Positions 1 through 64,000 of a DNA stretch of 64,000 nucleotides are shown one piece after another. A program made the position numbers and the translations under genes. Position 1 is the first letter of the stretch, and each line of letters begins with the position of its first letter. Below the pieces are notes generated by a model. The model worked only from the letters and a program-made list of their open reading frames with translations, was not told the DNA's origin and did no database searches. Origin of the DNA: a candidate division WOR-3 bacterium (lineage in GTDB: Bacteria; Hydrothermota; Hydrothermia; Hydrothermales; JAJRUZ01). The stretch is taken from contig JBDRZP010000014.1 in assembly GCA_039804025.1 (NCBI GenBank), positions 1 through 64,000 on the forward strand. The letters are read 5' to 3'.

Positions 1-504
1 TGGTGAAAGACCGAGTGTTGGTTCATCTAAAAGAAAAATTTCTGGATTATAGGAAAGGATTGTTGCAAGGGAAACCTTCTTTTTCTCTCCAAAAGAAAGA
101 TGATGGGGAATTCTTTCTTCAAATCCTGAAACCCCTGCTTTTTTAAGTGCATCTTTTACAATCTCATCTAAATTACCATTAAATCCAAAATTCTTTGGAG
201 CAAAGGCAACATCATCATAAACTTTTGGCATAAATAATGAATCATCTGGGTTTTCAAATAAAAAACCTATTTTTTTTCTTAAACTTTCATTAAATTCCTT
301 ACCATCAATTAAAACTTTTCCTTCATATTTTAAAAGACCTGCAATACATAAAAGAAAAGTTGTTTTACCAGAGCCATTTTCACCAATAATTGATAGAGTT
401 TCATTTTCATAAACCTTTAAATTTATTCCCTTTAAAACCTCCTTTTTATCCTCATAAGAAAATCTTAAATCTATTATTTCTATTTTTACCTTTCTATTTT
501 CCAT
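1..504 (-). CDS. cbiO: ECF transporter ATPase CbiO/NikO, C-terminus cut by window edge
   Basis: This is the cytoplasmic ABC ATPase that powers nickel/cobalt uptake together with CbiQ and CbiM. The first 168 codons are present. The Walker A motif GENGSGKT is at residues 41-48, the ABC signature LSFGE at 136-140 and Walker B IFLLDEP at 156-162. The Q-loop position reads FENPDD (Glu84) where the family usually has FQNPDD. The ATG at 504 overlaps the end of cbiQ by 19 nt, as is usual in such operons. The remaining C-terminus, including the H-loop, lies beyond base 1. Confidence 0.93.
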   Translation of the reverse strand, partial: MENRKVKIEIIDLRFSYEDKKEVLKGINLKVYENETLSIIGENGSGKTTFLLCIAGLLKYEGKVLIDGKEFNESLRKKIGFLFENPDDSLFMPKVYDDVAFAPKNFGFNGNLDEIVKDALKKAGVSGFEERIPHHLSFGEKKKVSLATILSYNPEIFLLDEPTLGLSP

Positions 505-1091
505 CCTTTTGAAACCATTGCTTTTAAAACTCTTTCACTTCTTTCATAAGTTCTTATGAATATGTTTCCTGAAAAAATTAAATAACTTTTAAAATCAGGA
601 TTTTTACCTTTTGAAATCATCGCCCTTTTCATCCTTTCAATCTCATCATAAAGAAGAAAAAAGAACCTGTATAAGAAAGAAAAAATAAGGGAAATTAAAA
701 AACCATAGGGAATTTTTTCAAAAATTTTAAAGAAATCTTCCATTTTTGTTGTAAAAAGGAAAATGATTATAAAAGATATTGAAAAAAGGGACTTTAAAAG
801 AGAGTATAAAAAACTTAATAAACTTTTGTTATTTAAAATGGAAAGCAGAAAAATAATTGCTAAAAAGGGTAAAATTAAAACAATTCTTTTTAAAAAATAA
901 AAAATGGGTATTTTTGAGATTATAAGGAAAATTGAGATTAATAAGAAAAAGGGGGAATAAAAAATAAGGTTCTGAGGTAAAAGGAGAATTAAAAAAAGAA
1001 GAAGAATTAAAAAAATAAATTTTATTGAAGGGGAAATTTTTTGCAAAATTCCCTTTTTAAAATAAAACCTGTCAATAAAATGATGCTTCAT
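486..1091 (-). CDS. cbiQ: ECF transporter transmembrane component CbiQ/NikQ
   Basis: This is the membrane T-component that couples the ATPase to the substrate-binding subunit. The 201 residues are very hydrophobic, with four to six predicted membrane spans. Two cytoplasmic coupling motifs are visible: RMKRAMISKGK in the middle and ERVLKAMVSKGW near the C-terminus. They correspond to the paired Ala-Arg-Gly motifs of EcfT proteins, here with Ser-Lys-Gly instead. The start overlaps the end of cbiM by 4 nt (ATGA type). It is translated within the nickel operon that begins near 3487. Confidence 0.92.
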   Translation of the reverse strand: MKHHFIDRFYFKKGILQKISPSIKFIFLILLLFLILLLPQNLIFYSPFFLLISIFLIISKIPIFYFLKRIVLILPFLAIIFLLSILNNKSLLSFLYSLLKSLFSISFIIIFLFTTKMEDFFKIFEKIPYGFLISLIFSFLYRFFFLLYDEIERMKRAMISKGKNPDFKSYLIFSGNIFIRTYERSERVLKAMVSKGWKIER

Positions 1092-1717
1092 ATTTTTTCA
1101 ATTTTTAAAATTTCGGGTTTTATCTTTTTTAAAAAATTTATCATAAAAACTGTAAATATTCCTTCAATTATACCTGCTATAAAATGGGAAAAAATCATAG
1201 GGAAAAAACTTTTGTAAAAAGAAATTTTACCTGAAATTGAAAGTTCAAGGGTTACAAAGAAACTGCCAAGACAAACTGTAAATATTGAAATTGAAAAGAT
1301 AAAAATGTTTTCAAATTTTGGGAAAATCTTGAAGAAAAATTTATAGATATAAAATCCTAAAATAGAGGAAATAAAGAGAGTATTGAAGGAGTTTGCTCCA
1401 ATTGTTAAAATTCCACCATGGGATAAAATCAATGCCTGAAGAAAAAGGGATAAAAAACAGATGAAAAATGAAGAAAAAGGTCCTAATATAAGGGAGATAA
1501 AAAAAGCACCAAGAAGATGAACCGATGTTCCATAAGGAACAGGAAAACTTATACTCTCTATTAAAAAAATAAAGGAGGCTGAAAGACCGAGAAGCGGAAC
1601 TCTTTCAGGGGAAATTTTTTTTATTATTTTTTTAATTGAATAAATAAGTGTCAAGATTGAAAAAGCATTTGTTAAAGAAACTGTCTTTACATCTAAAAAT
1701 CCATCAGGTATATGCAT
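1088..1717 (-). CDS. cbiM: Nickel/cobalt substrate-specific membrane component CbiM/NikM
   Basis: This is the S-component that binds the metal ion. The N-terminus MHIPDGFL is the hallmark of the family: in the known structures Met1 and His2 coordinate Ni2+/Co2+. A second conserved histidine lies in GTSVHLLG (His67), and the motif around TIGANSFN is also typical. The length of 209 residues fits a stand-alone CbiM without a fused CbiN. The start overlaps the nikL end by 14 nt. Linkage to NikR, NikK and NikL points to nickel rather than cobalt as substrate. Confidence 0.95.
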   Translation of the reverse strand: MHIPDGFLDVKTVSLTNAFSILTLIYSIKKIIKKISPERVPLLGLSASFIFLIESISFPVPYGTSVHLLGAFFISLILGPFSSFFICFLSLFLQALILSHGGILTIGANSFNTLFISSILGFYIYKFFFKIFPKFENIFIFSISIFTVCLGSFFVTLELSISGKISFYKSFFPMIFSHFIAGIIEGIFTVFMINFLKKIKPEILKIEKI

Positions 1718-2123
1718 CTTTTAACTTTTTATTTGCCATTATATAAAAAATTATTCCTGTGAAATTAAATATTATTGAAATACCAAAAAGGATTTTAAAA
1801 TAAATAGGAATTTTTGAACTCCTTATAAACTCTTCCTTTTCCAGATTTTTTATTTCAAATTCCTTTATAATTCCATGACCCATTCCATCATCAACCTCTA
1901 TTTTCCATTTACCAATTTTATCAGGGAAAAATAAAACCCTTCCATTTTTATCAAGGGTTCCTTCTGAAAAAATTTTACCATCAGGTGAATATATTTTATA
2001 ATCTGCAAAGGAAATCGGAGTTCCATCTTCATAAAAAAATCTTATACCTTTTGCATTTTCAAAAAATTCAAAATCAACACCATGGGAAATTAAAATCAAT
2101 GTGAATAAAATGTTAATGTGCAT
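1704..2123 (-). CDS. nikL: NikL-type accessory periplasmic/membrane component of the nickel ECF transporter
   Basis: This 139-residue protein has a short signal-like segment (1-13), a periplasmic Ig-like domain and one C-terminal membrane helix (about 108-129). The motif DDGMGHG (78-84) is typical of the NikL-like subunits that replace CbiN in some nickel ECF systems. Cleavage after Ser13 would expose His14 as the mature N-terminus. The start lies 28 nt inside the upstream nikK gene. The family call rests on motif memory and operon context; a CbiN-like role is inferred. Confidence 0.78.
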   Translation of the reverse strand: MHINILFTLILISHGVDFEFFENAKGIRFFYEDGTPISFADYKIYSPDGKIFSEGTLDKNGRVLFFPDKIGKWKIEVDDGMGHGIIKEFEIKNLEKEEFIRSSKIPIYFKILFGISIIFNFTGIIFYIMANKKLKDAYT

Positions 2124-2668
2124 ACCTTACCTTTCTCCCTTTTAATTAAAAGATTTAACCCTTTTTTAACTTTATAAGAATTTTTAAAAAATCCGCTTCC
2201 CTTTTCATTCATGAATTCATAATTTCCCTGAGGGAAATTTATTTCTTTATCTTTTGAAAAATCAAAATCCTTTAAATTTATTTCAAAATCATAATCTAAA
2301 TTTTTAAATTCTGTTAATTTTTCAACATAAAAATAATTCTTTCCTATATAAAAGATTTCTCCATCAGGCTTTGAAAGAATAAAGTAAATAAGATATACCC
2401 CTTCTTTATTTATTTTAAAAGAGGATAAAAGATAATTTTTTTCCTTTTTATATTCAAGATTGATTTCATTTCCATCAGGCTCAACAAGTTTAAACTCTTT
2501 TATGAGTTTTTCCTTTGGAGCAAATTCAGATTCAAAAATTTTGTGTCCTCCTTTTATAAATATCTTTATCTCCTCATTTAATTTTGGAAAAGGATTTGAT
2601 ATTTCTATCCAGAAATCATGGGAATATAAAAAATTTAAGAAAAATAAAATAAAAAATAATTTTTTCAT
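2096..2668 (-). CDS. nikK: NikK-type periplasmic protein (DUF4198) of the nickel ECF transporter
   Basis: This 190-residue secreted protein has a signal peptide (1-16) followed by HDFWIE, the usual DUF4198 start. The rest reads as a beta-sandwich. DUF4198/NikK proteins accompany CbiMQO-type nickel transporters and are thought to deliver or capture the metal in the periplasm. A Shine-Dalgarno-like stretch lies in the 10-nt gap behind the upstream outer-membrane gene, so the two are co-transcribed. Calling it NikK relies on the N-terminal motif and the operon. Confidence 0.8.
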   Translation of the reverse strand: MKKLFFILFFLNFLYSHDFWIEISNPFPKLNEEIKIFIKGGHKIFESEFAPKEKLIKEFKLVEPDGNEINLEYKKEKNYLLSSFKINKEGVYLIYFILSKPDGEIFYIGKNYFYVEKLTEFKNLDYDFEINLKDFDFSKDKEINFPQGNYEFMNEKGSGFFKNSYKVKKGLNLLIKREKGKVCTLTFYSH

Positions 2669-2678
2669 TTTTCTCTCC

Positions 2679-3422
2679 TTAAAATCTATACATTAAAGTT
2701 AAATTTGCCCTCAAATTTGTTGATTTTGAATTACCAAATCCGATTCCTGTTTTTATAAGAGAGTTTTCAATTGGGATGTAAATTCCAGGAAGGAAAAATA
2801 AGGAACCTTCATAATCCCCGAGAATTTCAATCCCACCTGCAATACCATGCGGGTCAGAGGATAAAGGATTTTTAATGCCAAATGCCCATTCCTTTAAAAA
2901 TTCATCACCATCCTTTATAAAATTTAAATTTAAACATATATTTGAATGGACACCAAAATCCTTACTTAAAATTATTTTTCCTTCAAAAACTTCTTTTCCA
3001 TCAAGATATTCTCTGCTTCTTTTAAAAGGAGTTTCATAAGATAAAACAAAAGCAAAATCAATAAATGTAAATTTTTTAATTCTTCCTTGAAGTGAAAATG
3101 CTATCGCCTCAATGAAAGGAGAAAGTTCAATATTATTTAGAGTATATCCTTTACCAAATTTTGAAAAATGGGTATGAACATCAAACATAATATAATCTGT
3201 TATTCCATAGGAAATTCCTGGTGTAAATTCCCAGTGGTCTAAATCAGGATTATCCTTATTTTCAACAAAATAATCATAATGAAGATGAAATACTTTTTGA
3301 TTTTTTGGTGCAGTTGAATATGATTCCATTTCTATATATTCCATTGCATGATGAGCATAAATCTTTGAAAAAGTTATATCAGTAATTAAAAGGACACTTA
3401 TTATTACATATATTTTTTTCAT
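2679..3422 (-). CDS. Predicted outer-membrane beta-barrel protein, first gene of the nickel operon
   Basis: This 247-residue protein starts with a signal peptide (1-23) whose cleavage would leave HHAMEYIEME at the mature N-terminus. Alternating polar/hydrophobic segments suggest a small barrel, and the chain ends in aromatic MYRF, as many outer-membrane proteins do. It contains several histidines (for example HLHYDYF and HTHFSKFG). It is the promoter-proximal gene of the NikR-type operon, so a role in bringing nickel across the outer membrane is plausible but unproven. It is not a TonB-dependent receptor. I do not recognise a named family. Confidence 0.6.
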   Translation of the reverse strand: MKKIYVIISVLLITDITFSKIYAHHAMEYIEMESYSTAPKNQKVFHLHYDYFVENKDNPDLDHWEFTPGISYGITDYIMFDVHTHFSKFGKGYTLNNIELSPFIEAIAFSLQGRIKKFTFIDFAFVLSYETPFKRSREYLDGKEVFEGKIILSKDFGVHSNICLNLNFIKDGDEFLKEWAFGIKNPLSSDPHGIAGGIEILGDYEGSLFFLPGIYIPIENSLIKTGIGFGNSKSTNLRANLTLMYRF

Positions 3423-3439
3423 TTTTCCCCTCCCCTTTT

Positions 3440-3456
3440 AAAGGATTTGAACCTTT
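3440..3456 (-). promoter_or_regulatory. T-arm-like leader hairpin, copy 1
   Basis: The transcript contains a 5-bp stem AAAGG/CCTTT closing a 7-base loop TTCAAAT. This is the geometry and consensus of a tRNA T-arm. It sits 20 nt (counted from the CC) before the ATG of the outer-membrane gene and ahead of its GGGGAGG Shine-Dalgarno. Five other genes in this window have the same element at almost the same distance. Confidence 0.6.
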
Positions 3457-3460
3457 ATTT

Positions 3461-3487
3461 GTGTTACATTTTTAAAAAATGTATTAC
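3461..3487. promoter_or_regulatory. Putative NikR operator
   Basis: The site reads GTGTTAC-N13-GTATTAC. It resembles the GTGTTAC-N13/14-GTAACAC consensus described for NikR in delta-proteobacteria. Its core is a perfect 19-bp palindrome (TACATTTTT, central A, AAAAATGTA). It begins 6 bp downstream of the -10 box of the nickel operon and covers the expected transcription start, so bound NikR would block initiation. A nikR gene lies directly upstream. Confidence 0.75.
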
Positions 3488-3493
3488 TGTTTA

Positions 3494-3522
3494 ATTATAC
3501 ATTAATAAGAGAAGAAATTCAA
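3494..3522 (-). promoter_or_regulatory. Sigma70-type promoter of the nickel operon
   Basis: Read on the minus strand there is TTGAAT (3522-3517), a 17-bp spacer and TATAAT (3499-3494). The predicted start near 3487 falls inside the NikR operator. The transcript would carry the T-arm-like hairpin and a Shine-Dalgarno before the first gene. Confidence 0.8.
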
Positions 3523-3535
3523 GTTTTTAATTTAT

Positions 3536-3949
3536 TTAAATTTCTTTTCCTGTAGTTGCGATACTTAGCGAACTGTATTTAACGCCTTTTGTAGATTTTA
3601 ATTTATTTGCGAGAGTTTCTATATCTTTTGGTTTTCCTTTTGCAAGGACTATTTCAAGGCAATTATTCTCATCAAGATGAACATGTTGTGAAGAGATTAT
3701 GATTTCATGAAAATGGTGCTCAATATTTAGTAATTTATTTACAAGTTCCCTTTTATGGTGATTGTAAATAAGTATAATTGCACCTACAACTTCTTTACCC
3801 TCCATCCATTCCTTTTTGACAAGATATTCTCTTATTAGGTCTCCTATTGCTTTTGATCTTGTTGGATAATTTCTCTTTTTAATCTCCTTATCAAATTTTA
3901 ATACGAGATCACTATCAAGTGATACACTGAATCTTTTTAGTTTTGTCAA
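3536..3949 (-). CDS. nikR: Nickel-responsive transcriptional regulator NikR
   Basis: NikR represses nickel uptake genes when nickel is bound. The 137 residues comprise an N-terminal ribbon-helix-helix domain (about 1-45) and a C-terminal ACT-type metal domain. The nickel site is visible: His89-x-His91-x5-Cys97, plus a histidine cluster at 78-81. These match His87, His89, Cys95 and His76 of E. coli NikR. The start is TTG, 7 nt after a strong AAGGAGGT. Its target is very probably the operator at 3461-3487; I see no such site in its own promoter. Confidence 0.96.
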   Translation of the reverse strand: MTKLKRFSVSLDSDLVLKFDKEIKKRNYPTRSKAIGDLIREYLVKKEWMEGKEVVGAIILIYNHHKRELVNKLLNIEHHFHEIIISSQHVHLDENNCLEIVLAKGKPKDIETLANKLKSTKGVKYSSLSIATTGKEI

Positions 3950-3971
3950 TTAAATTACCTCCTTATTAAAC

Positions 3972-4000
3972 ATTATAAATGATAAATTTAAAGTTTTCAA
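3972..4000 (-). promoter_or_regulatory. Promoter of nikR
   Basis: On the minus strand TTGAAA (4000-3995) and TATAAT (3977-3972) are separated by 17 bp. The predicted start lies close to 3965, only a few bases before the AAGGAGGT of nikR. It is divergent from the -10 box at 4027. Confidence 0.72.
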
Positions 4001-4026
4001 ATTGTATTTTAACTTATTTCTTTTTT

Positions 4027-4032
4027 TATAAT
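4027..4032 (+). promoter_or_regulatory. -10 box (TATAAT), leaderless arrangement
   Basis: TATAAT ends 8 nt before the ATG at 4041, with no Shine-Dalgarno between. A weak TTGTAT lies 19 bp upstream. Transcription would start at or next to the start codon. Confidence 0.55.
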
Positions 4033-4040
4033 TTTTTAAA

Positions 4041-6005
4041 ATGATCTTAGAATATCCTTCTTCAATAATATTTGATTTTGATTTTCAAAATATATTAAAA
4101 AAAGATGAGAAAATTATTGTTTTAAAAAGTAAGGATCTGTTGAAAGCTGAGATTTATGCTTATAATCTTATTAAATTTCTTAAATATCCTACTATTACAA
4201 TTTATTATGATTTTGAGGATAGGGAGCTCTTTCTTATAAAATTTTTCAAGATTCTGAAAGATTATGGAGAAGAGAAAGGTGAATTCTTTTACGAAAGTAT
4301 TGACCAATACAGGAATGTTGGGGAAGACCTTGTTATTTTTTTGCCCTATCTTCCAGAATCACTTTTTCCTTATTTAAAAAATCTTTCAGAATTTTTTCTG
4401 AACTTGAAATTTTTTGTATTATCCAGGGGGTCTTGCGATTTTATATATTCTCTTGATTTAGATGAAATTAATTCAAAAAAAATAGATTCCTTCATTGAGA
4501 GTGTTTATGAAAATTTTGAAAGGATTTTTAATGATAATAGAGATATAAAAAATATTCTTTCTTTAACTTTAAGTTTGCCATTATTCAACGCAAGTATTAT
4601 TTCTCATTTGACTGGTTTAGAGGAAAGTATTGTGAATGGAAATATAAATTTCATAAATAAAAATTTTTTCCCACTTTATAAGATTAGAAGAACTTTAAAG
4701 GATAATTTTTATTATTTAACATTTTCAAAATTTATAAAGGAAAAATTTGAAAAATTAATTTCCCTTGATAAGGAAATTTACAAAAGAATAGGAGAGATTT
4801 TTGAGAATGAAAAATTAATTGAGGAGGCAATTTTATTATTTAGAAAGTATGAGAACTTTGAAGAAATGGAGAATTTAATTAAAAAAAATATTGAAAAGGT
4901 TCTGTTTGATTATCACCTTTCTTATTATACAAGATATATAGTAAAAGAAATTGAGGATGAGAAGTTAAAAACTTATCCTTTCCTTTTAGCCCTTAAAGGG
5001 GAGTTCTATTTGAGGAAATATGATTTTGAAAAAAGTGAAAAATTAATAAAAAATTCAATTGAAAATTCAGAAGAGAAAGAAAGGGAATATTTAAAAATTT
5101 TTGAACTTTTATATAACTGGGAAACCGGTAAGGATGATAAAATAATTTCAGAGTGGGAAAGTTTGAATAAGGGTGAAATTTCTAAAGCTGTGAGAGCTTA
5201 TTTTCTTTATAGGGTGGGAGGAAGTTTTCTGTTTATGGAAGAAACAAAAAGAGCAGAGGAGTGTCTACTTGAAGCTCTTTCCCTTGCAATGGATTTAGGA
5301 TATTCTGACTTTGTGGGTGATATAGCAAATACTCTGGGTTATGTTGTAAAAGCATACGGCTATGATCTTGAAAGGGCAATTGTACTTTTTAAGAAAAGAG
5401 CCTATACTGATATACCTAATTTTAAAAATATAATAGGGCTCTTTAATCTCGGTTATGTTTATGCTTTTCTTGGAAAATTTGACGAAGCAGGGTTGTGTCT
5501 TAAGGATATAGAAAATCTTGGAAAATTGTTCCCTGAAAATTATGATGGGACTGCATATTTTTATTTAAAGGGAATTATACATTTTTTTAAAAGGGAATTT
5601 GATGAGGCAATTTCATCATTTGAAGAAATTTTGAAAATATCAAAAAGACCTCTCACTATTTTTAATATTTCTCTTTATATGGCTAAATGTTATTTCTTTA
5701 AAGGTGATGCTGATAAGGGATTTTATTACCTTGATAAATCCTTAGAATATTATAAACCTTCCTCTAAAATTGAGCAAAATTCTGTTAATTTAGTAAATGC
5801 AATAGGTTTTTATAAAAGTGGAAAAAAGGAAAAAATGTTTGATTCATTAGAAGAAATAAAGCAAAAGGAAAAATTTCTTTCAAACGAGGAGAAATTAATA
5901 TTTTATTATCTTTTAGAGATTTTAGGTGATAAAAAATATGAGGGTAAATTTGATAAGTTAAGAGAAAAGTTAAAAGCAATTAACTTTTTAGAAGGTTTTA
6001 AGTAA
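4041..6005 (+). CDS. TPR-rich protein resembling a MalT/STAND regulator without P-loop or DNA-binding domain
   Basis: This 654-residue protein looks cytosolic. The first 300 residues resemble the NTPase and winged-helix part of MalT-like proteins: a sensor-like LSRGS follows a VIFLPYL strand. The place where Walker A is expected reads IIVLKSKDLLKAEIY, so nucleotide binding is doubtful. From about 300 to the end there are repeated TPR-like helical hairpins, for example around LNLGYVYAFLGKFDEA-like segments. No LuxR-type helix-turn-helix is seen. It overlaps the convergent trmI by 8 nt. Function unknown; a protein-protein scaffold is the safest reading. Confidence 0.6.
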   Translation: MILEYPSSIIFDFDFQNILKKDEKIIVLKSKDLLKAEIYAYNLIKFLKYPTITIYYDFEDRELFLIKFFKILKDYGEEKGEFFYESIDQYRNVGEDLVIFLPYLPESLFPYLKNLSEFFLNLKFFVLSRGSCDFIYSLDLDEINSKKIDSFIESVYENFERIFNDNRDIKNILSLTLSLPLFNASIISHLTGLEESIVNGNINFINKNFFPLYKIRRTLKDNFYYLTFSKFIKEKFEKLISLDKEIYKRIGEIFENEKLIEEAILLFRKYENFEEMENLIKKNIEKVLFDYHLSYYTRYIVKEIEDEKLKTYPFLLALKGEFYLRKYDFEKSEKLIKNSIENSEEKEREYLKIFELLYNWETGKDDKIISEWESLNKGEISKAVRAYFLYRVGGSFLFMEETKRAEECLLEALSLAMDLGYSDFVGDIANTLGYVVKAYGYDLERAIVLFKKRAYTDIPNFKNIIGLFNLGYVYAFLGKFDEAGLCLKDIENLGKLFPENYDGTAYFYLKGIIHFFKREFDEAISSFEEILKISKRPLTIFNISLYMAKCYFFKGDADKGFYYLDKSLEYYKPSSKIEQNSVNLVNAIGFYKSGKKEKMFDSLEEIKQKEKFLSNEEKLIFYYLLEILGDKKYEGKFDKLREKLKAINFLEGFK

Positions 6006-6759
6006 GGTTTCCAAAAATTAAGTATCCTGTGTGGGTAATTCCAAACTCCTTTGGTCTTGTTCCTATATCTCTTATCATAATTTCTCTCAATAAAATTTCA
6101 TATACTCTTATTCTTACAAATCCATTATTTTCCATTTCCTTTTTAGTTTTCTGAATCTGTTCTATATTTGGTGATAAAGAGCCAAGAGGATGTCCTTTTT
6201 TCAAAATTTTTATGGTATGTCTTATAACACTCCATGGTTCTGGAATATCTATAAATACTGCATCTACTTTTATATCAGGAAATCCTTCTTTTTCCACATC
6301 TCTTAAGTGAAACTCTATGTTATCAAAAAGTTTATACCTTAAAATATTTTCTTTTGCAAGTTCATAAAATTCCTTTCTTCTTTCAAAGGTATAAATTTTT
6401 CCTTTTTTCCCAACTATACTTGATATGAGGGTTAAAAAAGAACCACTTCCTGTTCCAACTTCACAAACTTTTGAGCCTGCTCTTATTCCAAGTTCAAGGA
6501 TTATAAATCCTGCATCCTTTGGATAAATTATTGTTGTTTTTCTTTTTATTTTCAACATCAAATCACTTGTTGAGGGTTTTAAAACAAAAAATTTTTTATT
6601 TTTTGAACTCATAAGTTTATCGCCATATTTCAAATTCTCAGGAATAACAATTTTTCCAAGGTGTGTATGGATTTCTTTTAAGGGTTCCTTTTCAATAATT
6701 CTTTCAAATTTATTATCCTCACTTAAAATTAAAATTTTTTCACCTTTTTTAACTTTCAT
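5998..6759 (-). CDS. trmI: tRNA (adenine-N1)-methyltransferase TrmI
   Basis: TrmI uses S-adenosylmethionine to make m1A58 in the tRNA T-loop, a modification common in thermophiles and Actinobacteria. The 253-residue length fits bacterial TrmI. The SAM-binding motif VGTGSGS is at 101-107 and the catalytic motif DIPEPW at 171-176, matching the family DxPxPW. The short N-terminal beta domain is present. It is the second gene of a pair with ksgA, overlapping it by 4 nt. The adenine it targets is also present in the loop of the T-arm-like leader hairpins in this window. Confidence 0.92.
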   Translation of the reverse strand: MKVKKGEKILILSEDNKFERIIEKEPLKEIHTHLGKIVIPENLKYGDKLMSSKNKKFFVLKPSTSDLMLKIKRKTTIIYPKDAGFIILELGIRAGSKVCEVGTGSGSFLTLISSIVGKKGKIYTFERRKEFYELAKENILRYKLFDNIEFHLRDVEKEGFPDIKVDAVFIDIPEPWSVIRHTIKILKKGHPLGSLSPNIEQIQKTKKEMENNGFVRIRVYEILLREIMIRDIGTRPKEFGITHTGYLIFGNLT

Positions 6760-7508
6760 AAAATTATTTTAATATATTCCTCAATAGAAATTTGATCAGG
6801 TCTTTTTTCTCTAATTTCTTCTGGAACTTTTTCGTAAAGACCGAATTCCTTTAATATTTTACCTATTTTTTTCCTTCTCTCCTGGAAGGCTCTTCTTACT
6901 AATTTAAAAAAAATTTCTTCCTTTTCTTTTTCAATTTGTAATTTTTCCTTTGGTATCATTCTGAAAAAGAGGGAATTGACTTTTGGTTTTGGGTAAAAAA
7001 AATGTGCTGGGATTGGCATTAAAACTTTTATATCCGTATAAAAGTTTATGAATATTGTTAGGGATGAAAACTCTTTTGTTCCTGGTTTTGCATTAATTCT
7101 TTCAACAACCTCTTTTTGAAGGGTTAAATAGATTTCTGAGAAGTTTTCCCTTTCCCTTATCAATCTAATAAGAAGTGGTGTTGTAATATTATAGGGAACA
7201 TTGGAAAGAAGTTTTACTTTTTTTAGATTAAATTTATCTAAAATTTCCTTTATGTTTATTTTAAGAAAATCACCTTCAATGAGAGAAAAATCAAGGTCAA
7301 GAATATTTTCCCTTAGATATCTACATAAATTTCTATCAATTTCAATTGCGATTACCTTGACTTTTTTTTCAAGAAGTATCTTTGTTAATATTCCTTTACC
7401 AGGACCTATTTCAAGAACATATTCCCCCTTTTTTAAATTCATTTTTTCTATCATTTCTCTTGCCACTTTCTTATTCACAAGAAAAACCTGCGAGAATCTT
7501 TTTTTCAC
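6756..7508 (-). CDS. rsmA: 16S rRNA dimethyladenosine transferase RsmA/KsgA
   Basis: RsmA dimethylates two adjacent adenines in helix 45 of 16S rRNA. The N-terminus FSQVFLVNK, the SAM motif LEIGPGKG (33-40) and the catalytic NVPY (103-106) are all typical, as is the C-terminal basic segment QERRKKIGK. The 250-residue length is slightly short but complete. The start is GTG. A TATAAT ends 6 nt upstream and no Shine-Dalgarno is seen, so the mRNA is probably leaderless. Confidence 0.95.
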   Translation of the reverse strand: MKKRFSQVFLVNKKVAREMIEKMNLKKGEYVLEIGPGKGILTKILLEKKVKVIAIEIDRNLCRYLRENILDLDFSLIEGDFLKINIKEILDKFNLKKVKLLSNVPYNITTPLLIRLIRERENFSEIYLTLQKEVVERINAKPGTKEFSSLTIFINFYTDIKVLMPIPAHFFYPKPKVNSLFFRMIPKEKLQIEKEKEEIFFKLVRRAFQERRKKIGKILKEFGLYEKVPEEIREKRPDQISIEEYIKIIL

Positions 7509-7514
7509 TTACTA

Positions 7515-7520
7515 ATTATA
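7515..7520 (-). promoter_or_regulatory. -10 box (TATAAT) of rsmA-trmI, leaderless arrangement
   Basis: On the minus strand TATAAT ends 6 nt before the GTG start of rsmA. There is no Shine-Dalgarno in between. Confidence 0.6.
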
Positions 7521-7539
7521 AATTATCCTCATACAGAAC

Positions 7540-7568
7540 TTGCATTTTTAATAAACAAATGATATATT
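7540..7568 (+). promoter_or_regulatory. Promoter of the superoxide dismutase gene
   Basis: TTGCAT and TATATT are separated by 17 bp. The leader of about 45 nt ends in AAGGAGGT, 7 nt before the ATG, so this gene is expressed with a conventional ribosome-binding site. Confidence 0.6.
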
Positions 7569-7618
7569 TATATTCAGTTTAAAATTAAAACTAAATTAAA
7601 ATAAAAAGGAGGTTAAAA

Positions 7619-8239
7619 ATGGCTTTTAAATTACCCGATTTACCTTATTCTTATGATGCTTTGGAGCCTTATATAGATGCAAAAACAATGGAGATTCATC
7701 ACACAAAGCATCATGCTGCCTATGTAAATAATCTAAATAATGCTCTCTCAAAATATCCCGAACTTGAAAAATATTCTCTTGAGGAAATTTTAAGAAATCT
7801 TGATTCTATTCCAGAGGATATAAAGATTACTGTGCGAAATAATGGTGGAGGGCATTTTAATCACTCACTTTTCTGGGAAGTTATGAAAAAAGATGGTGGA
7901 GAGCCTAAAGGAGAGCTTTTAAAGGCAATAGAAAGGGATTTTGGTTCTTTTTCTTCTTTTAAAGAAAAATTTGCAAATGCTGCAAAGAATCATTTTGGTT
8001 CAGGATGGGCTTGGCTTTCTCTATCAAGATTTGGAAAACTTTATGTTTTTTCAACTCCTAATCAGGATAATCCATTAATGATAGGTTATATTCCCATTCT
8101 TGGACTTGATGTATGGGAGCATGCTTATTACTTAAAGTATCAAAATAGAAGAGCAGAATATGTGGATAACTGGTTTAATGTGATAAACTGGGATAAAGTA
8201 AAAGATAATTATGAGGAGGCTTTAAAAAAGATTAGATAG
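7619..8239 (+). CDS. sodA: Superoxide dismutase, Fe/Mn family (probably Mn type)
   Basis: The enzyme dismutates superoxide to oxygen and hydrogen peroxide. The four metal ligands are visible as His27, His82, Asp164 and His168 (in [11 protein letters not shown]). Gly residues before His82 and Gln149 in TPNQDNP follow the manganese pattern, although cambialistic use cannot be excluded. The 206 residues have no signal peptide, so it acts in the cytoplasm. It has its own promoter and a strong Shine-Dalgarno, and suggests the organism meets some oxygen. Confidence 0.96.
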
Positions 8240-8312
8240 AAAACTCAAAAAAGAAGATTTTTAATTTTTTTAATTCTTAAGGATCTATTTTTTTATTAAA
8301 AATAATTTATTT

Positions 8313-8318
8313 TAAAAT
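8313..8318 (+). promoter_or_regulatory. -10 box (TAAAAT) of panB, leaderless arrangement
   Basis: TAAAAT ends 6 nt before the panB ATG. The bases between are TTTTAT-like with no Shine-Dalgarno. Confidence 0.5.
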
Positions 8319-8324
8319 TTTTAT

Positions 8325-9116
8325 ATGAAAAAATTAACAATTCACGATATAATTGCAAAAAAGGGAAAGGAAAAAATTGTAGCCCTTACAAGTTATGATT
8401 ATCAAATGGCTAAAATTGAAGATGAAATAGGAATTGATATTATTCTTGTTGGTGATAGTGTTTCTAATGTTTTGCTTGGATATGATAACACTTTAAGAAT
8501 AGGAATGGATGAAATGCTCGTTTTTACAAGGGCAGTTGCAAGGGGTGTAAAATATTCCCTTCTTGTCGGTGATATGCCCTTTTTATCCTTTCAGATTTCA
8601 AAAGAAGAAGCAATAAGAAATGCTGGTGAATTTATAAGAGCAGGATGTGATGCTGTTAAAATTGAAGGAGGAGAAGAGTCCCTTGAAGTAATTGAATACC
8701 TTGTTAAAAACGGTATTCCTGTAATGGGTCATATAGGTTTGACTCCACAGTGGATTTTAAAAATGGGAGGTTATAAAGTTCAGGGAAAAACTGAAGAAAG
8801 TATAAAAAAATTAAAAAGAGATGCTGAACTTTTAGAAAATGGAGGAGTTTTTTCCATTGTTCTTGAAGGTGTAAAAGAAGATGTAGCAAAAGAAATCACA
8901 GAGAGTTTAAAAATTCCAACAATAGGAATTGGGTCTGGAAGATACTGTGATGGTCAGATTCTTGTTGTATGGGATATATTAGGTTATACAGAAAAACCCT
9001 ATCCCAAGTTTGTAAGAACCTATGAAGATTTGAGGGAAAGAATAAAAAATGCCCTTTTAAGATTTAAAGAGGATGTTATTAAAGGAAATTACCCTTCTGA
9101 AAAAGAAATCTATTAA
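8325..9116 (+). CDS. panB: 3-methyl-2-oxobutanoate hydroxymethyltransferase (PanB)
   Basis: PanB makes ketopantoate from 2-oxoisovalerate and methylenetetrahydrofolate, the first step of pantothenate and coenzyme A synthesis. LTSYDYQMA, VGDSVSNVLLG (Asp44) and VGDMPF (Asp83) carry the substrate and Mg2+ contacts of the family, and KIEGG and VLEGV follow. The 263-residue length is normal. It stands alone, without panC or panD nearby. It ends 4 nt into the convergent HAD gene. Confidence 0.95.
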   Translation: MKKLTIHDIIAKKGKEKIVALTSYDYQMAKIEDEIGIDIILVGDSVSNVLLGYDNTLRIGMDEMLVFTRAVARGVKYSLLVGDMPFLSFQISKEEAIRNAGEFIRAGCDAVKIEGGEESLEVIEYLVKNGIPVMGHIGLTPQWILKMGGYKVQGKTEESIKKLKRDAELLENGGVFSIVLEGVKEDVAKEITESLKIPTIGIGSGRYCDGQILVVWDILGYTEKPYPKFVRTYEDLRERIKNALLRFKEDVIKGNYPSEKEIY

Positions 9117-9799
9117 ATCAATTTTTCAAAAAATTTTTTTAAGTCCCTGAAATTATCAAAAACAAAATTAGCACCTGCTTTTAAAAGTTCCTCCTTTGAA
9201 AATCTAAAAATAGCCATTCCTATGGATTTAAAGCTTACCTTTTTTGCAGCCTCAATATCTCTTGGTGTATCTCCAATTACATAAACATCTAAAATTCTAA
9301 AATTTTCTCTTTCTGCAATTTTTTTTCCCTTTTCATATGCTTTTCTTAAAATTTCACTTCTTTCCCAGGAATCAGAGGCATAACCGCCAAACTTAAAGTA
9401 TTTTAAAAGATAAGAGGGTTTTAATTTTATCTCAGCACCTTCTTCAAGATTTCCTGTAGCAAGTCCTAATAAAAATTTTTCCTTTTTCTGTGCCCATTCG
9501 AGAAATTCCGGAACTCCCTCAAAGATTTTATAACCTGGATTATCTATTTCCTTTTTGAGATTATCAAGATAAATTTCAAGAATTTCTTCAATTTCTTTTT
9601 TTTCTGGTTTTTTATTTAATTTTTTTAAAAATACTTCCTCAATAATTAAGGGATCTGTTTTTCCATCAGGAGAAATATCTTTCATAGCTTCTTTTAATCC
9701 ATATTTTTTAAAAAAAGCCTTATCAATAGACCTTGTTCCTGCTCCACCTGAATAAATAAGTGTTCCGTCAATATCAAAAAGGAGCATGATTTTATCCAT
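9113..9799 (-). CDS. HAD-superfamily hydrolase, phosphoglycolate-phosphatase-like
   Basis: The protein has the HAD motif I FDIDGTLI near its start, a helical cap, motif II ATGNL and motif III/IV VIGDTPRDIEAA, so it is a phosphatase of the Gph/PpaX-like branch. The exact substrate is not evident. I place the start at the ATG at 9799 (228 residues), not at an in-frame ATG 12 codons upstream. The nearer start lies 7 nt after a TATAAT, matching the leaderless pattern of its neighbours, and a conserved HAD begins right there. It converges on panB with a 4-nt overlap. Confidence 0.82.
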   Translation of the reverse strand: MDKIMLLFDIDGTLIYSGGAGTRSIDKAFFKKYGLKEAMKDISPDGKTDPLIIEEVFLKKLNKKPEKKEIEEILEIYLDNLKKEIDNPGYKIFEGVPEFLEWAQKKEKFLLGLATGNLEEGAEIKLKPSYLLKYFKFGGYASDSWERSEILRKAYEKGKKIAERENFRILDVYVIGDTPRDIEAAKKVSFKSIGMAIFRFSKEELLKAGANFVFDNFRDLKKFFEKLI

Positions 9800-9806
9800 A
9801 TTTTTT

Positions 9807-9812
9807 ATTATA
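9807..9812 (-). promoter_or_regulatory. -10 box (TATAAT) of the HAD gene, leaderless arrangement
   Basis: On the minus strand TATAAT ends 7 nt before the proposed ATG at 9799. It supports that start over the upstream in-frame ATG, which would precede the promoter. Confidence 0.6.
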
Positions 9813-9849
9813 AAAGATTTGATAAATTTTCTCAAAAATATTTATACTT

Positions 9850-9855
9850 TATAAA
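9850..9855 (+). promoter_or_regulatory. -10 box (TATAAA), leaderless arrangement
   Basis: TATAAA ends 7 nt before the ATG at 9863, without a Shine-Dalgarno. Confidence 0.45.
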
Positions 9856-9862
9856 AATTCAT

Positions 9863-11728
9863 ATGAAAATAATACTTTTTATTATTATCACTTCTTCCTG
9901 GTTTCAGAAAGATTTTGAAAGGGCTAAATTTTTATATGAAAGTGCTTTAAAAGGAGAGGAAAATTCAGAAAATCCCTTTGTTTATTTTATTAAAGCAATA
10001 AAAGAAGAAAAAATGGGAAAATTTGAAGAGGCAAGGAATGATTTTGAAAAAGCTAAGTTTTTCTCAAATCTTGAGCCAGCAAATATATTTTTGATGTATA
10101 TGATTTGTGATATAAAAAATTTGAAAGAGTTTAAAGATGAACTTATTCCACTTTTATTAAAATCAAAAGAAAAAAAGGGAGTAGAGGATATTTATGAAAT
10201 TTCAGAATACTTTTTTAAAAAATCTGAATGGGAGCCCCTTTTTATATTAAAAATTGAGGAACTTGATAAAGCATTGGCTATTTCGCCGACATATATTAAA
10301 GCATGGTTTAAAAAACTCGAACTTTATTATATAAATTTTAAATTTTTAGATTTTTTAAAAACCTTTTTCAGTTTTTCCCCTTTTAAGAGAGGTAATCCCC
10401 TTTTTAAAGAAATTTTTAATCTTGCCTTTTTAAGAGTTATAATTCTTTTTTTCTATTCTCTTTTTTTTATATTCCTTCTTGGAATTTTATTAAGAAAAAG
10501 GTATTCAATTTATTTTATTAATTTAAAAACTCTTTCTCAATTTCCTGAATCCGAATTTTTACCTATTATTTTATTTTTAATTCTCTTATTTTTAAGAGCG
10601 CCTCTTCCTTTTTACCTTCTTTTAATAATACCTACAATTTTCTTTTTAGAACTTAAAGAAAAAATTTTCCTTTCAATTTTACTTATTTTGATTTTTTTAG
10701 TCTCTTTATTTGCCATTCAGAAGGAACCCTATTCCCTTTCCTTTGTTCAAGACCCTCTCAATCCCTATTATCTTAAGTTTTTAACAATGAATTCCCCTTA
10801 TGATGAGGAACTTTTAAAGAAATGGGATTCTCTAAATATTGAGGAGAAAAATTTAATGAAAAGTATCATTTATATGAAAAAAGGGGAAATAAAAGAAGCA
10901 GAAAAGCTTTTAAGAGATAAATTTAATAAATCTTCTTACAATTATTTAGTTGAGATGGGGAATATATATTTTTTAAAGGGAAAGTATGATTCAGCGAGTA
11001 TTTTTTATAGAGAAGCAATTAATTTATATCCAGAGAAATTTGAGGCACATTTTAATTTATCTCAGGTTGCCTTTCAGATGGTTGACCTTGATTTATTTCA
11101 AAAAGAAATAGAAATTCTTAATCACATAGATGCTAAAAAAACCGAAAGATACATAAAAGTTATAAAGGAATTCAAACTTACTCCATTTTTACATGCCTAC
11201 CCCGAAAATTTTAAGAAATATAAATTCAAAAGTGAAAAAGTTTTTCTTTTTGTTAACAGGTTTATTTTCCCATCCCTATTTATGCCTCTTTCTTTTATAA
11301 TTCTATTTATCATGTTTTTCCTTAAAGGCACACAAAGTATTAAAAGGTGTAAAGCATGTAAAAAAGTTATTTTAGGAGAAGTAGAAAATATTCCCCCCCT
11401 TGGTGAGGTTTGCGAAAAATGTAAAAATGAAATTCTTGCTACAGAATCCTTAAAATTAAGACAGAGAATTGCAATGAGGTTAAAAATGAAAAGGTTACAG
11501 AAAATTAAAAATATTCTTTTATTTGTTAATCTTTTACTTCCCGGGCTTTCCTTTGTTATAAATAATTCTATGATACTATTTTTGATAAGTTCTTCTATCT
11601 TTTCCCTTGGTCTTATTATTATTTACTTTACTTCCTTTAAACTTTTCGGTATTTTACTTTATATATTTAGTTTTTTAATTTTTCTTTTTTATTATTTAAC
11701 AGGAGGTAAAATTGATGAAGCAATTTAG
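9863..11728 (+). CDS. Membrane protein with TPR segments and a zinc-ribbon-like motif
   Basis: This 621-residue protein has a signal-like N-terminus and TPR-like helices (about 15-170). Several membrane spans follow in the middle (about 190-290), then a second TPR block containing GNIYFLKGKYDSASIFYREA-like repeats. A cysteine pair KRCKACKK and a second pair VCEKCKNE could form a zinc ribbon near residue 500. Two or three more membrane helices end the chain. I do not recognise a named family. It overlaps the next gene, whose Shine-Dalgarno lies inside it, so the two are translationally linked. Confidence 0.6.
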   Translation: MKIILFIIITSSWFQKDFERAKFLYESALKGEENSENPFVYFIKAIKEEKMGKFEEARNDFEKAKFFSNLEPANIFLMYMICDIKNLKEFKDELIPLLLKSKEKKGVEDIYEISEYFFKKSEWEPLFILKIEELDKALAISPTYIKAWFKKLELYYINFKFLDFLKTFFSFSPFKRGNPLFKEIFNLAFLRVIILFFYSLFFIFLLGILLRKRYSIYFINLKTLSQFPESEFLPIILFLILLFLRAPLPFYLLLIIPTIFFLELKEKIFLSILLILIFLVSLFAIQKEPYSLSFVQDPLNPYYLKFLTMNSPYDEELLKKWDSLNIEEKNLMKSIIYMKKGEIKEAEKLLRDKFNKSSYNYLVEMGNIYFLKGKYDSASIFYREAINLYPEKFEAHFNLSQVAFQMVDLDLFQKEIEILNHIDAKKTERYIKVIKEFKLTPFLHAYPENFKKYKFKSEKVFLFVNRFIFPSLFMPLSFIILFIMFFLKGTQSIKRCKACKKVILGEVENIPPLGEVCEKCKNEILATESLKLRQRIAMRLKMKRLQKIKNILLFVNLLLPGLSFVINNSMILFLISSSIFSLGLIIIYFTSFKLFGILLYIFSFLIFLFYYLTGGKIDEAI

Positions 11729-12680
11729 TGAGGGAATGAGTGGAAGTTTGAAGATATTTTCTGCACCTGATGTATTACAACTAATTTCCCAGCAAAGAAA
11801 AAAAGGTGTTGTTTATTTTTATAAGGGTAAAACAGAAGCAGCAGTTGGTTTTGAAGATGGAAAAGTTGTTGCTGCCTATATTATAAGAGAAGGAGAGTTT
11901 GAATCCCTTGAAAATTTTTTAGTAAAATCAGGTCTTGTATCAGAACAGGATTATAAAACAGCAAAGGAAATCCAGGAAGATACAGGAGAGCCCATTGAGG
12001 AAATTCTTGTAAAGGAAGGTGTAATAACTTCTGAGAATTTGATTGAGATAATTTCCTTTAAGATTCAGGAAGTTATAGATGAAGTTATAACCTGGAGAGA
12101 GGGAATATATAAATTTGAGCCTGATAAGGAGATTTATAAGTTTTCAAAGATTAAGATAAGTCTTCCTCTTGATTCCCTTTTAATGGAAGCAGCTTGGCAT
12201 CAGGATGAGTGGCCAAGAATAAAGGAGAAAATCAAAAGTTCTGATATGGTTTTTAAAATTTCATCAAAAAAACCACAGATTGAACTTGAGCTGGAAAAGG
12301 ATGAGAAAAAAGTTTTGAAGCTTGTAAATGCAAGAAGAACAGTTCAGGAAATTGTAAATTTAAGTGGTCTTGGAAAATTTAAGACCTATTTTGCTTTATA
12401 CAGGTTATATGAAATGGGAAGAATAGAACCTGTGGAAAAACTTACTGAAAAAGAAGAATTTGTAGAGGAAGTTGTTAAAGAGGATAAAGTTAAAAGAGAA
12501 AGGGAAAAAACTTTGATTTTACCTAACCTTACACTTCGTTTAATTTTCATTTTTCTTTTTGTTTTTCTGTTTTTTATTTTGAAAGTTTATAAAAGGGGAA
12601 TTTTCCCTTATATTGAAAAAATTGTTCCTGAACAAAAAGTTTTTAGTGTTGATGAAAATTTATTCAAAATTTCACCATGA
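11715..12680 (+). CDS. PATAN/DUF4388-domain protein with C-terminal membrane helix
   Basis: The N-terminal 100 residues (SGSLKIFSAPDVLQLIS, then VVYFYKGKTEAAVGFEDGKVV-like strands) match DUF4388, a PATAN domain common in response-regulator and gliding-associated proteins. A GspE-N-like helical region (about 75-130) follows, with a winged-helix-like segment (about 195-235) and one membrane span near 270-290. It starts at the ATG 7 nt after AGGAGGT, not at the preceding TTG. It shares an operon with the TPR protein upstream and meaB downstream (ATGA overlap). Signalling or scaffold role inferred. Confidence 0.7.
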   Translation: MKQFSEGMSGSLKIFSAPDVLQLISQQRKKGVVYFYKGKTEAAVGFEDGKVVAAYIIREGEFESLENFLVKSGLVSEQDYKTAKEIQEDTGEPIEEILVKEGVITSENLIEIISFKIQEVIDEVITWREGIYKFEPDKEIYKFSKIKISLPLDSLLMEAAWHQDEWPRIKEKIKSSDMVFKISSKKPQIELELEKDEKKVLKLVNARRTVQEIVNLSGLGKFKTYFALYRLYEMGRIEPVEKLTEKEEFVEEVVKEDKVKREREKTLILPNLTLRLIFIFLFVFLFFILKVYKRGIFPYIEKIVPEQKVFSVDENLFKISP

Positions 12681-13600
12681 ATTCAATTAGGGAACTTTCA
12701 AAACTTATAACAAAAATTGAAAATTTTGATGAACTTGATTCAGATGTTTTAAAGAGAATTTTTGAAAAAGAAGGTAAAGCACACAGGATAGGTTTTACAG
12801 GTCCTCCAGGTGCAGGAAAAAGCACTTTGAGTGATAGGATAGCTTCACTTTTAGCAGAGGAAAAAAATAAGGTTGGAATTATCGCAGTTGATCCTACAAG
12901 TCCTTTCACAGGTGGAGCAATTCTTGGGGATAGAATAAGAATGGAGGAAGCTTCAAAGAAAGGTGTTTTTATTAGAAGTTTGGGTTCAAGAGGAGGTATA
13001 GGAGGTTTATCAAGGAGAACTTACCTTTCGTCTCTTTCCATGGAATCTTTTGGAATGGATTATATCATAATTGAAACAGTGGGAGTAGGTCAATCAGATT
13101 TTGAAATAAGATATATTGCTGATACAACTATCGTTGTTTTAACTCCTGAATCCGGTGATTATGTTCAAGCTATGAAGGCAGGTTTAATGGAGATTGGTGA
13201 TATTTATGTTATAAATAAGTCAGATAGACCTGGTGCAAAGGAAATAAAAAATGAAGTTGAATCTGCACTTTTACTTTTACCATCAAATTCTGAGTGGAAA
13301 GTGAAAGTAATTCTTACAAGTGGAATAAAGGGCGAAGGTATAGAAGAGTTGAAAAATCTTATAATTACTCATAAAAAATTTTTAGAAGAAACAAAATTAA
13401 AGGATAAAATGATTAGAGAAAGAAGAAAAAGATTTTTAATGGAATTTTTAAGGGATGAGATATGGGATGAAATTGAATTTTTTCTTGAAAAGAATGGTCT
13501 AATTGAGAAATTTTTAAAAGATATAGAAATGGGAAAACCTTTTAGAGAGATAAAAAAAGAATTTTTTGAATTTTTTAAAAAGGGGTTAAAATCCCCTTAA
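12677..13600 (+). CDS. meaB: MeaB/ArgK-type G-protein chaperone of methylmalonyl-CoA mutase
   Basis: MeaB guards adenosylcobalamin loading and protects methylmalonyl-CoA mutase, using GTP. The P-loop GPPGAGKS is at 42-49. [19 protein letters not shown] and ETVGVGQSD are family signatures, and NKSD is the guanine-specificity motif. The 307-residue length is normal. The start overlaps the previous gene by 4 nt, and the mutase large subunit begins 17 nt downstream. Operon context therefore confirms the partner. Confidence 0.95.
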
Positions 13601-13617
13601 ACTTTTTTAAAAAAGAT

Positions 13618-15294
13618 ATGGAAAAGGAAAAAATTTTAGAGGAAAAGAAGAAATGGGAAGAGTGTGTAAGAAAAAATTACAAGGATGAAAAAGAAAAATA
13701 TCAAACTATATCAGGAATTGAAATAAAGGATATTTATACCCCTCTTGATGTTGAAGATCTTGATTATTTGAGAGACCTTGGTTTTCCTGGTCAATATCCC
13801 TTCACAAGAGGAGTTTATGGAAATATGTATAGAGGTAAGTTATGGACAATCAGACAATTTTCAGGTTTTGGAACAGCAAAGGATACAAATGAAAGGTTTA
13901 AGTTTCTTTTAAAACACGGTCAAACAGGTCTCTCAACAGCCTTTGATATGCCAACTCTTATGGGTTATGATTCAGACCATCCAATGGCACAGGGTGAAGT
14001 GGGAAGAGAGGGTGTTGCTGTTGATACTCTTAAAGATTTTGAAATTCTTTTTGATGGTATTCCCCTTGATAAGGTTTCCACTTCCTTTACAATCAATTCA
14101 CCGGCAGCAATTATTCTTGCAATGTATATTGCTGTCGGAGAAAAACAGGGTGTGCCTTCCCATAAGTTAAGAGGAACAATTCAGAATGATATATTAAAGG
14201 AGTATCACGCTCAGAATGAGTGGATTTTTCCACCTGAACCTTCCATAAAGATAATTACTGATATTTTTGAATTTGCAAAGGATCATCTTCCAAAGTTTAA
14301 TACAATTTCCATATCAGGTTATCATATAAGAGAGGCTGGTTCAACAGCAGTTCAAGAGCTTGCCTTTACCCTTGCAGATGGTTTTGCCTATGTTGAGGCA
14401 GGAATAAGGAGAGGTTTAAATGTTGATGATTTTGCAAGCAGGTTATCCTTTTTCTTTAATGCCCATATGGATTTCTTTGAAGAAATTGCAAAATATAGAG
14501 CTGCAAGGAGAATATGGGCAAGGGAAATGAAAGAAAGATACAAGGCAAAAGATCCAAGGTCAATGATGTTAAGGTTTCATACCCAGACCGCAGGATGCTC
14601 CTTACAGGCTCAGCAACCTCTTGTTAATATAATTAGGACAACAATTGAGGCTCTCTCAGCAGTTTTAGGAGGGACTCAGAGTCTCCACACAAATTCTTAT
14701 GATGAAGCCTTACAGTTACCGGCAGAATTACCTGCTGTTATTGCAGTGAGAACCCAGCAGGTTATAGCTTATGAAAGTGGTGTTATAAATACGATTGACC
14801 CCTTAGCTGGAAGTTATTTTGTGGAATCACTTACAAATAAGATGGAGGAGGAGGCTTATAAGTATTTTGATGAGATTTTAAAAATGGGTAATGGTTCTTT
14901 CCTTGATGGTGTTTTAAAAGGCATAGGGGAAGGATTTTTTAAAAGGGAAATAGCAAATGCTGCTTATGAATTTCAAAAGAGAGTTGAATCACAGGAATAT
15001 ATTATTGTTGGGGTTAATAAGTATGTTGACCCTGAAGAAAAAATAGAAGTTCCACCTTTTAAAATGGATCCTGAACTTGAGAAAAAGCAGATTGAATTTT
15101 TGCATAAAGTAAAATCTGAAAGGGATAATATAGCGACTCAAAATGCCCTTAATGAACTTGGAAAAGCAGCTGATAGAGGTCTCAATTTGATGCCTTATAT
15201 TATTGAATGTGTTAAAAGATATGCTACTGAAGGAGAAATAATTGATACTCTGAAAGTAAGGTATGGAGTATTTAGGGAAAAGGTTGTTGTTTGA
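13618..15294 (+). CDS. mcmA: Methylmalonyl-CoA mutase, large (catalytic) subunit
   Basis: The enzyme interconverts (R)-methylmalonyl-CoA and succinyl-CoA with adenosylcobalamin. Its 558 residues cover only the TIM-barrel substrate domain ([24 protein letters not shown], the TNSYDEAL and [10 protein letters not shown] motifs). The cobalamin-binding domain is absent, as in two-subunit archaeal and thermophile enzymes. A separate small subunit is therefore needed and is not in this window. It lies 17 nt after meaB; the epimerase of the same pathway is at 48757. Confidence 0.96.
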
Positions 15295-15312
15295 TTTTTA
15301 TTTATTAAAAAT

Positions 15313-15342
15313 TTGAAATTAATTTAAGATTAATATTATATT
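15313..15342 (+). promoter_or_regulatory. Promoter, leaderless arrangement
   Basis: TTGAAA (15313-15318), an 18-bp spacer and TATATT (15337-15342) precede the ATG at 15349 by only 6 nt. No Shine-Dalgarno is present. Confidence 0.6.
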
Positions 15343-15348
15343 ATCCTT

Positions 15349-15891
15349 ATGAAAAAATTTTTAATTTTTTTCTTTATTTTATTTTTAACTTCAACTCCGC
15401 TTTTTTCACATGAGAAGCATGAAGAAAAAGGAGTTGAAAAAGAGGAAATTGTTTCACCTCAAGAGGAAGGTCAAGAAGGTGAAGAAAAAATTGAGGAAAA
15501 GTTTGTTTTGCCGCCTATAAAGGATATTCTATTTTCCCATCTTCATAACAAATTAATTCATTTTCCAATAGTTCTTTCCCTTTTAGCTTTCCTCTTTTTT
15601 CTATTTCCAGGTAATGAGAAAGAGGCGCGATTTTTGCTCATATTAGCAGCAGCCTTTACAATTCCTGTTTATTTCACTGGTGAGGCACAAAGTGAGTTTT
15701 TTGAAGGAAAGGAGAAAGAGTATCTTGTTGAATTACATGAGCAGTTTGGAATATTTACGATAATTTCTATATGGATATTTCTTTTTCTTTCCTTTTTAAA
15801 AATACCAAAAATAATAAAGATATTTTTTGGAGTTATAGTTGTAATACTTGTAATGATAACAGGTTTATATGGTGGAATTTGTGCTCATTAA
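15349..15891 (+). CDS. Membrane protein resembling DUF2231, with acidic periplasmic linker
   Basis: The 180-residue protein begins with a signal peptide (1-21, ending near LFSH). A histidine- and glutamate-rich linker runs to about 60. Four membrane spans follow. HLHNKLIHFPIVLSLLAF is the typical DUF2231 opening, in which the histidines have been suggested to bind metal or heme, and ELHEQFG carries another. Its role is unknown. It is followed closely by a heme-monooxygenase-like gene, so a redox or heme connection is possible but speculative. Confidence 0.6.
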   Translation: MKKFLIFFFILFLTSTPLFSHEKHEEKGVEKEEIVSPQEEGQEGEEKIEEKFVLPPIKDILFSHLHNKLIHFPIVLSLLAFLFFLFPGNEKEARFLLILAAAFTIPVYFTGEAQSEFFEGKEKEYLVELHEQFGIFTIISIWIFLFLSFLKIPKIIKIFFGVIVVILVMITGLYGGICAH

Positions 15892-15913
15892 TAGATTTAA
15901 AAAGGAGGTTTTT

Positions 15914-16213
15914 ATGTTTATAGCCATAAATAGAATTTTTGTTAAGGATGAATTCAAGAAGGAATGGGAAGAAAGGTTTAAGAGAAGAAAGAGACTTGTG
16001 GAGAAAAAGAAGGGTTTTAGAAAAATGGAAGTTTTAAAACCTCTTGAAGGGAATGATTATCTTGTAGTTACATACTGGGAAACAAAAGAAGATTTTTTAA
16101 ACTGGGTTAATTCAGAGGATTTTAAGGAGGCTCATAAGGATTCGCCACCTTCAGAATTTTTTTTAAAACAGAATGAATTTAGTATCTATGAATTATTATA
16201 TGAAAGTGGATGA
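15914..16213 (+). CDS. Antibiotic biosynthesis monooxygenase-fold protein, IsdG/HmoB-like
   Basis: The 99-residue ABM-fold protein starts at an ATG 5 nt after AAAGGAGGT. The longer in-frame reading that overlaps the upstream gene lacks a ribosome site. AINRIFV near the N-terminus holds the conserved Asn, and YWETKEDFLNWVNSEDF then EAH hold Trp and His residues placed as in heme-degrading monooxygenases. Heme degradation or heme binding is therefore likely, but other ABM proteins act on quinones. It overlaps the next gene by 4 nt. Confidence 0.72.
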   Translation: MFIAINRIFVKDEFKKEWEERFKRRKRLVEKKKGFRKMEVLKPLEGNDYLVVTYWETKEDFLNWVNSEDFKEAHKDSPPSEFFLKQNEFSIYELLYESG

Positions 16214-16992
16214 AATTTTTTGGTAAGGATAAAAAGAATGCTAAAATTTTAATTAAGGGTGTTCCCTTTGAATTTATATCACCTTCAGGTGGATGTGCCC
16301 TTTCACCTTATTTTTTAAGATACTGTTCAGAGTATATAGAAACAAAAAGTTTTTATTTTAATAAGGAATGTGAGGATTTTGAAGATAAGGGGGATATTTC
16401 CTGTTTTGGAATTGAATTTATTGAAGCGATTGATTTGATAGAAAGGGAATCCAGTGAAATATTAGAAAGTGGTAAAATGGTTTTATTTATAGGTGGTGAT
16501 CATACTATAAGTTATCCTATCTTTAAGTCAGTTAAAAATATATATCCTGATGTTAAATTACTTATTTTTGATGCTCATACTGATTTCAGGGATTTATTTA
16601 TGGATTCTAAACTGAATCATGCTACCTGGTTAAAAAGGCTTTATGAGGAAAGAGTTATTAGGGAAGATGAAGTATTTTTATATGGAATAAGGGAAAATTT
16701 TCCTGAAACCCCCTTTAAGATTTTAAAAAAGGAGGAACTTTTAGAACTTAAAGGAAACTTTTATCTTTCCTTTGATTTAGATGTTTTTAAACCTGAATTT
16801 TTTTCTTCTGTTACAAATCCTGTTCCAGGTGGTTTGAGTTTTGAGGAAGTTATGGAAATTTTAAATAGAATAAAAAATTACATAGTTTCTGCTGATTTTG
16901 TTGAATTTAATCCTTTAAGAGGAAATCCCCTTATTTCAGGAACTATTTTTGCTACACTAATTCGTGAGTTTATTGTTTTAAAGTCTCTTTAA
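16210..16992 (+). CDS. Agmatinase/arginase-family ureohydrolase
   Basis: The 260-residue enzyme has the binuclear manganese motifs GGDHT (95-99), DAHTDFRD (121-128) and SFDLDVFKP (187-195). The family version of the last motif is SxDxDxxDP; here the third Asp is Lys194, while the two metal-binding Asp residues are kept. The substrate may be agmatine or another guanidino compound. The ATG overlaps the upstream stop codon, so it is translated with the ABM-fold gene. Confidence 0.85.
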   Translation: MKFFGKDKKNAKILIKGVPFEFISPSGGCALSPYFLRYCSEYIETKSFYFNKECEDFEDKGDISCFGIEFIEAIDLIERESSEILESGKMVLFIGGDHTISYPIFKSVKNIYPDVKLLIFDAHTDFRDLFMDSKLNHATWLKRLYEERVIREDEVFLYGIRENFPETPFKILKKEELLELKGNFYLSFDLDVFKPEFFSSVTNPVPGGLSFEEVMEILNRIKNYIVSADFVEFNPLRGNPLISGTIFATLIREFIVLKSL

Positions 16993-17109
16993 AATTTATT
17001 ATTAATTTTTATTGGCTTCTTGAGATTTATTCAACCGAAATTAAAAAACACTAATAACTGGATTTGAATTAAAGAAAAATGAGAATTTTATAAAATATAA
17101 TATAAAGTT

Positions 17110-17253
17110 ATGGGTGTAAGCCAAAAAAAGATAAAACCTTTTAATTTCGAAAGAGATAGAGAGGTTTTTATTACTTTTGATAGTGGAGTAATCTATCCCT
17201 ATATAAATCAAATATTTGCGAAAGGAAGGGTTAAAAGTTATGGGGAAAATTGA
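17110..17253 (+). CDS. Possible small leaderless ORF ahead of the HEPN gene
   Basis: A 47-codon frame starts at ATG 17110, 8 nt after a TATAAT (17096-17101), and ends inside the HEPN coding start. The residues (MGVSQKKIKPFNFERD and onward) match nothing I know. It may be a leader peptide coupled to the HEPN gene, a remnant, or chance. Confidence 0.28.
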   Translation: MGVSQKKIKPFNFERDREVFITFDSGVIYPYINQIFAKGRVKSYGEN

Positions 17254-17641
17254 TTTTTTAAAGGAAAGAGCGAAAGAGTTCTGGGAAAATGCTTTGGATC
17301 TATTTCAAAAGGAAAGATACAATCTATGTGCTTTTAGTTTGGAGCAATCTTTGCAATTATGGTTGAAATATTTAATTGGCAAAAGATTGGGAAACTGGCC
17401 ACAGATTCATTATTTAGTAGAATTAATTAAAGAACTTTCTAAGGCTTATGATAGTTCAGAAATCCTTGAGTATTTAAAAGAAAATGAGTTATTTCTTGAT
17501 GATTTAAGTGATGCTTATTTTGTTTCCCGTTATTATCCTAAGAAATTTAGTAAAAGTTTAACAGAAAAATTAATAAATGAATGTGAAAAATTTATCAAAT
17601 TAACTGAAAAGATAACCAAAGAAAAATTTTTTGAGCCATGA
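17240..17641 (+). CDS. HEPN-domain protein of a HEPN-MNT pair
   Basis: The 133-residue all-helical protein begins at the ATG 9 nt after AAGGAAGGG. The upstream in-frame TTG lies inside that ribosome site region. RAKEFWENALDLF and SLEQSLQLWLKYLIGK are typical HEPN helices, and SDAYFVSRYYP near residue 98 is the conserved C-terminal motif. HEPN proteins of this type pair with a minimal nucleotidyltransferase, usually as toxin and antitoxin. A clear RNase motif (R-x4-6-H) is not obvious. It overlaps the MNT gene by 4 nt. Confidence 0.85.
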   Translation: MGKIDFLKERAKEFWENALDLFQKERYNLCAFSLEQSLQLWLKYLIGKRLGNWPQIHYLVELIKELSKAYDSSEILEYLKENELFLDDLSDAYFVSRYYPKKFSKSLTEKLINECEKFIKLTEKITKEKFFEP

Positions 17642-17991
17642 AAACATTAGTTGATATTGATAAAGAAATCTGGGAAGAGAAAAGAAAATATTTTGAAAAT
17701 TATGTAGAATACTGTAAAAAAATTAAAAAAATCAGCGAAGAACTTTTAGGTTCGGTTAAAGTTTTAGTATTTGGTTCGGTTGTAAAAGGTAAATGGACAC
17801 CAGCCAGTGATATTGATGTTTTAATTATTTCAGAAAATTTATCGGAAAATTGGGAGGATAACCGTCTAATAAGAACAATGATAAAATCCCGTATTGGACT
17901 TTTCACTCCCTTTCAACTTCATTTAATTACCGAATCTCAATATGAAGACTGGTTTAAAAGATTTATCAGAGAAGATTTTATTGAGGTTTAA
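17638..17991 (+). CDS. MNT-type nucleotidyltransferase of the HEPN-MNT pair
   Basis: The 117-residue protein has the nucleotidyltransferase signature GSVVKG (46-51) and SDID (57-60), which supplies two catalytic Asp residues. It is the partner of the HEPN gene upstream and overlaps it by 4 nt. In characterised pairs the MNT subunit AMPylates the HEPN toxin and so neutralises it; whether this pair does so is inference. A decayed transposase follows it. Confidence 0.88.
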   Translation: MKTLVDIDKEIWEEKRKYFENYVEYCKKIKKISEELLGSVKVLVFGSVVKGKWTPASDIDVLIISENLSENWEDNRLIRTMIKSRIGLFTPFQLHLITESQYEDWFKRFIREDFIEV

Positions 17992-18071
17992 TTTATTCCT
18001 TTAACTGAAAAATTTTAAAGAGATAATAGAATTATTGAATAAAGATAGAGAAATACTTTAAAATTATTTTA

Positions 18072-18540
18072 TGAGACCGAAAGAATTTAAAATGTTATGT
18101 TATAATTATCATATTTCTGCTCTTATTCCTGAATCAAGGGCACCGATAAGGAGAAAACAAAAGGATTCTTTATCCTGAAGTTATTGAATATATAAAGAAA
18201 AGGAGATGGGAAATTCCGCTACTTGGACAAATTCCTTTGAAAAAAGAATTAGATGAATTTTGTAAAAATAAAGGAATAAAGCCAATTTCCGCTTCTACTA
18301 TTGCAAAAAAACAAGATATCTTAAAGATAGAGATGAAATTATAAATCCAAAAGCAAAAATTTCTTTTTATGCAAAAACCAGCAAAGTGGTAATAAGGGAA
18401 AAGAGGAAAAAGAAAAATTGAGAATTTGAAGAATTACTTGAAGATTCTCAGATTAATGCTTTTGTAGAAAGATTTAATAGACTTTTCTACGAGCATTTAA
18501 TTGAGTGGAATTTAAACGAGATTATTCAGCCTGATTAATT
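18072..18540 (+). pseudogene. Decayed integrase-core (rve) transposase
   Basis: Three successive frames hold pieces of one transposase. The first runs from ATG 18072 to a stop at about 18179. The next contains PEVIEYIKKRRWEIP then a helix-turn-helix ending SASTIAKK. The last contains INAFVERFNRLFYEHL, the C-terminal part of a DDE integrase core. At least two frameshifts and stop codons interrupt it, so it is inactive. It resembles IS481-type elements. I found no convincing terminal inverted repeats. The rest of the gap from 17992 to 18902 holds two REP-like palindromes and no intact gene. Confidence 0.7.
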
Positions 18541-18597
18541 CAACTACTATTTGAAAAATTTTAAAGAGATATTAGATAATGGGGAAAGGTAAAAATT

Positions 18598-18615
18598 CGC
18601 AGGCTAAAGCCTGCG
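18598..18615 (+). repeat. REP-like palindrome 1
   Basis: CGCAGGCT-AA-AGCCTGCG is a perfect 18-bp palindrome followed by CCTACCATT. It is paired with an inverted relative at 18766. A weaker stem (AGGTG...CACCT) lies between them. Confidence 0.7.
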
Positions 18616-18765
18616 CCTACCATTTTTATAAAATCTTTAGGTGGAAATCTACACCTTTTAAGGTATAAATTAACAAGTTTTTTAGAATATTGTTTCTATT
18701 ATCCCTCATATTATCTTCACCCTTAATTTTCCAAAAAAACAAAGTTTCTATAATTTAATGGTAGC

Positions 18766-18783
18766 CGCACCCTTTAGGGTGCG
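18766..18783 (-). repeat. REP-like palindrome 2, inverted relative to copy 1
   Basis: CGCACCCT-TT-AGGGTGCG is a perfect 18-bp palindrome. Read on the minus strand it is followed by GCTACCATT, like copy 1. The stem bases differ from copy 1 but stay paired, which is what conserved hairpins show. Confidence 0.7.
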
Positions 18784-18890
18784 CAAAAATTCACTTTTAT
18801 TTTTTAAAAACATATATTAATAATCCTAACCACTCTTAAAATGTTATGGTATTCTACAACACCCGAAATGGAAAAATAATATAAACCCCT

Positions 18891-18896
18891 TATAAT
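18891..18896 (+). promoter_or_regulatory. -10 box (TATAAT), leaderless arrangement
   Basis: TATAAT ends 6 nt before the GTG at 18903, without a Shine-Dalgarno. Confidence 0.55.
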
Positions 18897-18902
18897 ATAA
18901 TT

Positions 18903-19700
18903 GTGATAATTTTCTTTATAGTTACTTATTTTCCGATTTTATTTATTTTTTTAATTTTTTCTTTCTTATACTTGATCCAAAAATTTATCGAAAAAGGGGT
19001 CCTTCTTAAATTTTTAATTCTAATTTTATTTATTTTTCTCTCTTTGATTGTAAGTATTTTTATCAGCAACATGATCTTTTCTCCTTCCGATGCTTTAGAT
19101 ATAGGTATTCTTATTGGCTTTATTATTTCTTCTATTATACTTATTAAAAAAGGAGCAAGAATTTTTTTAAGTTATGTTAAATTTAAAAACTCTCTTTCGT
19201 ATTATTTTAAAAAGGAAAAAATTCTGTCTTTTTCTAATAATTATGTAGCATTAAAAAAACTTATAGAAAATTATTTGAGAATGGGGGAATATGAAAAGGC
19301 AAAAAAGGTAATGGAAAATATTCTTAAAAATACAAATGAGGATTTATTTAAAGAAAAATTGAATATAGAGATGAAGAATTTAGAAGTTTTTATTAATCTG
19401 GAAAAAGAGAAAAATAAAAAGATCTGTAAGTTCTGTAAAAATGAAGTATTTGAAAGCAGTGTAATATGCAATTTTTGCGGAAAAATTCAATATCCGATTT
19501 CACTTTTTGATTTTTTTCAAAAAAATTTCAAAATAAATCCGTGGGTCTTTATCATTTTTCCGATTTTCTTTATTCTTTTCCTTTTAGCTTTAAATTTTAT
19601 CTTTGCCTTATCATGGATTTTTTTATGGTTCGCTCTAATTTTTTCAATCTATGAACCTTTTCAAAACTCTAAGATTCCTTCCAAAGAGGAATTTGATTGA
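18903..19700 (+). CDS. Membrane protein with a central zinc ribbon
   Basis: This 265-residue protein has about three N-terminal membrane spans (to residue 85) and a cytoplasmic helical stretch (TPR-like, YLRMGEYEKAKKVM). A zinc ribbon (KICKFCKNE, then VICNFCGKI) lies near 180-200, and one or two long C-terminal spans end it. I do not recognise a family. The start is GTG directly behind a -10 box. It borders the accessory island, and the 280 nt downstream hold no gene I can support. Confidence 0.55.
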   Translation: MIIFFIVTYFPILFIFLIFSFLYLIQKFIEKGVLLKFLILILFIFLSLIVSIFISNMIFSPSDALDIGILIGFIISSIILIKKGARIFLSYVKFKNSLSYYFKKEKILSFSNNYVALKKLIENYLRMGEYEKAKKVMENILKNTNEDLFKEKLNIEMKNLEVFINLEKEKNKKICKFCKNEVFESSVICNFCGKIQYPISLFDFFQKNFKINPWVFIIFPIFFILFLLALNFIFALSWIFLWFALIFSIYEPFQNSKIPSKEEFD

Positions 19701-19983
19701 AAATAGAATTCTTAAAAAGAATATAGCGAAATAGTTAAAATGAGAAATTACACAGACTCTGTAAAAGTTTTAAATATTGAATAAAGTAAGATTAATTCTC
19801 CCAGAAGATTTAAATGTTAAGAATTCAAAAAGTTATGGATAAATTATGAATATTCTGGAAAAGAGCACCTCTTGTGATTTTTTTGAATCCAAGAAATACC
19901 ACTTTTATGATGTTATGTGTTTTAAAAGAATTTGATTTTTCTGTTGTTTTCAAATTAAATTATTCTTTTAAAAGGAGAAAAAA

Positions 19984-21039
19984 ATGGAAGAGAAAATTAA
20001 AGAAATTTTAGAAGCTTTAAAAAAGGTTATTGACCCAGAATTGGGTAGGGATATTGTTTCTTTAAATATGATAAGCGATATTAAGGTATGTGATAGCACT
20101 GTTTCTTTTAAATTCACCCTCACAACACCAGCCTGTCCTATAAGAGATAAATTAAAAAAAGAAGCTGAAGAAGCTGTGCGAAAACTTCCTTGGGTTGAAA
20201 ATGTAATTGTTACAATGGATGCAAATGTTGTTTCTAAAAGAATTCAAACTGATAGAAAAGTTAAAGGTATAAAACATATTGTAAGTATCGTAAGTGGAAA
20301 AGGTGGGGTTGGAAAATCTACTGTTTCAATTAACCTTGCTCTTGCTCTTAAAAGTTTAGGTGCAAGAACCGGTTTACTTGATGGAGATGTTTATGGCCCA
20401 ACCCTTTCAATTATGGGAAAAACAAAAGCCCCTCCCCTTGTAAATGAAGAAGATAAAATTGTTCCTCCACTTTATCATGGAATTCCAATAATTTCAATAG
20501 GTTTTATGACAAATCCGGATCAAGCTGTTGTATGGAGAGGACCAATAGTTCATACTGCCTACAGACAGATGCTCTTTGACCTTGAATGGGGTGAACTTGA
20601 TTATTTAATAGTGGATTTACCTCCTGGAACCGGAGACCCTTTAATTTCAATAACTCAACTTGTTGAACTCTCAGGTGCTGTTCTTGTTACAACGCCACAG
20701 GATGTCTCTGTTTCTGATGTCCGGAGAGCAGGTAATTTTCTTAAAAAAATGAATGTTCCTATACTTGCGGTTGTTGAAAATATGAGTGAGTTTATATGCC
20801 CTCATTGCGGTAAAATGACAAAACTTTTCAGCGGAAAGGGTGGAGAGATTCTTTCAAGTGAATTTGGTCTTGAAGATTATATAAAAATTCCATTTGACCC
20901 TTTAATTTCTGAATACTCTGAAAAAGGTGAGCCCTATTATGATTTAACTCCTGATTCTCCATCAAAGGATGCCTTTAAAAAACTTGCTGAAAAAGTTGCC
21001 TCAAAAATAAGCATTTTAACTCATAGCTCTTTCTTATAA
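19984..21039 (+). CDS. mrp: Mrp/ApbC-type iron-sulfur cluster carrier ATPase with N-terminal MIP18 domain
   Basis: The protein carries and transfers [4Fe-4S] clusters. Residues 1-75 form the MIP18/DUF59 domain with TTPACP. The deviant P-loop GKGGVGKS is at 105-112, and the Mrp motif VDLPPGTGDP and CPHCGK (bridging cysteines for the cluster) follow. The 351-residue length is standard. AAAAGGAG lies 6-7 nt before the ATG. The stop codon sits in an 11-bp sequence repeated at the end of the neighbouring nuoA. Confidence 0.95.
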   Translation: MEEKIKEILEALKKVIDPELGRDIVSLNMISDIKVCDSTVSFKFTLTTPACPIRDKLKKEAEEAVRKLPWVENVIVTMDANVVSKRIQTDRKVKGIKHIVSIVSGKGGVGKSTVSINLALALKSLGARTGLLDGDVYGPTLSIMGKTKAPPLVNEEDKIVPPLYHGIPIISIGFMTNPDQAVVWRGPIVHTAYRQMLFDLEWGELDYLIVDLPPGTGDPLISITQLVELSGAVLVTTPQDVSVSDVRRAGNFLKKMNVPILAVVENMSEFICPHCGKMTKLFSGKGGEILSSEFGLEDYIKIPFDPLISEYSEKGEPYYDLTPDSPSKDAFKKLAEKVASKISILTHSSFL

Positions 21040-21236
21040 ATCAGCCCTTTGGAGACCCGTATGCTGGTAACAGAATGCCCCATATAGTTATCTTTGTTTA
21101 TAAGTGAAAATCTTAAACCCCCTTGTGGTGGTGATGGAATATTATGGACAGAATTGTGTTATTCACTTTGTCCCGTTCACTCTGGCAATATGGCGGTGAT
21201 AGAATGCTTTGTCTCCCAGCCCTTACTTATAAATCA
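21033..21236. mobile_element. Possible 182-bp insertion flanked by 11-bp direct repeats
   Basis: CTTATAAATCA occurs at 21033-21043 and again at 21226-21236, enclosing 182 bp that look richer in G+C than the surroundings. The inner ends are imperfect inverted repeats (CCCTTTGGAGAC on the left; GGGCTGGGAGAC read inward from the right). Inside are three degenerate copies of TATG-x2-GGTRAYRGAATG, near 21059, 21122 and 21189. There is no ORF. A MITE-like element or a decayed fragment are both possible. Confidence 0.4.
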
Positions 21237-21592
21237 AGCCCCCTTTTTCTAAGTATATAAAAATATCCTATAAAAAGAATAAAAAGAAACAAAATTAATT
21301 CTATTGTGGCAAAAATTCCAAATTTTTTTGCTTCAAATATAAAAGGAAATAAAAGGGCTGCCTCTATATCAAAAAGTAAAAATAAAAGCAAAAAGGGGAA
21401 AACTCTTACACCATACCTTTTATAGGGCGAATCTTTATATAACATTCCTGATTCATAGGGTTCAAGTTTTCCCTCAGATATTTCTTTATATCCTAAAATT
21501 TTATTTTTAACTGTTGAAGAAAAAAGTTCTACAAGAAAAAATGTAAAAAAAACAAAAAATAAAAAGATTAAAAAACTTATATACTCATTCAT
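21227..21592 (-). CDS. nuoA: NADH-quinone oxidoreductase subunit A
   Basis: NuoA is a membrane subunit of respiratory complex I. The 121 residues have three membrane spans. KLEPYESGM and LFDIEAALLFPF are the conserved loop and the Asp/Glu-bearing helix of the family (the loop usually reads YECG; here Ser replaces Cys). It is an orphan here: no nuoB, C or D follows, and it overlaps the end of acnA by 8 nt. The rest of complex I must be elsewhere. Confidence 0.93.
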   Translation of the reverse strand: MNEYISFLIFLFFVFFTFFLVELFSSTVKNKILGYKEISEGKLEPYESGMLYKDSPYKRYGVRVFPFLLLFLLFDIEAALLFPFIFEAKKFGIFATIELILFLFILFIGYFYILRKRGLDL

Positions 21593-24329
21593 TCCCTTTA
21601 AGAAAATTCTTTAAAACATAAGGGAGTATTCCGCCATATTTTAAATATTCAATTTCTTTCCATGTATCAATTCTCAAAATTCCATTAAAAACTATTTCCA
21701 TATCATCCCTTTTAGCTTTTATTTTTACCTTTTTGTTTGGTCTCAAATCCTCTTCAAGACCTTCTATAAAGTAGATTTCTTCACCTGTTAAGTTCAGTGT
21801 GGAAGCATTTTGTCCTTCTTCAAACTGTATTGGAATAACTCCCATCTGAATTAGATTCTGCCTATGAATCCTTTCAAAACTTTCTGCTATTATTGCCTTA
21901 ATTGAAAGAAGCTTTGTTCCCTTTGCTGCCCAGTCTCTTGAAGAACCACTTCCATATTCTTTTCCAGCAATCACAATAAGAGGCACCCCTTCTTCCATAT
22001 ATTTCATTGCAGCATCATAAATTGTTAAAACTTCTCTCTCGGGAAATTTTATAGTCCAGAATCCCTCTCTGTCTGGAATCAGTTTATTTTTTAACCTGAC
22101 ATTTCCAAATGTTCCCCTTATCATAACTTCATGATTACCTCTCCTTGCTCCAAATGTATTAAATTCTTCTCGTTTTAAACCCTTTGAAATCAAATATTTA
22201 CCAGCAGGGGAATCCTCTGGAATCTTGCCAGCAGGAGAAATATGGTCTGTTGTTATTGAATCACCGAGCAGTAATAAAACTCTCGCATTTTTAATATCTT
22301 TAATTGGAGAAGGGGTGGGTTTAAAATCTTCAAAAAATGGAGCTTCTCTTATATAAGTTGAATCTTCTTCAAATTCAAAAAGGGTTCCCTTGGGTGATTC
22401 CAGTTTCTCCCACAATTCATTCCCCTTATAAATTTCAGAATAAACTTTCTTATAGTGTTCTCTTGAAAGGAACTTTTTCATATAATCAAATACCTCTTCC
22501 TCTGAAGGCCATATATCTTTTAAATATACAGGGTTATCATTTGGATCAAGTCCTACTGGCTCTTCATAAGGATTGAAAAGGATATCACCCTTTATAGCAA
22601 AAGCAACAACAAGAGGAGGACTTGCTAAAAAATTCATTTTAACAAGAGGATGGACTCTTGCCTCAAAGTTTCTATTTCCTGATAAAACTGAGGCAACGAT
22701 AAGATTTTTCTCTTTTATTATCCTTTCAACACCTGGAACAAGGGGTCCTGAATTTCCTATACATGTAGTGCAACCGTAACCTGCTATAAAGAAACCAAGG
22801 GCTTCAAGATAAGTTAAAAGTCCTGCTTTTTCAAGGTATTCTTTTACTACTAAGGAACCTGGTGCAAAGGAAGTTTTAACATATGGTTTAACTTTAAGTC
22901 CCCTTTCAACTGCTTTTTTAGCAAGGATTCCTGCTGAAAATAAAACAAAGGGGTTACTTGTATTTGTGCAACTTGTTATTGCTGCAATTACAATTGAACC
23001 ATCCTTAATTTCAAAATGTATGTTTTCCTTTTTAATTTCATAAACTCTCAATTCTTCACCTCTTACCTGTGGATGAGGTCCTCCTTCTGATTCAAGTCGA
23101 GAAACACATTCTTCAGGAACTTTTACCTTATAATCTTTTTCAAGGTATTCTTTTACTTTATTTTTTAATTCAAAAAGGTTTATTCTATCCTGGGGTCTTT
23201 TAGGTCCGGATACTGAAGGAAGAACATCTTCTAAATTTATTTCAATTAGATCAGTATAAATTGGTTCTTCTTTATATGTATAAAATAAAAGATTCTCTTT
23301 TGTGTATCTTTTAACTCTTTCAATAATTTTTTCATCTCTTCCTGTTTCATATAGATAGATGAGGGTTTTTTCATCAACAGGGAAAAATCCTATTGTGGCT
23401 CCATATTCAGGACTCATATTTGAAATTGTTGCTCTATCCTGAACTGTTAAAGTTTTTAGCGCCTCTCCAAAATACTCAACAAATTTATCAACTACTTTTT
23501 TCTCCCTGAGTTTTTGGGTTATATATAGAACAAGGTCTGTTGGAGTTACTCCTTCCTTAAGTTTTCCCTTTAACCTAACTCCAATCACTTCAGGGAAAAC
23601 CATATATATAGGTTCACCCAGCATACAAGCTTCAGCTTCAATTCCACCAACACCCCATCCAAGAACACCTATCCCATTTATCATTGTTGTATGAGAATCT
23701 GTTCCAATTAGGGTATCAGGAATAAGAATTTTTTTATTTTGATATTTTCTTACACTTACAACTTCTGAAAGGTATTCAAGGTTAACCTGGTGAATAATTC
23801 CCTTTCCAGGAGGAATAACTTTTAAATTTTCAAAAGAATTCTGAGCCCATTTTAAAAGTTTATATCTCTCTTTGTTCCTTTCAAATTCTTTTTCAATATT
23901 TAAATTTAGAGCAAATTTTGTTCCGAAATAATCAACTTGAACTGAGTGATCAATTACAAGGTGAGAAGGAATTTTAGGATTTACTTTTTTCGGATCCCCT
24001 CCTAATCTTTTCATTGCATTTCTCATTGAGGCAAGATCAACTATTGCTGGAACACCTGTAAAATCTTGTAATATAACTCTTGAAGGATAAAAAGGTATTT
24101 CTATTTTTTCCTTTATTTTCCCGTCCCAATTTCTGAAAATATCTAATAATTTATCTAAATTGGTATTTTTTTCATAATTTCTCAATATGTTTTCAAGGAG
24201 TATTCTGATAGAAAAGGGGAGTTTCTGGATATCTATTCCAAATTTTTTTGATGCTTTTTTAAGAGAAAAAATGTAGTATTTTTTAGAATTTATATTTATT
24301 TCTTTTAAAATTTCTTTTAAACCTTTCAT
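21585..24329 (-). CDS. acnA: Aconitate hydratase, AcnA/IRP1 type
   Basis: Aconitase isomerises citrate and isocitrate in the TCA cycle using a [4Fe-4S] cluster. The cluster cysteines are in TSCTNTSNP (about residue 450) and GCTTCIGNSGP (about 515-520). The DSHTTMINGIGVLGWGVGG-type active-site region and the C-terminal swivel domain (GAAR-like FGARRGNHEVM, then GSGSSRDWAAKG) are present. The 914 residues fit the AcnA class. A TAAAAT ends 6 nt before the ATG, which suggests a leaderless acnA-nuoA mRNA. Confidence 0.97.
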   Translation of the reverse strand: MKGLKEILKEININSKKYYIFSLKKASKKFGIDIQKLPFSIRILLENILRNYEKNTNLDKLLDIFRNWDGKIKEKIEIPFYPSRVILQDFTGVPAIVDLASMRNAMKRLGGDPKKVNPKIPSHLVIDHSVQVDYFGTKFALNLNIEKEFERNKERYKLLKWAQNSFENLKVIPPGKGIIHQVNLEYLSEVVSVRKYQNKKILIPDTLIGTDSHTTMINGIGVLGWGVGGIEAEACMLGEPIYMVFPEVIGVRLKGKLKEGVTPTDLVLYITQKLREKKVVDKFVEYFGEALKTLTVQDRATISNMSPEYGATIGFFPVDEKTLIYLYETGRDEKIIERVKRYTKENLLFYTYKEEPIYTDLIEINLEDVLPSVSGPKRPQDRINLFELKNKVKEYLEKDYKVKVPEECVSRLESEGGPHPQVRGEELRVYEIKKENIHFEIKDGSIVIAAITSCTNTSNPFVLFSAGILAKKAVERGLKVKPYVKTSFAPGSLVVKEYLEKAGLLTYLEALGFFIAGYGCTTCIGNSGPLVPGVERIIKEKNLIVASVLSGNRNFEARVHPLVKMNFLASPPLVVAFAIKGDILFNPYEEPVGLDPNDNPVYLKDIWPSEEEVFDYMKKFLSREHYKKVYSEIYKGNELWEKLESPKGTLFEFEEDSTYIREAPFFEDFKPTPSPIKDIKNARVLLLLGDSITTDHISPAGKIPEDSPAGKYLISKGLKREEFNTFGARRGNHEVMIRGTFGNVRLKNKLIPDREGFWTIKFPEREVLTIYDAAMKYMEEGVPLIVIAGKEYGSGSSRDWAAKGTKLLSIKAIIAESFERIHRQNLIQMGVIPIQFEEGQNASTLNLTGEEIYFIEGLEEDLRPNKKVKIKAKRDDMEIVFNGILRIDTWKEIEYLKYGGILPYVLKNFLKGNE

Positions 24330-24350
24330 AATTTTATTTTATGATAACAC

Positions 24351-24379
24351 TTGAATAATTTAAAAGTAAGAGTTATAAT
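24351..24379 (+). promoter_or_regulatory. Promoter TTGAAT-N17-TATAAT, leaderless arrangement
   Basis: TTGAAT (24351-24356) and TATAAT (24374-24379) are 17 bp apart, and the ATG at 24387 follows after 7 nt. An in-frame TTG at 24351 that would lengthen the protein is in fact the -35 box. Confidence 0.8.
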
Positions 24380-24386
24380 TAAGAAC

Positions 24387-25073
24387 ATGAAAATAAAAAA
24401 GAAGAAAAAATTGACAAAAAAGGAATTAAAGAAGGACCCCTTTATAGAATTTGTTAATAATATTTACGAAAAGTTTAAAGAAAAACCGAGGGAGTATATT
24501 GGTTCTATTTTGTTAATAATAGCAGTAATCTTTTTAATTTTTATATTAAGAACAGGAGAGGTAGAGGATTTTCCAATAGCAAGGCAGATGTGGTTTCAGG
24601 CGGTATCACTAATGCAAGCACAAAGGATGAATGAGGCAATTCAGATTTTTCAGGATATTTCAATAAGATTTCCTAATTCACCTGAAGGAAAAAAGGCAAT
24701 TTTTTATCTTGCTAATTTTGCATTTTTGCAGGAAGATTATGTAACAGCAAAGACAAGATATGAAAGTTATCTTTCAAAAAAACCCAATGACCCACTTCTT
24801 GAGGCATCAGCAAATGAAGCTCTTGCAATTATAGATTTTAATATGGGTAATATTGAAGGAGGTAAAAAAAGATTAAAAGAGGCTATAAGAAAAACCCCTT
24901 ATAAAACCTTTAAGAGCTACTTTGCTTATAGATTTGTTAAATTGCTTATTGATAAGGAATTATATAAGGAAGCCTATGAAATTCTTAATGAATTTAAAGA
25001 TGAAATTTCAGAGGAATTTAAAGCTGACTTTGTTAGATTTGAAAGTTTTCTTAAAGGTGTTTTAGAATTGTAA
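24387..25073 (+). CDS. TPR-repeat membrane-anchored protein, YfgM/BamD-like architecture
   Basis: The 228-residue protein has a very basic N-terminus (KKKKKLTKKELKK), one membrane helix near residues 38-57 and at least three TPR-like hairpins outside (EGKKAIFYLANFAFLQEDY and similar). This single-pass, TPR-out layout is that of YfgM-like periplasmic chaperone partners. The exact role is unknown. I start it at the ATG 7 nt behind the -10 box, not at the upstream TTG, which lies in the promoter. It is the first gene before a DUF4870-like gene and clpC. Confidence 0.7.
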   Translation: MKIKKKKKLTKKELKKDPFIEFVNNIYEKFKEKPREYIGSILLIIAVIFLIFILRTGEVEDFPIARQMWFQAVSLMQAQRMNEAIQIFQDISIRFPNSPEGKKAIFYLANFAFLQEDYVTAKTRYESYLSKKPNDPLLEASANEALAIIDFNMGNIEGGKKRLKEAIRKTPYKTFKSYFAYRFVKLLIDKELYKEAYEILNEFKDEISEEFKADFVRFESFLKGVLEL

Positions 25074-25084
25074 TTGGGAATACT

Positions 25085-25462
25085 ATGAATGAAAATACAG
25101 AATTAAAGGAAATGAAAAAAAATATCGGAAATGAAAGACATATTTATGCTTCCTTTTCTTATATACCCTTTTTAAATTTTATTCCCCTTTTTGATAATGA
25201 GGCAGGTGATTTTGTTCATTTTCATGCAAAGCAAGGGTTTTTAATTTTTGTTATTGAATTTATAGGGCTTTTATTCTTTTTTGCCCTTTATCTTCTTGTT
25301 GGTTCAATTCCTGTAGTTCGTTATATTTTTATCAATTTCTTTTTTGCCTTTTATATACTTTGTATAGCTGTTTTAATTATTATAGGAATTTATGGTGCTT
25401 TAACTGGAAAAAAACTACAAATTCCCTTTATAGGAGAATTTGTTGATAAATTAAACCTTTAA
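25085..25462 (+). CDS. DUF4870-like small membrane protein
   Basis: The 125-residue protein has three membrane spans. The motif FHAKQGFLIF at about 50-59 is the DUF4870/Tic20-like signature (F-H-A-K/R-Q-A/G). Spans and the final loop FIGEFVDKL fit that family. Function is unknown. It lies 11 nt after the TPR gene and 13 nt before clpC, so it is probably co-transcribed with both. Confidence 0.68.
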   Translation: MNENTELKEMKKNIGNERHIYASFSYIPFLNFIPLFDNEAGDFVHFHAKQGFLIFVIEFIGLLFFFALYLLVGSIPVVRYIFINFFFAFYILCIAVLIIIGIYGALTGKKLQIPFIGEFVDKLNL

Positions 25463-25475
25463 AAGGAGGTAAATT

Positions 25476-27950
25476 TTGTTAGGAGAATCTTATTTTGATA
25501 AGTTTACACAGAGGGCTAAAAAAGCTTTTCAAATTGCAAAGGATGAAGCTATAAGATTAGCCCATTCTGAAGTAGGAACAGAACACCTTTTACTTGCTCT
25601 AACCCGTATGACAGATTCAGTAGCAGCCATGGTTCTTTCAAACCTTGGTGTTGATTTTGACCTTTTGAGAGAAAGAATTGAAGCAGCACATCCTCCTGGA
25701 AATTATGTGACTCCAATGCAGGATTTACCTATGAGTGCAAGTTTAAGAAGAGCTATTCAATATGCAGCTGAAGAAGCAAGAAAACTTGGACATACACATA
25801 TTGGTTCAGAACATTTACTTATTGGTATAATGAGAGAAAAAAGAGGTTTGGGGGCAAAAATACTTTCCCAATTTGGTCTTGATTTTGACCTTGTTGTTGA
25901 AGAAACTTTAAGGCTTTTATCCAGCCTTGAAGAACCTCAACCTGAACAGAAAATGAGCCAATCTATGGGATTTAAGAAAACAAAACTTATTGAACAATTT
26001 GCAACTGATCTTACTTTACTTGCAAAACAGAATAAACTTGATCCTGTTATAGGAAGAGAAGTAGAGATTGAAAGGGTTATGCAGATACTTTCACGAAGAA
26101 AGAAAAATAACCCTGTTCTTATAGGAGAACCAGGTGTTGGTAAAACAGCTATTGTTGAAGGTCTTGCCCAGAAGATAGTTAAAGGTGAAGTGCCTGATTC
26201 TTTGAAGGATAAAAGAATTTTGGCTCTTGATCTTGCTGCAATTGTTGCTGGAACTAAATATAGGGGTCAATTTGAAGAGAGATTAAAGGCTATTTTGAGT
26301 GAAGTAATTATGAGTAAAAACATAATTTTATTTATAGATGAGCTTCATACCCTTGTTGGTGCAGGAGCAGCTGAAGGTGCTATTGATGCATCGAATATTT
26401 TGAAGCCGGCTCTTGCAAGAGGTGAAATCCAGTGTATTGGTGCTACCACAATGGAAGAATATAGAAAATATATAGAAAAAGATGGCGCACTTGAAAGAAG
26501 ATTTCAGCCAATTATAGTTGATCCACCAACTGTTGATGAGACTATAAAAATTTTAAAGGGTTTGAAGGAAAAGTATGAGAACTATCACGGAGTTATATAT
26601 ACCGATGAAGCAATTGATGCAGCTGCAAGGTATGCTGATAGGTACATATCTGACAGATATTTGCCGGATAAGGCTATTGATGTTATCGATGAAGCAGGAG
26701 CAAGGGTTAAACTTATGTCAGGATTTCAAGACGAAGTTATTGAAAGGTATAAGAAAGAAATAGAAAAATTAAAGGAGGAGAAAAATAGAGCAGTTATGGA
26801 ACAGATGTATGAAAGAGCTGCAAGAATAAGGGATGAAATAATGAGATTAACCCAACTTATTGAAAGCAGAAAAGAGGAACTCAAGTTAAAAAGAGAAAGA
26901 CCTAAAGTAACAGAAGAGGACATAGCTTATGTTGTTTCCAGGTGGACTGGTATACCACTTACAAGGATAGAAGAGGAAGAACAAATGAGGCTTTTAAGAA
27001 TGGAGGAAGAACTTAGAAAGAAAGTAATCGGTCAGGATGCAGCTATTGAGCTTATTTCAAGGGCAATTAGAAGGTCAAGAGCAGGTATTAAAGATCCGAG
27101 GAGACCTATCGGTTCCTTTATTTTCCTTGGCCCAACAGGAGTTGGTAAAACACATCTTGCAAAGGTTCTGGCTGAGTTTTTATTTGGTGATGAAAATGCC
27201 TTAATAAGAATTGATATGTCAGAATATATGGAAAAATTTAATGTTTCAAAGCTCATAGGGGCTCCACCTGGTTATGTGGGTTATGAAGAGGGTGGTCAGC
27301 TAACCGAAAAAGTTAGAAGAAAGCCCTATTCTGTTGTTCTTTTTGATGAATTTGAAAAGGCTCATCCAGATGTTTTCAATATTCTTTTACAGATACTTGA
27401 AGATGGTATTCTAACAGATAGTTTTGGTAGAAAGGTTAATTTTAAAAACACGGTTATAATTTTAACAAGTAATATAGGCACAAAATTTTTAAAATCCCAT
27501 CATGGGCTCGGTTTCCACAAGGGCGAAGAAGGCGAATATGATTTTGAAGCAATGAAGAACTTTTTGATGGCAGAAGTAAAAGAACTTTTACCACCTGAAT
27601 TTTTGAACAGAATTGATGAAATAATAGTTTTCAAACCTCTTACAAAAGAAGAGTCAATTAAAATTTCTGAAATTTTATTAAATGAACTTGCTCAAAGAGT
27701 GTTTTCTGATAGAAAGATAAAAGTTGTGTTTACAGAAAAAGCCATTCAATTCATAACAGAAAAAGGTTTTGATCCTGATTTTGGTGCAAGACCCTTAAAA
27801 AGAGTCATAAGAGCTCATATTGAAGATCCACTTTCAGAAGAAATTTTAAAAGGAGTTTTTGAAGAAGGAGATGAAGTGGAAGTTGATGTTAAGGATGAGA
27901 AGATAGTTTTTAGAAAACTTGAAGGAGCGCATGTAGAAAAGGTTAACTAA
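25476..27950 (+). CDS. clpC: ATP-dependent Clp protease ATPase subunit ClpC
   Basis: ClpC is an AAA+ unfoldase that feeds proteins to ClpP. Two Clp_N repeats occupy residues 1-150. The first AAA domain has Walker A GEPGVGKT (217-224) and Walker [13 protein letters not shown]-like coiled coil around [14 protein letters not shown] (about 440) marks ClpC rather than ClpB. The second AAA domain has GPTGVGKT (about 552-559). The chain is 824 residues. The start is TTG, 6-7 nt after AAAAGGAGGT. No clpP or mcsAB is adjacent. Confidence 0.96.
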
Positions 27951-27956
27951 ATTTAT

Positions 27957-30230
27957 ATGAATTTTCTTTTATTTTTATTGCTTATAACACAGGAAAGAAT
28001 CATTGCCGATATTAAGATAGAGGGTAATATTAATGTTTCTTCTGAATTTATAATAAGTTCATCAGGACTAAAAAAGGGTAACCCTTTAAAAGAAGAGGAT
28101 ATTAAAACTGCTATTAAAAATCTTTATAATACAAAGAATTTCAAAAAGGTTTCTATTGAAATTTTAAAGGATGAAAAAGAAAAGGAGGTAGAAGTTTTAA
28201 TAAAAGTTGAGGAAAATCCGAGGGTTTCAGGTATTAAAATTGAAGGAACAAGAAAGGTTAAGGAAAAGGAAATAATAGAAAAGATAAATCTTATAAAGGG
28301 CACACCTTTAACAGGTAGTGACCTTAAGGATTATGAAAATAAGATAATTTCATTATACAGGGAAAAGGGATTCTCAGGAACAAAAGTGGAAACAGAAATT
28401 ATAGAAACTGAAAGACCACTTTTTGTTGATGTTTTATTTAAAATACATGAAGGAGAAAAAGCAAGGATAAAGGAAATTGATATTGTGGGTAACAGAAGTT
28501 TTAGTGATAAAAAACTTGAGATTCTTTTAAGAAACAGGGAAAAAACCTGGTATAGGAAGGCTGTATTCAGGGAAGAATACTTTGAAGAAGACCTGCCTAA
28601 AATAGAGGAATTTTATAAAAATAAAGGATTTCTTGATGCAAAGGTTGACTCTTATAAAATTAATCCTGAAGGTTTATGGCTTTTCATAAAAATTTTTGTT
28701 ACAGAGGGTAAAAAATATTATTTTGGAAAACACAGCTTTGAAGGTAATAAATTCTTTGATGATAAAACTCTTTCAAAAAAACTTAAATTAAAAAGGGGAA
28801 GTGTTTTTTCCTTTAAAAAATTTATGGAATCTGTTCAGGAAATTCAGGGTATATATGCAGATTCAGGTTTTTTACTCATTAAAGTAATTCCAGAAGAAAA
28901 AAGAAAAAGTGAAGAAAAGGATACTATAGATGTTATTTTTCATATAAAAGAAGGACCCCCTTGTTTTGTTAGAAAAATAGAAATTGAAGGGAATGAGAGA
29001 ACAAGAGAATATGTTATAAGAAGGGAACTTGATATTTTCCCTGGTGATAAATTCAACAGACAAAAGGTAATAAAAAGTTTAAGGGATCTTTATTTTTTGA
29101 ATTTTTTTGAAAAAGTTGATTTCTCCTTTAAAATTCTTGAGGATTCTCAGAATGTGGATTTAATTTTTAAAGTAAAGGATAAACCAACAGGAACACTTCA
29201 GGCAGGTGGTTCCTGGTCACAAACTCAAAAGGGTTCCTTACTTTTATCGGTTTCTGAAAATAATCTTTTTGGGAGAGGTCAGCAGGTTTCATTATCCCTT
29301 GAACTTGGACCTTATAGACAGAATATAAGATTTGATTTTACAGAGCCATGGATGTTTCAAAGACATTACCTATTTGGTTTTGATGTTCACCACTACATTG
29401 ATGTTTTCCCTTATGAGTATTCTATTCAAAGAACAGGTTTTTCATTTTCCTTTGCAAGACCCTATGATTTAAATGAATATATATGGACAAGTTCAAGGTA
29501 TGAGTTTGATAGAACTAAGGTATTTGATTTTTATCCTAATTACAATCCTCAGGGAATTTTTGATTTAAGGAAAGAAAAATGGCCAAAAATTGTTTCAAGA
29601 ACAATAAATGCAATTTATTATGATTCAAGGGATAGAAAGTTTAATACAAGGAAAGGTTTAAGGTCAGAATACAGATTAACTTTATCCGGTGGAATATTCC
29701 TTGGAGATGAACACTTTCACAGGCATATATATAGCATTTCCTATTATAAACCTTTTTTCAAAGAAAGAGTTGTTCCTACCTTTAATCTTAAATTAGGTGT
29801 AATGTATCCATATAGTAAATCAAAGCCAATTCCAGTTTATGAGTATTTTAGACCAGGAGGCGTTGCCTTTACGGATTTTGTTATAAGGGGTTATGATGAA
29901 AGGTCTATTGGTTATAGATCTCAAGGTGTTGTAATTGGGGGTCAGGCTGCTTATGCCTTTAATTTTGAACTTAGATTTGTTATTGCAGAACAACTTTATT
30001 TTACTCTGTTTTTTGATATGGGGAATGGATGGATTACTCCTTATTATATGGAAAAGGAATTTAAGAGATTTTTAGAGGGAAAATCAGTGAGATTAAAAAG
30101 GGGATTTGGAGTGGGAGTTAGAATGGAAATTCCCATGCTGGGAATAGTGGGTGTTGACCTTGGTTACGGACTTGATAAAACTGAGAAAGGTTTTATACCT
30201 CATTTTATTCTTGGCTTCCCCTTATGGTAA
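27957..30230 (+). CDS. bamA: Outer-membrane assembly factor BamA (Omp85)
   Basis: BamA inserts beta-barrel proteins in the outer membrane. After a signal peptide (1-17) there are five POTRA domains (to about residue 420) with repeated KIEGNxxxxxxxI motifs. A C-terminal 16-strand barrel follows, containing the conserved lid-lock motif VIRGYDERS and ending in FPLW. The 757-residue length is normal. It starts 6 nt after clpC and overlaps the Skp-like gene by 7 nt. This is the common bamA-skp order and shows the cell is diderm. Confidence 0.95.
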   Translation: MNFLLFLLLITQERIIADIKIEGNINVSSEFIISSSGLKKGNPLKEEDIKTAIKNLYNTKNFKKVSIEILKDEKEKEVEVLIKVEENPRVSGIKIEGTRKVKEKEIIEKINLIKGTPLTGSDLKDYENKIISLYREKGFSGTKVETEIIETERPLFVDVLFKIHEGEKARIKEIDIVGNRSFSDKKLEILLRNREKTWYRKAVFREEYFEEDLPKIEEFYKNKGFLDAKVDSYKINPEGLWLFIKIFVTEGKKYYFGKHSFEGNKFFDDKTLSKKLKLKRGSVFSFKKFMESVQEIQGIYADSGFLLIKVIPEEKRKSEEKDTIDVIFHIKEGPPCFVRKIEIEGNERTREYVIRRELDIFPGDKFNRQKVIKSLRDLYFLNFFEKVDFSFKILEDSQNVDLIFKVKDKPTGTLQAGGSWSQTQKGSLLLSVSENNLFGRGQQVSLSLELGPYRQNIRFDFTEPWMFQRHYLFGFDVHHYIDVFPYEYSIQRTGFSFSFARPYDLNEYIWTSSRYEFDRTKVFDFYPNYNPQGIFDLRKEKWPKIVSRTINAIYYDSRDRKFNTRKGLRSEYRLTLSGGIFLGDEHFHRHIYSISYYKPFFKERVVPTFNLKLGVMYPYSKSKPIPVYEYFRPGGVAFTDFVIRGYDERSIGYRSQGVVIGGQAAYAFNFELRFVIAEQLYFTLFFDMGNGWITPYYMEKEFKRFLEGKSVRLKRGFGVGVRMEIPMLGIVGVDLGYGLDKTEKGFIPHFILGFPLW

Positions 30231-31180
30231 AAAATTTTTTTTTATTTGTTTTTTTCCCTGTTTTTCTTTTTGCTCTTGAAACAAAAATAGGCATAGTTGA
30301 TTTAAAAAGAATCACTGAAAACTACGAAGGAATGAAGGAAGCAAAAGGTGATATTGAAAGACTTGTAAAGGAATGGGAAGGTGAATTGAATAAAAAAAGA
30401 GCAAAAATAGATTCTTTGCAGAGGCTATATGAAGGCGAAAAACCAGGACTTTCTCCTGAAGCAAGGTTAAAAAGAGAAAAGGATTTAGAAAATTTAAAAA
30501 GAGAATATCAGAATTTTATAAAGGAAATCTGGGGAAAAGATGGAAGGTTAGAGCAGAAGACGAAAGAAAGAATACAGCCCATAACAGAAAAGATTAGAAA
30601 GGTGATTAGAGAAATAGCACAAGAGGAAAATGTTGATATTATTTTTGATTCTTCAAAGGATGATATTCTCTATGCAAAGGATGTTATAGATTTAACAGAT
30701 AGGGTTCTTGAAAGGTTAAATATGGAATATAAGGGTAAAGAGATAGCAGAAACAGGGATAATAAGGAGATTGAGAGTCTCTATTTTCCCCTTTAAACTTT
30801 CTGGAGAACTGGTAGGTTCTATTTATCCAAATATTTTTATGAATGAACTTGAAAAGGGTATTAGAAAATCACCTAAATTTGATGTTACAGGAAGTAATGT
30901 CTCTGAGAATAGTATAAAATCAATAGGTTACGATAGAAACACTTTACCTGAAGCCCAGATACCCTTTGTAATAACACAACTTGGAGTTGATTATGCTTTA
31001 TATGGAGAATTGAAGAAAAAGGGAAGTACTGAAATTGAAGTTAATTTTTACATTTATAACATTAAGGGAGAGAAGGTTTTTGAAAATACAATAACCTTCA
31101 CTGAGTCTGAAGAAAAAATTAAAGAAGGTGCTTATTCAGTAGCACAGAGTGTTATTAATTATTTTTCTGAAGGGAAGTAG
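30224..31180 (+). CDS. Skp/OmpH-like periplasmic chaperone fused to a TolB-N/FlgO-like domain
   Basis: Residues 1-17 are a signal peptide. Residues 20-160 match OmpH/Skp (TKIGIVDLKRI, then a long coiled coil, ending EENVDIIFDSSKDDILYA). The second half (about 180-318) is an extra domain beginning RLRVSIFPFKLSG, with LGVDYALYGELKKKG, like the N-terminal alpha/beta domain of TolB or FlgO/LpoB-type lipoproteins. Normal Skp is about 160 residues, so this is a fusion. It overlaps bamA by 7 nt and the convergent hisS by 26 nt. Confidence 0.78.
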   Translation: MVKNFFLFVFFPVFLFALETKIGIVDLKRITENYEGMKEAKGDIERLVKEWEGELNKKRAKIDSLQRLYEGEKPGLSPEARLKREKDLENLKREYQNFIKEIWGKDGRLEQKTKERIQPITEKIRKVIREIAQEENVDIIFDSSKDDILYAKDVIDLTDRVLERLNMEYKGKEIAETGIIRRLRVSIFPFKLSGELVGSIYPNIFMNELEKGIRKSPKFDVTGSNVSENSIKSIGYDRNTLPEAQIPFVITQLGVDYALYGELKKKGSTEIEVNFYIYNIKGEKVFENTITFTESEEKIKEGAYSVAQSVINYFSEGK

Positions 31181-32414
31181 AGTTTATTTCTTTTTCAAAA
31201 ATTTCAAAAGGATTTTGTGATAGAATTTCTTCTCCTTTTATCATATTTTTTAAACGAAAAATATTTTTTCTTAATTCCTCTTCTCCAATAATAAGTGCCC
31301 ACTTTGCCTTTCTCTTATCTGCTTTTCTTAACTGGGATTTTAAACTCTTTGTATCCCATTCCATATCAGAATAAATCCCCCTTTCCCTTAATTTTCTAAC
31401 CCATTTTATTGCTTCTTCTTTCTCCTTTTCAGAAACATAAACTACATAGATAAGATTTTTTTCTTTTTTTTCATAATTTTCCATTGCAATCATTAATCTT
31501 TCAACACCAAAGGCAAAACCAATACCAGGTGTATCTATTCCTCCTATTATTTTCATTAAATAATCGTATCTACCACCACCTCCAAGAGCATTTTGGGCTC
31601 CTAATTTTTTAGAAATAATTTCAAAAGCTGTTTTTGTATAATAATCAAGACCTCTTACAATAAACGGATTTTCTATGAAATTAAAATTTTCTTTTAAGAG
31701 TAAATTTAAAAGTTTTTCATGGTGATTTAAACATTCATTGCATAAAAAATTTTTTAAAGGCTTTAAAAATTTTATTTTTTCCCTATCTATTTTACAATCT
31801 AATATTCTGAAAGGATTTCTCTCATATCTCTGCTGACAGTTTGAACAGAAATTCTTTATTTTTTCTTTTAATTCTTCTTTTAAATATTCTGAATATTTTT
31901 TTCTATCTTCCAGGCAGCCAACAGAGTTTATTTCAAATACATAATCCTTGATATTTATTTCCTTTAAAATATCTTCAGCAAGAATTAAAATTTCAAGATC
32001 AATGTAAGGTTCTTTGAAACCTACAGCTTCAGCACCCAGTTGATAAAATTCCCTGTATCTTCCCTTCTGGGGTTTTTCGTATCTGAACATATTTAGAAAG
32101 TAAGAAAATTTTGAAGGGAGTTCTATATTTTCTTCAACAATTGCTCTTAAAACAGGGGGTGTTCCTTCAGGTCTTAAGGCAAGTTTTCTTCCTTTTAAAT
32201 CTTCAAAAACATACATTTCTTTTTCCACAATATCAGTTGTTTCACCTGTTGATTTTTCAAAGAGTTCTTTAACTTCAAAAGTTGGCGTTATTATGAAGTT
32301 ATATCCATAAAGTTCACAAACTTTTTTTGATTTTTCAAAGATAAAGATGAATTTATCAAATTCCTCTCCATATATATCTCTTGTTCCACGAATTTTTTGA
32401 TATTTTTTTTCCAT
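31155..32414 (-). CDS. hisS: Histidyl-tRNA synthetase
   Basis: The enzyme charges tRNA-His. The class II motifs are visible: motif 2 around FRYEKPQKGRYREFYQ, the histidine-binding GLDYYTKTAFEI and GGGGRYD, and motif 3 GIGFAFGVERL. LRPEGTPPVLRA is the substrate loop, and a C-terminal anticodon-binding domain follows (about 330-419). Length 419 is normal. Its 3' end overlaps the convergent Skp-fusion gene by 26 nt. Confidence 0.96.
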   Translation of the reverse strand: MEKKYQKIRGTRDIYGEEFDKFIFIFEKSKKVCELYGYNFIITPTFEVKELFEKSTGETTDIVEKEMYVFEDLKGRKLALRPEGTPPVLRAIVEENIELPSKFSYFLNMFRYEKPQKGRYREFYQLGAEAVGFKEPYIDLEILILAEDILKEINIKDYVFEINSVGCLEDRKKYSEYLKEELKEKIKNFCSNCQQRYERNPFRILDCKIDREKIKFLKPLKNFLCNECLNHHEKLLNLLLKENFNFIENPFIVRGLDYYTKTAFEIISKKLGAQNALGGGGRYDYLMKIIGGIDTPGIGFAFGVERLMIAMENYEKKEKNLIYVVYVSEKEKEEAIKWVRKLRERGIYSDMEWDTKSLKSQLRKADKRKAKWALIIGEEELRKNIFRLKNMIKGEEILSQNPFEIFEKEINSTSLQKNN

Positions 32415-32426
32415 TTAAATTAAAAT
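32397..32426 (+). promoter_or_regulatory. Candidate promoter of the SurA-like gene
   Basis: TTGATA (32397-32402), an 18-bp spacer and TAAAAT (32421-32426). The predicted start near 32433 would put the T-arm-like hairpin at the very 5' end of the mRNA. A TATAAT at 32429-32434 is an alternative -10 box; using it would start transcription inside the hairpin. Confidence 0.5.
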
Positions 32427-32434
32427 TTTATAAT

Positions 32435-32451
32435 AAAGGTTCAAGCCCTTT
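32435..32451 (+). promoter_or_regulatory. T-arm-like leader hairpin, copy 2
   Basis: The stem AAAGG/CCTTT (5 bp) closes the 7-base loop TTCAAGC. The CC ends 23 nt before the GTG start of the SurA-like gene. AAAAGGAG lies between hairpin and start. Confidence 0.6.
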
Positions 32452-32471
32452 CTATTTTAAAAGGAGAACCT

Positions 32472-33311
32472 GTGAAAAATTATTTTATATTATTAATAAT
32501 AGCTCTTCCTTTTATTTTGTCCTGTAAAAAGAAAGAGGAAAAAAAGTTAACTGGAACCCCGATAGCAAAGGTCGGTAATGTTTATATTACTCAGGATGAT
32601 CTTGAAAAGGGTTTGCCTCAATTTGCTTACCAGTTAATGGGAGAGGAACAGAGAAAAGAATTTTTTAATTATGTTATTGACCTTGTTATTTTTTCACTTG
32701 CAGCTGAAAAGGAGGGAATAGATAAAGAGCCTTTGATGAAAGAAAGATTGTTGTGGGCAAGAAGAATGGTTTTATCAGATGAGTATTTCAGGAGAAAAAC
32801 TCAAAATATAATTATTAGGGATTCAAAAGTTGATTCCTTTTACAAAAGTTTTGAAAATGACTTTTTAAAGGAAATAGAGTTTGTTTATTTCTTTGTGAAT
32901 ACATTAAGAGATGCTGAGAATATAAGAAACATATTGATGCAGGGTGTTTTAACTCCTAAACTGATTGAAGAAATTACATCAAAATATAATGCAATCGGTG
33001 ATATTACAAGTGTAAATGCAGGATATTTACATCTTGAAACAGCTCTTCCCTTTCCAAAAGAAATAGCACAGGCTCTTTTAAATCTCCCGAAAGGACAGGT
33101 TTCTGATGTAATTTCTGTCCAAAATCCACCTGGGTTTGCTATTGTGAAAATTTTGAGCAGTTCACCTACTAAACTTTCAAAAAACGAAATTTTGAGCGAT
33201 ATAAGGCAGTATATCCAGCTAACAAAAATAATAAAGGTTAAAGATTCTTTGCGAGAGGAGCTGAAGAAAACTTTCCCTGTTGAAATTTATACAAGAGGGG
33301 GCGCAAAATAG
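32472..33311 (+). CDS. SurA/PrsA-like peptidyl-prolyl isomerase lipoprotein
   Basis: The 279-residue protein starts with GTG after AAAAGGAG. A lipoprotein signal ends at ILSC (Cys18), followed by a lysine-rich linker. AKVGNVYITQDDLEKGL is the usual N-terminal chaperone segment of SurA-like proteins. The region 175-235, with GYLHLETALPFPKEIAQAL and KGQVSDVISVQNPPGFAIVKI, is a parvulin-type rotamase core. It probably helps outer-membrane proteins fold, which fits the nearby bamA and skp genes. Confidence 0.8.
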   Translation: MKNYFILLIIALPFILSCKKKEEKKLTGTPIAKVGNVYITQDDLEKGLPQFAYQLMGEEQRKEFFNYVIDLVIFSLAAEKEGIDKEPLMKERLLWARRMVLSDEYFRRKTQNIIIRDSKVDSFYKSFENDFLKEIEFVYFFVNTLRDAENIRNILMQGVLTPKLIEEITSKYNAIGDITSVNAGYLHLETALPFPKEIAQALLNLPKGQVSDVISVQNPPGFAIVKILSSSPTKLSKNEILSDIRQYIQLTKIIKVKDSLREELKKTFPVEIYTRGGAK

Positions 33312-33326
33312 GTTCAATTCCTTTTA
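33306..33326 (+). promoter_or_regulatory. T-arm-like leader hairpin, copy 3 (overlaps upstream stop codon)
   Basis: AGG/CCT closes the loop TTCAATT, extended by A-T pairs after one T-T mismatch. The first G of the motif is the last base of the TAG stop of the SurA-like gene. The CC ends 23 nt before the next ATG. No promoter or clear Shine-Dalgarno is seen for that gene. Confidence 0.45.
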
Positions 33327-33344
33327 AAAAATTTTAAAGATTTT

Positions 33345-34193
33345 ATGAAAGTGGGAATCTGTGGTGCAGGAACAATGGGAAATGGTATAGCCCATGTTTT
33401 TGCTTTAGAAGGGTTTGATGTTATTTTACAGGATATTTCAATGGAGATTCTTGATAGAGCAATAAATACGATTTCATCCAATATGGATAGGCAAATTAAA
33501 AAGGGTATAATTGATGAGAGAAAAAAGAAGGAAGCCCTTTCAAGGATAAAAAAAACAGTTTCCCTTGATGATCTTTCTGATTGCGACCTTATAGTTGAAG
33601 CAGTATTTGAAGATGTAGAGGTTAAAAAAGAACTTTTCAGGAAATTAGATAAAATTGTTAAGAAGGATGCAATTTTCACTTCTAACACTTCATCAATATC
33701 AATAACCCTTCTTGCCTCTCAAACTGAAAGACAGGAAAAATTCGCTGGTATGCACTTTTTCAATCCTGTTCCTGTTATGAAACTCGTTGAAATAGTTAAG
33801 GGAATAAGAACAAGTAATGATACAATAAATTTTATTTTTGAACTTGCGAAAAAACTTGGAAAAGAACCTGTTATTGTGAATGATTATCCTGGATTTGTTT
33901 CAAATAGGATTTTAATGCCTATGATAAATGAGGCAATTTATGCTTTAATGGAGGGTGTTGCTTCAAAGGAAGAGATAGATAAAGTTATGAAACTTGGTAT
34001 GAATCATCCAATGGGACCTCTTGAACTTGCAGATTTTATAGGTCTTGATGTTTGTCTAAATATATTGGAGGTTTTATACAGGGATTTAGGAGACCCTAAA
34101 TATAGACCCTGTCCCCTTTTAAGAAAAATGGTAGAAGCAAATTTACTTGGAAGAAAAACTGGAAAGGGTTTTTATGATTATACAAAGGGGTAA
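33345..34193 (+). CDS. 3-hydroxybutyryl-CoA dehydrogenase
   Basis: The 282-residue enzyme oxidises (S)-3-hydroxyacyl-CoA with NAD+. The Rossmann motif [10 protein letters not shown] (residues 6-15), the catalytic region [16 protein letters not shown] with its His-Glu pair, and the C-terminal helical domain [15 protein letters not shown] are all typical of the stand-alone Hbd form. It may serve butyrate/acyl-CoA metabolism with the acyl-CoA ligase at 43185. No thiolase or crotonase is adjacent. Confidence 0.95.
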
Positions 34194-34297
34194 ATTTTAA
34201 TGAGGGGATAATAGATTTTGAAAAATTAAGAGAAATTCAAAGAAAACTTTCGAAGAAAGTAAGATTAAAAAAAATTAATTTTAAAAAAATAAGGTAT

Positions 34298-34840
34298 GTG
34301 GGAGCCTGTGATGTTTCTTATAAAGAAAAAATCGCAAGAGGAGCAATAGTTATATATGATTTAAAGGAGAAAAGGATAATTTATGAGGGGATAGTTGAAA
34401 AAGAAATCAGTTTTCCTTATGTTCCAACTTTCTTATCTTTTAGAGAGATTCCTGTTTTAGAAGAGCTTTATAAAAAATCACCTATTAAGCCTCAAGTTTT
34501 ATTTATTGATGGTCAGGGCATACTACATCCTTTTAAACTTGGACTTGCTTCTCATTTTGGGGTGCTTTATAATATTATTACAATAGGTATTGCTAAAAAC
34601 AAACTGGAGGGAGAAATTAAAAAAATGCCTGAAAGATTTATGGAAGCAGAACCCGTATATATGGATGGAAAAATATCGGGTTTTTGTTTAAAGTTATCAA
34701 AGGGAAAAAAATATTTGTGGATATCTCCAGGAAACCTGATTACACCGAGAGAAGCCCTTAATTTTACTTTAAAATTTATAAAAGATGGTTATCATTTCTT
34801 AATGAAAAGGGCAGATATATTAAGTAAAAATGTGATTTAA
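34298..34840 (+). CDS. nfi: Endonuclease V (deoxyinosine 3' endonuclease); true 5' end uncertain
   Basis: Endonuclease V cleaves DNA near deoxyinosine. From the first conventional start (GTG 34298) 180 residues follow, with the catalytic Asp in ACDVSY, Glu in FLSFRE and Asp in FIDGQG, plus HPFKLGLASHFG. Residues homologous to the usual N-terminal helix continue upstream in the same frame to about 34208 (GIIDFEKLREIQRKLSKKV), but that stretch has no ATG, GTG or TTG. Either an ATA/ATT start is used or one base is missing near the ATG at 34200. The catalytic core is intact. Confidence 0.88.
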   Translation: MGACDVSYKEKIARGAIVIYDLKEKRIIYEGIVEKEISFPYVPTFLSFREIPVLEELYKKSPIKPQVLFIDGQGILHPFKLGLASHFGVLYNIITIGIAKNKLEGEIKKMPERFMEAEPVYMDGKISGFCLKLSKGKKYLWISPGNLITPREALNFTLKFIKDGYHFLMKRADILSKNVI

Positions 34841-34895
34841 ATCACTTGAAAAAATTTTAAATGGATGCTAAAATTAACTTTATTTTAAAATTAAA

Positions 34896-34912
34896 AGGGG
34901 TTCAAATCCCTT
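34896..34912 (+). promoter_or_regulatory. T-arm-like leader hairpin, copy 4
   Basis: AGGGG pairs with CCCTT (one G-T wobble) around the loop TTCAAAT. The CC ends 21 nt before the ATG of the secreted kelch protein. AAGGAGGT follows the hairpin. Confidence 0.6.
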
Positions 34913-34930
34913 AAAAATTAAGGAGGTTTT

Positions 34931-37765
34931 ATGAAGAAGTTATTAATACTTGTGATAGGTTTTGCCTATCTGGTAGCTTCTCCTCTATCTCTTTTCCGTC
35001 CCTCTGATAAAAAGGGTCTTGATATACCTGTTAGGACAAAACCAATTTATAACAAAAGGGTAAAAGGTTCTTCAAATTACCAGATTTTCCAGACATGGAC
35101 TACAATATTTTCAGAAGATTTTGAATCTGGAACAATGCCCACTGGATGGACTGTAACTGATGGGAATAATGATGGATATAGCTGGACTGTTGGTGTTTCA
35201 AATGATCCCTTCTATCCTCCAAATTATGGAACAAAATATTTATATTATTCAGATGATGATGCAGGTTCTTCTGCACCACCTGGTGATGAAATTCTCACAA
35301 CAAGCTCCTATTATATACGGAAAATTGCTAACTTAAGGTTTATTTATGCCTACGATTTTGAGGAATACGCAGGACAACCTTATGAATTTGGAGAAATCCA
35401 TGCAAGGTTTTTTTCAGGAGGAACATGGTCTCCATGGAACATACTTGTTCAGTATTACCAAGATACAGGTCCAAAATGGGATACCCTTGATCTAACATCC
35501 TTTTTACCAGCAGATTCTGTTCAACTCAGATTTGTTTATAGAGACCCTTCTGGCGAGTGGGGCTGGGGATTTTATCTTGATAATTTCCTTCTTGAGGGAA
35601 TTTTAGAGCTTAATGTTCTTTTTGTTGATGATGATCAGGGATCAAACTATGAGAGTTATTTTGTTAATTCTCTTTCCTTTTTAAATGTTGACCATGATAC
35701 TTTTGTGGTTCCTGCAGGTGCAAATAATGGTCCTGATTCAGCTTTTATGTCAAATTATGATATTGTTATATGGAACACAGGTGATGATTGGGACTATACA
35801 CTTACAGGACAGGATACTATTGAGATTAAGAAATACTTAAATGCTGGAGGAAGGTTATGGTTATCATCCCAGGATGTTCTCTATAATCTTGGTACAAGTG
35901 TCTCCTGGATGCACATAACAAGTTTTACAAATGATATAGGTTGTCAAAATGCGATAGGTGTGGGTCCTGTTATGGGTGGATTTCAGTTTGCTACAGATGG
36001 GAATGCTATGACTGATTTTGCGGATTATATTAATCCTGATCCTTCAGCTTATCCAGAGGTTGTAAATCAGGATAATTATATAAATTCACTTTCCTACTCA
36101 GGAACTTACAAACTTTTCTTTAATACCTTTGCTTTTGAGAATATTGCAGATCCTTATGATAGACATGAATTTGCAAGGAGAGTTTTAAAGTTTTTTGGTT
36201 ATCTTATGCCCAAAAGGGATGTGGGAGTAAGCTCAGTTTATCCAACAGGTTTAATACAAATTGGTGATACAGTTCAGATATCGGCTACATTTAACAATTT
36301 TGGAACTCTTTTCCCTGAGAATTTTGCTACCCATATAGAAGTTAGAGATCCATTAAATAATGTTATTTTAACAAAGGATAGTGTTATTACGGGACTTTTG
36401 CCTCTTGCAGTGGATACAATTTCGGCAGGAAGTATTATACTTTCCTTGGAGGGAACATATACTATACAAGCCTATACAACAAGTAATTTTGATGAGGATG
36501 CTACAAATAATACTGTTATTGGTCAAATATATGCTTCTCCATGGGGTTCCTGGACAATTTATCCTTCTCCGAGTGTAAATTTTGACAGGTTAACTCATGC
36601 AACAGTTTACGATTATGATAACGATAGGATTTATATGATAGGTGGAACACCAAATGGACAAGCAGGTTCAAATGTTTCATATAATTACAGGTTTGATCCC
36701 TTAAATAATACATGGGAGACTAACCTTGCACCCATGCCAACACCGAGGGGCTGGATACAGGGTGTTTATTATAATGGCTTTATATATGTGGCAGGTGGGT
36801 ATTCTAACTCTCAAACTGCTCTTTCTGTTTTTGAGGCTTATGATATACAGAATAATGCATGGGTAAATCTTCCTGCTTTACCATCTCCAAGATTAGCTTA
36901 TGGAGCTGTTGCATGGAACGGTAGTGTTTATGTTCTTGGGGGACTTGATGCAAGTTTTAATGCAACAAACACTGTTTACAGGTATGATATACAAAATAAT
37001 GCATGGACTTACGCTACAAGTCTTCCTTTAAACTTCTTTATGGGTGGTGTAACTCAAATTAAGGATACTATATATATAGTTGGAGGTTATACAGGTTCTG
37101 GAGCCTGGACAAATCTTTATAGGGGAATAATTGATCTGAATAATCCGGACCTTATAACATGGCAAGATCTTGGTCCTCTTCCCTATCCTAATATGAATAA
37201 TGCTGCTGTTTCTTTACCTGGTTCAATTATAATGATAGGAGGTTTTAAAAATGCATCACTACCCGTCTTAGATTCTGTATGGGAATACAAAATTCAATCA
37301 GGAACATGGGTACCTATACCAAATTATGTTGTCCCTATTGTAAGAAATCATTTTGCAGTAGGAAGAAAAGCAAGGGGTGGAACAGGAGATAGAATTTATG
37401 TTGTTGCCGGTGATGCATATGGAGATTGGGATCCACCCAACAATTATTACTATTATCTTGAAAGACCTGCTGCAATTTCTGTATCTGAAAAGGGAGAAAA
37501 AGTGAATAAGCCTTATCTTTTTGTAAAGAGTAATCTTGCAAATGGAGGCTTTGTTATTAATTTTCTCCTTCCAGAAAATAGGAATGTTGATATAGGTCTT
37601 TATAATATCCTTGGACAAAGGGTAGCAACAATTTTCAAGGGAACAAAATCAAAGGGTGAGTATACAATAAACTTTAATAAAAAAGACCTGAAATCCGGAA
37701 TATACTTTATCAAAATGGAAACAGGAGATAGGATTCCTGTCCAGAGGATTGTAAAGATAAAGTAA
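34931..37765 (+). CDS. Large secreted protein with kelch repeats and type IX-style sorting domain
   Basis: This 944-residue protein has a signal peptide (1-17). A choice-of-anchor/jelly-roll domain (about 50-225, with EDFESGTMPTGWTV) is followed by an alpha/beta domain like class I amidotransferases (about 230-390, VLFVDDDQG, SNYDIVIWNTGDDWD). A CARDB-like Ig domain (about 430-535) and five or so kelch repeats (about 560-820, with YMIGG, YVAGG, YVLGG) come next. The last 70 residues (IGLYNILGQRVATIF through RIVKIK) form a Por/T9SS type A sorting domain. Surface-exposed; ligand unknown. Confidence 0.85.
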   Translation: MKKLLILVIGFAYLVASPLSLFRPSDKKGLDIPVRTKPIYNKRVKGSSNYQIFQTWTTIFSEDFESGTMPTGWTVTDGNNDGYSWTVGVSNDPFYPPNYGTKYLYYSDDDAGSSAPPGDEILTTSSYYIRKIANLRFIYAYDFEEYAGQPYEFGEIHARFFSGGTWSPWNILVQYYQDTGPKWDTLDLTSFLPADSVQLRFVYRDPSGEWGWGFYLDNFLLEGILELNVLFVDDDQGSNYESYFVNSLSFLNVDHDTFVVPAGANNGPDSAFMSNYDIVIWNTGDDWDYTLTGQDTIEIKKYLNAGGRLWLSSQDVLYNLGTSVSWMHITSFTNDIGCQNAIGVGPVMGGFQFATDGNAMTDFADYINPDPSAYPEVVNQDNYINSLSYSGTYKLFFNTFAFENIADPYDRHEFARRVLKFFGYLMPKRDVGVSSVYPTGLIQIGDTVQISATFNNFGTLFPENFATHIEVRDPLNNVILTKDSVITGLLPLAVDTISAGSIILSLEGTYTIQAYTTSNFDEDATNNTVIGQIYASPWGSWTIYPSPSVNFDRLTHATVYDYDNDRIYMIGGTPNGQAGSNVSYNYRFDPLNNTWETNLAPMPTPRGWIQGVYYNGFIYVAGGYSNSQTALSVFEAYDIQNNAWVNLPALPSPRLAYGAVAWNGSVYVLGGLDASFNATNTVYRYDIQNNAWTYATSLPLNFFMGGVTQIKDTIYIVGGYTGSGAWTNLYRGIIDLNNPDLITWQDLGPLPYPNMNNAAVSLPGSIIMIGGFKNASLPVLDSVWEYKIQSGTWVPIPNYVVPIVRNHFAVGRKARGGTGDRIYVVAGDAYGDWDPPNNYYYYLERPAAISVSEKGEKVNKPYLFVKSNLANGGFVINFLLPENRNVDIGLYNILGQRVATIFKGTKSKGEYTINFNKKDLKSGIYFIKMETGDRIPVQRIVKIK

Positions 37766-37790
37766 AAAAATTTAATTCTTTTAATTTCTA

Positions 37791-37820
37791 AGGGGAGGTT
37801 CAATGCCTCCCCTTTTTATT
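37791..37820 (+). terminator. Intrinsic terminator whose loop is the T-loop motif
   Basis: AGGGGAGG/CCTCCCCT gives an 8-bp stem around the loop TTCAATG, followed by TTTTTATTTT. It lies 25 nt after the kelch gene stop and is a good rho-independent terminator. The GG-TTCRANN-CC core is the same as in the leader hairpins, and it lies 26 nt before the ndk ATG. Confidence 0.75.
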
Positions 37821-37821
37821 T

Positions 37822-37827
37822 TATAAT
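37822..37827 (+). promoter_or_regulatory. -10 box (TATAAT) of ndk, leaderless arrangement
   Basis: TATAAT ends 6 nt before the ndk ATG, directly after the terminator T-tract. No Shine-Dalgarno is present. Confidence 0.6.
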
Positions 37828-37833
37828 AATATT

Positions 37834-38229
37834 ATGGAAAAAACCCTTTTAATAATAAAACCAGATGCTGTTAGAAGAAATTTGATTGGTAAAATAATTT
37901 CAATGTGTGAGGAAAATGGATTTAAGGTATTGAATATAAAAATGGAGAAATTAACAAGGGAAAAGGCAGAAAGTTTTTATAAAGTTCATAAGGGAAAGGA
38001 TTTTTTTGAAAATCTTATTGATTATATAACTTCCGACTATGTTGTTGCTATTTTACTTGAAAGGGAAAAAGCAATTGAAACTTTAAGAGAACTTGTTGGG
38101 GCAACTGATCCAAAAAAAGCAAAACCAGGGACAATAAGGTATCTTTTCGGGATAAGTATAACTGAAAATTCTGTTCATGCTTCTGATTCAAAGGAAAGTT
38201 TTGAGTATGAAGTAAAACACTTTTTTTGA
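37834..38229 (+). CDS. ndk: Nucleoside diphosphate kinase
   Basis: Ndk moves the gamma phosphate from ATP to other nucleoside diphosphates through a phosphohistidine. TLLIIKPDAVRR opens the protein, ATDPKKAKPGTIR follows, and the active-site histidine sits in NSVHASDS. The 131 residues are slightly shorter than the usual 135-150 but complete. The stop TGA overlaps the next ATG by one base (TGATG), so translation is coupled to the RqcH-like gene. Confidence 0.96.
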   Translation: MEKTLLIIKPDAVRRNLIGKIISMCEENGFKVLNIKMEKLTREKAESFYKVHKGKDFFENLIDYITSDYVVAILLEREKAIETLRELVGATDPKKAKPGTIRYLFGISITENSVHASDSKESFEYEVKHFF

Positions 38230-39554
38230 TGCATTTTTCTGAATTTTTTTTCCCAGTTTTAAAAAAAGAAATAGATGAAATATTTAAAGGGAAGAAGGTT
38301 AAAAAATTCTTATTTAGTGATAAAAAATTTTTTGTTGTTTTTGATGATAAAAATCTTTTAGAAATATCACTTGAGCCACAGATTTATTACTTTTTACCTT
38401 ATATTTCTCCAGTTACAGAAAATCAAAACTTTTTAGAATTTAAAGAACTTCCATATTTAAAGGATTTTGTTTATAAAGATTCAGAAATAATAGAAGGAGA
38501 AAGAATTTTTGCAATAAATTTTGTTAAAAAAAACCCTCTTGGAGAAATTGAAAAAAGAAAATTAATAATTGATTTTACGAGAAGAAAAAAAGATCTTTTT
38601 ATTTTAAAAGATGAAAAAGTTATATATTCCTTTTCAGGATTAAAAGAATTTAAAATGGAATTTCCTGATAAAATCAATATTTTTAAAGAAAAAAATTTAG
38701 AAAAGATAAAGGAATACACTCAAAAATTTTTACCCTTTTTATATGAGGTTTTAGAAAGAGAAAAGGAATTTTCTGATTTCAAAGAAATTCTTTATAAATA
38801 TTTTAAAGGACCATTTTATGTCGATAAGGAGAAAAAGTTGCATTTGATCAAAAAAGAGAATTTTCTTGAATTTAATAAATTAAGCGAAGCTCTTTTTTAT
38901 ATATACAAAAATCTTGAAAAAGAAGAAATTGAAAAAACAAAAGTAAAAGAAAAAAAAGAAAAAACTTTTAAAAAAGAAAAAGTTGATCCTGAAATATATA
39001 AAATTAAAGGTGAAGCAATTTTACTTAATCTAAATCAGATTTTAGATAAAAAGGGGGTATTTAAACTAAATCACCCTGAAAAAGGAGAAGTTGAAGTTGA
39101 AATAAAGTTTTCTGAGACACCTCAGAAATCAGCAGAAAGATATTTTGAAAGATATAAGAAACTTAAAAGAGCTAATTTAATTAAAGAAAAAATTGAAATT
39201 AAAAAGGAAGAAAAACAAATTTACAAAGTTTATATTTCACCTTCTGGTTTTAAAGTTTTAGTTTCAAAAAATAAGGAATATGCAAATGAACTTACATTTA
39301 AAATTGCAAAACCTGATGATTATTTTTTTCATGTTAAGGATATAAGAGGAGCACATGTTATCTTGAAATATGAAAAAAATAAAGAATTAAAGGAAGAAGA
39401 TATAAAATTTGCAGCTGAAATAGCAAAAAAACATAGTAAACTAAAAGGTGATGAAAAAATTTTTGTTCTATATACTTTAAGAAAATATGTAAGACCTGTT
39501 AAAGGAGCAAAAGGGCTTGTTAGAATAAAAAGAGAAAAGGTTATACTTGTATGA
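38229..39554 (+). CDS. NFACT-family protein (RqcH/FbpA-like)
   Basis: RqcH-type proteins bind stalled 50S subunits and add alanine tails in ribosome rescue. The C-terminal NFACT-R domain is clear: YISPSGFKVLVSKNKEYANELT, then DDYFFHVKDIRGAHVIL and LRKYVRPVKGAKGLVRI. A lysine-rich stretch (about 235-255) and a short coiled coil precede it. The whole protein is 441 residues against about 570 in Bacillus; the N-terminal domain is diverged and the coiled-coil arm is short. The ATG at 38229 is preferred over the TTG just before it. Confidence 0.82.
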   Translation: MHFSEFFFPVLKKEIDEIFKGKKVKKFLFSDKKFFVVFDDKNLLEISLEPQIYYFLPYISPVTENQNFLEFKELPYLKDFVYKDSEIIEGERIFAINFVKKNPLGEIEKRKLIIDFTRRKKDLFILKDEKVIYSFSGLKEFKMEFPDKINIFKEKNLEKIKEYTQKFLPFLYEVLEREKEFSDFKEILYKYFKGPFYVDKEKKLHLIKKENFLEFNKLSEALFYIYKNLEKEEIEKTKVKEKKEKTFKKEKVDPEIYKIKGEAILLNLNQILDKKGVFKLNHPEKGEVEVEIKFSETPQKSAERYFERYKKLKRANLIKEKIEIKKEEKQIYKVYISPSGFKVLVSKNKEYANELTFKIAKPDDYFFHVKDIRGAHVILKYEKNKELKEEDIKFAAEIAKKHSKLKGDEKIFVLYTLRKYVRPVKGAKGLVRIKREKVILV

Positions 39555-40192
39555 TAAAATTTTTGCTTTTCCCTTCTACTCTTTTTATTTTTATTAATTT
39601 AAAGAATTATTACATAAAAGTTTTTCCCCCTGATACTTTAAATTTTGAAAAACCTTTTAATTTTAAAGATGTTAAAACTGACGGTTTATTCATCTATTTT
39701 TTAACAAGGGATGGAAAGGTTACATCCATTAATCCCTATAATGGAACTCTTAAATCAGAATTTAAAATTAATTCCCTTTTATATGCTTCATCCTTTGATG
39801 TTACAGATAGGGGTAATTTTTATTTTTTTATTTCAAAAGGTGGAACATCGAAAATTTTAAAAATAAAGTTTTCTCCCTTTGATTCCACAGTTTATTATTA
39901 TGATATTGATAAAAATTTGCTTGATTTTTTTTGTATAGAGGATAGCTTTTTTATTTTTGTTTTTAAAGACAGAATTTCAGTTTATAAAAATGGGAAACTA
40001 ACCAAGATATTCAAAAAAAATTATAAAAATTATTTCAAATATAAAAATTCCTTTTATGTATATAGTGGAGATACTCTTTTTTCCCTGCTCAGAGAAGAAA
40101 AAAAAGAATATAAAGGAAATTATGATTTTTTGTTTATAATAGATAAAGGTGAGATAGTTAATAAAGATAACAAATGGTTTTTAAAAAATTGA
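39551..40192 (+). CDS. Secreted hypothetical protein, beta-propeller-like
   Basis: The 213-residue protein begins with a hydrophobic segment (about 1-20). It is rich in short beta-strands with repeats such as TDGLFIYFLTRDGKVTSINP and IFVFKDRISVYKNGKL, which resemble blades of a small propeller. I do not recognise a family. It overlaps the upstream gene by 4 nt and the downstream barrel gene by 19 nt, so all are in one operon and it may partner the barrel. Confidence 0.5.
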   Translation: MIKFLLFPSTLFIFINLKNYYIKVFPPDTLNFEKPFNFKDVKTDGLFIYFLTRDGKVTSINPYNGTLKSEFKINSLLYASSFDVTDRGNFYFFISKGGTSKILKIKFSPFDSTVYYYDIDKNLLDFFCIEDSFFIFVFKDRISVYKNGKLTKIFKKNYKNYFKYKNSFYVYSGDTLFSLLREEKKEYKGNYDFLFIIDKGEIVNKDNKWFLKN

Positions 40193-43161
40193 TTAATTTG
40201 TTTATTTTTATGACACTAAATTCCCATAATTTTGAATATAAGAGAGAAATAATAACTTTTGAAAAACCAATTATTATACTTGAATCTCCCCTTTTAAATT
40301 CCGTTAAAGTTTTAAAGGATACTTTTAAAATTCCTTTTAAATTAAAAAGCGACACTTTATTTCCTCTTTTGCCTCTTACAGAAAAAGACACCTTTTTTGT
40401 TGAATATCTCTCCTTTTTTTATAAAAAGGATACAACAGTTTTAAAAATAAAAAGTTTTTTAATGGAAGAAGAATATGATGAAGAAAAAAAGAAAAGTATG
40501 GATGAGGAGATGAATGTGGAAATAAAAGGAGAGAAAACCCTTTCTGCTTCCTATTCAGTTTATGGTTTTAAGATAGATCAGAGGTTAAATTTTGAAATTG
40601 ATGGAGAACTATCAAAGGGTTATAGAGTGAGAGGGAAAATAAGTGATGAATCATTTCCTGAAGAGGAAAATTTTACAAGGAATCTAACTGAACTTGAAGA
40701 AGCAAGTTTTAATTTTGAGGGAGAAAATTTGAAGGCTAAAATTGGTGAATTTACTAGAAAATCAAATTTTTATCCAAGATTCGAAAGGGAAATTGTTGGT
40801 CTTGAATTTGATCTCTATAGTAAAAAAAATAATTTTAATTCAGTTTTAGGTTATCCAAAGGGGAAATTTAAAACTTTATACATAGAACTTGATAAAAGTA
40901 ATTTAAATAACTTTTTACTTATTGATCCTTTAAAGGAAAAAATTGTTCCAAATTCTGAGAGAGTTTATCTTGATGGAAGATTATTAAAAAGGGGAAGAGA
41001 ATTTGATTATATCATTGATTATTCAAATGGAACACTCACTTTGACTCAAAATGTAAGTTATTCTCTTAATTCAAAGTTAAGAGTAGATTTTGAGATTGTA
41101 GAAGATGCTTATAGCAATTATATTTTTTCGTCAGAGTATGAAAGAAATCTAGGATTAATGAATTTAAATTTTATGTACATAAATGAAAGTGATATAGCTT
41201 CAATGCCTAAATTTCTTTTGAAAGAAGAAGATAAAGATCTTTTAAAAAATGTAGAGGATTCTTCCTGGGTTCTTTTAAATGGGATAAACTTTGTGGATTC
41301 AGGGAAAGGAGATTATATTTTGAAAAATGATACTTTAATTTATGTTGGAAAAAATAAAGGTAATGTTTTACCAAATTTTGTTTTTGTTGGTCCATTTAAG
41401 GGAGATTACGAATTTGTTGATGGGAAAAATTATTTTATTTATGTGGGTGAAGGTAAAGGGTCATATAAACTGGGGAAATGGGGTATTACTCCAAAAAGGA
41501 ATCAGAATTTAATTTTTAGTTTAAAATCAGAAAATAATTTTTTAAAAATTGATAATACTTTTGGTTTTTCTCTTTTTAACCCCAATCTCTTTATTCGTAA
41601 GAATATATCAGGTTTTTATGGAGATTTTAGATTTAATATTGAAAAAGGTAAATTTGGTATAGATTTTAATTTTTTAGGTAAAAAAAATTTTAAATCACCC
41701 TTTAGAATTTTTGAGGAAAATTATTTCTATTACTGGGGTAAAAATATAAAGGGGAATTTTTATGATACAAGGATAAAACCCTATTTAAAGTTAAATGAAA
41801 ATTTTAATCTCTATTACGCTTATTCAAATTTAAAAGGTGAAAATTTTTTTATAGATAAAAATTCTTTTGGATACGAATTCAATTATTTTTTTAAAAATAA
41901 AACTGATATAGAGTTTTTTAGTTATAAAAAAAATAATTTAAAAAGATTTAATTTATATTTTGAAAAAAAATGGATACTATCACCTTTTTATAACTATTTT
42001 TATGAAATAGATACTCTCAAAATTAAAAAAATAAATGAAAATTTCGGATTTAAAATAGATTTTAAAAATAAAAGTTTTTTATATGAAATTATCTCCTTTA
42101 AGAAAAAAAGTTTAAGGGAGTTAAAAAATAATTTCAGAATCCTTTACAATTTGGATAAACTAAATTTAAAGTTAAGTTCAAGTTTAATAAACTTCAAAGA
42201 TTCAATAATTTCAAAAAGGGATTTTAATTATTATTTAGAAGCAAATTTTTATCCTAAAAACAATTTATCAATTAACTTAATTTCAAATTTAATAAGGATG
42301 AATGGTTTGAGGAGAGTTATTGAATATGTAAAAGTTCCAGAGGGAAGAGGTTCATATAGTTATGATTCTCTCAGTAATACTTTTTATCCTGATCCAGATG
42401 GTTCCTATATAAGAAAGATAAGAGATATTCCATTAAATGAAGGAATTTTGAAATCTGAAAATGATTTTTCTCTTAATTTTAATGGGGAGAATTTTTTTTA
42501 TATAACAAGTGTTTCATATAGAAGGGATAAGAGTTTTGAACCAAGAACTTATTTTTCACTTATAAAGAATTTAAATTTTAATATTTTTTTGAGTCCTTTT
42601 ATAAATTTTATTTATATAAGAGACTTTAATAGAATTTTTGAAGGTTTTAATAGAAATGAAAGTTATGAAATTTTAACTGGAATTAAAAAAAATTATTTTA
42701 AAAAAATTTTAGAAATTTCAATAAATTTTAAAAGGGATATTTTTGAAGAACTTCTCATTTTTAATAGTAAAAAAACTTATGCTTTACCTTTTTCTATTGT
42801 CGTTTCTGGAAGTAATATTAATTCTAAAATAAAGCTTTCGCCAGGTTTAATTATTCTTGAATATTTTAGACCAGAATCTGAGATAGAAAGAATTCCTTTT
42901 TTGGAATTTAATTTTAATTTATCGTCAATTTTTATATTTAAAACAAAGATTTTTTTTGATTTTAATTTTATAATAAAAAAATCCTATGAAAGAAGTTTTG
43001 CTTCCAGTTTTGAAAGGGATAATTGGAGGTATAATTTTAGTTTTAAAGTAGAAAGGAATATTACAAGTAATACTATAATTATTTTGAAATCAGATTTAAG
43101 GAGGGGTTCTTTTTCAAAGTCTTTTTATAATTTTTATCTTGAAACAAAGTTGCTTTTTTAA
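40174..43161 (+). CDS. Large predicted outer-membrane beta-barrel protein
   Basis: This 995-residue protein has a signal peptide (1-17) and an N-terminal beta-rich part. A segment near 265-310 (RVYLDGRLLKRGREFDYI, then DYSNGTLTLTQNVSY) resembles the repeated motif of SprA/Sov, the type IX secretion translocon. From about 440 onward the sequence alternates aromatic and polar residues, as in long barrels, and ends KLLF. It is far shorter than SprA (over 2000 residues), so a relative or another large porin is possible. The codon and base use is very AT-rich. Confidence 0.5.
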   Translation: MVFKKLINLFIFMTLNSHNFEYKREIITFEKPIIILESPLLNSVKVLKDTFKIPFKLKSDTLFPLLPLTEKDTFFVEYLSFFYKKDTTVLKIKSFLMEEEYDEEKKKSMDEEMNVEIKGEKTLSASYSVYGFKIDQRLNFEIDGELSKGYRVRGKISDESFPEEENFTRNLTELEEASFNFEGENLKAKIGEFTRKSNFYPRFEREIVGLEFDLYSKKNNFNSVLGYPKGKFKTLYIELDKSNLNNFLLIDPLKEKIVPNSERVYLDGRLLKRGREFDYIIDYSNGTLTLTQNVSYSLNSKLRVDFEIVEDAYSNYIFSSEYERNLGLMNLNFMYINESDIASMPKFLLKEEDKDLLKNVEDSSWVLLNGINFVDSGKGDYILKNDTLIYVGKNKGNVLPNFVFVGPFKGDYEFVDGKNYFIYVGEGKGSYKLGKWGITPKRNQNLIFSLKSENNFLKIDNTFGFSLFNPNLFIRKNISGFYGDFRFNIEKGKFGIDFNFLGKKNFKSPFRIFEENYFYYWGKNIKGNFYDTRIKPYLKLNENFNLYYAYSNLKGENFFIDKNSFGYEFNYFFKNKTDIEFFSYKKNNLKRFNLYFEKKWILSPFYNYFYEIDTLKIKKINENFGFKIDFKNKSFLYEIISFKKKSLRELKNNFRILYNLDKLNLKLSSSLINFKDSIISKRDFNYYLEANFYPKNNLSINLISNLIRMNGLRRVIEYVKVPEGRGSYSYDSLSNTFYPDPDGSYIRKIRDIPLNEGILKSENDFSLNFNGENFFYITSVSYRRDKSFEPRTYFSLIKNLNFNIFLSPFINFIYIRDFNRIFEGFNRNESYEILTGIKKNYFKKILEISINFKRDIFEELLIFNSKKTYALPFSIVVSGSNINSKIKLSPGLIILEYFRPESEIERIPFLEFNFNLSSIFIFKTKIFFDFNFIIKKSYERSFASSFERDNWRYNFSFKVERNITSNTIIILKSDLRRGSFSKSFYNFYLETKLLF

Positions 43162-43172
43162 TTTTTTATTTT

Positions 43173-43178
43173 TATAAT
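43173..43178 (+). promoter_or_regulatory. -10 box (TATAAT) of the acyl-CoA ligase gene, leaderless arrangement
   Basis: TATAAT ends 6 nt before the ATG at 43185, without a Shine-Dalgarno. Confidence 0.6.
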
Positions 43179-43184
43179 ATAATA

Positions 43185-44843
43185 ATGGAGAGAATATGGA
43201 TAAAGTTTTATGATAAGGGTGTAAAAAGTGATATAGAAATACCAAAGGTTCCCCTTTTCCACTTCCTTCTTGAAACTGTTAAAAATTTTCCTGAAAAGGA
43301 TGCTTATATATTTTTTGATAAAAGAACAAAATTCAAAGAACTTCTTGTAGAATGTAAAAAGTTTGCTTCTTTTTTGAAAGAAAATGGAATAAAAAAGAAA
43401 GATAGGGTAGCTCTTCTTTTGCCTAATACTCCCCATTTTATTATTTCCTATTATGGAACTATGATGGCAGGAGGAATTGTTGTTCAGTTAAATCCTTTAC
43501 TTTCTGATAGGGAAGTTTCTCTTCTTTTAAAGAATTCAGGTTCTAAGGTTTTAGTGATTCTTGATATTTTACTGCCAAGATTTCTGAATTCCGTTAAAAG
43601 TTCAAATATTGATTTTTTAATTGTTGCTCAGATTGATGAATATTTTCCACTTGTTAAAAGGATTGGTTTTAAGTTTTTAAAAATTTTGAAGGGAATAAAT
43701 GAAAAGTTGAAAGGTTTAAATAGAAAATATTTCTTTTTTAGAGAAATTGAAAATTATAAGGAAATAGAAGATTTTGAAAAAATAGACCCAGAAGAAGATA
43801 TAGCTTCCCTTCAATATACAGGTGGAACGACAGGGATTCCAAAGGGTGCAATGCTTACCCATTACAATCTTGTTGCAAATACTTTGCAAACGATGGAATG
43901 GGTTCCTGATTTAAGAAAAGGTGAAGAAGTTGTTATGGGTGTTTTACCCTTTTTCCATGTTTATGGAATGTCAGTGGCTCTAAATTTTTCAATAGCTTCT
44001 GGTTCAACTTTAATAATTGTTCCTAAATTTCATACCAAGGAAATTCTTGAAAATATAGAAAAATATAAGGTAACAATTTTTCCTGGTGTTCCACAGATGT
44101 ATCAGGCAATAAATAACTTTAAGGATATTAAAAAATATAAATTAAGTACCATAAGAGCATGTATTTCAGGAGCAGCACCTTTACCGCCTCAGGTCAAGGA
44201 TAAATTTGAAGAGTTAACAGGTGCAAAACTTGTTGAGGGTTATGGATTATCTGAAGCCTCTCCTGTTACCCACTGTAATCCCATTTATGGTAAAAATAAA
44301 AGGGGAAGTATAGGTATTCCTTTTCCAAATACTTTAGCAAAAATTGTTGATCTTGAAAAAGGTGAAAAAGAAATGCCTATTGGTGAGCCAGGAGAATTAA
44401 TCGTTAAAGGTCCACAGGTAATGAAAGGTTATTGGAAAAGTGAAGAAGAGACTAAAAAGGTTATAAGGGATGGATGGTTATTTACAGGAGATATAGCAAA
44501 GATGGATGAGGAAGGGTATTTTTATATTCTTGATAGGAAAAAGGATTTAATAATTGTGAGTGGATTTAATGTTTATCCCAGGAATGTTGAGGAGGCCCTT
44601 TTAAGCCATCCAAAAATTAAAGATGTTGCCTGTGTTGGTATTCCCTATGAAAGAACAGGAGAGGCTGTAAAGGTATTTATAGTCCCAAAGGAAGGTGAAA
44701 CCCTTACAAAGGAAGAGGTGATTGAATTTTCAAGAAAGAATTTAGCTAAATACGAAGTTCCTGTTGAAGTTGAATTCGTTAGGGAAATTCCAAGAACAGC
44801 AGTTGGTAAAACTTTAAGAAGGGTTTTAAAGGAAAAAAGTTAA
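43185..44843 (+). CDS. Long-chain fatty acid-CoA ligase (FadD-like)
   Basis: The enzyme activates a carboxylic acid with ATP and coenzyme A. The AMP-binding motif YTGGTTGIPKGAM (about 210-222), VEGYGLSEASPVTH and DGWLFTGDIAKMDEEGYF are diagnostic, and the C-terminal PRTAVGKTLRR holds the catalytic lysine. The 552-residue length fits FadD-type ligases. The exact chain length used is not shown by the sequence. It overlaps the convergent oxidase gene by 4 nt. Confidence 0.92.
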   Translation: MERIWIKFYDKGVKSDIEIPKVPLFHFLLETVKNFPEKDAYIFFDKRTKFKELLVECKKFASFLKENGIKKKDRVALLLPNTPHFIISYYGTMMAGGIVVQLNPLLSDREVSLLLKNSGSKVLVILDILLPRFLNSVKSSNIDFLIVAQIDEYFPLVKRIGFKFLKILKGINEKLKGLNRKYFFFREIENYKEIEDFEKIDPEEDIASLQYTGGTTGIPKGAMLTHYNLVANTLQTMEWVPDLRKGEEVVMGVLPFFHVYGMSVALNFSIASGSTLIIVPKFHTKEILENIEKYKVTIFPGVPQMYQAINNFKDIKKYKLSTIRACISGAAPLPPQVKDKFEELTGAKLVEGYGLSEASPVTHCNPIYGKNKRGSIGIPFPNTLAKIVDLEKGEKEMPIGEPGELIVKGPQVMKGYWKSEEETKKVIRDGWLFTGDIAKMDEEGYFYILDRKKDLIIVSGFNVYPRNVEEALLSHPKIKDVACVGIPYERTGEAVKVFIVPKEGETLTKEEVIEFSRKNLAKYEVPVEVEFVREIPRTAVGKTLRRVLKEKS

Positions 44844-46336
44844 ATTTCAAATCCAAGGGGACAATATTTAAGGGAATTTTTATTTTCTTTGCTTATTTTT
44901 AAATTCCCTTTTATTTTACCCAAGAATATTTCACCCCTTGTTCCCTTGTCTTCTCTTAAAAATTTTTTATAATTATCTGAATAGAGATTACATAGGGAAC
45001 ATAGAATACACATTTTTTTATTTTCCCCAGGATCATATTTATTTAAATTAAATTCACCTTCAATTTTTGATGGGTTAAAAAGATCATAAGGGTCAAGGGC
45101 TTTTTTAATTTTCTTCATTATCTCATATTCTCTAAATCTCTTTGTATATTCAATGTATTTTATTCCAAAACCATGCTCCCCTGTTACAGTTCCTCCTATA
45201 TCAAGGACAAATTCACATATTTCTCTTTTAATTTTTTCTGCTTTTTCCTTCTCTCTTTTTTCAAATATGATACTTGTATGAATATTTCCGTCCCCAAAGT
45301 GACCGTAAGGAATTATTTTAATTTTATATTTATTTTCAATTTTTTCATAGAAAAGAATAAGAGAATCTATTTTTGAAACAGGAACTGTAACATCTATGGA
45401 CTTTTTCCCTCCCTTTAAAGTCCACATTAAATTTGAGTATTTTCTCCTTAGAGATAAAATTTTCTCTTCCTCTTCTTCATTAAAAGGTAAAATTAAATTA
45501 CCTTTAACAAATTTTTTTAATTTTTCAATTTCACTTAAAACATCTTCCTTTTTACCTGTTAGTTCAGTCCATAATAAAAATTTATTTTCCCATTCCATAA
45601 TTTCGCACAGGGTTATATTTTCCTTTTTTATCAATTCTTTTGAAATTTCAAGAATTTCTTTTTTTTCTGATTCAATTAAAATACTCCTTTTATACTCAGG
45701 GGTTCTTATAACTTTTAAATATATTTCTGTTATAAGCCCTAATGTTCCTTCTGAACCTACAAAGATTTTTTCAATAGGATAGAAGAGTTTATTTTTTTTT
45801 AAAAGTCCCCTTGTATTTAAAACTGTTCCATCGGAAAGTAAAATAGAAAGTCCATTTACATAGTTTATAGTTACTCCGTATCTTAAGGCTCTTGGTCCTC
45901 CTGCATTTGTTGCAACAGTTCCTCCTATACTTGCTATATCACTTGAAGCGGGGTCAACTGGATAAAAGTATCCATAATTTTTTAAAAATTCATTTATCTC
46001 ATCAATTGTAAAACCAGGTTCTAAATAAAGTATTTCATCCTCTATGAAGAATTCAATTTTATTCTTTAGTCTTTCAGTGCTAACAACAACACTTTCAGGG
46101 TGAGGGACACACCCACCGCTTCTTCCAGTTGCTTTTCCCCTTGGTGTTACAGGAATTTTATTTTCAAGGAGTAAAGATACAATATCAATAAGTTTATTTT
46201 TTTCTTTTGGAATAAAAACTGCCTTTGGTAATGAATAAAAAAAAGATGTGTCAAAGGAGTATGCATAGAGGACTTCTTCCTCAATAAAAAATTCCTCAGG
46301 AAATTTTTTCTTTAATTCCTTAAAAAGTTTCTTCAT
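44840..46336 (-). CDS. FAD-linked oxidase, GlcD/D-lactate dehydrogenase type
   Basis: The 498-residue flavoenzyme probably oxidises a 2-hydroxyacid such as glycolate or D-lactate. The FAD-binding PCMH domain has PRGKATGRSGG and GGTVATNAGGPRALRYG. The C-terminal FAD-oxidase domain has GHFGDGNIH, GEHGFGIKY and DPYDLFNPSKI. An extra tail holds CILCSLC and a later LKYCP, so four cysteines that could bind one iron-sulfur cluster. No GlcE or GlcF partner is adjacent. It overlaps the zinc-ribbon gene by 17 nt. Confidence 0.87.
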   Translation of the reverse strand: MKKLFKELKKKFPEEFFIEEEVLYAYSFDTSFFYSLPKAVFIPKEKNKLIDIVSLLLENKIPVTPRGKATGRSGGCVPHPESVVVSTERLKNKIEFFIEDEILYLEPGFTIDEINEFLKNYGYFYPVDPASSDIASIGGTVATNAGGPRALRYGVTINYVNGLSILLSDGTVLNTRGLLKKNKLFYPIEKIFVGSEGTLGLITEIYLKVIRTPEYKRSILIESEKKEILEISKELIKKENITLCEIMEWENKFLLWTELTGKKEDVLSEIEKLKKFVKGNLILPFNEEEEEKILSLRRKYSNLMWTLKGGKKSIDVTVPVSKIDSLILFYEKIENKYKIKIIPYGHFGDGNIHTSIIFEKREKEKAEKIKREICEFVLDIGGTVTGEHGFGIKYIEYTKRFREYEIMKKIKKALDPYDLFNPSKIEGEFNLNKYDPGENKKMCILCSLCNLYSDNYKKFLREDKGTRGEIFLGKIKGNLKISKENKNSLKYCPLGFEI

Positions 46337-46985
46337 TCTTTTTGAGAGTATCTTTTAGGAAGGGCAAAAGGGTTAAAAGAATATTTATTATTAAATTTAC
46401 TGGAAATTTTGAAAAGGGAATTAAAAATCCTGAGAATTCCTGAATAAAAAGATATGCTAATTCTTCTTCATATTCCCTTTTAATTTTTTCTTTTAATTCT
46501 TTATCATCAGGATAAATAACCTTCATTAATTTGATAAGAGCCTCTTTACCTTGTGTTTCATAAATTTTTCTCAATAGTTCTTTTTCTTTTAAGTTTTCTT
46601 CTTTTTTTATTTTTAATTTTAAAATTTCTTCCTCTTTTTTTCTTATGAATTTTAATAGTTCACCGTGATTGAAAAACATTCCTTTACAGTTTTCACAGAA
46701 AAGGATAAGTAAATCCCTATATTTTGGATTTAAATATTTTCCCATTTTTTTATTACATTGAGGGCACTTAAAGTTTTTATTTATATCTAAAGGGAATTTT
46801 GTCTTTAAAAGGGGTAAATTAATTTCCTCAAGTTTTTCTGCTTCTTTTTCTTTTATTCTTAAACCGGAAAGGTCAGAGAAAAAAATCCCCCCGCACTGGA
46901 AGCATTGATATGAAGTTTCAATTTGACCGTAAATATTTTTAAATTTTCTTTCCTCTAAATTTATATTACATAGAGGACAAATCAT
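46320..46985 (-). CDS. TFIIB-type zinc-ribbon protein
   Basis: This 221-residue protein starts with two zinc-ribbon units. The first is MICPLCNINLEER with YQCFQCGGIFF; the second is FKCPQCNKKMGKY with LFCENCKGMFFNHGELLKF. The pattern fits the zf-TFIIB family of bacterial proteins. A charged helical region (about 105-165) and a hydrophobic C-terminal segment that may be a membrane anchor follow. Role unknown. It is translationally coupled to sufS (4-nt overlap) and to the FAD oxidase, which hints at a role in metal or cluster supply. Confidence 0.72.
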   Translation of the reverse strand: MICPLCNINLEERKFKNIYGQIETSYQCFQCGGIFFSDLSGLRIKEKEAEKLEEINLPLLKTKFPLDINKNFKCPQCNKKMGKYLNPKYRDLLILFCENCKGMFFNHGELLKFIRKKEEEILKLKIKKEENLKEKELLRKIYETQGKEALIKLMKVIYPDDKELKEKIKREYEEELAYLFIQEFSGFLIPFSKFPVNLIINILLTLLPFLKDTLKKNEETF

Positions 46986-48226
46986 TTAAAAAAGTATCTC
47001 TTAATCTCCTCAAGAACAGAAACAAATTTATCGACTTCTTCTTTTGTGTTATATAAATAGAAACTTACCCTTGCTGAGTTTTCAATTTTAAAATGTCTCA
47101 TTAGGGGTTGTGTGCAGTGATGTCCACTTCTTATAGCAATTCCCTCCTCATCGCATATTCCTGCTATATCGTGTGGGTGAATTCCTTTTATGTTAAAGGA
47201 AATGATTCCCAGGGTTTTTTGTCCCTTATGTCCATAAATTTCAACTCCTTCAATTTCTTTCATTTTTGAGAGGGCGTATTCTGTTAATTCATTTTCATGT
47301 TTTTCTATATTTTCCATTCCTATTTCTTTAAGGTATGAGATAGCAGCAGAAAGTCCTATTCCACCTGCTATATTTGGTGTTCCTGCCTCATATTTCCAGG
47401 GCAGCTCATTCCATGTGGCACCTTCAGTTGTTACTTCAAAAATCATATCACCGCCGTATAAAAAGGGTTCCATTTTAGAAAGTAATTTTTTCTTTCCGTA
47501 TAAAAATCCAATTCCTGTTGGTCCAAGCATTTTATGTCCACTTACAGCAAGAAAATCAAAATCAAGTTCTTTCACATTTATTTTTGTATGTGGAACAGCT
47601 TGGGCACCATCGCAAACTACTATTGCATCACTATTTTCTCGTATAATTTTAATAATTTCTTCTGCCGGATTAATTGTTCCAAGGAAATTTGAAGCAAGTG
47701 TAAAGGTTACTATCTTTGTCTTCTTATTTAAGAGTTTTTTAAGATGTTCAAGGTCAAGGGTCCCATCTGGAAGAACATTTACATAATTTAGTTTTATTTT
47801 TTTTACTTTCCTTAGCATCTGCCAAGGGACTATGTTTGAATGGTGTTCCATTAAGGTTGTGATAACTTCATCACCCTCTTCAAGTTGATGTATTCCTATT
47901 GAATAGGCGCAAAGGTTAAGGGCTTCAGTTGCGTTTCTTGTAAAGATAATCTCTTCCATTGAATTTGCACCTATAAATTCAGCAACCTCCCTGTGGGCAT
48001 CTTCATATTTCAAGGATGCTTCATAACTTAAAGTATGAACCCCCCTGTGAACATTAGCATTGTAATTTTCATAAAATTCTAAAATTGTATCAATAACCCT
48101 TTTGGGTTTCTGTGTTGTTGCAGCATTATCAAAATATATAAGGTCTTTTCCCCTTATTTTTCTTTTTAAACAGGGGAAATCTTCTCTAATTTTTTTTAAA
48201 TCTAAAAAATTCTCTTTTGTTTTCAT
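46982..48226 (-). CDS. sufS: Cysteine desulfurase SufS
   Basis: SufS takes sulfur from cysteine for iron-sulfur cluster assembly. YFDNAATTQKP, the PLP-lysine motif SGHKMLGPTG and the persulfide-cysteine motif RSGHHCTQP place it in the SufS/CsdA class. The 414-residue length is normal. Other suf genes are not adjacent. Its leader carries a T-arm-like hairpin and lacks a Shine-Dalgarno. It heads an operon with the zinc-ribbon and FAD-oxidase genes. Confidence 0.95.
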   Translation of the reverse strand: MKTKENFLDLKKIREDFPCLKRKIRGKDLIYFDNAATTQKPKRVIDTILEFYENYNANVHRGVHTLSYEASLKYEDAHREVAEFIGANSMEEIIFTRNATEALNLCAYSIGIHQLEEGDEVITTLMEHHSNIVPWQMLRKVKKIKLNYVNVLPDGTLDLEHLKKLLNKKTKIVTFTLASNFLGTINPAEEIIKIIRENSDAIVVCDGAQAVPHTKINVKELDFDFLAVSGHKMLGPTGIGFLYGKKKLLSKMEPFLYGGDMIFEVTTEGATWNELPWKYEAGTPNIAGGIGLSAAISYLKEIGMENIEKHENELTEYALSKMKEIEGVEIYGHKGQKTLGIISFNIKGIHPHDIAGICDEEGIAIRSGHHCTQPLMRHFKIENSARVSFYLYNTKEEVDKFVSVLEEIKRYFFK

Positions 48227-48242
48227 AAAATTTTTTTAATTT

Positions 48243-48259
48243 AAAGGATTTGAACCTGC
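48243..48259 (-). promoter_or_regulatory. T-arm-like leader hairpin, copy 5
   Basis: AGG/CCT closes the loop TTCAAAT (outer stem weak: one mismatch, one G-T). The CC ends 19 nt before the sufS ATG. TATAAT at 48272-48267 (minus strand) would start the transcript a few bases before the hairpin. Confidence 0.5.
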
Positions 48260-48273
48260 TAATAAAATTATAT

Positions 48274-48279
48274 TATACT
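48274..48279 (+). promoter_or_regulatory. -10 box (TATACT), leaderless arrangement
   Basis: TATACT ends 7 nt before the ATG at 48287. It overlaps the divergent sufS -10 box. Confidence 0.45.
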
Positions 48280-48286
48280 CTTAATT

Positions 48287-48757
48287 ATGAAGAAATTTAT
48301 ATTTTTTATTCTTTTTCAAACTTTTTTATTTTCAAAGGCAAATTTAAAATTCGGAATAAAGTCCTCCATAGTTTATGAAAATGGTGAGGCCTATCCATTA
48401 ATTGGGATATCTCTTGGTTATTATCCTGTTTCCTATTTTTTTATTGAAGGAAATGGTGAATATATTATGAAAAGTTCCTATAAGGAATTTGCTTTTCCTT
48501 TGACATTTAATTTTATTTATAAGAGAAAATATTTTTCACCTTATTTAGGACTTGGACTTGCTTACCACTTTTATTCCTATGATTCCTATTCTGATAATTC
48601 TCTCGGTTATAGATTTAAGGGGGGGACAAGTCTATTTGATAAAAGTGGTGCCACTATTTATTTTGAGGCAATTTATGATGTCCCTGATTTTTCAAAAACA
48701 AAAGGAAGGTGGCAGTTTACAGGTAGAATTGATAAGGATTTTAATTTTGAATTTTAA
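48287..48757 (+). CDS. Small outer-membrane beta-barrel protein (OmpA/OmpX-like size)
   Basis: The 156-residue protein has a signal peptide (1-17). About eight amphipathic strands follow, such as LKFGIKSSIVYENGEAYPL and YFSPYLGLGLAYHFYSY, and the chain ends in FNFEF, an aromatic C-terminus typical of barrels. Function unknown. It overlaps the epimerase gene by one base (TAATG). Confidence 0.6.
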   Translation: MKKFIFFILFQTFLFSKANLKFGIKSSIVYENGEAYPLIGISLGYYPVSYFFIEGNGEYIMKSSYKEFAFPLTFNFIYKRKYFSPYLGLGLAYHFYSYDSYSDNSLGYRFKGGTSLFDKSGATIYFEAIYDVPDFSKTKGRWQFTGRIDKDFNFEF

Positions 48758-49146
48758 TGAAGGTTAACCATATTTCTGTTGCGGTTAGTGATTTTGAAAA
48801 AGGTGTAGAAATTTTTAAGAAGTTTTTTTCCCTTGAGCCTGAAATTCATTTTTTTGAGGAAAGAAAATTGAAGATAGCAATATTTTACTTACAGAACTTA
48901 ATGTTTGAAGTTATATCACCTATGGAAGGTGAAGATAAGGTTAAAAAATTTCTTGAAAAAAGGGGAGATGGAATTCATCATATAGCATTTGAGGTTGATA
49001 ATGTTGAAAGTATTGTTAAAGATTTAGAGGTAAAGGGATTTAAAATAGTTGAAGGTCCAAGAGAAGGTATTAAAAGTAAAAGTGTAATTTTTCTTGATCC
49101 AAAGGATACAGGAAGGGTTTTAATTGAATTGGTTGAAAAGGAATAA
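48757..49146 (+). CDS. mce: Methylmalonyl-CoA epimerase
   Basis: The enzyme converts (S)- and (R)-methylmalonyl-CoA, the substrate pair of the mutase at 13618. The 129-residue VOC fold has the metal ligands His5 (VNHISVAV), His75 (GIHHIAFEV) and Glu124 (VLIELVEK), and ISPM, EKRGDG and FLDPKDTGRVL fit the family. It is 35 kb from the mutase and meaB, so the pathway is scattered. Confidence 0.93.
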   Translation: MKVNHISVAVSDFEKGVEIFKKFFSLEPEIHFFEERKLKIAIFYLQNLMFEVISPMEGEDKVKKFLEKRGDGIHHIAFEVDNVESIVKDLEVKGFKIVEGPREGIKSKSVIFLDPKDTGRVLIELVEKE

Positions 49147-49283
49147 AAAGTTTAAAAGATTTTGGAAGAGGAAAATTAAGAAAATGAGTTAAATTTAAGA
49201 TAAAGGTGATTTTTGGGGGAAAGGAAATTATGTTTTAATTATCATAGAATAGTAAGAATAATTTGCCTTTATTCCTTATTTTG

Positions 49284-49312
49284 TTGATTTTTTAATTTTT
49301 TTAGTTTACAAT
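49284..49312 (+). promoter_or_regulatory. Promoter TTGATT-N17-TACAAT, leaderless arrangement
   Basis: TTGATT (49284-49289) and TACAAT (49307-49312) are 17 bp apart. The ATG at 49318 follows after 5 nt, with no Shine-Dalgarno. Confidence 0.65.
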
Positions 49313-49317
49313 TTATT

Positions 49318-50064
49318 ATGAAGAAAATTTTAACAGAAGAGGATATTGTAAAAATAATTGAAAAAAGACTTCCGGAGATTATTGAGAAATCACCCTTTTT
49401 AAGATTAAAAATAGAGGAGATAATGGATAAAAGGGCAGTAACAAGGGAGGAGATAAAAGAGATACTTAATGAATTAAAAGCTCAAAGGGGAGAATTAATA
49501 GTTCAAAGGGAGGAATTAAAATCTTTAAAAGAGGAATTAATAGTTCAAAGGGAAGAACTAAAGGCTCTAAAGGAGGAATTAATAGTTCAAAGGGAGGAAT
49601 TAAAGTCTTTAAAAGAGGAATTAATAGTTCAAAGGGAGGAGCTAAAGTCTTTAAGGAAGGAAATGGTAGATGGTTTTAAGATTTTAAGAGATGCTATAAC
49701 AGCATTAGGTGCAAGGTGGGGTATTTTTGCGGAGGAGGCTTTCAGAGAGAGTATGGAGGATATTTTAAAGGAGCTTGGTTTTTATGATGTTAAGAAATGG
49801 GAAGATTATGATAAAGAGGGGATGGTTTTTGGTTATCCATCAACAATTGAGGTTGATCTTGTTATAAAGGATGATAAGCATTATTTGATAGAGATAAAAA
49901 GTAGTGTATCGGATGGTGATGTTTTGAAGTTTAAGAGGATCGGGGAGTTTTACGAGAAGAAAACAGGGGTAAAACCCGAACTTTTCATAGTTTCTCCTTA
50001 TATAAGGGAAGAGGCAAAGGAAAAGTGTAAAGTTTTTGGAATAAAGTTTTATAGAAGAGATTAA
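49318..50064 (+). CDS. Coiled-coil protein with C-terminal PD-(D/E)XK nuclease-like domain (DUF3782-like)
   Basis: The 248-residue protein has a helical N-terminus (1-55). A long coiled coil made of four near-identical 14-residue units (ELIVQREELKSLKE, residues 59-114) follows. The C-terminal domain has a PD-(D/E)XK core: Glu in IEVDLVI and Glu-x-Lys in HYLIEIKSS, the usual catalytic Asp/Glu-x-Lys arrangement. Such DUF3782 proteins are common in archaea, Aquificae and cyanobacteria and have no known role. The single-gene unit has its own promoter. Confidence 0.72.
   Translation: MKKILTEEDIVKIIEKRLPEIIEKSPFLRLKIEEIMDKRAVTREEIKEILNELKAQRGELIVQREELKSLKEELIVQREELKALKEELIVQREELKSLKEELIVQREELKSLRKEMVDGFKILRDAITALGARWGIFAEEAFRESMEDILKELGFYDVKKWEDYDKEGMVFGYPSTIEVDLVIKDDKHYLIEIKSSVSDGDVLKFKRIGEFYEKKTGVKPELFIVSPYIREEAKEKCKVFGIKFYRRD
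49492..49659 (+). repeat. Four tandem 42-bp coding repeats
   Basis: Units start at 49492, 49534, 49576 and 49618. Each encodes 14 residues (two heptads) of the coiled coil. The units are almost identical at the DNA level, so copy number is likely to vary. Confidence 0.85.
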
Positions 50065-50086
50065 AAATTAATGTTGGAGGAAGATA

Positions 50087-50472
50087 ATGAGGGGAGACCA
50101 AAAAGGATTTCTAATAATAAAAGAAGGAGGAAAAATTTTTTATGTGATAACATTAAATTCTAAAAGGTTTAATTCCACAGAATAATTTCAAAAGATAAAT
50201 TTATTTTCTTTGAGATAAGCTCAAATCCATTCAATTCTTTCACAAAAATTAAATACTATCTTCCTTAACCCTCTAATGTTATACTTAAACTTTATGATAT
50301 TAAAGGAGAGTGTTTAAAGACATTTATAAATGGAAGACAAAATGCTGGTATTTATGAAATTAAATGGGATAGAAAAAATGATAGAGATAAAAAGATTCCC
50401 GAAGGTATTTATTTCTTACGCCTTGAAACAAATGATTGCACAATAACAAATAAAATGATAATAATCTATTAA
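50087..50472 (+). pseudogene. Remnant of a secreted protein with a type IX-style sorting domain
   Basis: A frame ending in TAA 50470-50472 encodes SNPFNSFTKIKYYLP, a stop (TAA 50266), then NVILKLYDIKGECLKTF and EGIYFLRLETNDCTI. This is a Por/T9SS or FlgD-like C-terminal domain with an in-frame stop and no intact upstream body. A 32-codon frame from ATG 50087, behind GGAGGAAG, precedes it in another frame and may be the other end of the decayed gene. The stretch from 50065 to 50468 holds nothing else I can support. Confidence 0.6.
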
Positions 50473-51119
50473 TTAATTTTTTTTATTTTTTTAATAAAAT
50501 TCTTAATTTTTTTTTCTTTAAAAAAGAAGGAACCAATACATAAAACATCAGCTCCAAGATTAATTACATAAAAAATATTTTCCTTATTCAACCCACCATC
50601 AACTGCTATTTCAAATTTTAAATTATCTTTTTCTTTTATTTCCTTTAATTCCCTTATTTTAAAAGATGCACTTTCAATAAACTTTTGACCTGAAAATCCA
50701 GGATTTACTGTCATAACAAGAACTCTTTCAACATCTTTTAAGTAAGGTAAAATTCTTTCGATAGGTGTTTCAGGGTTTATTGCAATTCCTGCCCTTGTAA
50801 AATGATGTATTTCCTCAATTGTTTCTTTAACTTTATCTGTCGCCTCTACATGAAAGGAAATAAGATGAGGTATGGAGTTTTTAAACCTTCTTATATACCT
50901 TAAAGGGTCAATAATCATAAGGTGAATATCAAGGGGTAAATTTGTTAATTTTCTGATTGCTTCAACTATCATTGGACCGAAAGTAATATTAGGAACATAT
51001 ACTCCATCCATTACATCAACATGGATTAAATCCGAACCTGATTTTTCAATTTTTCTTATTGTTTTTTTTAAATCTGAAAAATCTCCCGCAATTATGGAAG
51101 GTGCAATTTTTATTTTCAT
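50469..51119 (-). CDS. rpe: Ribulose-phosphate 3-epimerase
   Basis: Rpe interconverts ribulose 5-phosphate and xylulose 5-phosphate. The 216-residue TIM barrel has APSIIAGDF, HVDVMDGVYVPN, DIHLMI, VNPGFSGQKFI and VDGGL, which contain the metal and phosphate contacts. It overlaps the DASS gene by 4 nt as the last gene of the ddl-DASS-rpe operon. Confidence 0.96.
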   Translation of the reverse strand: MKIKIAPSIIAGDFSDLKKTIRKIEKSGSDLIHVDVMDGVYVPNITFGPMIVEAIRKLTNLPLDIHLMIIDPLRYIRRFKNSIPHLISFHVEATDKVKETIEEIHHFTRAGIAINPETPIERILPYLKDVERVLVMTVNPGFSGQKFIESASFKIRELKEIKEKDNLKFEIAVDGGLNKENIFYVINLGADVLCIGSFFFKEKKIKNFIKKIKKIN

Positions 51120-52501
51120 CGCATAAAGTAAAAATAAATTGTAACAATTATTATAGTGAGAATATTCATAAAAAATCCAATTTTTGCTAAATCCTTAACC
51201 TTAACATCACCAGTGCTTAAAATTATTGCATTCGGTGGAGTTCCTGAGGGAAGCATAAAAGCGAAAGAAATACAGAGTGTTGAGGGAAGCATCAGAAAAT
51301 ATGGAGATAGATTTAAAGCCTTTGAAAATTCTCCAATTATGGGTAATAGAAGGGAAGCAGAGGCAGTGTTTGATGTAACTTCTGTAAAAAAAACAAGAAA
51401 AGTAACAAGGATTAAAAGAAATAAAAAGGGGGAAAATATTGAAGATATATTTTTTATGTAATTACCAATAAAAGCTGTAAAACCTGTTTTTTCGTATGCA
51501 TCAGCAAGGGCAAGACCACCTCCAAAAACATATAAAATTCCCCAGGGGATTTCTTTTGCTTCCTTTGAATTTAAAAGGGTTTCTTTCCCTCCTTTTCCTC
51601 TTTTAATGAAAAAAAGTAAAGAAGAGCAAAAAATTGCAATACTTGAATCCTCTATATATTTAAGATAGGAAAATTTAGAAAAAAAGGGTCTTATAAACCA
51701 TAAAATTATTGTTAAAATGAAAATTAAAAAAACTCTCTTTTCATATTCTGTTAATTTTAACTTTTCCTCTTCAATTTTTATTTCAAAACTTTCTCCTTTT
51801 ATAAAGAAAAATTTAAAAAAAAGCAACATAAAAATAAAAATTATTATTGCAAGGGGAGCAGCATATCTTATCCATTCAATAAAAGAAAAAACATATTCCT
51901 TTCCAAAAATTTTCTCCACTATTCCAAGATAAATAATATTAGGGGGTGTACCTACAGGTGTTAAAATTCCCCCTATTGATGAGGAATAGGCTGTTGAAAT
52001 TAATAGAATTTTTTTAAAATTTGAATTTTCCTTTAACTTTATACCTTTTAAAAGGGAGATAGCAATGGTATATGAAATGATTGTGGCAGCAGTATTTGAT
52101 ATCCATCCTGAAATTAAAAAAGTGGCAAGGGAAATACCAGCTAAGAAAAAAAATGGGCTTTTAGGAAAAATTGATATAAAAAACATAGAAATTTTTTTAG
52201 CAAGTCCTGACACTTCAATTGCTTTCGCTATGAAAAAAGATCCAAGGAATAAGAAAATTAGGTGGTTTCCATAGGATAGAGCAGTATCTTTAACACTCAA
52301 AATACCAAAAAGAGGAAAAAGAAAAAGCGGAAAGAGCCCCGTTATTTCTATCGGGACAATTTCAAATATCCATGAGTAGGCCATTAAAAGGGTAATCGAA
52401 AAAATTTTATTAAACTTAAATGGAAAAAGTAAGGGAATAAACAAAATCAAAAATAGAATAAAAAGTTTTAGATACGGCTTTCTATTTGTTTTTCTAATCA
52501 A
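51116..52501 (-). CDS. DASS/SLC13-family anion:sodium symporter
   Basis: The 461-residue membrane protein has about 11 spans. The two hairpin motifs SNTAATII and TSNTASASLLLPI are the Ser-Asn-Thr substrate and Na+ sites of the DASS family, and PVGTPPNII and PSGTPPNAII follow them. Substrates are usually C4-dicarboxylates, citrate or sulfate; which applies here is not shown. The start used is TTG at 52501; no good Shine-Dalgarno is visible, so the exact start is uncertain. It lies 8 nt after ddl. Confidence 0.88.
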   Translation of the reverse strand: MIRKTNRKPYLKLFILFLILFIPLLFPFKFNKIFSITLLMAYSWIFEIVPIEITGLFPLFLFPLFGILSVKDTALSYGNHLIFLFLGSFFIAKAIEVSGLAKKISMFFISIFPKSPFFFLAGISLATFLISGWISNTAATIISYTIAISLLKGIKLKENSNFKKILLISTAYSSSIGGILTPVGTPPNIIYLGIVEKIFGKEYVFSFIEWIRYAAPLAIIIFIFMLLFFKFFFIKGESFEIKIEEEKLKLTEYEKRVFLIFILTIILWFIRPFFSKFSYLKYIEDSSIAIFCSSLLFFIKRGKGGKETLLNSKEAKEIPWGILYVFGGGLALADAYEKTGFTAFIGNYIKNISSIFSPFLFLLILVTFLVFFTEVTSNTASASLLLPIIGEFSKALNLSPYFLMLPSTLCISFAFMLPSGTPPNAIILSTGDVKVKDLAKIGFFMNILTIIIVTIYFYFMR

Positions 52502-52509
52502 AATTCAAT

Positions 52510-53478
52510 TCAATCATAAATTGTATTTAAAATAAATAAAACAAGTTCTTCATATCTCAGTCCATAGGCTTTTGCTTCAGCTGGTAAATCGGATAAATCT
52601 GTCATACCTGGCAAAGTATTCACCTCAAGTATATAGGGTTTTCCATCTTCAGATACAACTCCATCGACTCTTGAAAAACCCCTACATTCAAGTGCGAGGT
52701 GTGCTTTAAGGGATATCTTCTGAATTTCTTGAGTCAATTCAGGAGAAAGTTCTGCTGGTAAAATAAATTCTGTTTCTCCTTTTGTATATTTTGCTGTATA
52801 GTCATAGAATTCTCTTTTTAAAGGTCTTAATTCAAGGATAGGTAATGGGAAAGCCTTTTTGCCTGTTCCAAGAATTCCAGTTGTTATTATTTTTCCTTTA
52901 ATATATTTTTCAAGGAAAAAATCTTTAAATTTATTTTTATTTTCCTCAAAATTTCTTATCACATCTTCTCTACTTTTACAGATTGAAACACCAAGACTTG
53001 AACCCTCATCTTTTGGTTTAAACATCATAGGGTATCCGAATTTCTCTTCTGCTTCTTTTAATTTTTCTTCAAAATTTTCATAGTGGTATATTGTTACAAA
53101 GGGTGGTGTAGGGATTCCTTCACTAATGAATATTTTTTTTGAGACAATTTTATTCATACCAAGGGCGGAACCAAGGACACCACTTCCTGTATAGGGAATA
53201 CCAAGCAGGTCGAGAAAACCTTGAACAGTTCCATCTTCTCCTGGTTTTCCATGCAGAATATTAAATATAACATCAAAGGGTTTACTTTCAAGTATTTCTT
53301 TAACAAAATCATTTTTAATTTCAAGAATTTTAACATTTAAATTCCAGTATTTAAGAGCTTCAAATACTTTTCTTCCGGATCTTATGGAAACCTCTTTTTC
53401 ACCAGAGGTTCCGCCACAGATAACAAGTATAATTTTATCTTTAAATTTTTTTAATATTTCTTCCTTATTAAATTTCAT
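52510..53478 (-). CDS. ddl: D-alanine--D-alanine ligase
   Basis: Ddl makes the D-Ala-D-Ala dipeptide for peptidoglycan, so the cell has a murein wall. The 322-residue ATP-grasp enzyme has CGGTSGEKEVSIRSG, HGKPGEDGTVQGFLD, MFKPKDEGSSLGV and the Mg2+-binding EVNTLPGMT. A TTGACT-N18-TATCAT promoter ends 8 nt before the ATG, again a leaderless pattern. It starts a three-gene operon with the transporter and rpe. Confidence 0.95.
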   Translation of the reverse strand: MKFNKEEILKKFKDKIILVICGGTSGEKEVSIRSGRKVFEALKYWNLNVKILEIKNDFVKEILESKPFDVIFNILHGKPGEDGTVQGFLDLLGIPYTGSGVLGSALGMNKIVSKKIFISEGIPTPPFVTIYHYENFEEKLKEAEEKFGYPMMFKPKDEGSSLGVSICKSREDVIRNFEENKNKFKDFFLEKYIKGKIITTGILGTGKKAFPLPILELRPLKREFYDYTAKYTKGETEFILPAELSPELTQEIQKISLKAHLALECRGFSRVDGVVSEDGKPYILEVNTLPGMTDLSDLPAEAKAYGLRYEELVLFILNTIYD

Positions 53479-53596
53479 AAATTGTAATGATAAAAAATAA
53501 CCTAATCAATAGTCAAAAATTCCTTTAAAAATTAAGTTATTTTAAAGGTATTGTGATTTAACACATTTTACCCTTTTAATTTCAATATGGAAATAT

Positions 53597-53872
53597 TTGG
53601 TAAGAAGTTCTACATTACTTGCAGGAGTTTTAACTTATTTTGCATGGATTAATGGTAGATGGATGAAAGAAATGATAAGTAAACAAAAGGAGATGCTAAA
53701 TAAACAGAACGAAATTTTAAATAAACATACTGAAATATTAAACAAGCAGACAGAAATGTTAGAGAAAATAAGTGAGATGCTTTACAAAATGGATGAGACT
53801 TTGAAAGTTTTGGAAAAGAATGCAGAGGAAAGGCATAGGGAAGTAATAGAGCTTATAAGACATTTAAAATAA
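53597..53872 (+). CDS. Small coiled-coil protein with a conserved INGRWMKE-type segment
   Basis: The 91-residue frame opens with TTG (a GTA follows) and LAGVLTYFAWINGRWMKEMI, then heptad repeats of KQxEMLNK/KHTEILNK type over residues 29-60. There is no Shine-Dalgarno and the start is uncertain. The layout, a short hydrophobic anchor then coiled coil, recalls small proteins seen beside DUF3782-like genes, but I know no function. The 190 nt after it hold only frame-broken fragments. Confidence 0.45.
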   Translation: MVRSSTLLAGVLTYFAWINGRWMKEMISKQKEMLNKQNEILNKHTEILNKQTEMLEKISEMLYKMDETLKVLEKNAEERHREVIELIRHLK

Positions 53873-54061
53873 AAAAGAAGTTTTTGAGGAGTTAAGAAGA
53901 AAATCTAAAAAGTTTATCTTTTAAAGATTTAGAGGCTCAAAGACGGTTTTAAAGAATTTTATATTTTCAAATTTTTTAGATAGACTCCAGTATATCTAAG
54001 TAAAAAATCTTCAAGGAATCCTAATGGAACTTTACCAATCTAAAATGTTATGTGCTCTATA

Positions 54062-56665
54062 CTATTTGATATAAATAATCTTTTTTCCTCCTTCTTTTAT
54101 TCTGGTGTTTATGAGATATATTCCACTCTTTTTGAGTTTTAATTCTGTTTTCCCCTCGCCTTTTATTTTAAAAGATTTAATATTTCTTCCCTGTATATCA
54201 AAAACCTTTATTTCAAAGGGTTTATCTAAGCCTTTATAGTAAAGGAAGGGTTTTCCCTTCGAGTAAAAAATCCTTATATCTCCTTCTTTAATTAATTTTT
54301 CTTTCAGGTCTGTTAAACCACTGTTATAAATTTCACAAACAGCCATAATTATAGGGTCTGCAGGATGGTTGCTGTATATATCCAAAAGAGGTTGCCAGGA
54401 TGTTCCATCATAAATAAAACTACGATTGGAAGAAGGTGAATAATCTTCCCAGCATATTGCTGGATATCCATTTATATTAATTATTTCAAGACCCACAAAA
54501 AACATTTCACCTGATAAGAATTTTATTGGAGAAGGTAAAGGAGCAAAATTGAGAGAATATCTTCTCTGAGGATTATTCTCAGGATAATCTTTAAAGGAAA
54601 GGATAGGATTTATATTAGGCATACTACCAGAGGAATTAAAAATTTGAACAAAAAGGGAATCAATGGGTGTTCCATCATCACTGTAAGTTAAATATAAAAC
54701 TCCTTTAAGTTTTATAGAATCATAAGGCACTGTAAAACCAGTTGCAACTCTGTAAGAGTTTGGTAACAAAACAATGTTCGGATTTGTTATTTCATTATGA
54801 TTATAGAGGAGTTTTCCAAGGGTTTTTTCATAAATTGAACTTTTACCAATATTAGAAAAGGCATCTTTTGCTTCAAAAAAGTAATATATTCTTTTACCAG
54901 CACCTAAATAGGGGAGGGTAAAATAGAAAAATTCTCCCCTTGTGCTATCAAAGGGGATTGTAAAAGTATCAATGTTTGAAGTTTCTTCAAAATATTTAAG
55001 ATATGCTTCAGTAACAGGAGTAGGATCAATTATCCTTGCTTTTAATACCTTTGGAAAATAAAAACTTGAAGTATCAGGAGGTTTATTATATATTATAAAA
55101 GGTTTTCCTTTATCTTTTGTTTCACCGACAACCATTAAATTATCAAAGAAAATACCAAACATATTTAGACCCGGGTCTGATTCAAATCTTAATCTTATAT
55201 AAGCGGAATCTTCCCCTGCAAGCCCTGATATGTCAAGAGTTTGACTTGTCCATGTTCCCTGATAACCAGTATATTTTGCTATATTGTTGAAATGAATACC
55301 ATCACGGGATATATCAATATAACAGTAATCAAAACCAGTCTCTATCTGATACATCGTGTAAAAAGTGAGTTTTACTGTTTCTAAACCTCTTAAGTCGATG
55401 GGTTTTGTTTTTGAATAAATACGAGCCATATTGGGATAATTCTGAAATGCCTTTTCACAGAAGGAATAGTTTCCTCTATAAGAGGTTTCAGAAGTTCTTT
55501 CAAAACCTGGTTCAAAATTGGAAAGTGTCCTTTGAGAATTTTCAAAATCATCCCATAAGGGAACATAGAGGGTTTTGAATGTATCAATAAAAATGTTATC
55601 TGAATAGTTAGCATCAGAAGAAGGTAAAAGTTCAACTTTAAAAATGTATTTCTTCGGAACATTATAATAAACTGGTTTATTAAAAGTAATAACTGTTTTC
55701 TCAAAAGGCATAAGAGGAATTACATACTCAGTATCAGAAACAAGAACTATTGATGTATTTTTCTCCTTTATTTCAAGAATACAGGGTGTAAGAGAAGAAT
55801 TAACCGCACCTAAATTTTTTACTTCAATGCTATAATTATATAAAACATAGGGATTTTTTACTGGATATATGCTATCAAAGGCAATTTCATAGGGATAAAG
55901 GGTATCAATTGCTAAATTGGGGAGAAGAGGTTTTTGATATTTTAGAAGCCCCTCAATAACTTTTGATATAAAGGTATCTCTCTTAAAAGAAGAAGAAATG
56001 TCTTCAAAAGAAGCAGAAAAGAAAACAAGGCGACCAGTATCATTAACTAAAGGGAACTTTCTATAAAGCATTATACAGGAATCAGGAATAGAGCTCGGAT
56101 GTTTGTTAGCAATTAAAATCCTCATAGCTCCCTGTGTTAAGGTAATAAGATCCTGGAACCCATTAGCATTAGAATTGTTTGAGAAATTGTCAAAGGAAAA
56201 GTAAAAACCACTAAAATAAGGTGCAGAAGAAATACCACTTGCACTAACATTTGCAAGGTCTGTTTCCTCATATGCTTGGACACCAACAAATTTTGGCCAG
56301 GTACCCCAGCCAAGACCCAACTCAAAATTGTATAGAACATCAGGTCCTAAAAGGAAAAGTTTACCCCCCTGGTTTAAATATTGATACATAACCTGTGTAT
56401 CTGAGGCTGAAAAGGGACCTGAAGTCCAAGCAGGGTTATCCCAGACAACAACTTTGTAACTCAAAAGGGTATCAAGAGGTGGTATTCCCTTTAATGAATA
56501 ATCCCAAATTTTATAAATGTAACCAAGGTTGGAAAAGGAATTAACAATAATCTGTTCATAAGGAGTTCCGTTATCAAGAGTTCCTCCTCCATCATGGTCA
56601 ATGAGAAGTATTTCGCCCCCATTTAAAAAGGAGAGAAAAATAAATAAAATTAAAAATTTCCTCAT
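54062..56665 (-). CDS. Secreted protein with amidotransferase-like, CARDB and type IX-style sorting domains
   Basis: This 867-residue protein has a signal peptide (1-16). An alpha/beta domain at about 18-230 (EILLIDHDGGGTLDNGTPYEQ, then VVVWDNPAW, GGKLFLLGPDVLYN) closely resembles one in the kelch protein at 34931. A CARDB-like Ig domain (about 255-370) and a jelly-roll/MAM-like domain (about 385-520) follow. The C-terminus (KVFDIQGRNIKSFKI to IIYIK) is a Por/T9SS sorting domain. No protease motif is seen. It lies 10 nt after the subtilase gene, with TAAGGAGGT as ribosome site. Confidence 0.78.
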   Translation of the reverse strand: MRKFLILFIFLSFLNGGEILLIDHDGGGTLDNGTPYEQIIVNSFSNLGYIYKIWDYSLKGIPPLDTLLSYKVVVWDNPAWTSGPFSASDTQVMYQYLNQGGKLFLLGPDVLYNFELGLGWGTWPKFVGVQAYEETDLANVSASGISSAPYFSGFYFSFDNFSNNSNANGFQDLITLTQGAMRILIANKHPSSIPDSCIMLYRKFPLVNDTGRLVFFSASFEDISSSFKRDTFISKVIEGLLKYQKPLLPNLAIDTLYPYEIAFDSIYPVKNPYVLYNYSIEVKNLGAVNSSLTPCILEIKEKNTSIVLVSDTEYVIPLMPFEKTVITFNKPVYYNVPKKYIFKVELLPSSDANYSDNIFIDTFKTLYVPLWDDFENSQRTLSNFEPGFERTSETSYRGNYSFCEKAFQNYPNMARIYSKTKPIDLRGLETVKLTFYTMYQIETGFDYCYIDISRDGIHFNNIAKYTGYQGTWTSQTLDISGLAGEDSAYIRLRFESDPGLNMFGIFFDNLMVVGETKDKGKPFIIYNKPPDTSSFYFPKVLKARIIDPTPVTEAYLKYFEETSNIDTFTIPFDSTRGEFFYFTLPYLGAGKRIYYFFEAKDAFSNIGKSSIYEKTLGKLLYNHNEITNPNIVLLPNSYRVATGFTVPYDSIKLKGVLYLTYSDDGTPIDSLFVQIFNSSGSMPNINPILSFKDYPENNPQRRYSLNFAPLPSPIKFLSGEMFFVGLEIININGYPAICWEDYSPSSNRSFIYDGTSWQPLLDIYSNHPADPIIMAVCEIYNSGLTDLKEKLIKEGDIRIFYSKGKPFLYYKGLDKPFEIKVFDIQGRNIKSFKIKGEGKTELKLKKSGIYLINTRIKEGGKKIIYIK

Positions 56666-56675
56666 ATTAACCTCC

Positions 56676-59228
56676 TTATTTTATTATTAAAACCTTAACA
56701 TTTTTGTTTTCTTTCTTTAAAAGATAAATTCCCTTTCTTTTAGGATTTAAAACTTTTTGACCTGTTACAGAATACTTTGAATAAGACTTAAAAAGTTCAT
56801 TTATTCTATTAGAAGTGGTTATAAAAGAAAATTTAACTTTTTCTTTTCGTTTAAATTCCGTGATATCCTCCTTCACTTCCACTATACCGAAATATCTCAA
56901 TATATCGTATATTACCTTGTGCAAAAGGGTAAGTGTACCTGTACCTGTAAGTGGAACTGATTCAAGAGGAAAAGCAAAAAATACTGTATTTGAGGTTCTT
57001 ACTCCTGCTCCCCTATATTGACCAGTTGTTCCATATTTTAAACAGATTGTTCCATTTAATGTATCATTTAAAATTTCATCAGGTGAGATATTATTATCAG
57101 CCCCACTTGAGCTTCCAAGATATAAAAACCATCCACTGGTGAGAGGATCACCTGATAGACCTTTTGCATAATTTTTTCCTGATCCAAGAGGAACATAAAA
57201 CTTATCAACTCCAAGATAGTCCCTAAAGAAAAGGGTATCAAGGGGTGTATTTATATTTTCAGCAGCAAACTGGGAGGTAAAAACAAGTTTTCCTCCTAAG
57301 GTGAGGTAATTTATCATTGTGTCAATTTCAGAGGAACTTAGAACATTTAAACTGTCATTCCCAGTAGCCCATATAACAATTGGCGGCATTGAAGTGGAAA
57401 GAGTGGGAATTCCTCTTACACTTGATTTCCAGATATCGTAAGTGATATTAAGTCCATAAATCTCATTCATTTTTAAAATTGCTTTCTCGTAATAGGTATA
57501 AAATTTATTTGTATTGTCCGTATAATAAACAAGAATATCAGGGATACCTATAAAGAAAGTAAATTTGTTCGTAGGATAAAAAGTTTGAGGAGATGCATTA
57601 ATTTCAAATAAAAGTGTATCCCTCGCATTTAAATTATTTAGTAAAATTTTAAAGGTATCAGAGGTAATGTTGACAGAGACACCTTTAGGAATAACTTGAT
57701 TATATTCAACAATACTATCAACAATACTGTATCCAAAAGAAGGTTTTAATGTAACTCTGAGGTGATTAACGGGTTGTGGACCTTTATTCAGAACAGTGAT
57801 TAAAATTCCAATCAGTTCTCCACCTTCATAAAACCTGTCATTATCTCCATTTATTTCTACAATCTGGAAATCGATTATTTTAGCACCTGAAGTAAAAGGA
57901 TAAAGCAAAGACCTATAAGCATTTACTCTCCCTGCTCCAAGTTTACCTTCATACCCAGGATTTAAAGTATCAATATTTTCTGCTCCACCTTCCAGATACT
58001 CTTCAACCTGTTTTGGTGTTAAATTTGGGAAATGAGAAATTATAAGAGCACATACTCCGGCTGCATTTGGACAAGCCATACTTGTCCCCATCCAGGAATC
58101 GTATCCATTGTTGGGAATAGTGCTCCATATATCAACCCCTGGTGCTGTAACATCAACTGAATCACCATAGTTAGAAAAGAAGGCTTTTTTATCTAATTGA
58201 TTAGAAGCAGCAACAGAAATAACACCTCTTAAACTTGCTGGATAAAGATAAGAACTTGTGTTCTCATTCCCGGCTGCTGCAAGAACAGTTACCCCTTTTA
58301 ATCTTGCATAGTCAATTGCAGCCTGCATCATATTTCTTTGAGAAGAAGACCAACCATAACCACCCCAGGAATTGTTTATTACCTTTAATCCCATATTTGC
58401 TGCATAATAGTGGGCTTCAACAGTCCCGTAAAAATTTATATAAGAAGTATCATTATAAATTAACTGACAGTTCATTCCTACAGCCTTTATTTTCCACCCT
58501 ATACCTGAAATACCAATTCCATTATCTGTAATTGCTGCCATTGTTCCTGTAACATGTGTTCCATGATCCCATCCTACACTCGGCTGAGGAGAAGGGTTCC
58601 ATGTCCCCCATGTAAAATTCCATCCTATAAGATCATCCACATATCCGTTACCATCATCATCAATACCATTTAAATCCTGGGGATAATCAAATTTACCATT
58701 TCCGTTTAAATCTTCACCAGGATTAACCCATAAGTTATCCCTTATATCCACATGTTCCCACCATAGACCTGTATCAGCAGCACCAACTACAACTGAGGAA
58801 TCACCCCTTTCTATATCCCATGCCTCAGGGACCTGCATTTTCGTAAGATTCCACATTTGACTGAAATAAGGGTCATTGGGAATTACATCAACAGGATAAG
58901 CTATATTGGAAAAGGCATCTTTAACAATTTCAAGACCTTTAAGATTTTCTATTAATTTTTTATTTTCTATTTCCTCAGGAAATTTAATAAGGAAAATGAG
59001 ATCAAGATCAAATTGTTTGGCTTCCTTAGGAATTACTCCTTTTGTTAATCTATCTACTTCATAAACAGAAAATTTTTTTAAAATAAGATCAACATCAGGA
59101 ATCCCTGTTTCAATTTTTTCCTTGTTATAAACTATAAGATTTCTTGCTTCCGGCTTTAGCCATATTATTACCTGCCCCTTTATTTCTTTACCAATGCCTA
59201 AAAAGCCAATAAGTAATAGTTCAATCAT
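56676..59228 (-). CDS. Secreted subtilisin-like serine protease (S8) with C-terminal sorting domain
   Basis: The 850-residue preproprotein has a signal peptide, an inhibitor-like propeptide (to about 115) and an S8 catalytic domain. The triad is Asp in GAADTGLWWEHVD, His in WDHGTHVTGT and Ser in MGTSMACPNAAG, with the oxyanion Asn in NNSWGGYG. A calcium-loop-like DLNGNGKFDYPQDLNG is inserted. An Ig domain and an amidotransferase-like domain (about 610-770, VIWATGNDSLNVLS) follow. A short sorting domain ends VLIIK. It has a near-consensus promoter and a strong AAGGAGGT. Confidence 0.92.
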   Translation of the reverse strand: MIELLLIGFLGIGKEIKGQVIIWLKPEARNLIVYNKEKIETGIPDVDLILKKFSVYEVDRLTKGVIPKEAKQFDLDLIFLIKFPEEIENKKLIENLKGLEIVKDAFSNIAYPVDVIPNDPYFSQMWNLTKMQVPEAWDIERGDSSVVVGAADTGLWWEHVDIRDNLWVNPGEDLNGNGKFDYPQDLNGIDDDGNGYVDDLIGWNFTWGTWNPSPQPSVGWDHGTHVTGTMAAITDNGIGISGIGWKIKAVGMNCQLIYNDTSYINFYGTVEAHYYAANMGLKVINNSWGGYGWSSSQRNMMQAAIDYARLKGVTVLAAAGNENTSSYLYPASLRGVISVAASNQLDKKAFFSNYGDSVDVTAPGVDIWSTIPNNGYDSWMGTSMACPNAAGVCALIISHFPNLTPKQVEEYLEGGAENIDTLNPGYEGKLGAGRVNAYRSLLYPFTSGAKIIDFQIVEINGDNDRFYEGGELIGILITVLNKGPQPVNHLRVTLKPSFGYSIVDSIVEYNQVIPKGVSVNITSDTFKILLNNLNARDTLLFEINASPQTFYPTNKFTFFIGIPDILVYYTDNTNKFYTYYEKAILKMNEIYGLNITYDIWKSSVRGIPTLSTSMPPIVIWATGNDSLNVLSSSEIDTMINYLTLGGKLVFTSQFAAENINTPLDTLFFRDYLGVDKFYVPLGSGKNYAKGLSGDPLTSGWFLYLGSSSGADNNISPDEILNDTLNGTICLKYGTTGQYRGAGVRTSNTVFFAFPLESVPLTGTGTLTLLHKVIYDILRYFGIVEVKEDITEFKRKEKVKFSFITTSNRINELFKSYSKYSVTGQKVLNPKRKGIYLLKKENKNVKVLIIK

Positions 59229-59253
59229 ATATTAACCTCCTTTTAATCCCCCC

Positions 59254-59282
59254 ATTATAACATAAATTTTTATAATTGTCAA
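59254..59282 (-). promoter_or_regulatory. Consensus sigma70 promoter of the secreted protease operon
   Basis: On the minus strand TTGACA (59282-59277) and TATAAT (59259-59254) are exactly 17 bp apart, the full consensus. AAGGAGGT (59242-59235) follows, 6 nt before the ATG. It is the strongest promoter in the window by sequence and fits abundant expression. Confidence 0.88.
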
Positions 59283-59302
59283 ACCCTTGTAGAATCCTTT
59301 TT

Positions 59303-61888
59303 CTATTCTAATATTATTAATTTATTTTTAATTTCTTTCCCTTTATTTTTCAAAACTAAAAAGTAAGTCCCTGAAGTTATATTGTAATTTTTAAGTGGAA
59401 TTTCAAAAGAGAATATCCCTCTTTCCATCAATCTATCAGTAAAAATTATATGTTCTCTTCCAGCTGTATTAACAAGTATAAGGTCAATCTTTCCTTTCTC
59501 TGGATTAAAAAGAATAAATTTTAAATTTTTGTTTTTTGATAAAACTTTATTTTTAATTTCAAGTCCAAAATCAAATCCAATAAATCTTACTTTAATGGGT
59601 CCCATATATTTTTTTCTTCCATCTGAAGCAATTGAAATGAGTTCATATATATATTCCTTATTATTTTTAATATCTCTATCTATATACTCAAATTCTTCTT
59701 TCAAAGATATTTCAGTATATATGATTTTCCCATCTTTTTTAAGTATAGAGGTTCCATTTTTAAAAATTCCTAAAGCTTTTAAATGAATTCTATCCTTGAA
59801 GGGAATTGCTACAAAGTAACTTTCTTCTTCTCCCATCTGGCTCCCAAGGTCTCCTGTGATAACAAGAGCAAAAGGAACACCATTTGCGCCCGGTGCTGGA
59901 ATATTTCTTCCTATAATGTCAATATAATAAGTTCCGGGTGTAGGAGTTGTTCTATAGACAAGTTCAACTGTATTTCTGTTATCAAAACTTCCACCGGTTG
60001 CACTCTGGCCACCTAAAAAAACATTTCCTCTATATAAATTTAAATTTGGGTCAATTACTTTAAGATCAAGATTATTCACAATAGCAGGATTTGCATTAAC
60101 AGCTGCAGGAGCATCAAACCATACAAGAACTATTTTTAATGGGACACTGTTTGAAAGAACTGATACAAAATACCTCAAGGAATCACCTGTTCCTGTTATT
60201 ACATTTTCAGCAATTCTTAAATCTTTTACATCACCAGAAAAATATAGGGTGTTTCTTACATTAACTCTCCCCCATCCAAAATTTTGGTCATAAACATTTG
60301 TTGCTAAAAAATTTGTTGAGGATATTGCCATCGCTTTTAAAAGGACTCCTGATGGAATGAATGCATCAGATGGATTTTTTGCTCCTGATGGATACCATCC
60401 TTCAGTAAAGTATTGCCTTATTAAAGAAAGAGCTCCTGCAACAGAAGGGGTTGCCATAGAAGTTCCAGCCATTCCTATCTGGTCACAGTAAGAATGGGGA
60501 GGATAATTTGGCCAATCATTCCAGGCAGAATGCACATAATCAGTTCCTGCCCCTCTTCCCCCAATTCCACATACATCCGGTTTTATTCTACCGTCAAAAG
60601 CCCATCCTCTGCTTGAATAGTTAGCAATATTATTTATATTATTATGCTGTAAAGCTCCTACACTTAGACAGTTTTTTGCAACAGAAGGTGCGGTAACTGT
60701 ATTATTTTGAGGACCTTCATTTCCTGCTGCAAATACAAGTAAAAAGTCTCTATTATTCCACATAAATTGATCTACTTCCCGTGCTGCACTTGAATAAGCA
60801 TTATTTGGTGTATTGCAATTTGGGTCTCCACATTCTCCCCAGGAGTTAGAGTGAATTCTTACTCCACGATTTCTCGCACTATTTAAAGGATTTGTAAGAT
60901 TTGTTCCATAATCAAAATATGTTCCATCATACACATCCTGTATAACAAGTCTTGCATTTTTTGCAATACCGTTATAATCTTTGTCACTCGCATCCTGAGT
61001 ATTATCACTTGGATCAATTTTACCTGCAAGGGTTCCTCCAACATGTGTTCCATGGTCAGCACCACCGTTTGGCTGATTATCACCTGCACCATAATTTTCA
61101 TAGGCTAAAACCTTTCTGTGATTATTCCCAGGTGGATCTCCCTGAGGATCCCAGAAATAACAATCATAAAAGTCAAGACCTGTATCCATATAACCTATTA
61201 TCTGGTTTTCCCCTCTTATACCTTTACTCCATATAAAGGTATCATTTGTATTAGCAGTCTGTAATGCCCATCTTATTACTTCATTTAAAGGTTTATTCTT
61301 TGGTCTTTCTTCAATAAACTGAATGTCAGGGATAAAGGCGAGTTTATCTACTTCTGAAGGAGAGGCTCTTATTATTACCTTTTTTGTGTATTCATAAGAT
61401 TTACCAATTACTTTAAAGGAAAGGGAAGAAACAATTTTTTCAACATAATCAGGATCACTATCTTCAAAAAGCAAAAGATTTATATCCCTTTCAAAATTAC
61501 CTTCTGAAAATTTTAAAATCTTAAAGCCAGGATGAAAAGGTAAAATGGATCTAACATTTTCATTTTCTTTTATTTTATTTAAGAATATATCCTTAATTTT
61601 TTCTTTTATTTTTACAATGTAAGCATAATTGGGAATATAGTCATAAATTAAAACTTCTTCACTTTTTAGAAATTCAATCCATTCTCTTTTTATAGGACCT
61701 TTGAATTGAATAATAAAATATTCAGTTTCCTTTTCATCAATTTTTAGAAAATGTGGTAGAGGGTCTTCTTTTAATGGGTCAAAGTTGTATTTTCCAATAT
61801 TTATCCTAAAATCCTCAGAAGAAAAGCTTTCATTTGCATTTAAGTTTATAATCAAAAATAAAATAACTAAAACTATCTTTAAACTCAT
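59303..61888 (-). CDS. Secreted subtilisin-like serine protease (S8) with C-terminal sorting domain
   Basis: The 861-residue protein has a signal peptide (1-20), a long propeptide (to about 205) and an S8 domain. The triad is Asp in GYMDTGLDFYDC, His in ADHGTHVGGTLAG and Ser in GMAGTSMATPSVAG, with Asn in HSNSWGECG. A P-domain/jelly-roll-like beta domain (about 560-680) and a fibronectin-like part follow. The final 70 residues form a sorting domain of divergent type. It is only distantly like the other subtilase. Its leader carries a T-arm-like hairpin and no Shine-Dalgarno. Confidence 0.92.
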   Translation of the reverse strand: MSLKIVLVILFLIINLNANESFSSEDFRINIGKYNFDPLKEDPLPHFLKIDEKETEYFIIQFKGPIKREWIEFLKSEEVLIYDYIPNYAYIVKIKEKIKDIFLNKIKENENVRSILPFHPGFKILKFSEGNFERDINLLLFEDSDPDYVEKIVSSLSFKVIGKSYEYTKKVIIRASPSEVDKLAFIPDIQFIEERPKNKPLNEVIRWALQTANTNDTFIWSKGIRGENQIIGYMDTGLDFYDCYFWDPQGDPPGNNHRKVLAYENYGAGDNQPNGGADHGTHVGGTLAGKIDPSDNTQDASDKDYNGIAKNARLVIQDVYDGTYFDYGTNLTNPLNSARNRGVRIHSNSWGECGDPNCNTPNNAYSSAAREVDQFMWNNRDFLLVFAAGNEGPQNNTVTAPSVAKNCLSVGALQHNNINNIANYSSRGWAFDGRIKPDVCGIGGRGAGTDYVHSAWNDWPNYPPHSYCDQIGMAGTSMATPSVAGALSLIRQYFTEGWYPSGAKNPSDAFIPSGVLLKAMAISSTNFLATNVYDQNFGWGRVNVRNTLYFSGDVKDLRIAENVITGTGDSLRYFVSVLSNSVPLKIVLVWFDAPAAVNANPAIVNNLDLKVIDPNLNLYRGNVFLGGQSATGGSFDNRNTVELVYRTTPTPGTYYIDIIGRNIPAPGANGVPFALVITGDLGSQMGEEESYFVAIPFKDRIHLKALGIFKNGTSILKKDGKIIYTEISLKEEFEYIDRDIKNNKEYIYELISIASDGRKKYMGPIKVRFIGFDFGLEIKNKVLSKNKNLKFILFNPEKGKIDLILVNTAGREHIIFTDRLMERGIFSFEIPLKNYNITSGTYFLVLKNKGKEIKNKLIILE

Positions 61889-61908
61889 ACTTTTAAAATT
61901 TTTTTTTA

Positions 61909-61925
61909 TAAGGATTCGAACCTCT
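61909..61925 (-). promoter_or_regulatory. T-arm-like leader hairpin, copy 6
   Basis: GAGG/CCTT (with one G-T) closes the loop TTCGAAT, giving GGTTCGAATCC, the exact tRNA T-arm core. The CC ends 23 nt before the protease ATG. No Shine-Dalgarno follows. Confidence 0.58.
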
Positions 61926-61933
61926 ATAATATA

Positions 61934-61963
61934 ATTTTAAAAATTAAATTTTTCTAAAATCAA
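61934..61963 (-). promoter_or_regulatory. Promoter of the 61888 protease gene
   Basis: TTGATT (61963-61958), an 18-bp spacer and TAAAAT (61939-61934) on the minus strand. The predicted start near 61927 puts the T-arm-like hairpin at the 5' end. The layout is nearly identical to that of the SurA-like gene. Confidence 0.5.
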
Positions 61964-61988
61964 GTAGTAAATTTAATAAATTTTTATT

Positions 61989-61994
61989 TAAAAT
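61989..61994 (+). promoter_or_regulatory. -10 box (TAAAAT) of the M16 operon, leaderless arrangement
   Basis: TAAAAT ends 6 nt before the ATG at 62001, without a Shine-Dalgarno. Confidence 0.45.
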
Positions 61995-62000
61995 TAACAC

Positions 62001-63281
62001 ATGAAAATATTAATCTTTTTATTTTTTGGAAGTTTTAACCCACCTATAAATAGTTTTGTGTTAAAAAATAAACTTAATGTATATCTTGTTAAAAATGAAA
62101 TCTCACCAATTGTAACTCTTCTTCTTGCTTTCAGAGCAGGAGGAGAATACCAGTCTCCTCATGATGCTGGTCTCTTTCATCTTGTTGAACATATGTTCTT
62201 TAAGGGTAATAAAAAATATAAGACCCAGGAAGAATTTATGGAAAAAATAAGGGAACTGGGAATTTTATATAATGGTGCTACATCTATGAGCTATGTGATT
62301 TATTACTATACATCCACAAAGGAAAATTTAAAAGAAGTCCTTGAATTCTCCTATAATGCTATCACAGGGATACTTTTTGATGAAAAGGAATTGGAAAAGG
62401 AAAGAATGGTTGTTCTTGATGAATATAATAGGGACTATTCTGACCCTTTAGAAAATTTCTATATGGATATTTCAAGGTTATTTTATGAAGAACTATATTA
62501 TAAAACAGACCTTCTCGGACCAAAATATAACATTTTAAAGGCAGATAAAAAAATAATGCTTAATCAGTATGATAAATTTTATGGTCCTGAAAACTGTTTT
62601 CTTATAATATCAGGAGATATTGATTTTAAAGAAACAGAAAAAGTTGTAAGAAAGATTTTTGAAAGATGGAATAAAAAGGTCTTTTATCAGAAACCTGAAA
62701 AATTACCTGAATTGAAAACAAAAAAATTTTTAAGTATCAAATCACCCCAAGTTAGGTCTGCAAGAATTGAAATAATATTTAGAGGACCCGGAACTCTTTA
62801 TGAAAGAAAGGATACATATATAGGAGACCTTGTAACGAGAATTTTTTCTTTACCCTATTCACCCTTTCAGAAAGAGTTTGTTAATACAGGACTTACAGGT
62901 AGTGCTTCTCTTTCCTATTACACAAAACCTTCAACAGGTGAAATTTACCTTTCTTTTGAACTTGAAAGGGAAAAAATTGAGGAAGTAAAGAAAAAGATTG
63001 ATGAACTTTTAAATTCTATTGATGATGGAAAATGGTTTCCTGAGGAAATAATTGAAGATGCTAAAATATCAATTGAAAATGAATTTTCTCTGAAAACAGA
63101 AAATCCTGAAGTATTTGCCCATGAACTTGCTTTCTGGGTTACAACCGCGGACCTTGATTACTTTGTAAATTACGTTAATGAAATCAAAAAAATAAATAAG
63201 GAAGATATTAAAAATTTCTTTAATAAATACATAAAAAATAAAAATTTTGTTATGGGAATAATTGAACCTGAGGAGGAGTAA
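62001..63281 (+). CDS. M16-family zinc metallopeptidase, active subunit, secreted
   Basis: The 426-residue protein has a signal-like N-terminus. The inverted zinc motif HLVEH (in GLFHLVEHMFFKG, about 54-58) is present, with a downstream Glu in the KERMVVLDEYNRD region as third ligand. M16 proteins degrade peptides in a clam-shell formed by two homologous halves. The next gene encodes the other half. It is divergent from the protease at 61888. Confidence 0.92.
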   Translation: MKILIFLFFGSFNPPINSFVLKNKLNVYLVKNEISPIVTLLLAFRAGGEYQSPHDAGLFHLVEHMFFKGNKKYKTQEEFMEKIRELGILYNGATSMSYVIYYYTSTKENLKEVLEFSYNAITGILFDEKELEKERMVVLDEYNRDYSDPLENFYMDISRLFYEELYYKTDLLGPKYNILKADKKIMLNQYDKFYGPENCFLIISGDIDFKETEKVVRKIFERWNKKVFYQKPEKLPELKTKKFLSIKSPQVRSARIEIIFRGPGTLYERKDTYIGDLVTRIFSLPYSPFQKEFVNTGLTGSASLSYYTKPSTGEIYLSFELEREKIEEVKKKIDELLNSIDDGKWFPEEIIEDAKISIENEFSLKTENPEVFAHELAFWVTTADLDYFVNYVNEIKKINKEDIKNFFNKYIKNKNFVMGIIEPEEE

Positions 63282-63282
63282 A

Positions 63283-64000
63283 ATGAAAAAATTAATAGTA
63301 AGTTTTATTCTTTTTAATCTTTTATTTTCAGAGGTTTTATTTTTAAAAAATGGAATCCCCCTTATATATCGGAAAGTTGAAGGGATTGATGTAATAAGTG
63401 CAGGTGTTTTATTTAAGGGAGGTGTAGCTAAGTATAAAGAAGGAATGGATGGAATAGAGTTTTTTGCTTTAAACTCCCTTCTTGAAGGAACAAGGGAATA
63501 TCCGTTCCCGGAGCTTCAAAAAATTTTTGTTAAGGAAGGGATTCTCAAAAGAGTTATTGCTGACCATGATTATTCTGCTTTAATTTTAAAATCCCCTTCA
63601 AAAAATTATAAAAAGGTAATTGAAATTTTATTTAAAATTCTGAATGAACCTGAATTAAATCCTCAAAGGATTGAAGTTGTTAGAAATAACTTAATTCTCA
63701 GAGCAAAAAGAAAAGAAGAGGAACCAGACCAGAAATTATTTATTTTGCTAAATGAAGTTTTTTATAAAAATCATCCTTATAAAATAGAACCTGAAGGGAA
63801 AATAGAAACTCTTAAGAACTTTAAAATAGAGGATATAAGAAATTTTCTTGAAAATAATTTTTACTCAGGAGGTATTGTTTTAGGTTTTGTTGGACCTCTC
63901 GAAAAAGAAGAAATTTTAAATCTCTTTGATGAATTATTTGGAAAAATTGAAAAAAGAGAAAATATAACCCCCGAAATTCCTGATTTTTCTAAAAAAGATA
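63283..64000 (+). CDS. M16-family peptidase, non-catalytic partner subunit (cut by window end)
   Basis: From the ATG at 63283, directly behind GAGGAG, 239 residues are visible. A signal peptide (about 1-17) and M16 fold residues (LKNGIPLIYRKVEG, KGGVAKYKEG, LVSNNL-like helices) are present. The zinc-site position reads IEFFALNSLLEG, so the HxxEH motif is missing and it should be the inactive half of the heterodimer. It begins one base after the end of the active subunit gene. Confidence 0.85.
   Translation, partial: MKKLIVSFILFNLLFSEVLFLKNGIPLIYRKVEGIDVISAGVLFKGGVAKYKEGMDGIEFFALNSLLEGTREYPFPELQKIFVKEGILKRVIADHDYSALILKSPSKNYKKVIEILFKILNEPELNPQRIEVVRNNLILRAKRKEEEPDQKLFILLNEVFYKNHPYKIEPEGKIETLKNFKIEDIRNFLENNFYSGGIVLGFVGPLEKEEILNLFDELFGKIEKRENITPEIPDFSKKD

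Follow-up and report, generated by a model that had tools for sequence, protein, structure and literature searches.

The barrel gene that heads the operon described here is linked to NikR and to nickel import by strong support from gene order and regulation. The best explanation of these data, and one that we consider probable, is a NikR-repressed nickel operon whose barrel admits Ni2+ without TonB. Nickel passage is the candidate function of the barrel, and a NikR-controlled, His-rich barrel present in several little-known phyla is a good candidate for TonB-independent nickel entry. Nickel crossing of the outer membrane is established for a few TonB receptors, and a single-copy, nickel-regulated, dedicated barrel offers a compact candidate, open to testing, for metal entry that costs no energy. 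The otherwise well-described NikKMLQO importer would gain a candidate outer-membrane part, and a protein family without annotation is named across Verrucomicrobiota, Neomarinimicrobiota, Krumholzibacteriota, WOR-3/Hydrothermota and others. Our searches of an open-access library found no description of this barrel. A non-TonB nickel barrel is unnamed in the consulted portions of PMC4493636, PMC545781, PMC11247825, PMC2667541 and PMC5140060, aside from a remark on passive porins by the authors of work on cable bacteria, who give TonB receptors and passive porins as options for nickel entry (PMC11247825).

The nickel operon and its operator

The window, which is the whole 64,000-nucleotide stretch analysed, starts at base 1 of contig C14 of the 2.1-Mb genome G000 (47 contigs). 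On the minus strand it carries nikR, the barrel gene, nikK, nikL, nikM, nikQ and nikO, in this order. The regulator gene nikR (3536-3949) matches NF003381 (E 7e-50), NikR_C and RHH_1, all over cut-off, and a 113-base intergenic stretch that contains the operator separates it from the barrel gene (2679-3422, 247 amino acids), for which no match to Pfam or NCBIfam was found at E up to 1. Genes for the NikM/CbiM substrate-specific ECF subunit (1088-1717), the NikQ/CbiQ ECF T component (486-1091) and the NikO/CbiO ECF ATPase (1-504) match CbiM, CbiQ and ABC_tran over the Pfam gathering scores and so supply the M, Q and O core of a NikKMLQO importer. The matches of the nikK-like periplasmic protein (DUF4198; 2096-2668; 29.8 bits, gathering cut-off 34) and of the NikL family ECF subunit (1704-2123; 35.5 bits, curated cut-off 100) fall below cut-off; these assignments are backed by homologues and by the conserved gene order in relatives. 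The original prediction of a run of barrel, NikK, NikL, CbiM, CbiQ and CbiO genes agrees with this order, with NikO truncated by the contig start.

A NikR-type operator, GTGTTACATTTTTAAAAAATGTATTAC (GTGTTAC-N13-GTATTAC), lies at 3461-3487, with no strand assigned, and encloses a palindromic core, TACATTTTTAAAAAATGTA, of 19 bases around a single central base (3465-3483). Both elements had been claimed for the predicted start of the operon, and direct reading bears them out. A predicted sigma-70 promoter, TTGAAT-17-TATAAT, identified by consensus match only, occupies 3494-3522 on the minus strand. Its -10 element ends at 3494, which places the expected start at about 3485-3488, at the operator edge; in the searched stretch, 2 promoter-type matches were found and 1.2 were expected. 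Compared with the published delta-proteobacterial NikR consensus, GTGTTAC-N13/14-GTAACAC (PMC545781), the site matches at 12/14 bases of the N13 form with correct spacing. Its right half-site matches at 5/7 bases as an inverted repeat and, read as a direct repeat of GTGTTAC, at 6/7. The intergenic stretch of the sister species G002 is identical at 108 of 113 bases and has GTGTTAC, a direct copy of the left half-site, as its right half-site; the operator in this genus is therefore not a clean inverted repeat.

The site is the sole match with at most 3 mismatches in the window, and shuffling the 64 kb 100 times yields at least one such match in 38 cases, so the window sequence alone gives the operator no significance. 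Its credibility comes from its position at the promoter and from its recurrence in relatives, and it is this recurrence, not the window by itself, that rejects a chance origin. With nikR in the genome and an operator (12/14, right half 5/7) at the promoter, the operon has two of the features expected of a NikR-regulated unit.

NikR-controlled NikKMLQO (nikMLKQO) importers are known from comparative genomics of delta-proteobacteria (PMC545781; PMC2667541). The system in the window shares with them the regulator, the operator consensus GTGTTAC-N13-GTAACAC and the K, L, M, Q and O components. It differs in being headed by an outer-membrane barrel; none is named for the known system in the consulted portions of those two papers, and PMC2667541 contains neither of the terms "outer membrane" and "TonB".

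A nickel enzyme is encoded elsewhere in the genome. Contig C11 of G000 encodes the large subunit of a [NiFe] hydrogenase, 487 residues long and carrying both Cys-x-x-Cys pairs (RICGVC, DPCHAC), near a HypB-like gene and a gene read as HypF-like. Matches to PF00374 occur in 36/39 barrel genomes (over 450 bits in 8), with G000 the only one checked by reading. Complex I relatives are expected to match just two parts of the PF00374 profile. Many of these matches cover only two profile parts, and we do not take them as proof of a nickel enzyme. The contig that carries the nickel operon also has, at 12677-15294, genes that by our reading encode MeaB and the B12-dependent (cobalt) enzyme methylmalonyl-CoA mutase.

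Predicted structure of the barrel

An AlphaFold2 model built from a 28-row alignment has 12 strands (mean pLDDT 87.5). The C-terminal residue is Phe in 27 of the 28 rows, including the window protein, and Trp in one. H24 directly follows a signal-peptide-like stretch that, by our reading, ends in Ala; His-His is thus the presumed mature N-terminus, HHAMEYIEMESY, of a protein with 224 mature residues. In the model, with faces assigned via strand parity, His makes up 7% and Asp plus Glu 17% of the inner face, versus 0.8% and 2.6% of the outer face. Residues D50, E65, H83, H85, E130, E199 and the motif H24-H25-x-x-E28 do not vary among the 28 rows or the seven new homologues. Because the peptide patterns of our genome scan contained His-His and H46/H48, conservation at these positions in the pattern-derived sequences is partly by construction. 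Pattern-free HMM scans correct for this bias, and all seven clear homologues found in that way retain H24, H25, E28, H83 and H85. Two points count against the favoured explanation: H46, H48 and H63 are not invariant, and residues 1-8 of the modelled mature form, the His-His tail, have pLDDT below 50, so that the placement of the tail is of low confidence.

TonB receptors have about 22 strands. The 12 predicted strands of the window barrel, and the absence of a Plug or TonB_dep_Rec match at E up to 1, rule out a TonB receptor, as had been predicted for the first gene of the operon. TonB-dependent nickel receptors (FrpB4, FecA3, CntO, NikH and others; PMC11247825, PMC5140060) resemble the barrel in serving an outer-membrane nickel import step under or beside NikR, and differ in their plug domain and in size.

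Solved structures searched by sequence returned no meaningful relative. By structure, the top match is FapF (5o68; Z 21.5), followed by the COG4313/Phenol_MetA_deg channel Pput2725 (PDB 4rl8; Z 20.4), each over 211-212 residues, and then by KdgM. Pput2725 and FapF are 12-stranded barrels of similar size with a segment ahead of strand 1; in Pput2725, the first 14 residues fill the lumen (PMC4493636). Their identity to the window barrel is 9-13%, however, and the window barrel is distinguished by its hydrophilic His/Asp/Glu lining and its place in a nickel operon, whereas COG4313 channels belong to aromatic degradation and FapF to amyloid export. As for membership in COG4313, the barrel has the predicted 12 strands and no sequence match to PF13557 at E up to 1; one of 28 members of the barrel's own family matches PF13557, at E 0.049. 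That these top neighbours carry hydrophobic molecules or secrete amyloid, and not metals, counts against a nickel channel.

Association of the barrel with nickel genes and NikR

A protein search of 60 relatives found the barrel in 6 genomes, its own included, and the same 6 came back when 147 genomes of the phylum were searched with a profile. Peptide patterns run against 84,980 species genomes picked out 29 loci that, by the taxon labels of the records themselves, belong to Verrucomicrobiota/Kiritimatiellae, Neomarinimicrobiota, Krumholzibacteriota, Eisenbacteria, Aminicenantes, Endomicrobia, Lentisphaerae and Hydrothermota/WOR-3, with one bin each under the labels Clostridia and Deltaproteobacteria. 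In 29/29 genomes, the barrel gene has a single copy. We also ran a profile, with no peptide pattern, against 288 genomes from the class to which G152 belongs; 21 matches were clear, 7 of these being new, and 2 were weak. Merged and stripped of duplicates, these sources comprise 39 genomes, made up of that of the window plus 38 more; the weak homologues G184 and G242, which lie outside nickel loci, were left out before counting. A tblastn search of PLSDB returned no match for this barrel or for a second barrel described below, and plasmid-borne spread was rejected on that ground.

The barrel lies within 5 kb of nik genes in 37/39 genomes (36/38 others and the window). The original prediction had put this co-occurrence up for checking and would have been refuted by homologues located mainly away from nickel genes; the outcome favours it, although two of the 39 loci, L034 and L039, have no nik gene within 5 kb and count against the favoured explanation. 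Among the 38 other loci, nikK is found within 5 kb of the barrel in 32, nikL in 29, nikM in 28, nikR in 24, nikQ in 21 and nikO in 20, the last counts being depressed by short contigs and short loci. Reduced units also occur: L036 consists of nikR and the barrel only, L017 of barrel and nikK, and L033 of barrel, nikK and nikL. At L034, the solitary barrel has a 12/14 site 43 bp upstream. At L039 there is no operator, the genome lacks NikR, and the barrel adjoins genes reading as exbB-exbD-tonB. The barrel of this deltaproteobacterial bin (L039:10001-10522) carries HHAMEYIEMDSY, and a masked N stretch crosses the gene.

Operator-like sites recur at these loci. We sought them upstream of the barrel, or upstream of nikR where nikR comes before the barrel, and compared them with a background of 1950 windows drawn at random from these loci, some windows including true sites. 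Sites of at least 11/14 were present in 22/39 genomes versus 63/1950 background windows, and sites of at least 12/14 in 17/39 versus 46/1950. Previously, in 455 kb from 32 sources, 17 sites had reached 12/14 or better where mononucleotide shuffles predict 0.4, and 15 of these 17 lay near nikR or the barrel. L022, L023 and L037 have a perfect 14/14 operator, and the site is often upstream of nikR where nikR comes first (L015, L018, L023 and L029-L032). Counting against the favoured explanation, the operator scores below 11/14 at 17/39 loci, some with an adjacent nikR.

Of the 29 pattern-scan genomes, 26 have the regulator itself. Within the class that includes G152, NikR occurs in 20/21 genomes with a clear barrel versus 91/267 others (Fisher p 2.4e-8, ignoring kinship), where the others include the 2 weak-match genomes, both without NikR. 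In the phylum of the window, NikR is found in 5/6 barrel genomes versus 56/141 others (p 0.045, again ignoring kinship; 61 matches over cut-off in all). The co-occurrence is not reciprocal, as NikR-bearing genomes mostly lack the barrel. Joint absences are seen in two genomes: G001 (L009), of the same genus, retains the barrel-nik operon, but no operator precedes it and a search of the genome for NikR found none, and G151 (L017) lacks both NikR and operator. Conversely, an operator or nikR accompanies the barrel even without transporter genes at L034 and L036. The consensus match, the two joint absences and loci of the L034/L036 type together suggest that NikR binds at 3461-3487.

A model for nickel entry, its rivals and other outer-membrane solutions

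The site, the promoter match, the operon, the conservation, the fold prediction and the hydrogenase gene, all read from sequence or modelled from it, suggest the following scheme. When nickel is sufficient, nickel-bound NikR would occupy 3461-3487 over the transcription start and keep the six-gene uptake operon off; in nickel shortage, the barrel, NikK, NikL and the NikMQO pump would be co-expressed. The 12-stranded barrel, presumably located in the outer membrane, may pass Ni2+, free or as a small complex, to the periplasm without TonB. The conserved His, Asp and Glu residues of the inner wall and the His-His N-terminal tail would be likely ligands for selectivity or gating, and their presence suggests selective ion entry. 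Periplasmic NikK and NikL would take up the ion and hand it to NikM, and NikQ and NikO would power its entry to the cytoplasm, where it could supply the [NiFe] hydrogenase. A hand-over from barrel to NikK is suggested by their tight link, the two genes being adjacent in 32/38 loci. One finding counts against the barrel as the nickel route: G000 also encodes TonB and three TonB-receptor matches, and these receptors could carry nickel.

In a different reading, which we consider unlikely but the most serious of the rivals, the barrel admits not the aquo ion but a nickel chelate such as nickel-histidine or an organic nickelophore; the conserved residues inside would then bind this ligand, with NikK as the partner that binds the chelate. 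Periplasmic Ni-(L-His)2 is recognised behind the outer-membrane receptor FrpB4 in Helicobacter pylori (PMC5140060), and COG4313 relatives import organic molecules (PMC4493636). However, no gene for chelator biosynthesis was noticed in an unsystematic look through the listed open reading frames of the loci, and the inner wall rich in His, Asp and Glu fits a bare ion.

Less probable still is a non-channel role, in which the barrel would be a nickel-binding scaffold, a sensor or an export partner, at the surface or facing the periplasm, that merely shares the operon. Conductance is poor in narrow 12-stranded barrels whose N-terminus is inserted, and Pput2725 opens only above 150 mV (PMC4493636); the top structural match, FapF, exports a polypeptide, and at L017 the barrel is paired with nikK alone. 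Repression by nickel through NikR and its operator fits import and not export, however, and some other genomes of the phylum have, next to nikR, a gene for a TonB receptor, which is an importer. Cobalt import for B12 is very improbable. In its favour, cobalt importers also use CbiM, CbiQ and CbiO, a cobalt role is predicted for the NikKMLQO of five proteobacteria (PMC2667541), and a methylmalonyl-CoA mutase-like gene, by our own reading, lies nearby (13618-15294). Against it, the operon adjoins nikR and a NikR site, has nikK and nikL instead of cbiN, and belongs to a genome with a [NiFe] hydrogenase. No Rfam riboswitch family, cobalamin included, was found in window positions 1-9500 or in 15 of the 38 loci, and riboswitch control was rejected for these stretches.

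Entry of Ni2+ through the barrel, the reading we prefer, can be extended into a bolder proposal that we put forward tentatively, at somewhat less than even chances. The barrel would define a new TonB-independent, nickel-selective channel family, paired with NikK, in which an inner ladder of His, Asp and Glu residues together with the His-His mature N-terminus serves as selectivity filter or gate. If this is true, nickel operons would have recruited outer-membrane doors several times, namely this barrel, the TonB receptor and a dissimilar His-His barrel.

The latter two come from 20 regions around NikR genes of the phylum. In 4 of the 20 (L091, L092, L093 and L098), a TonB-receptor gene adjoins nikR, an arrangement that points to TonB-dependent uptake linked to NikR in other families of this phylum. 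A ZnuA-like gene follows the TonB receptor in L092, L093 and L098, and Pfam confirms ZnuA in L098 only. In 3 others, a second barrel-like protein of 347-352 amino acids is encoded between nikL and nikM (L082:4000-5043, L081:3800-4852 and L099:3985-5040; genomes G022, G025 and G028). Its presumed mature N-terminus is HHGVA[SA]LGAAGLEGPGAP, beginning HHGVASLG, and it holds the nikL-nikM position in 3/3 carriers among 147 genomes of the phylum. The L082 protein has a weak PF13557 match (E 4.6e-4), just under the gathering score. We do not claim homology of the two His-His barrels, for which the hhalign probability is 5%. Given these TonB receptors and other barrels in nickel loci, the studied barrel probably represents one solution among several for the outer-membrane nickel step.

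Two smaller observations concern neighbouring genes. Between nikR and nikM, L087:6034-6666, in another of the 20 NikR regions, encodes a third, smaller barrel-like secreted protein without a Pfam match. In G184, four near-identical tandem open reading frames for a small Cys-rich, lipoprotein-like protein (L153:4102-5460) lie directly 3' of the distant barrel relative.
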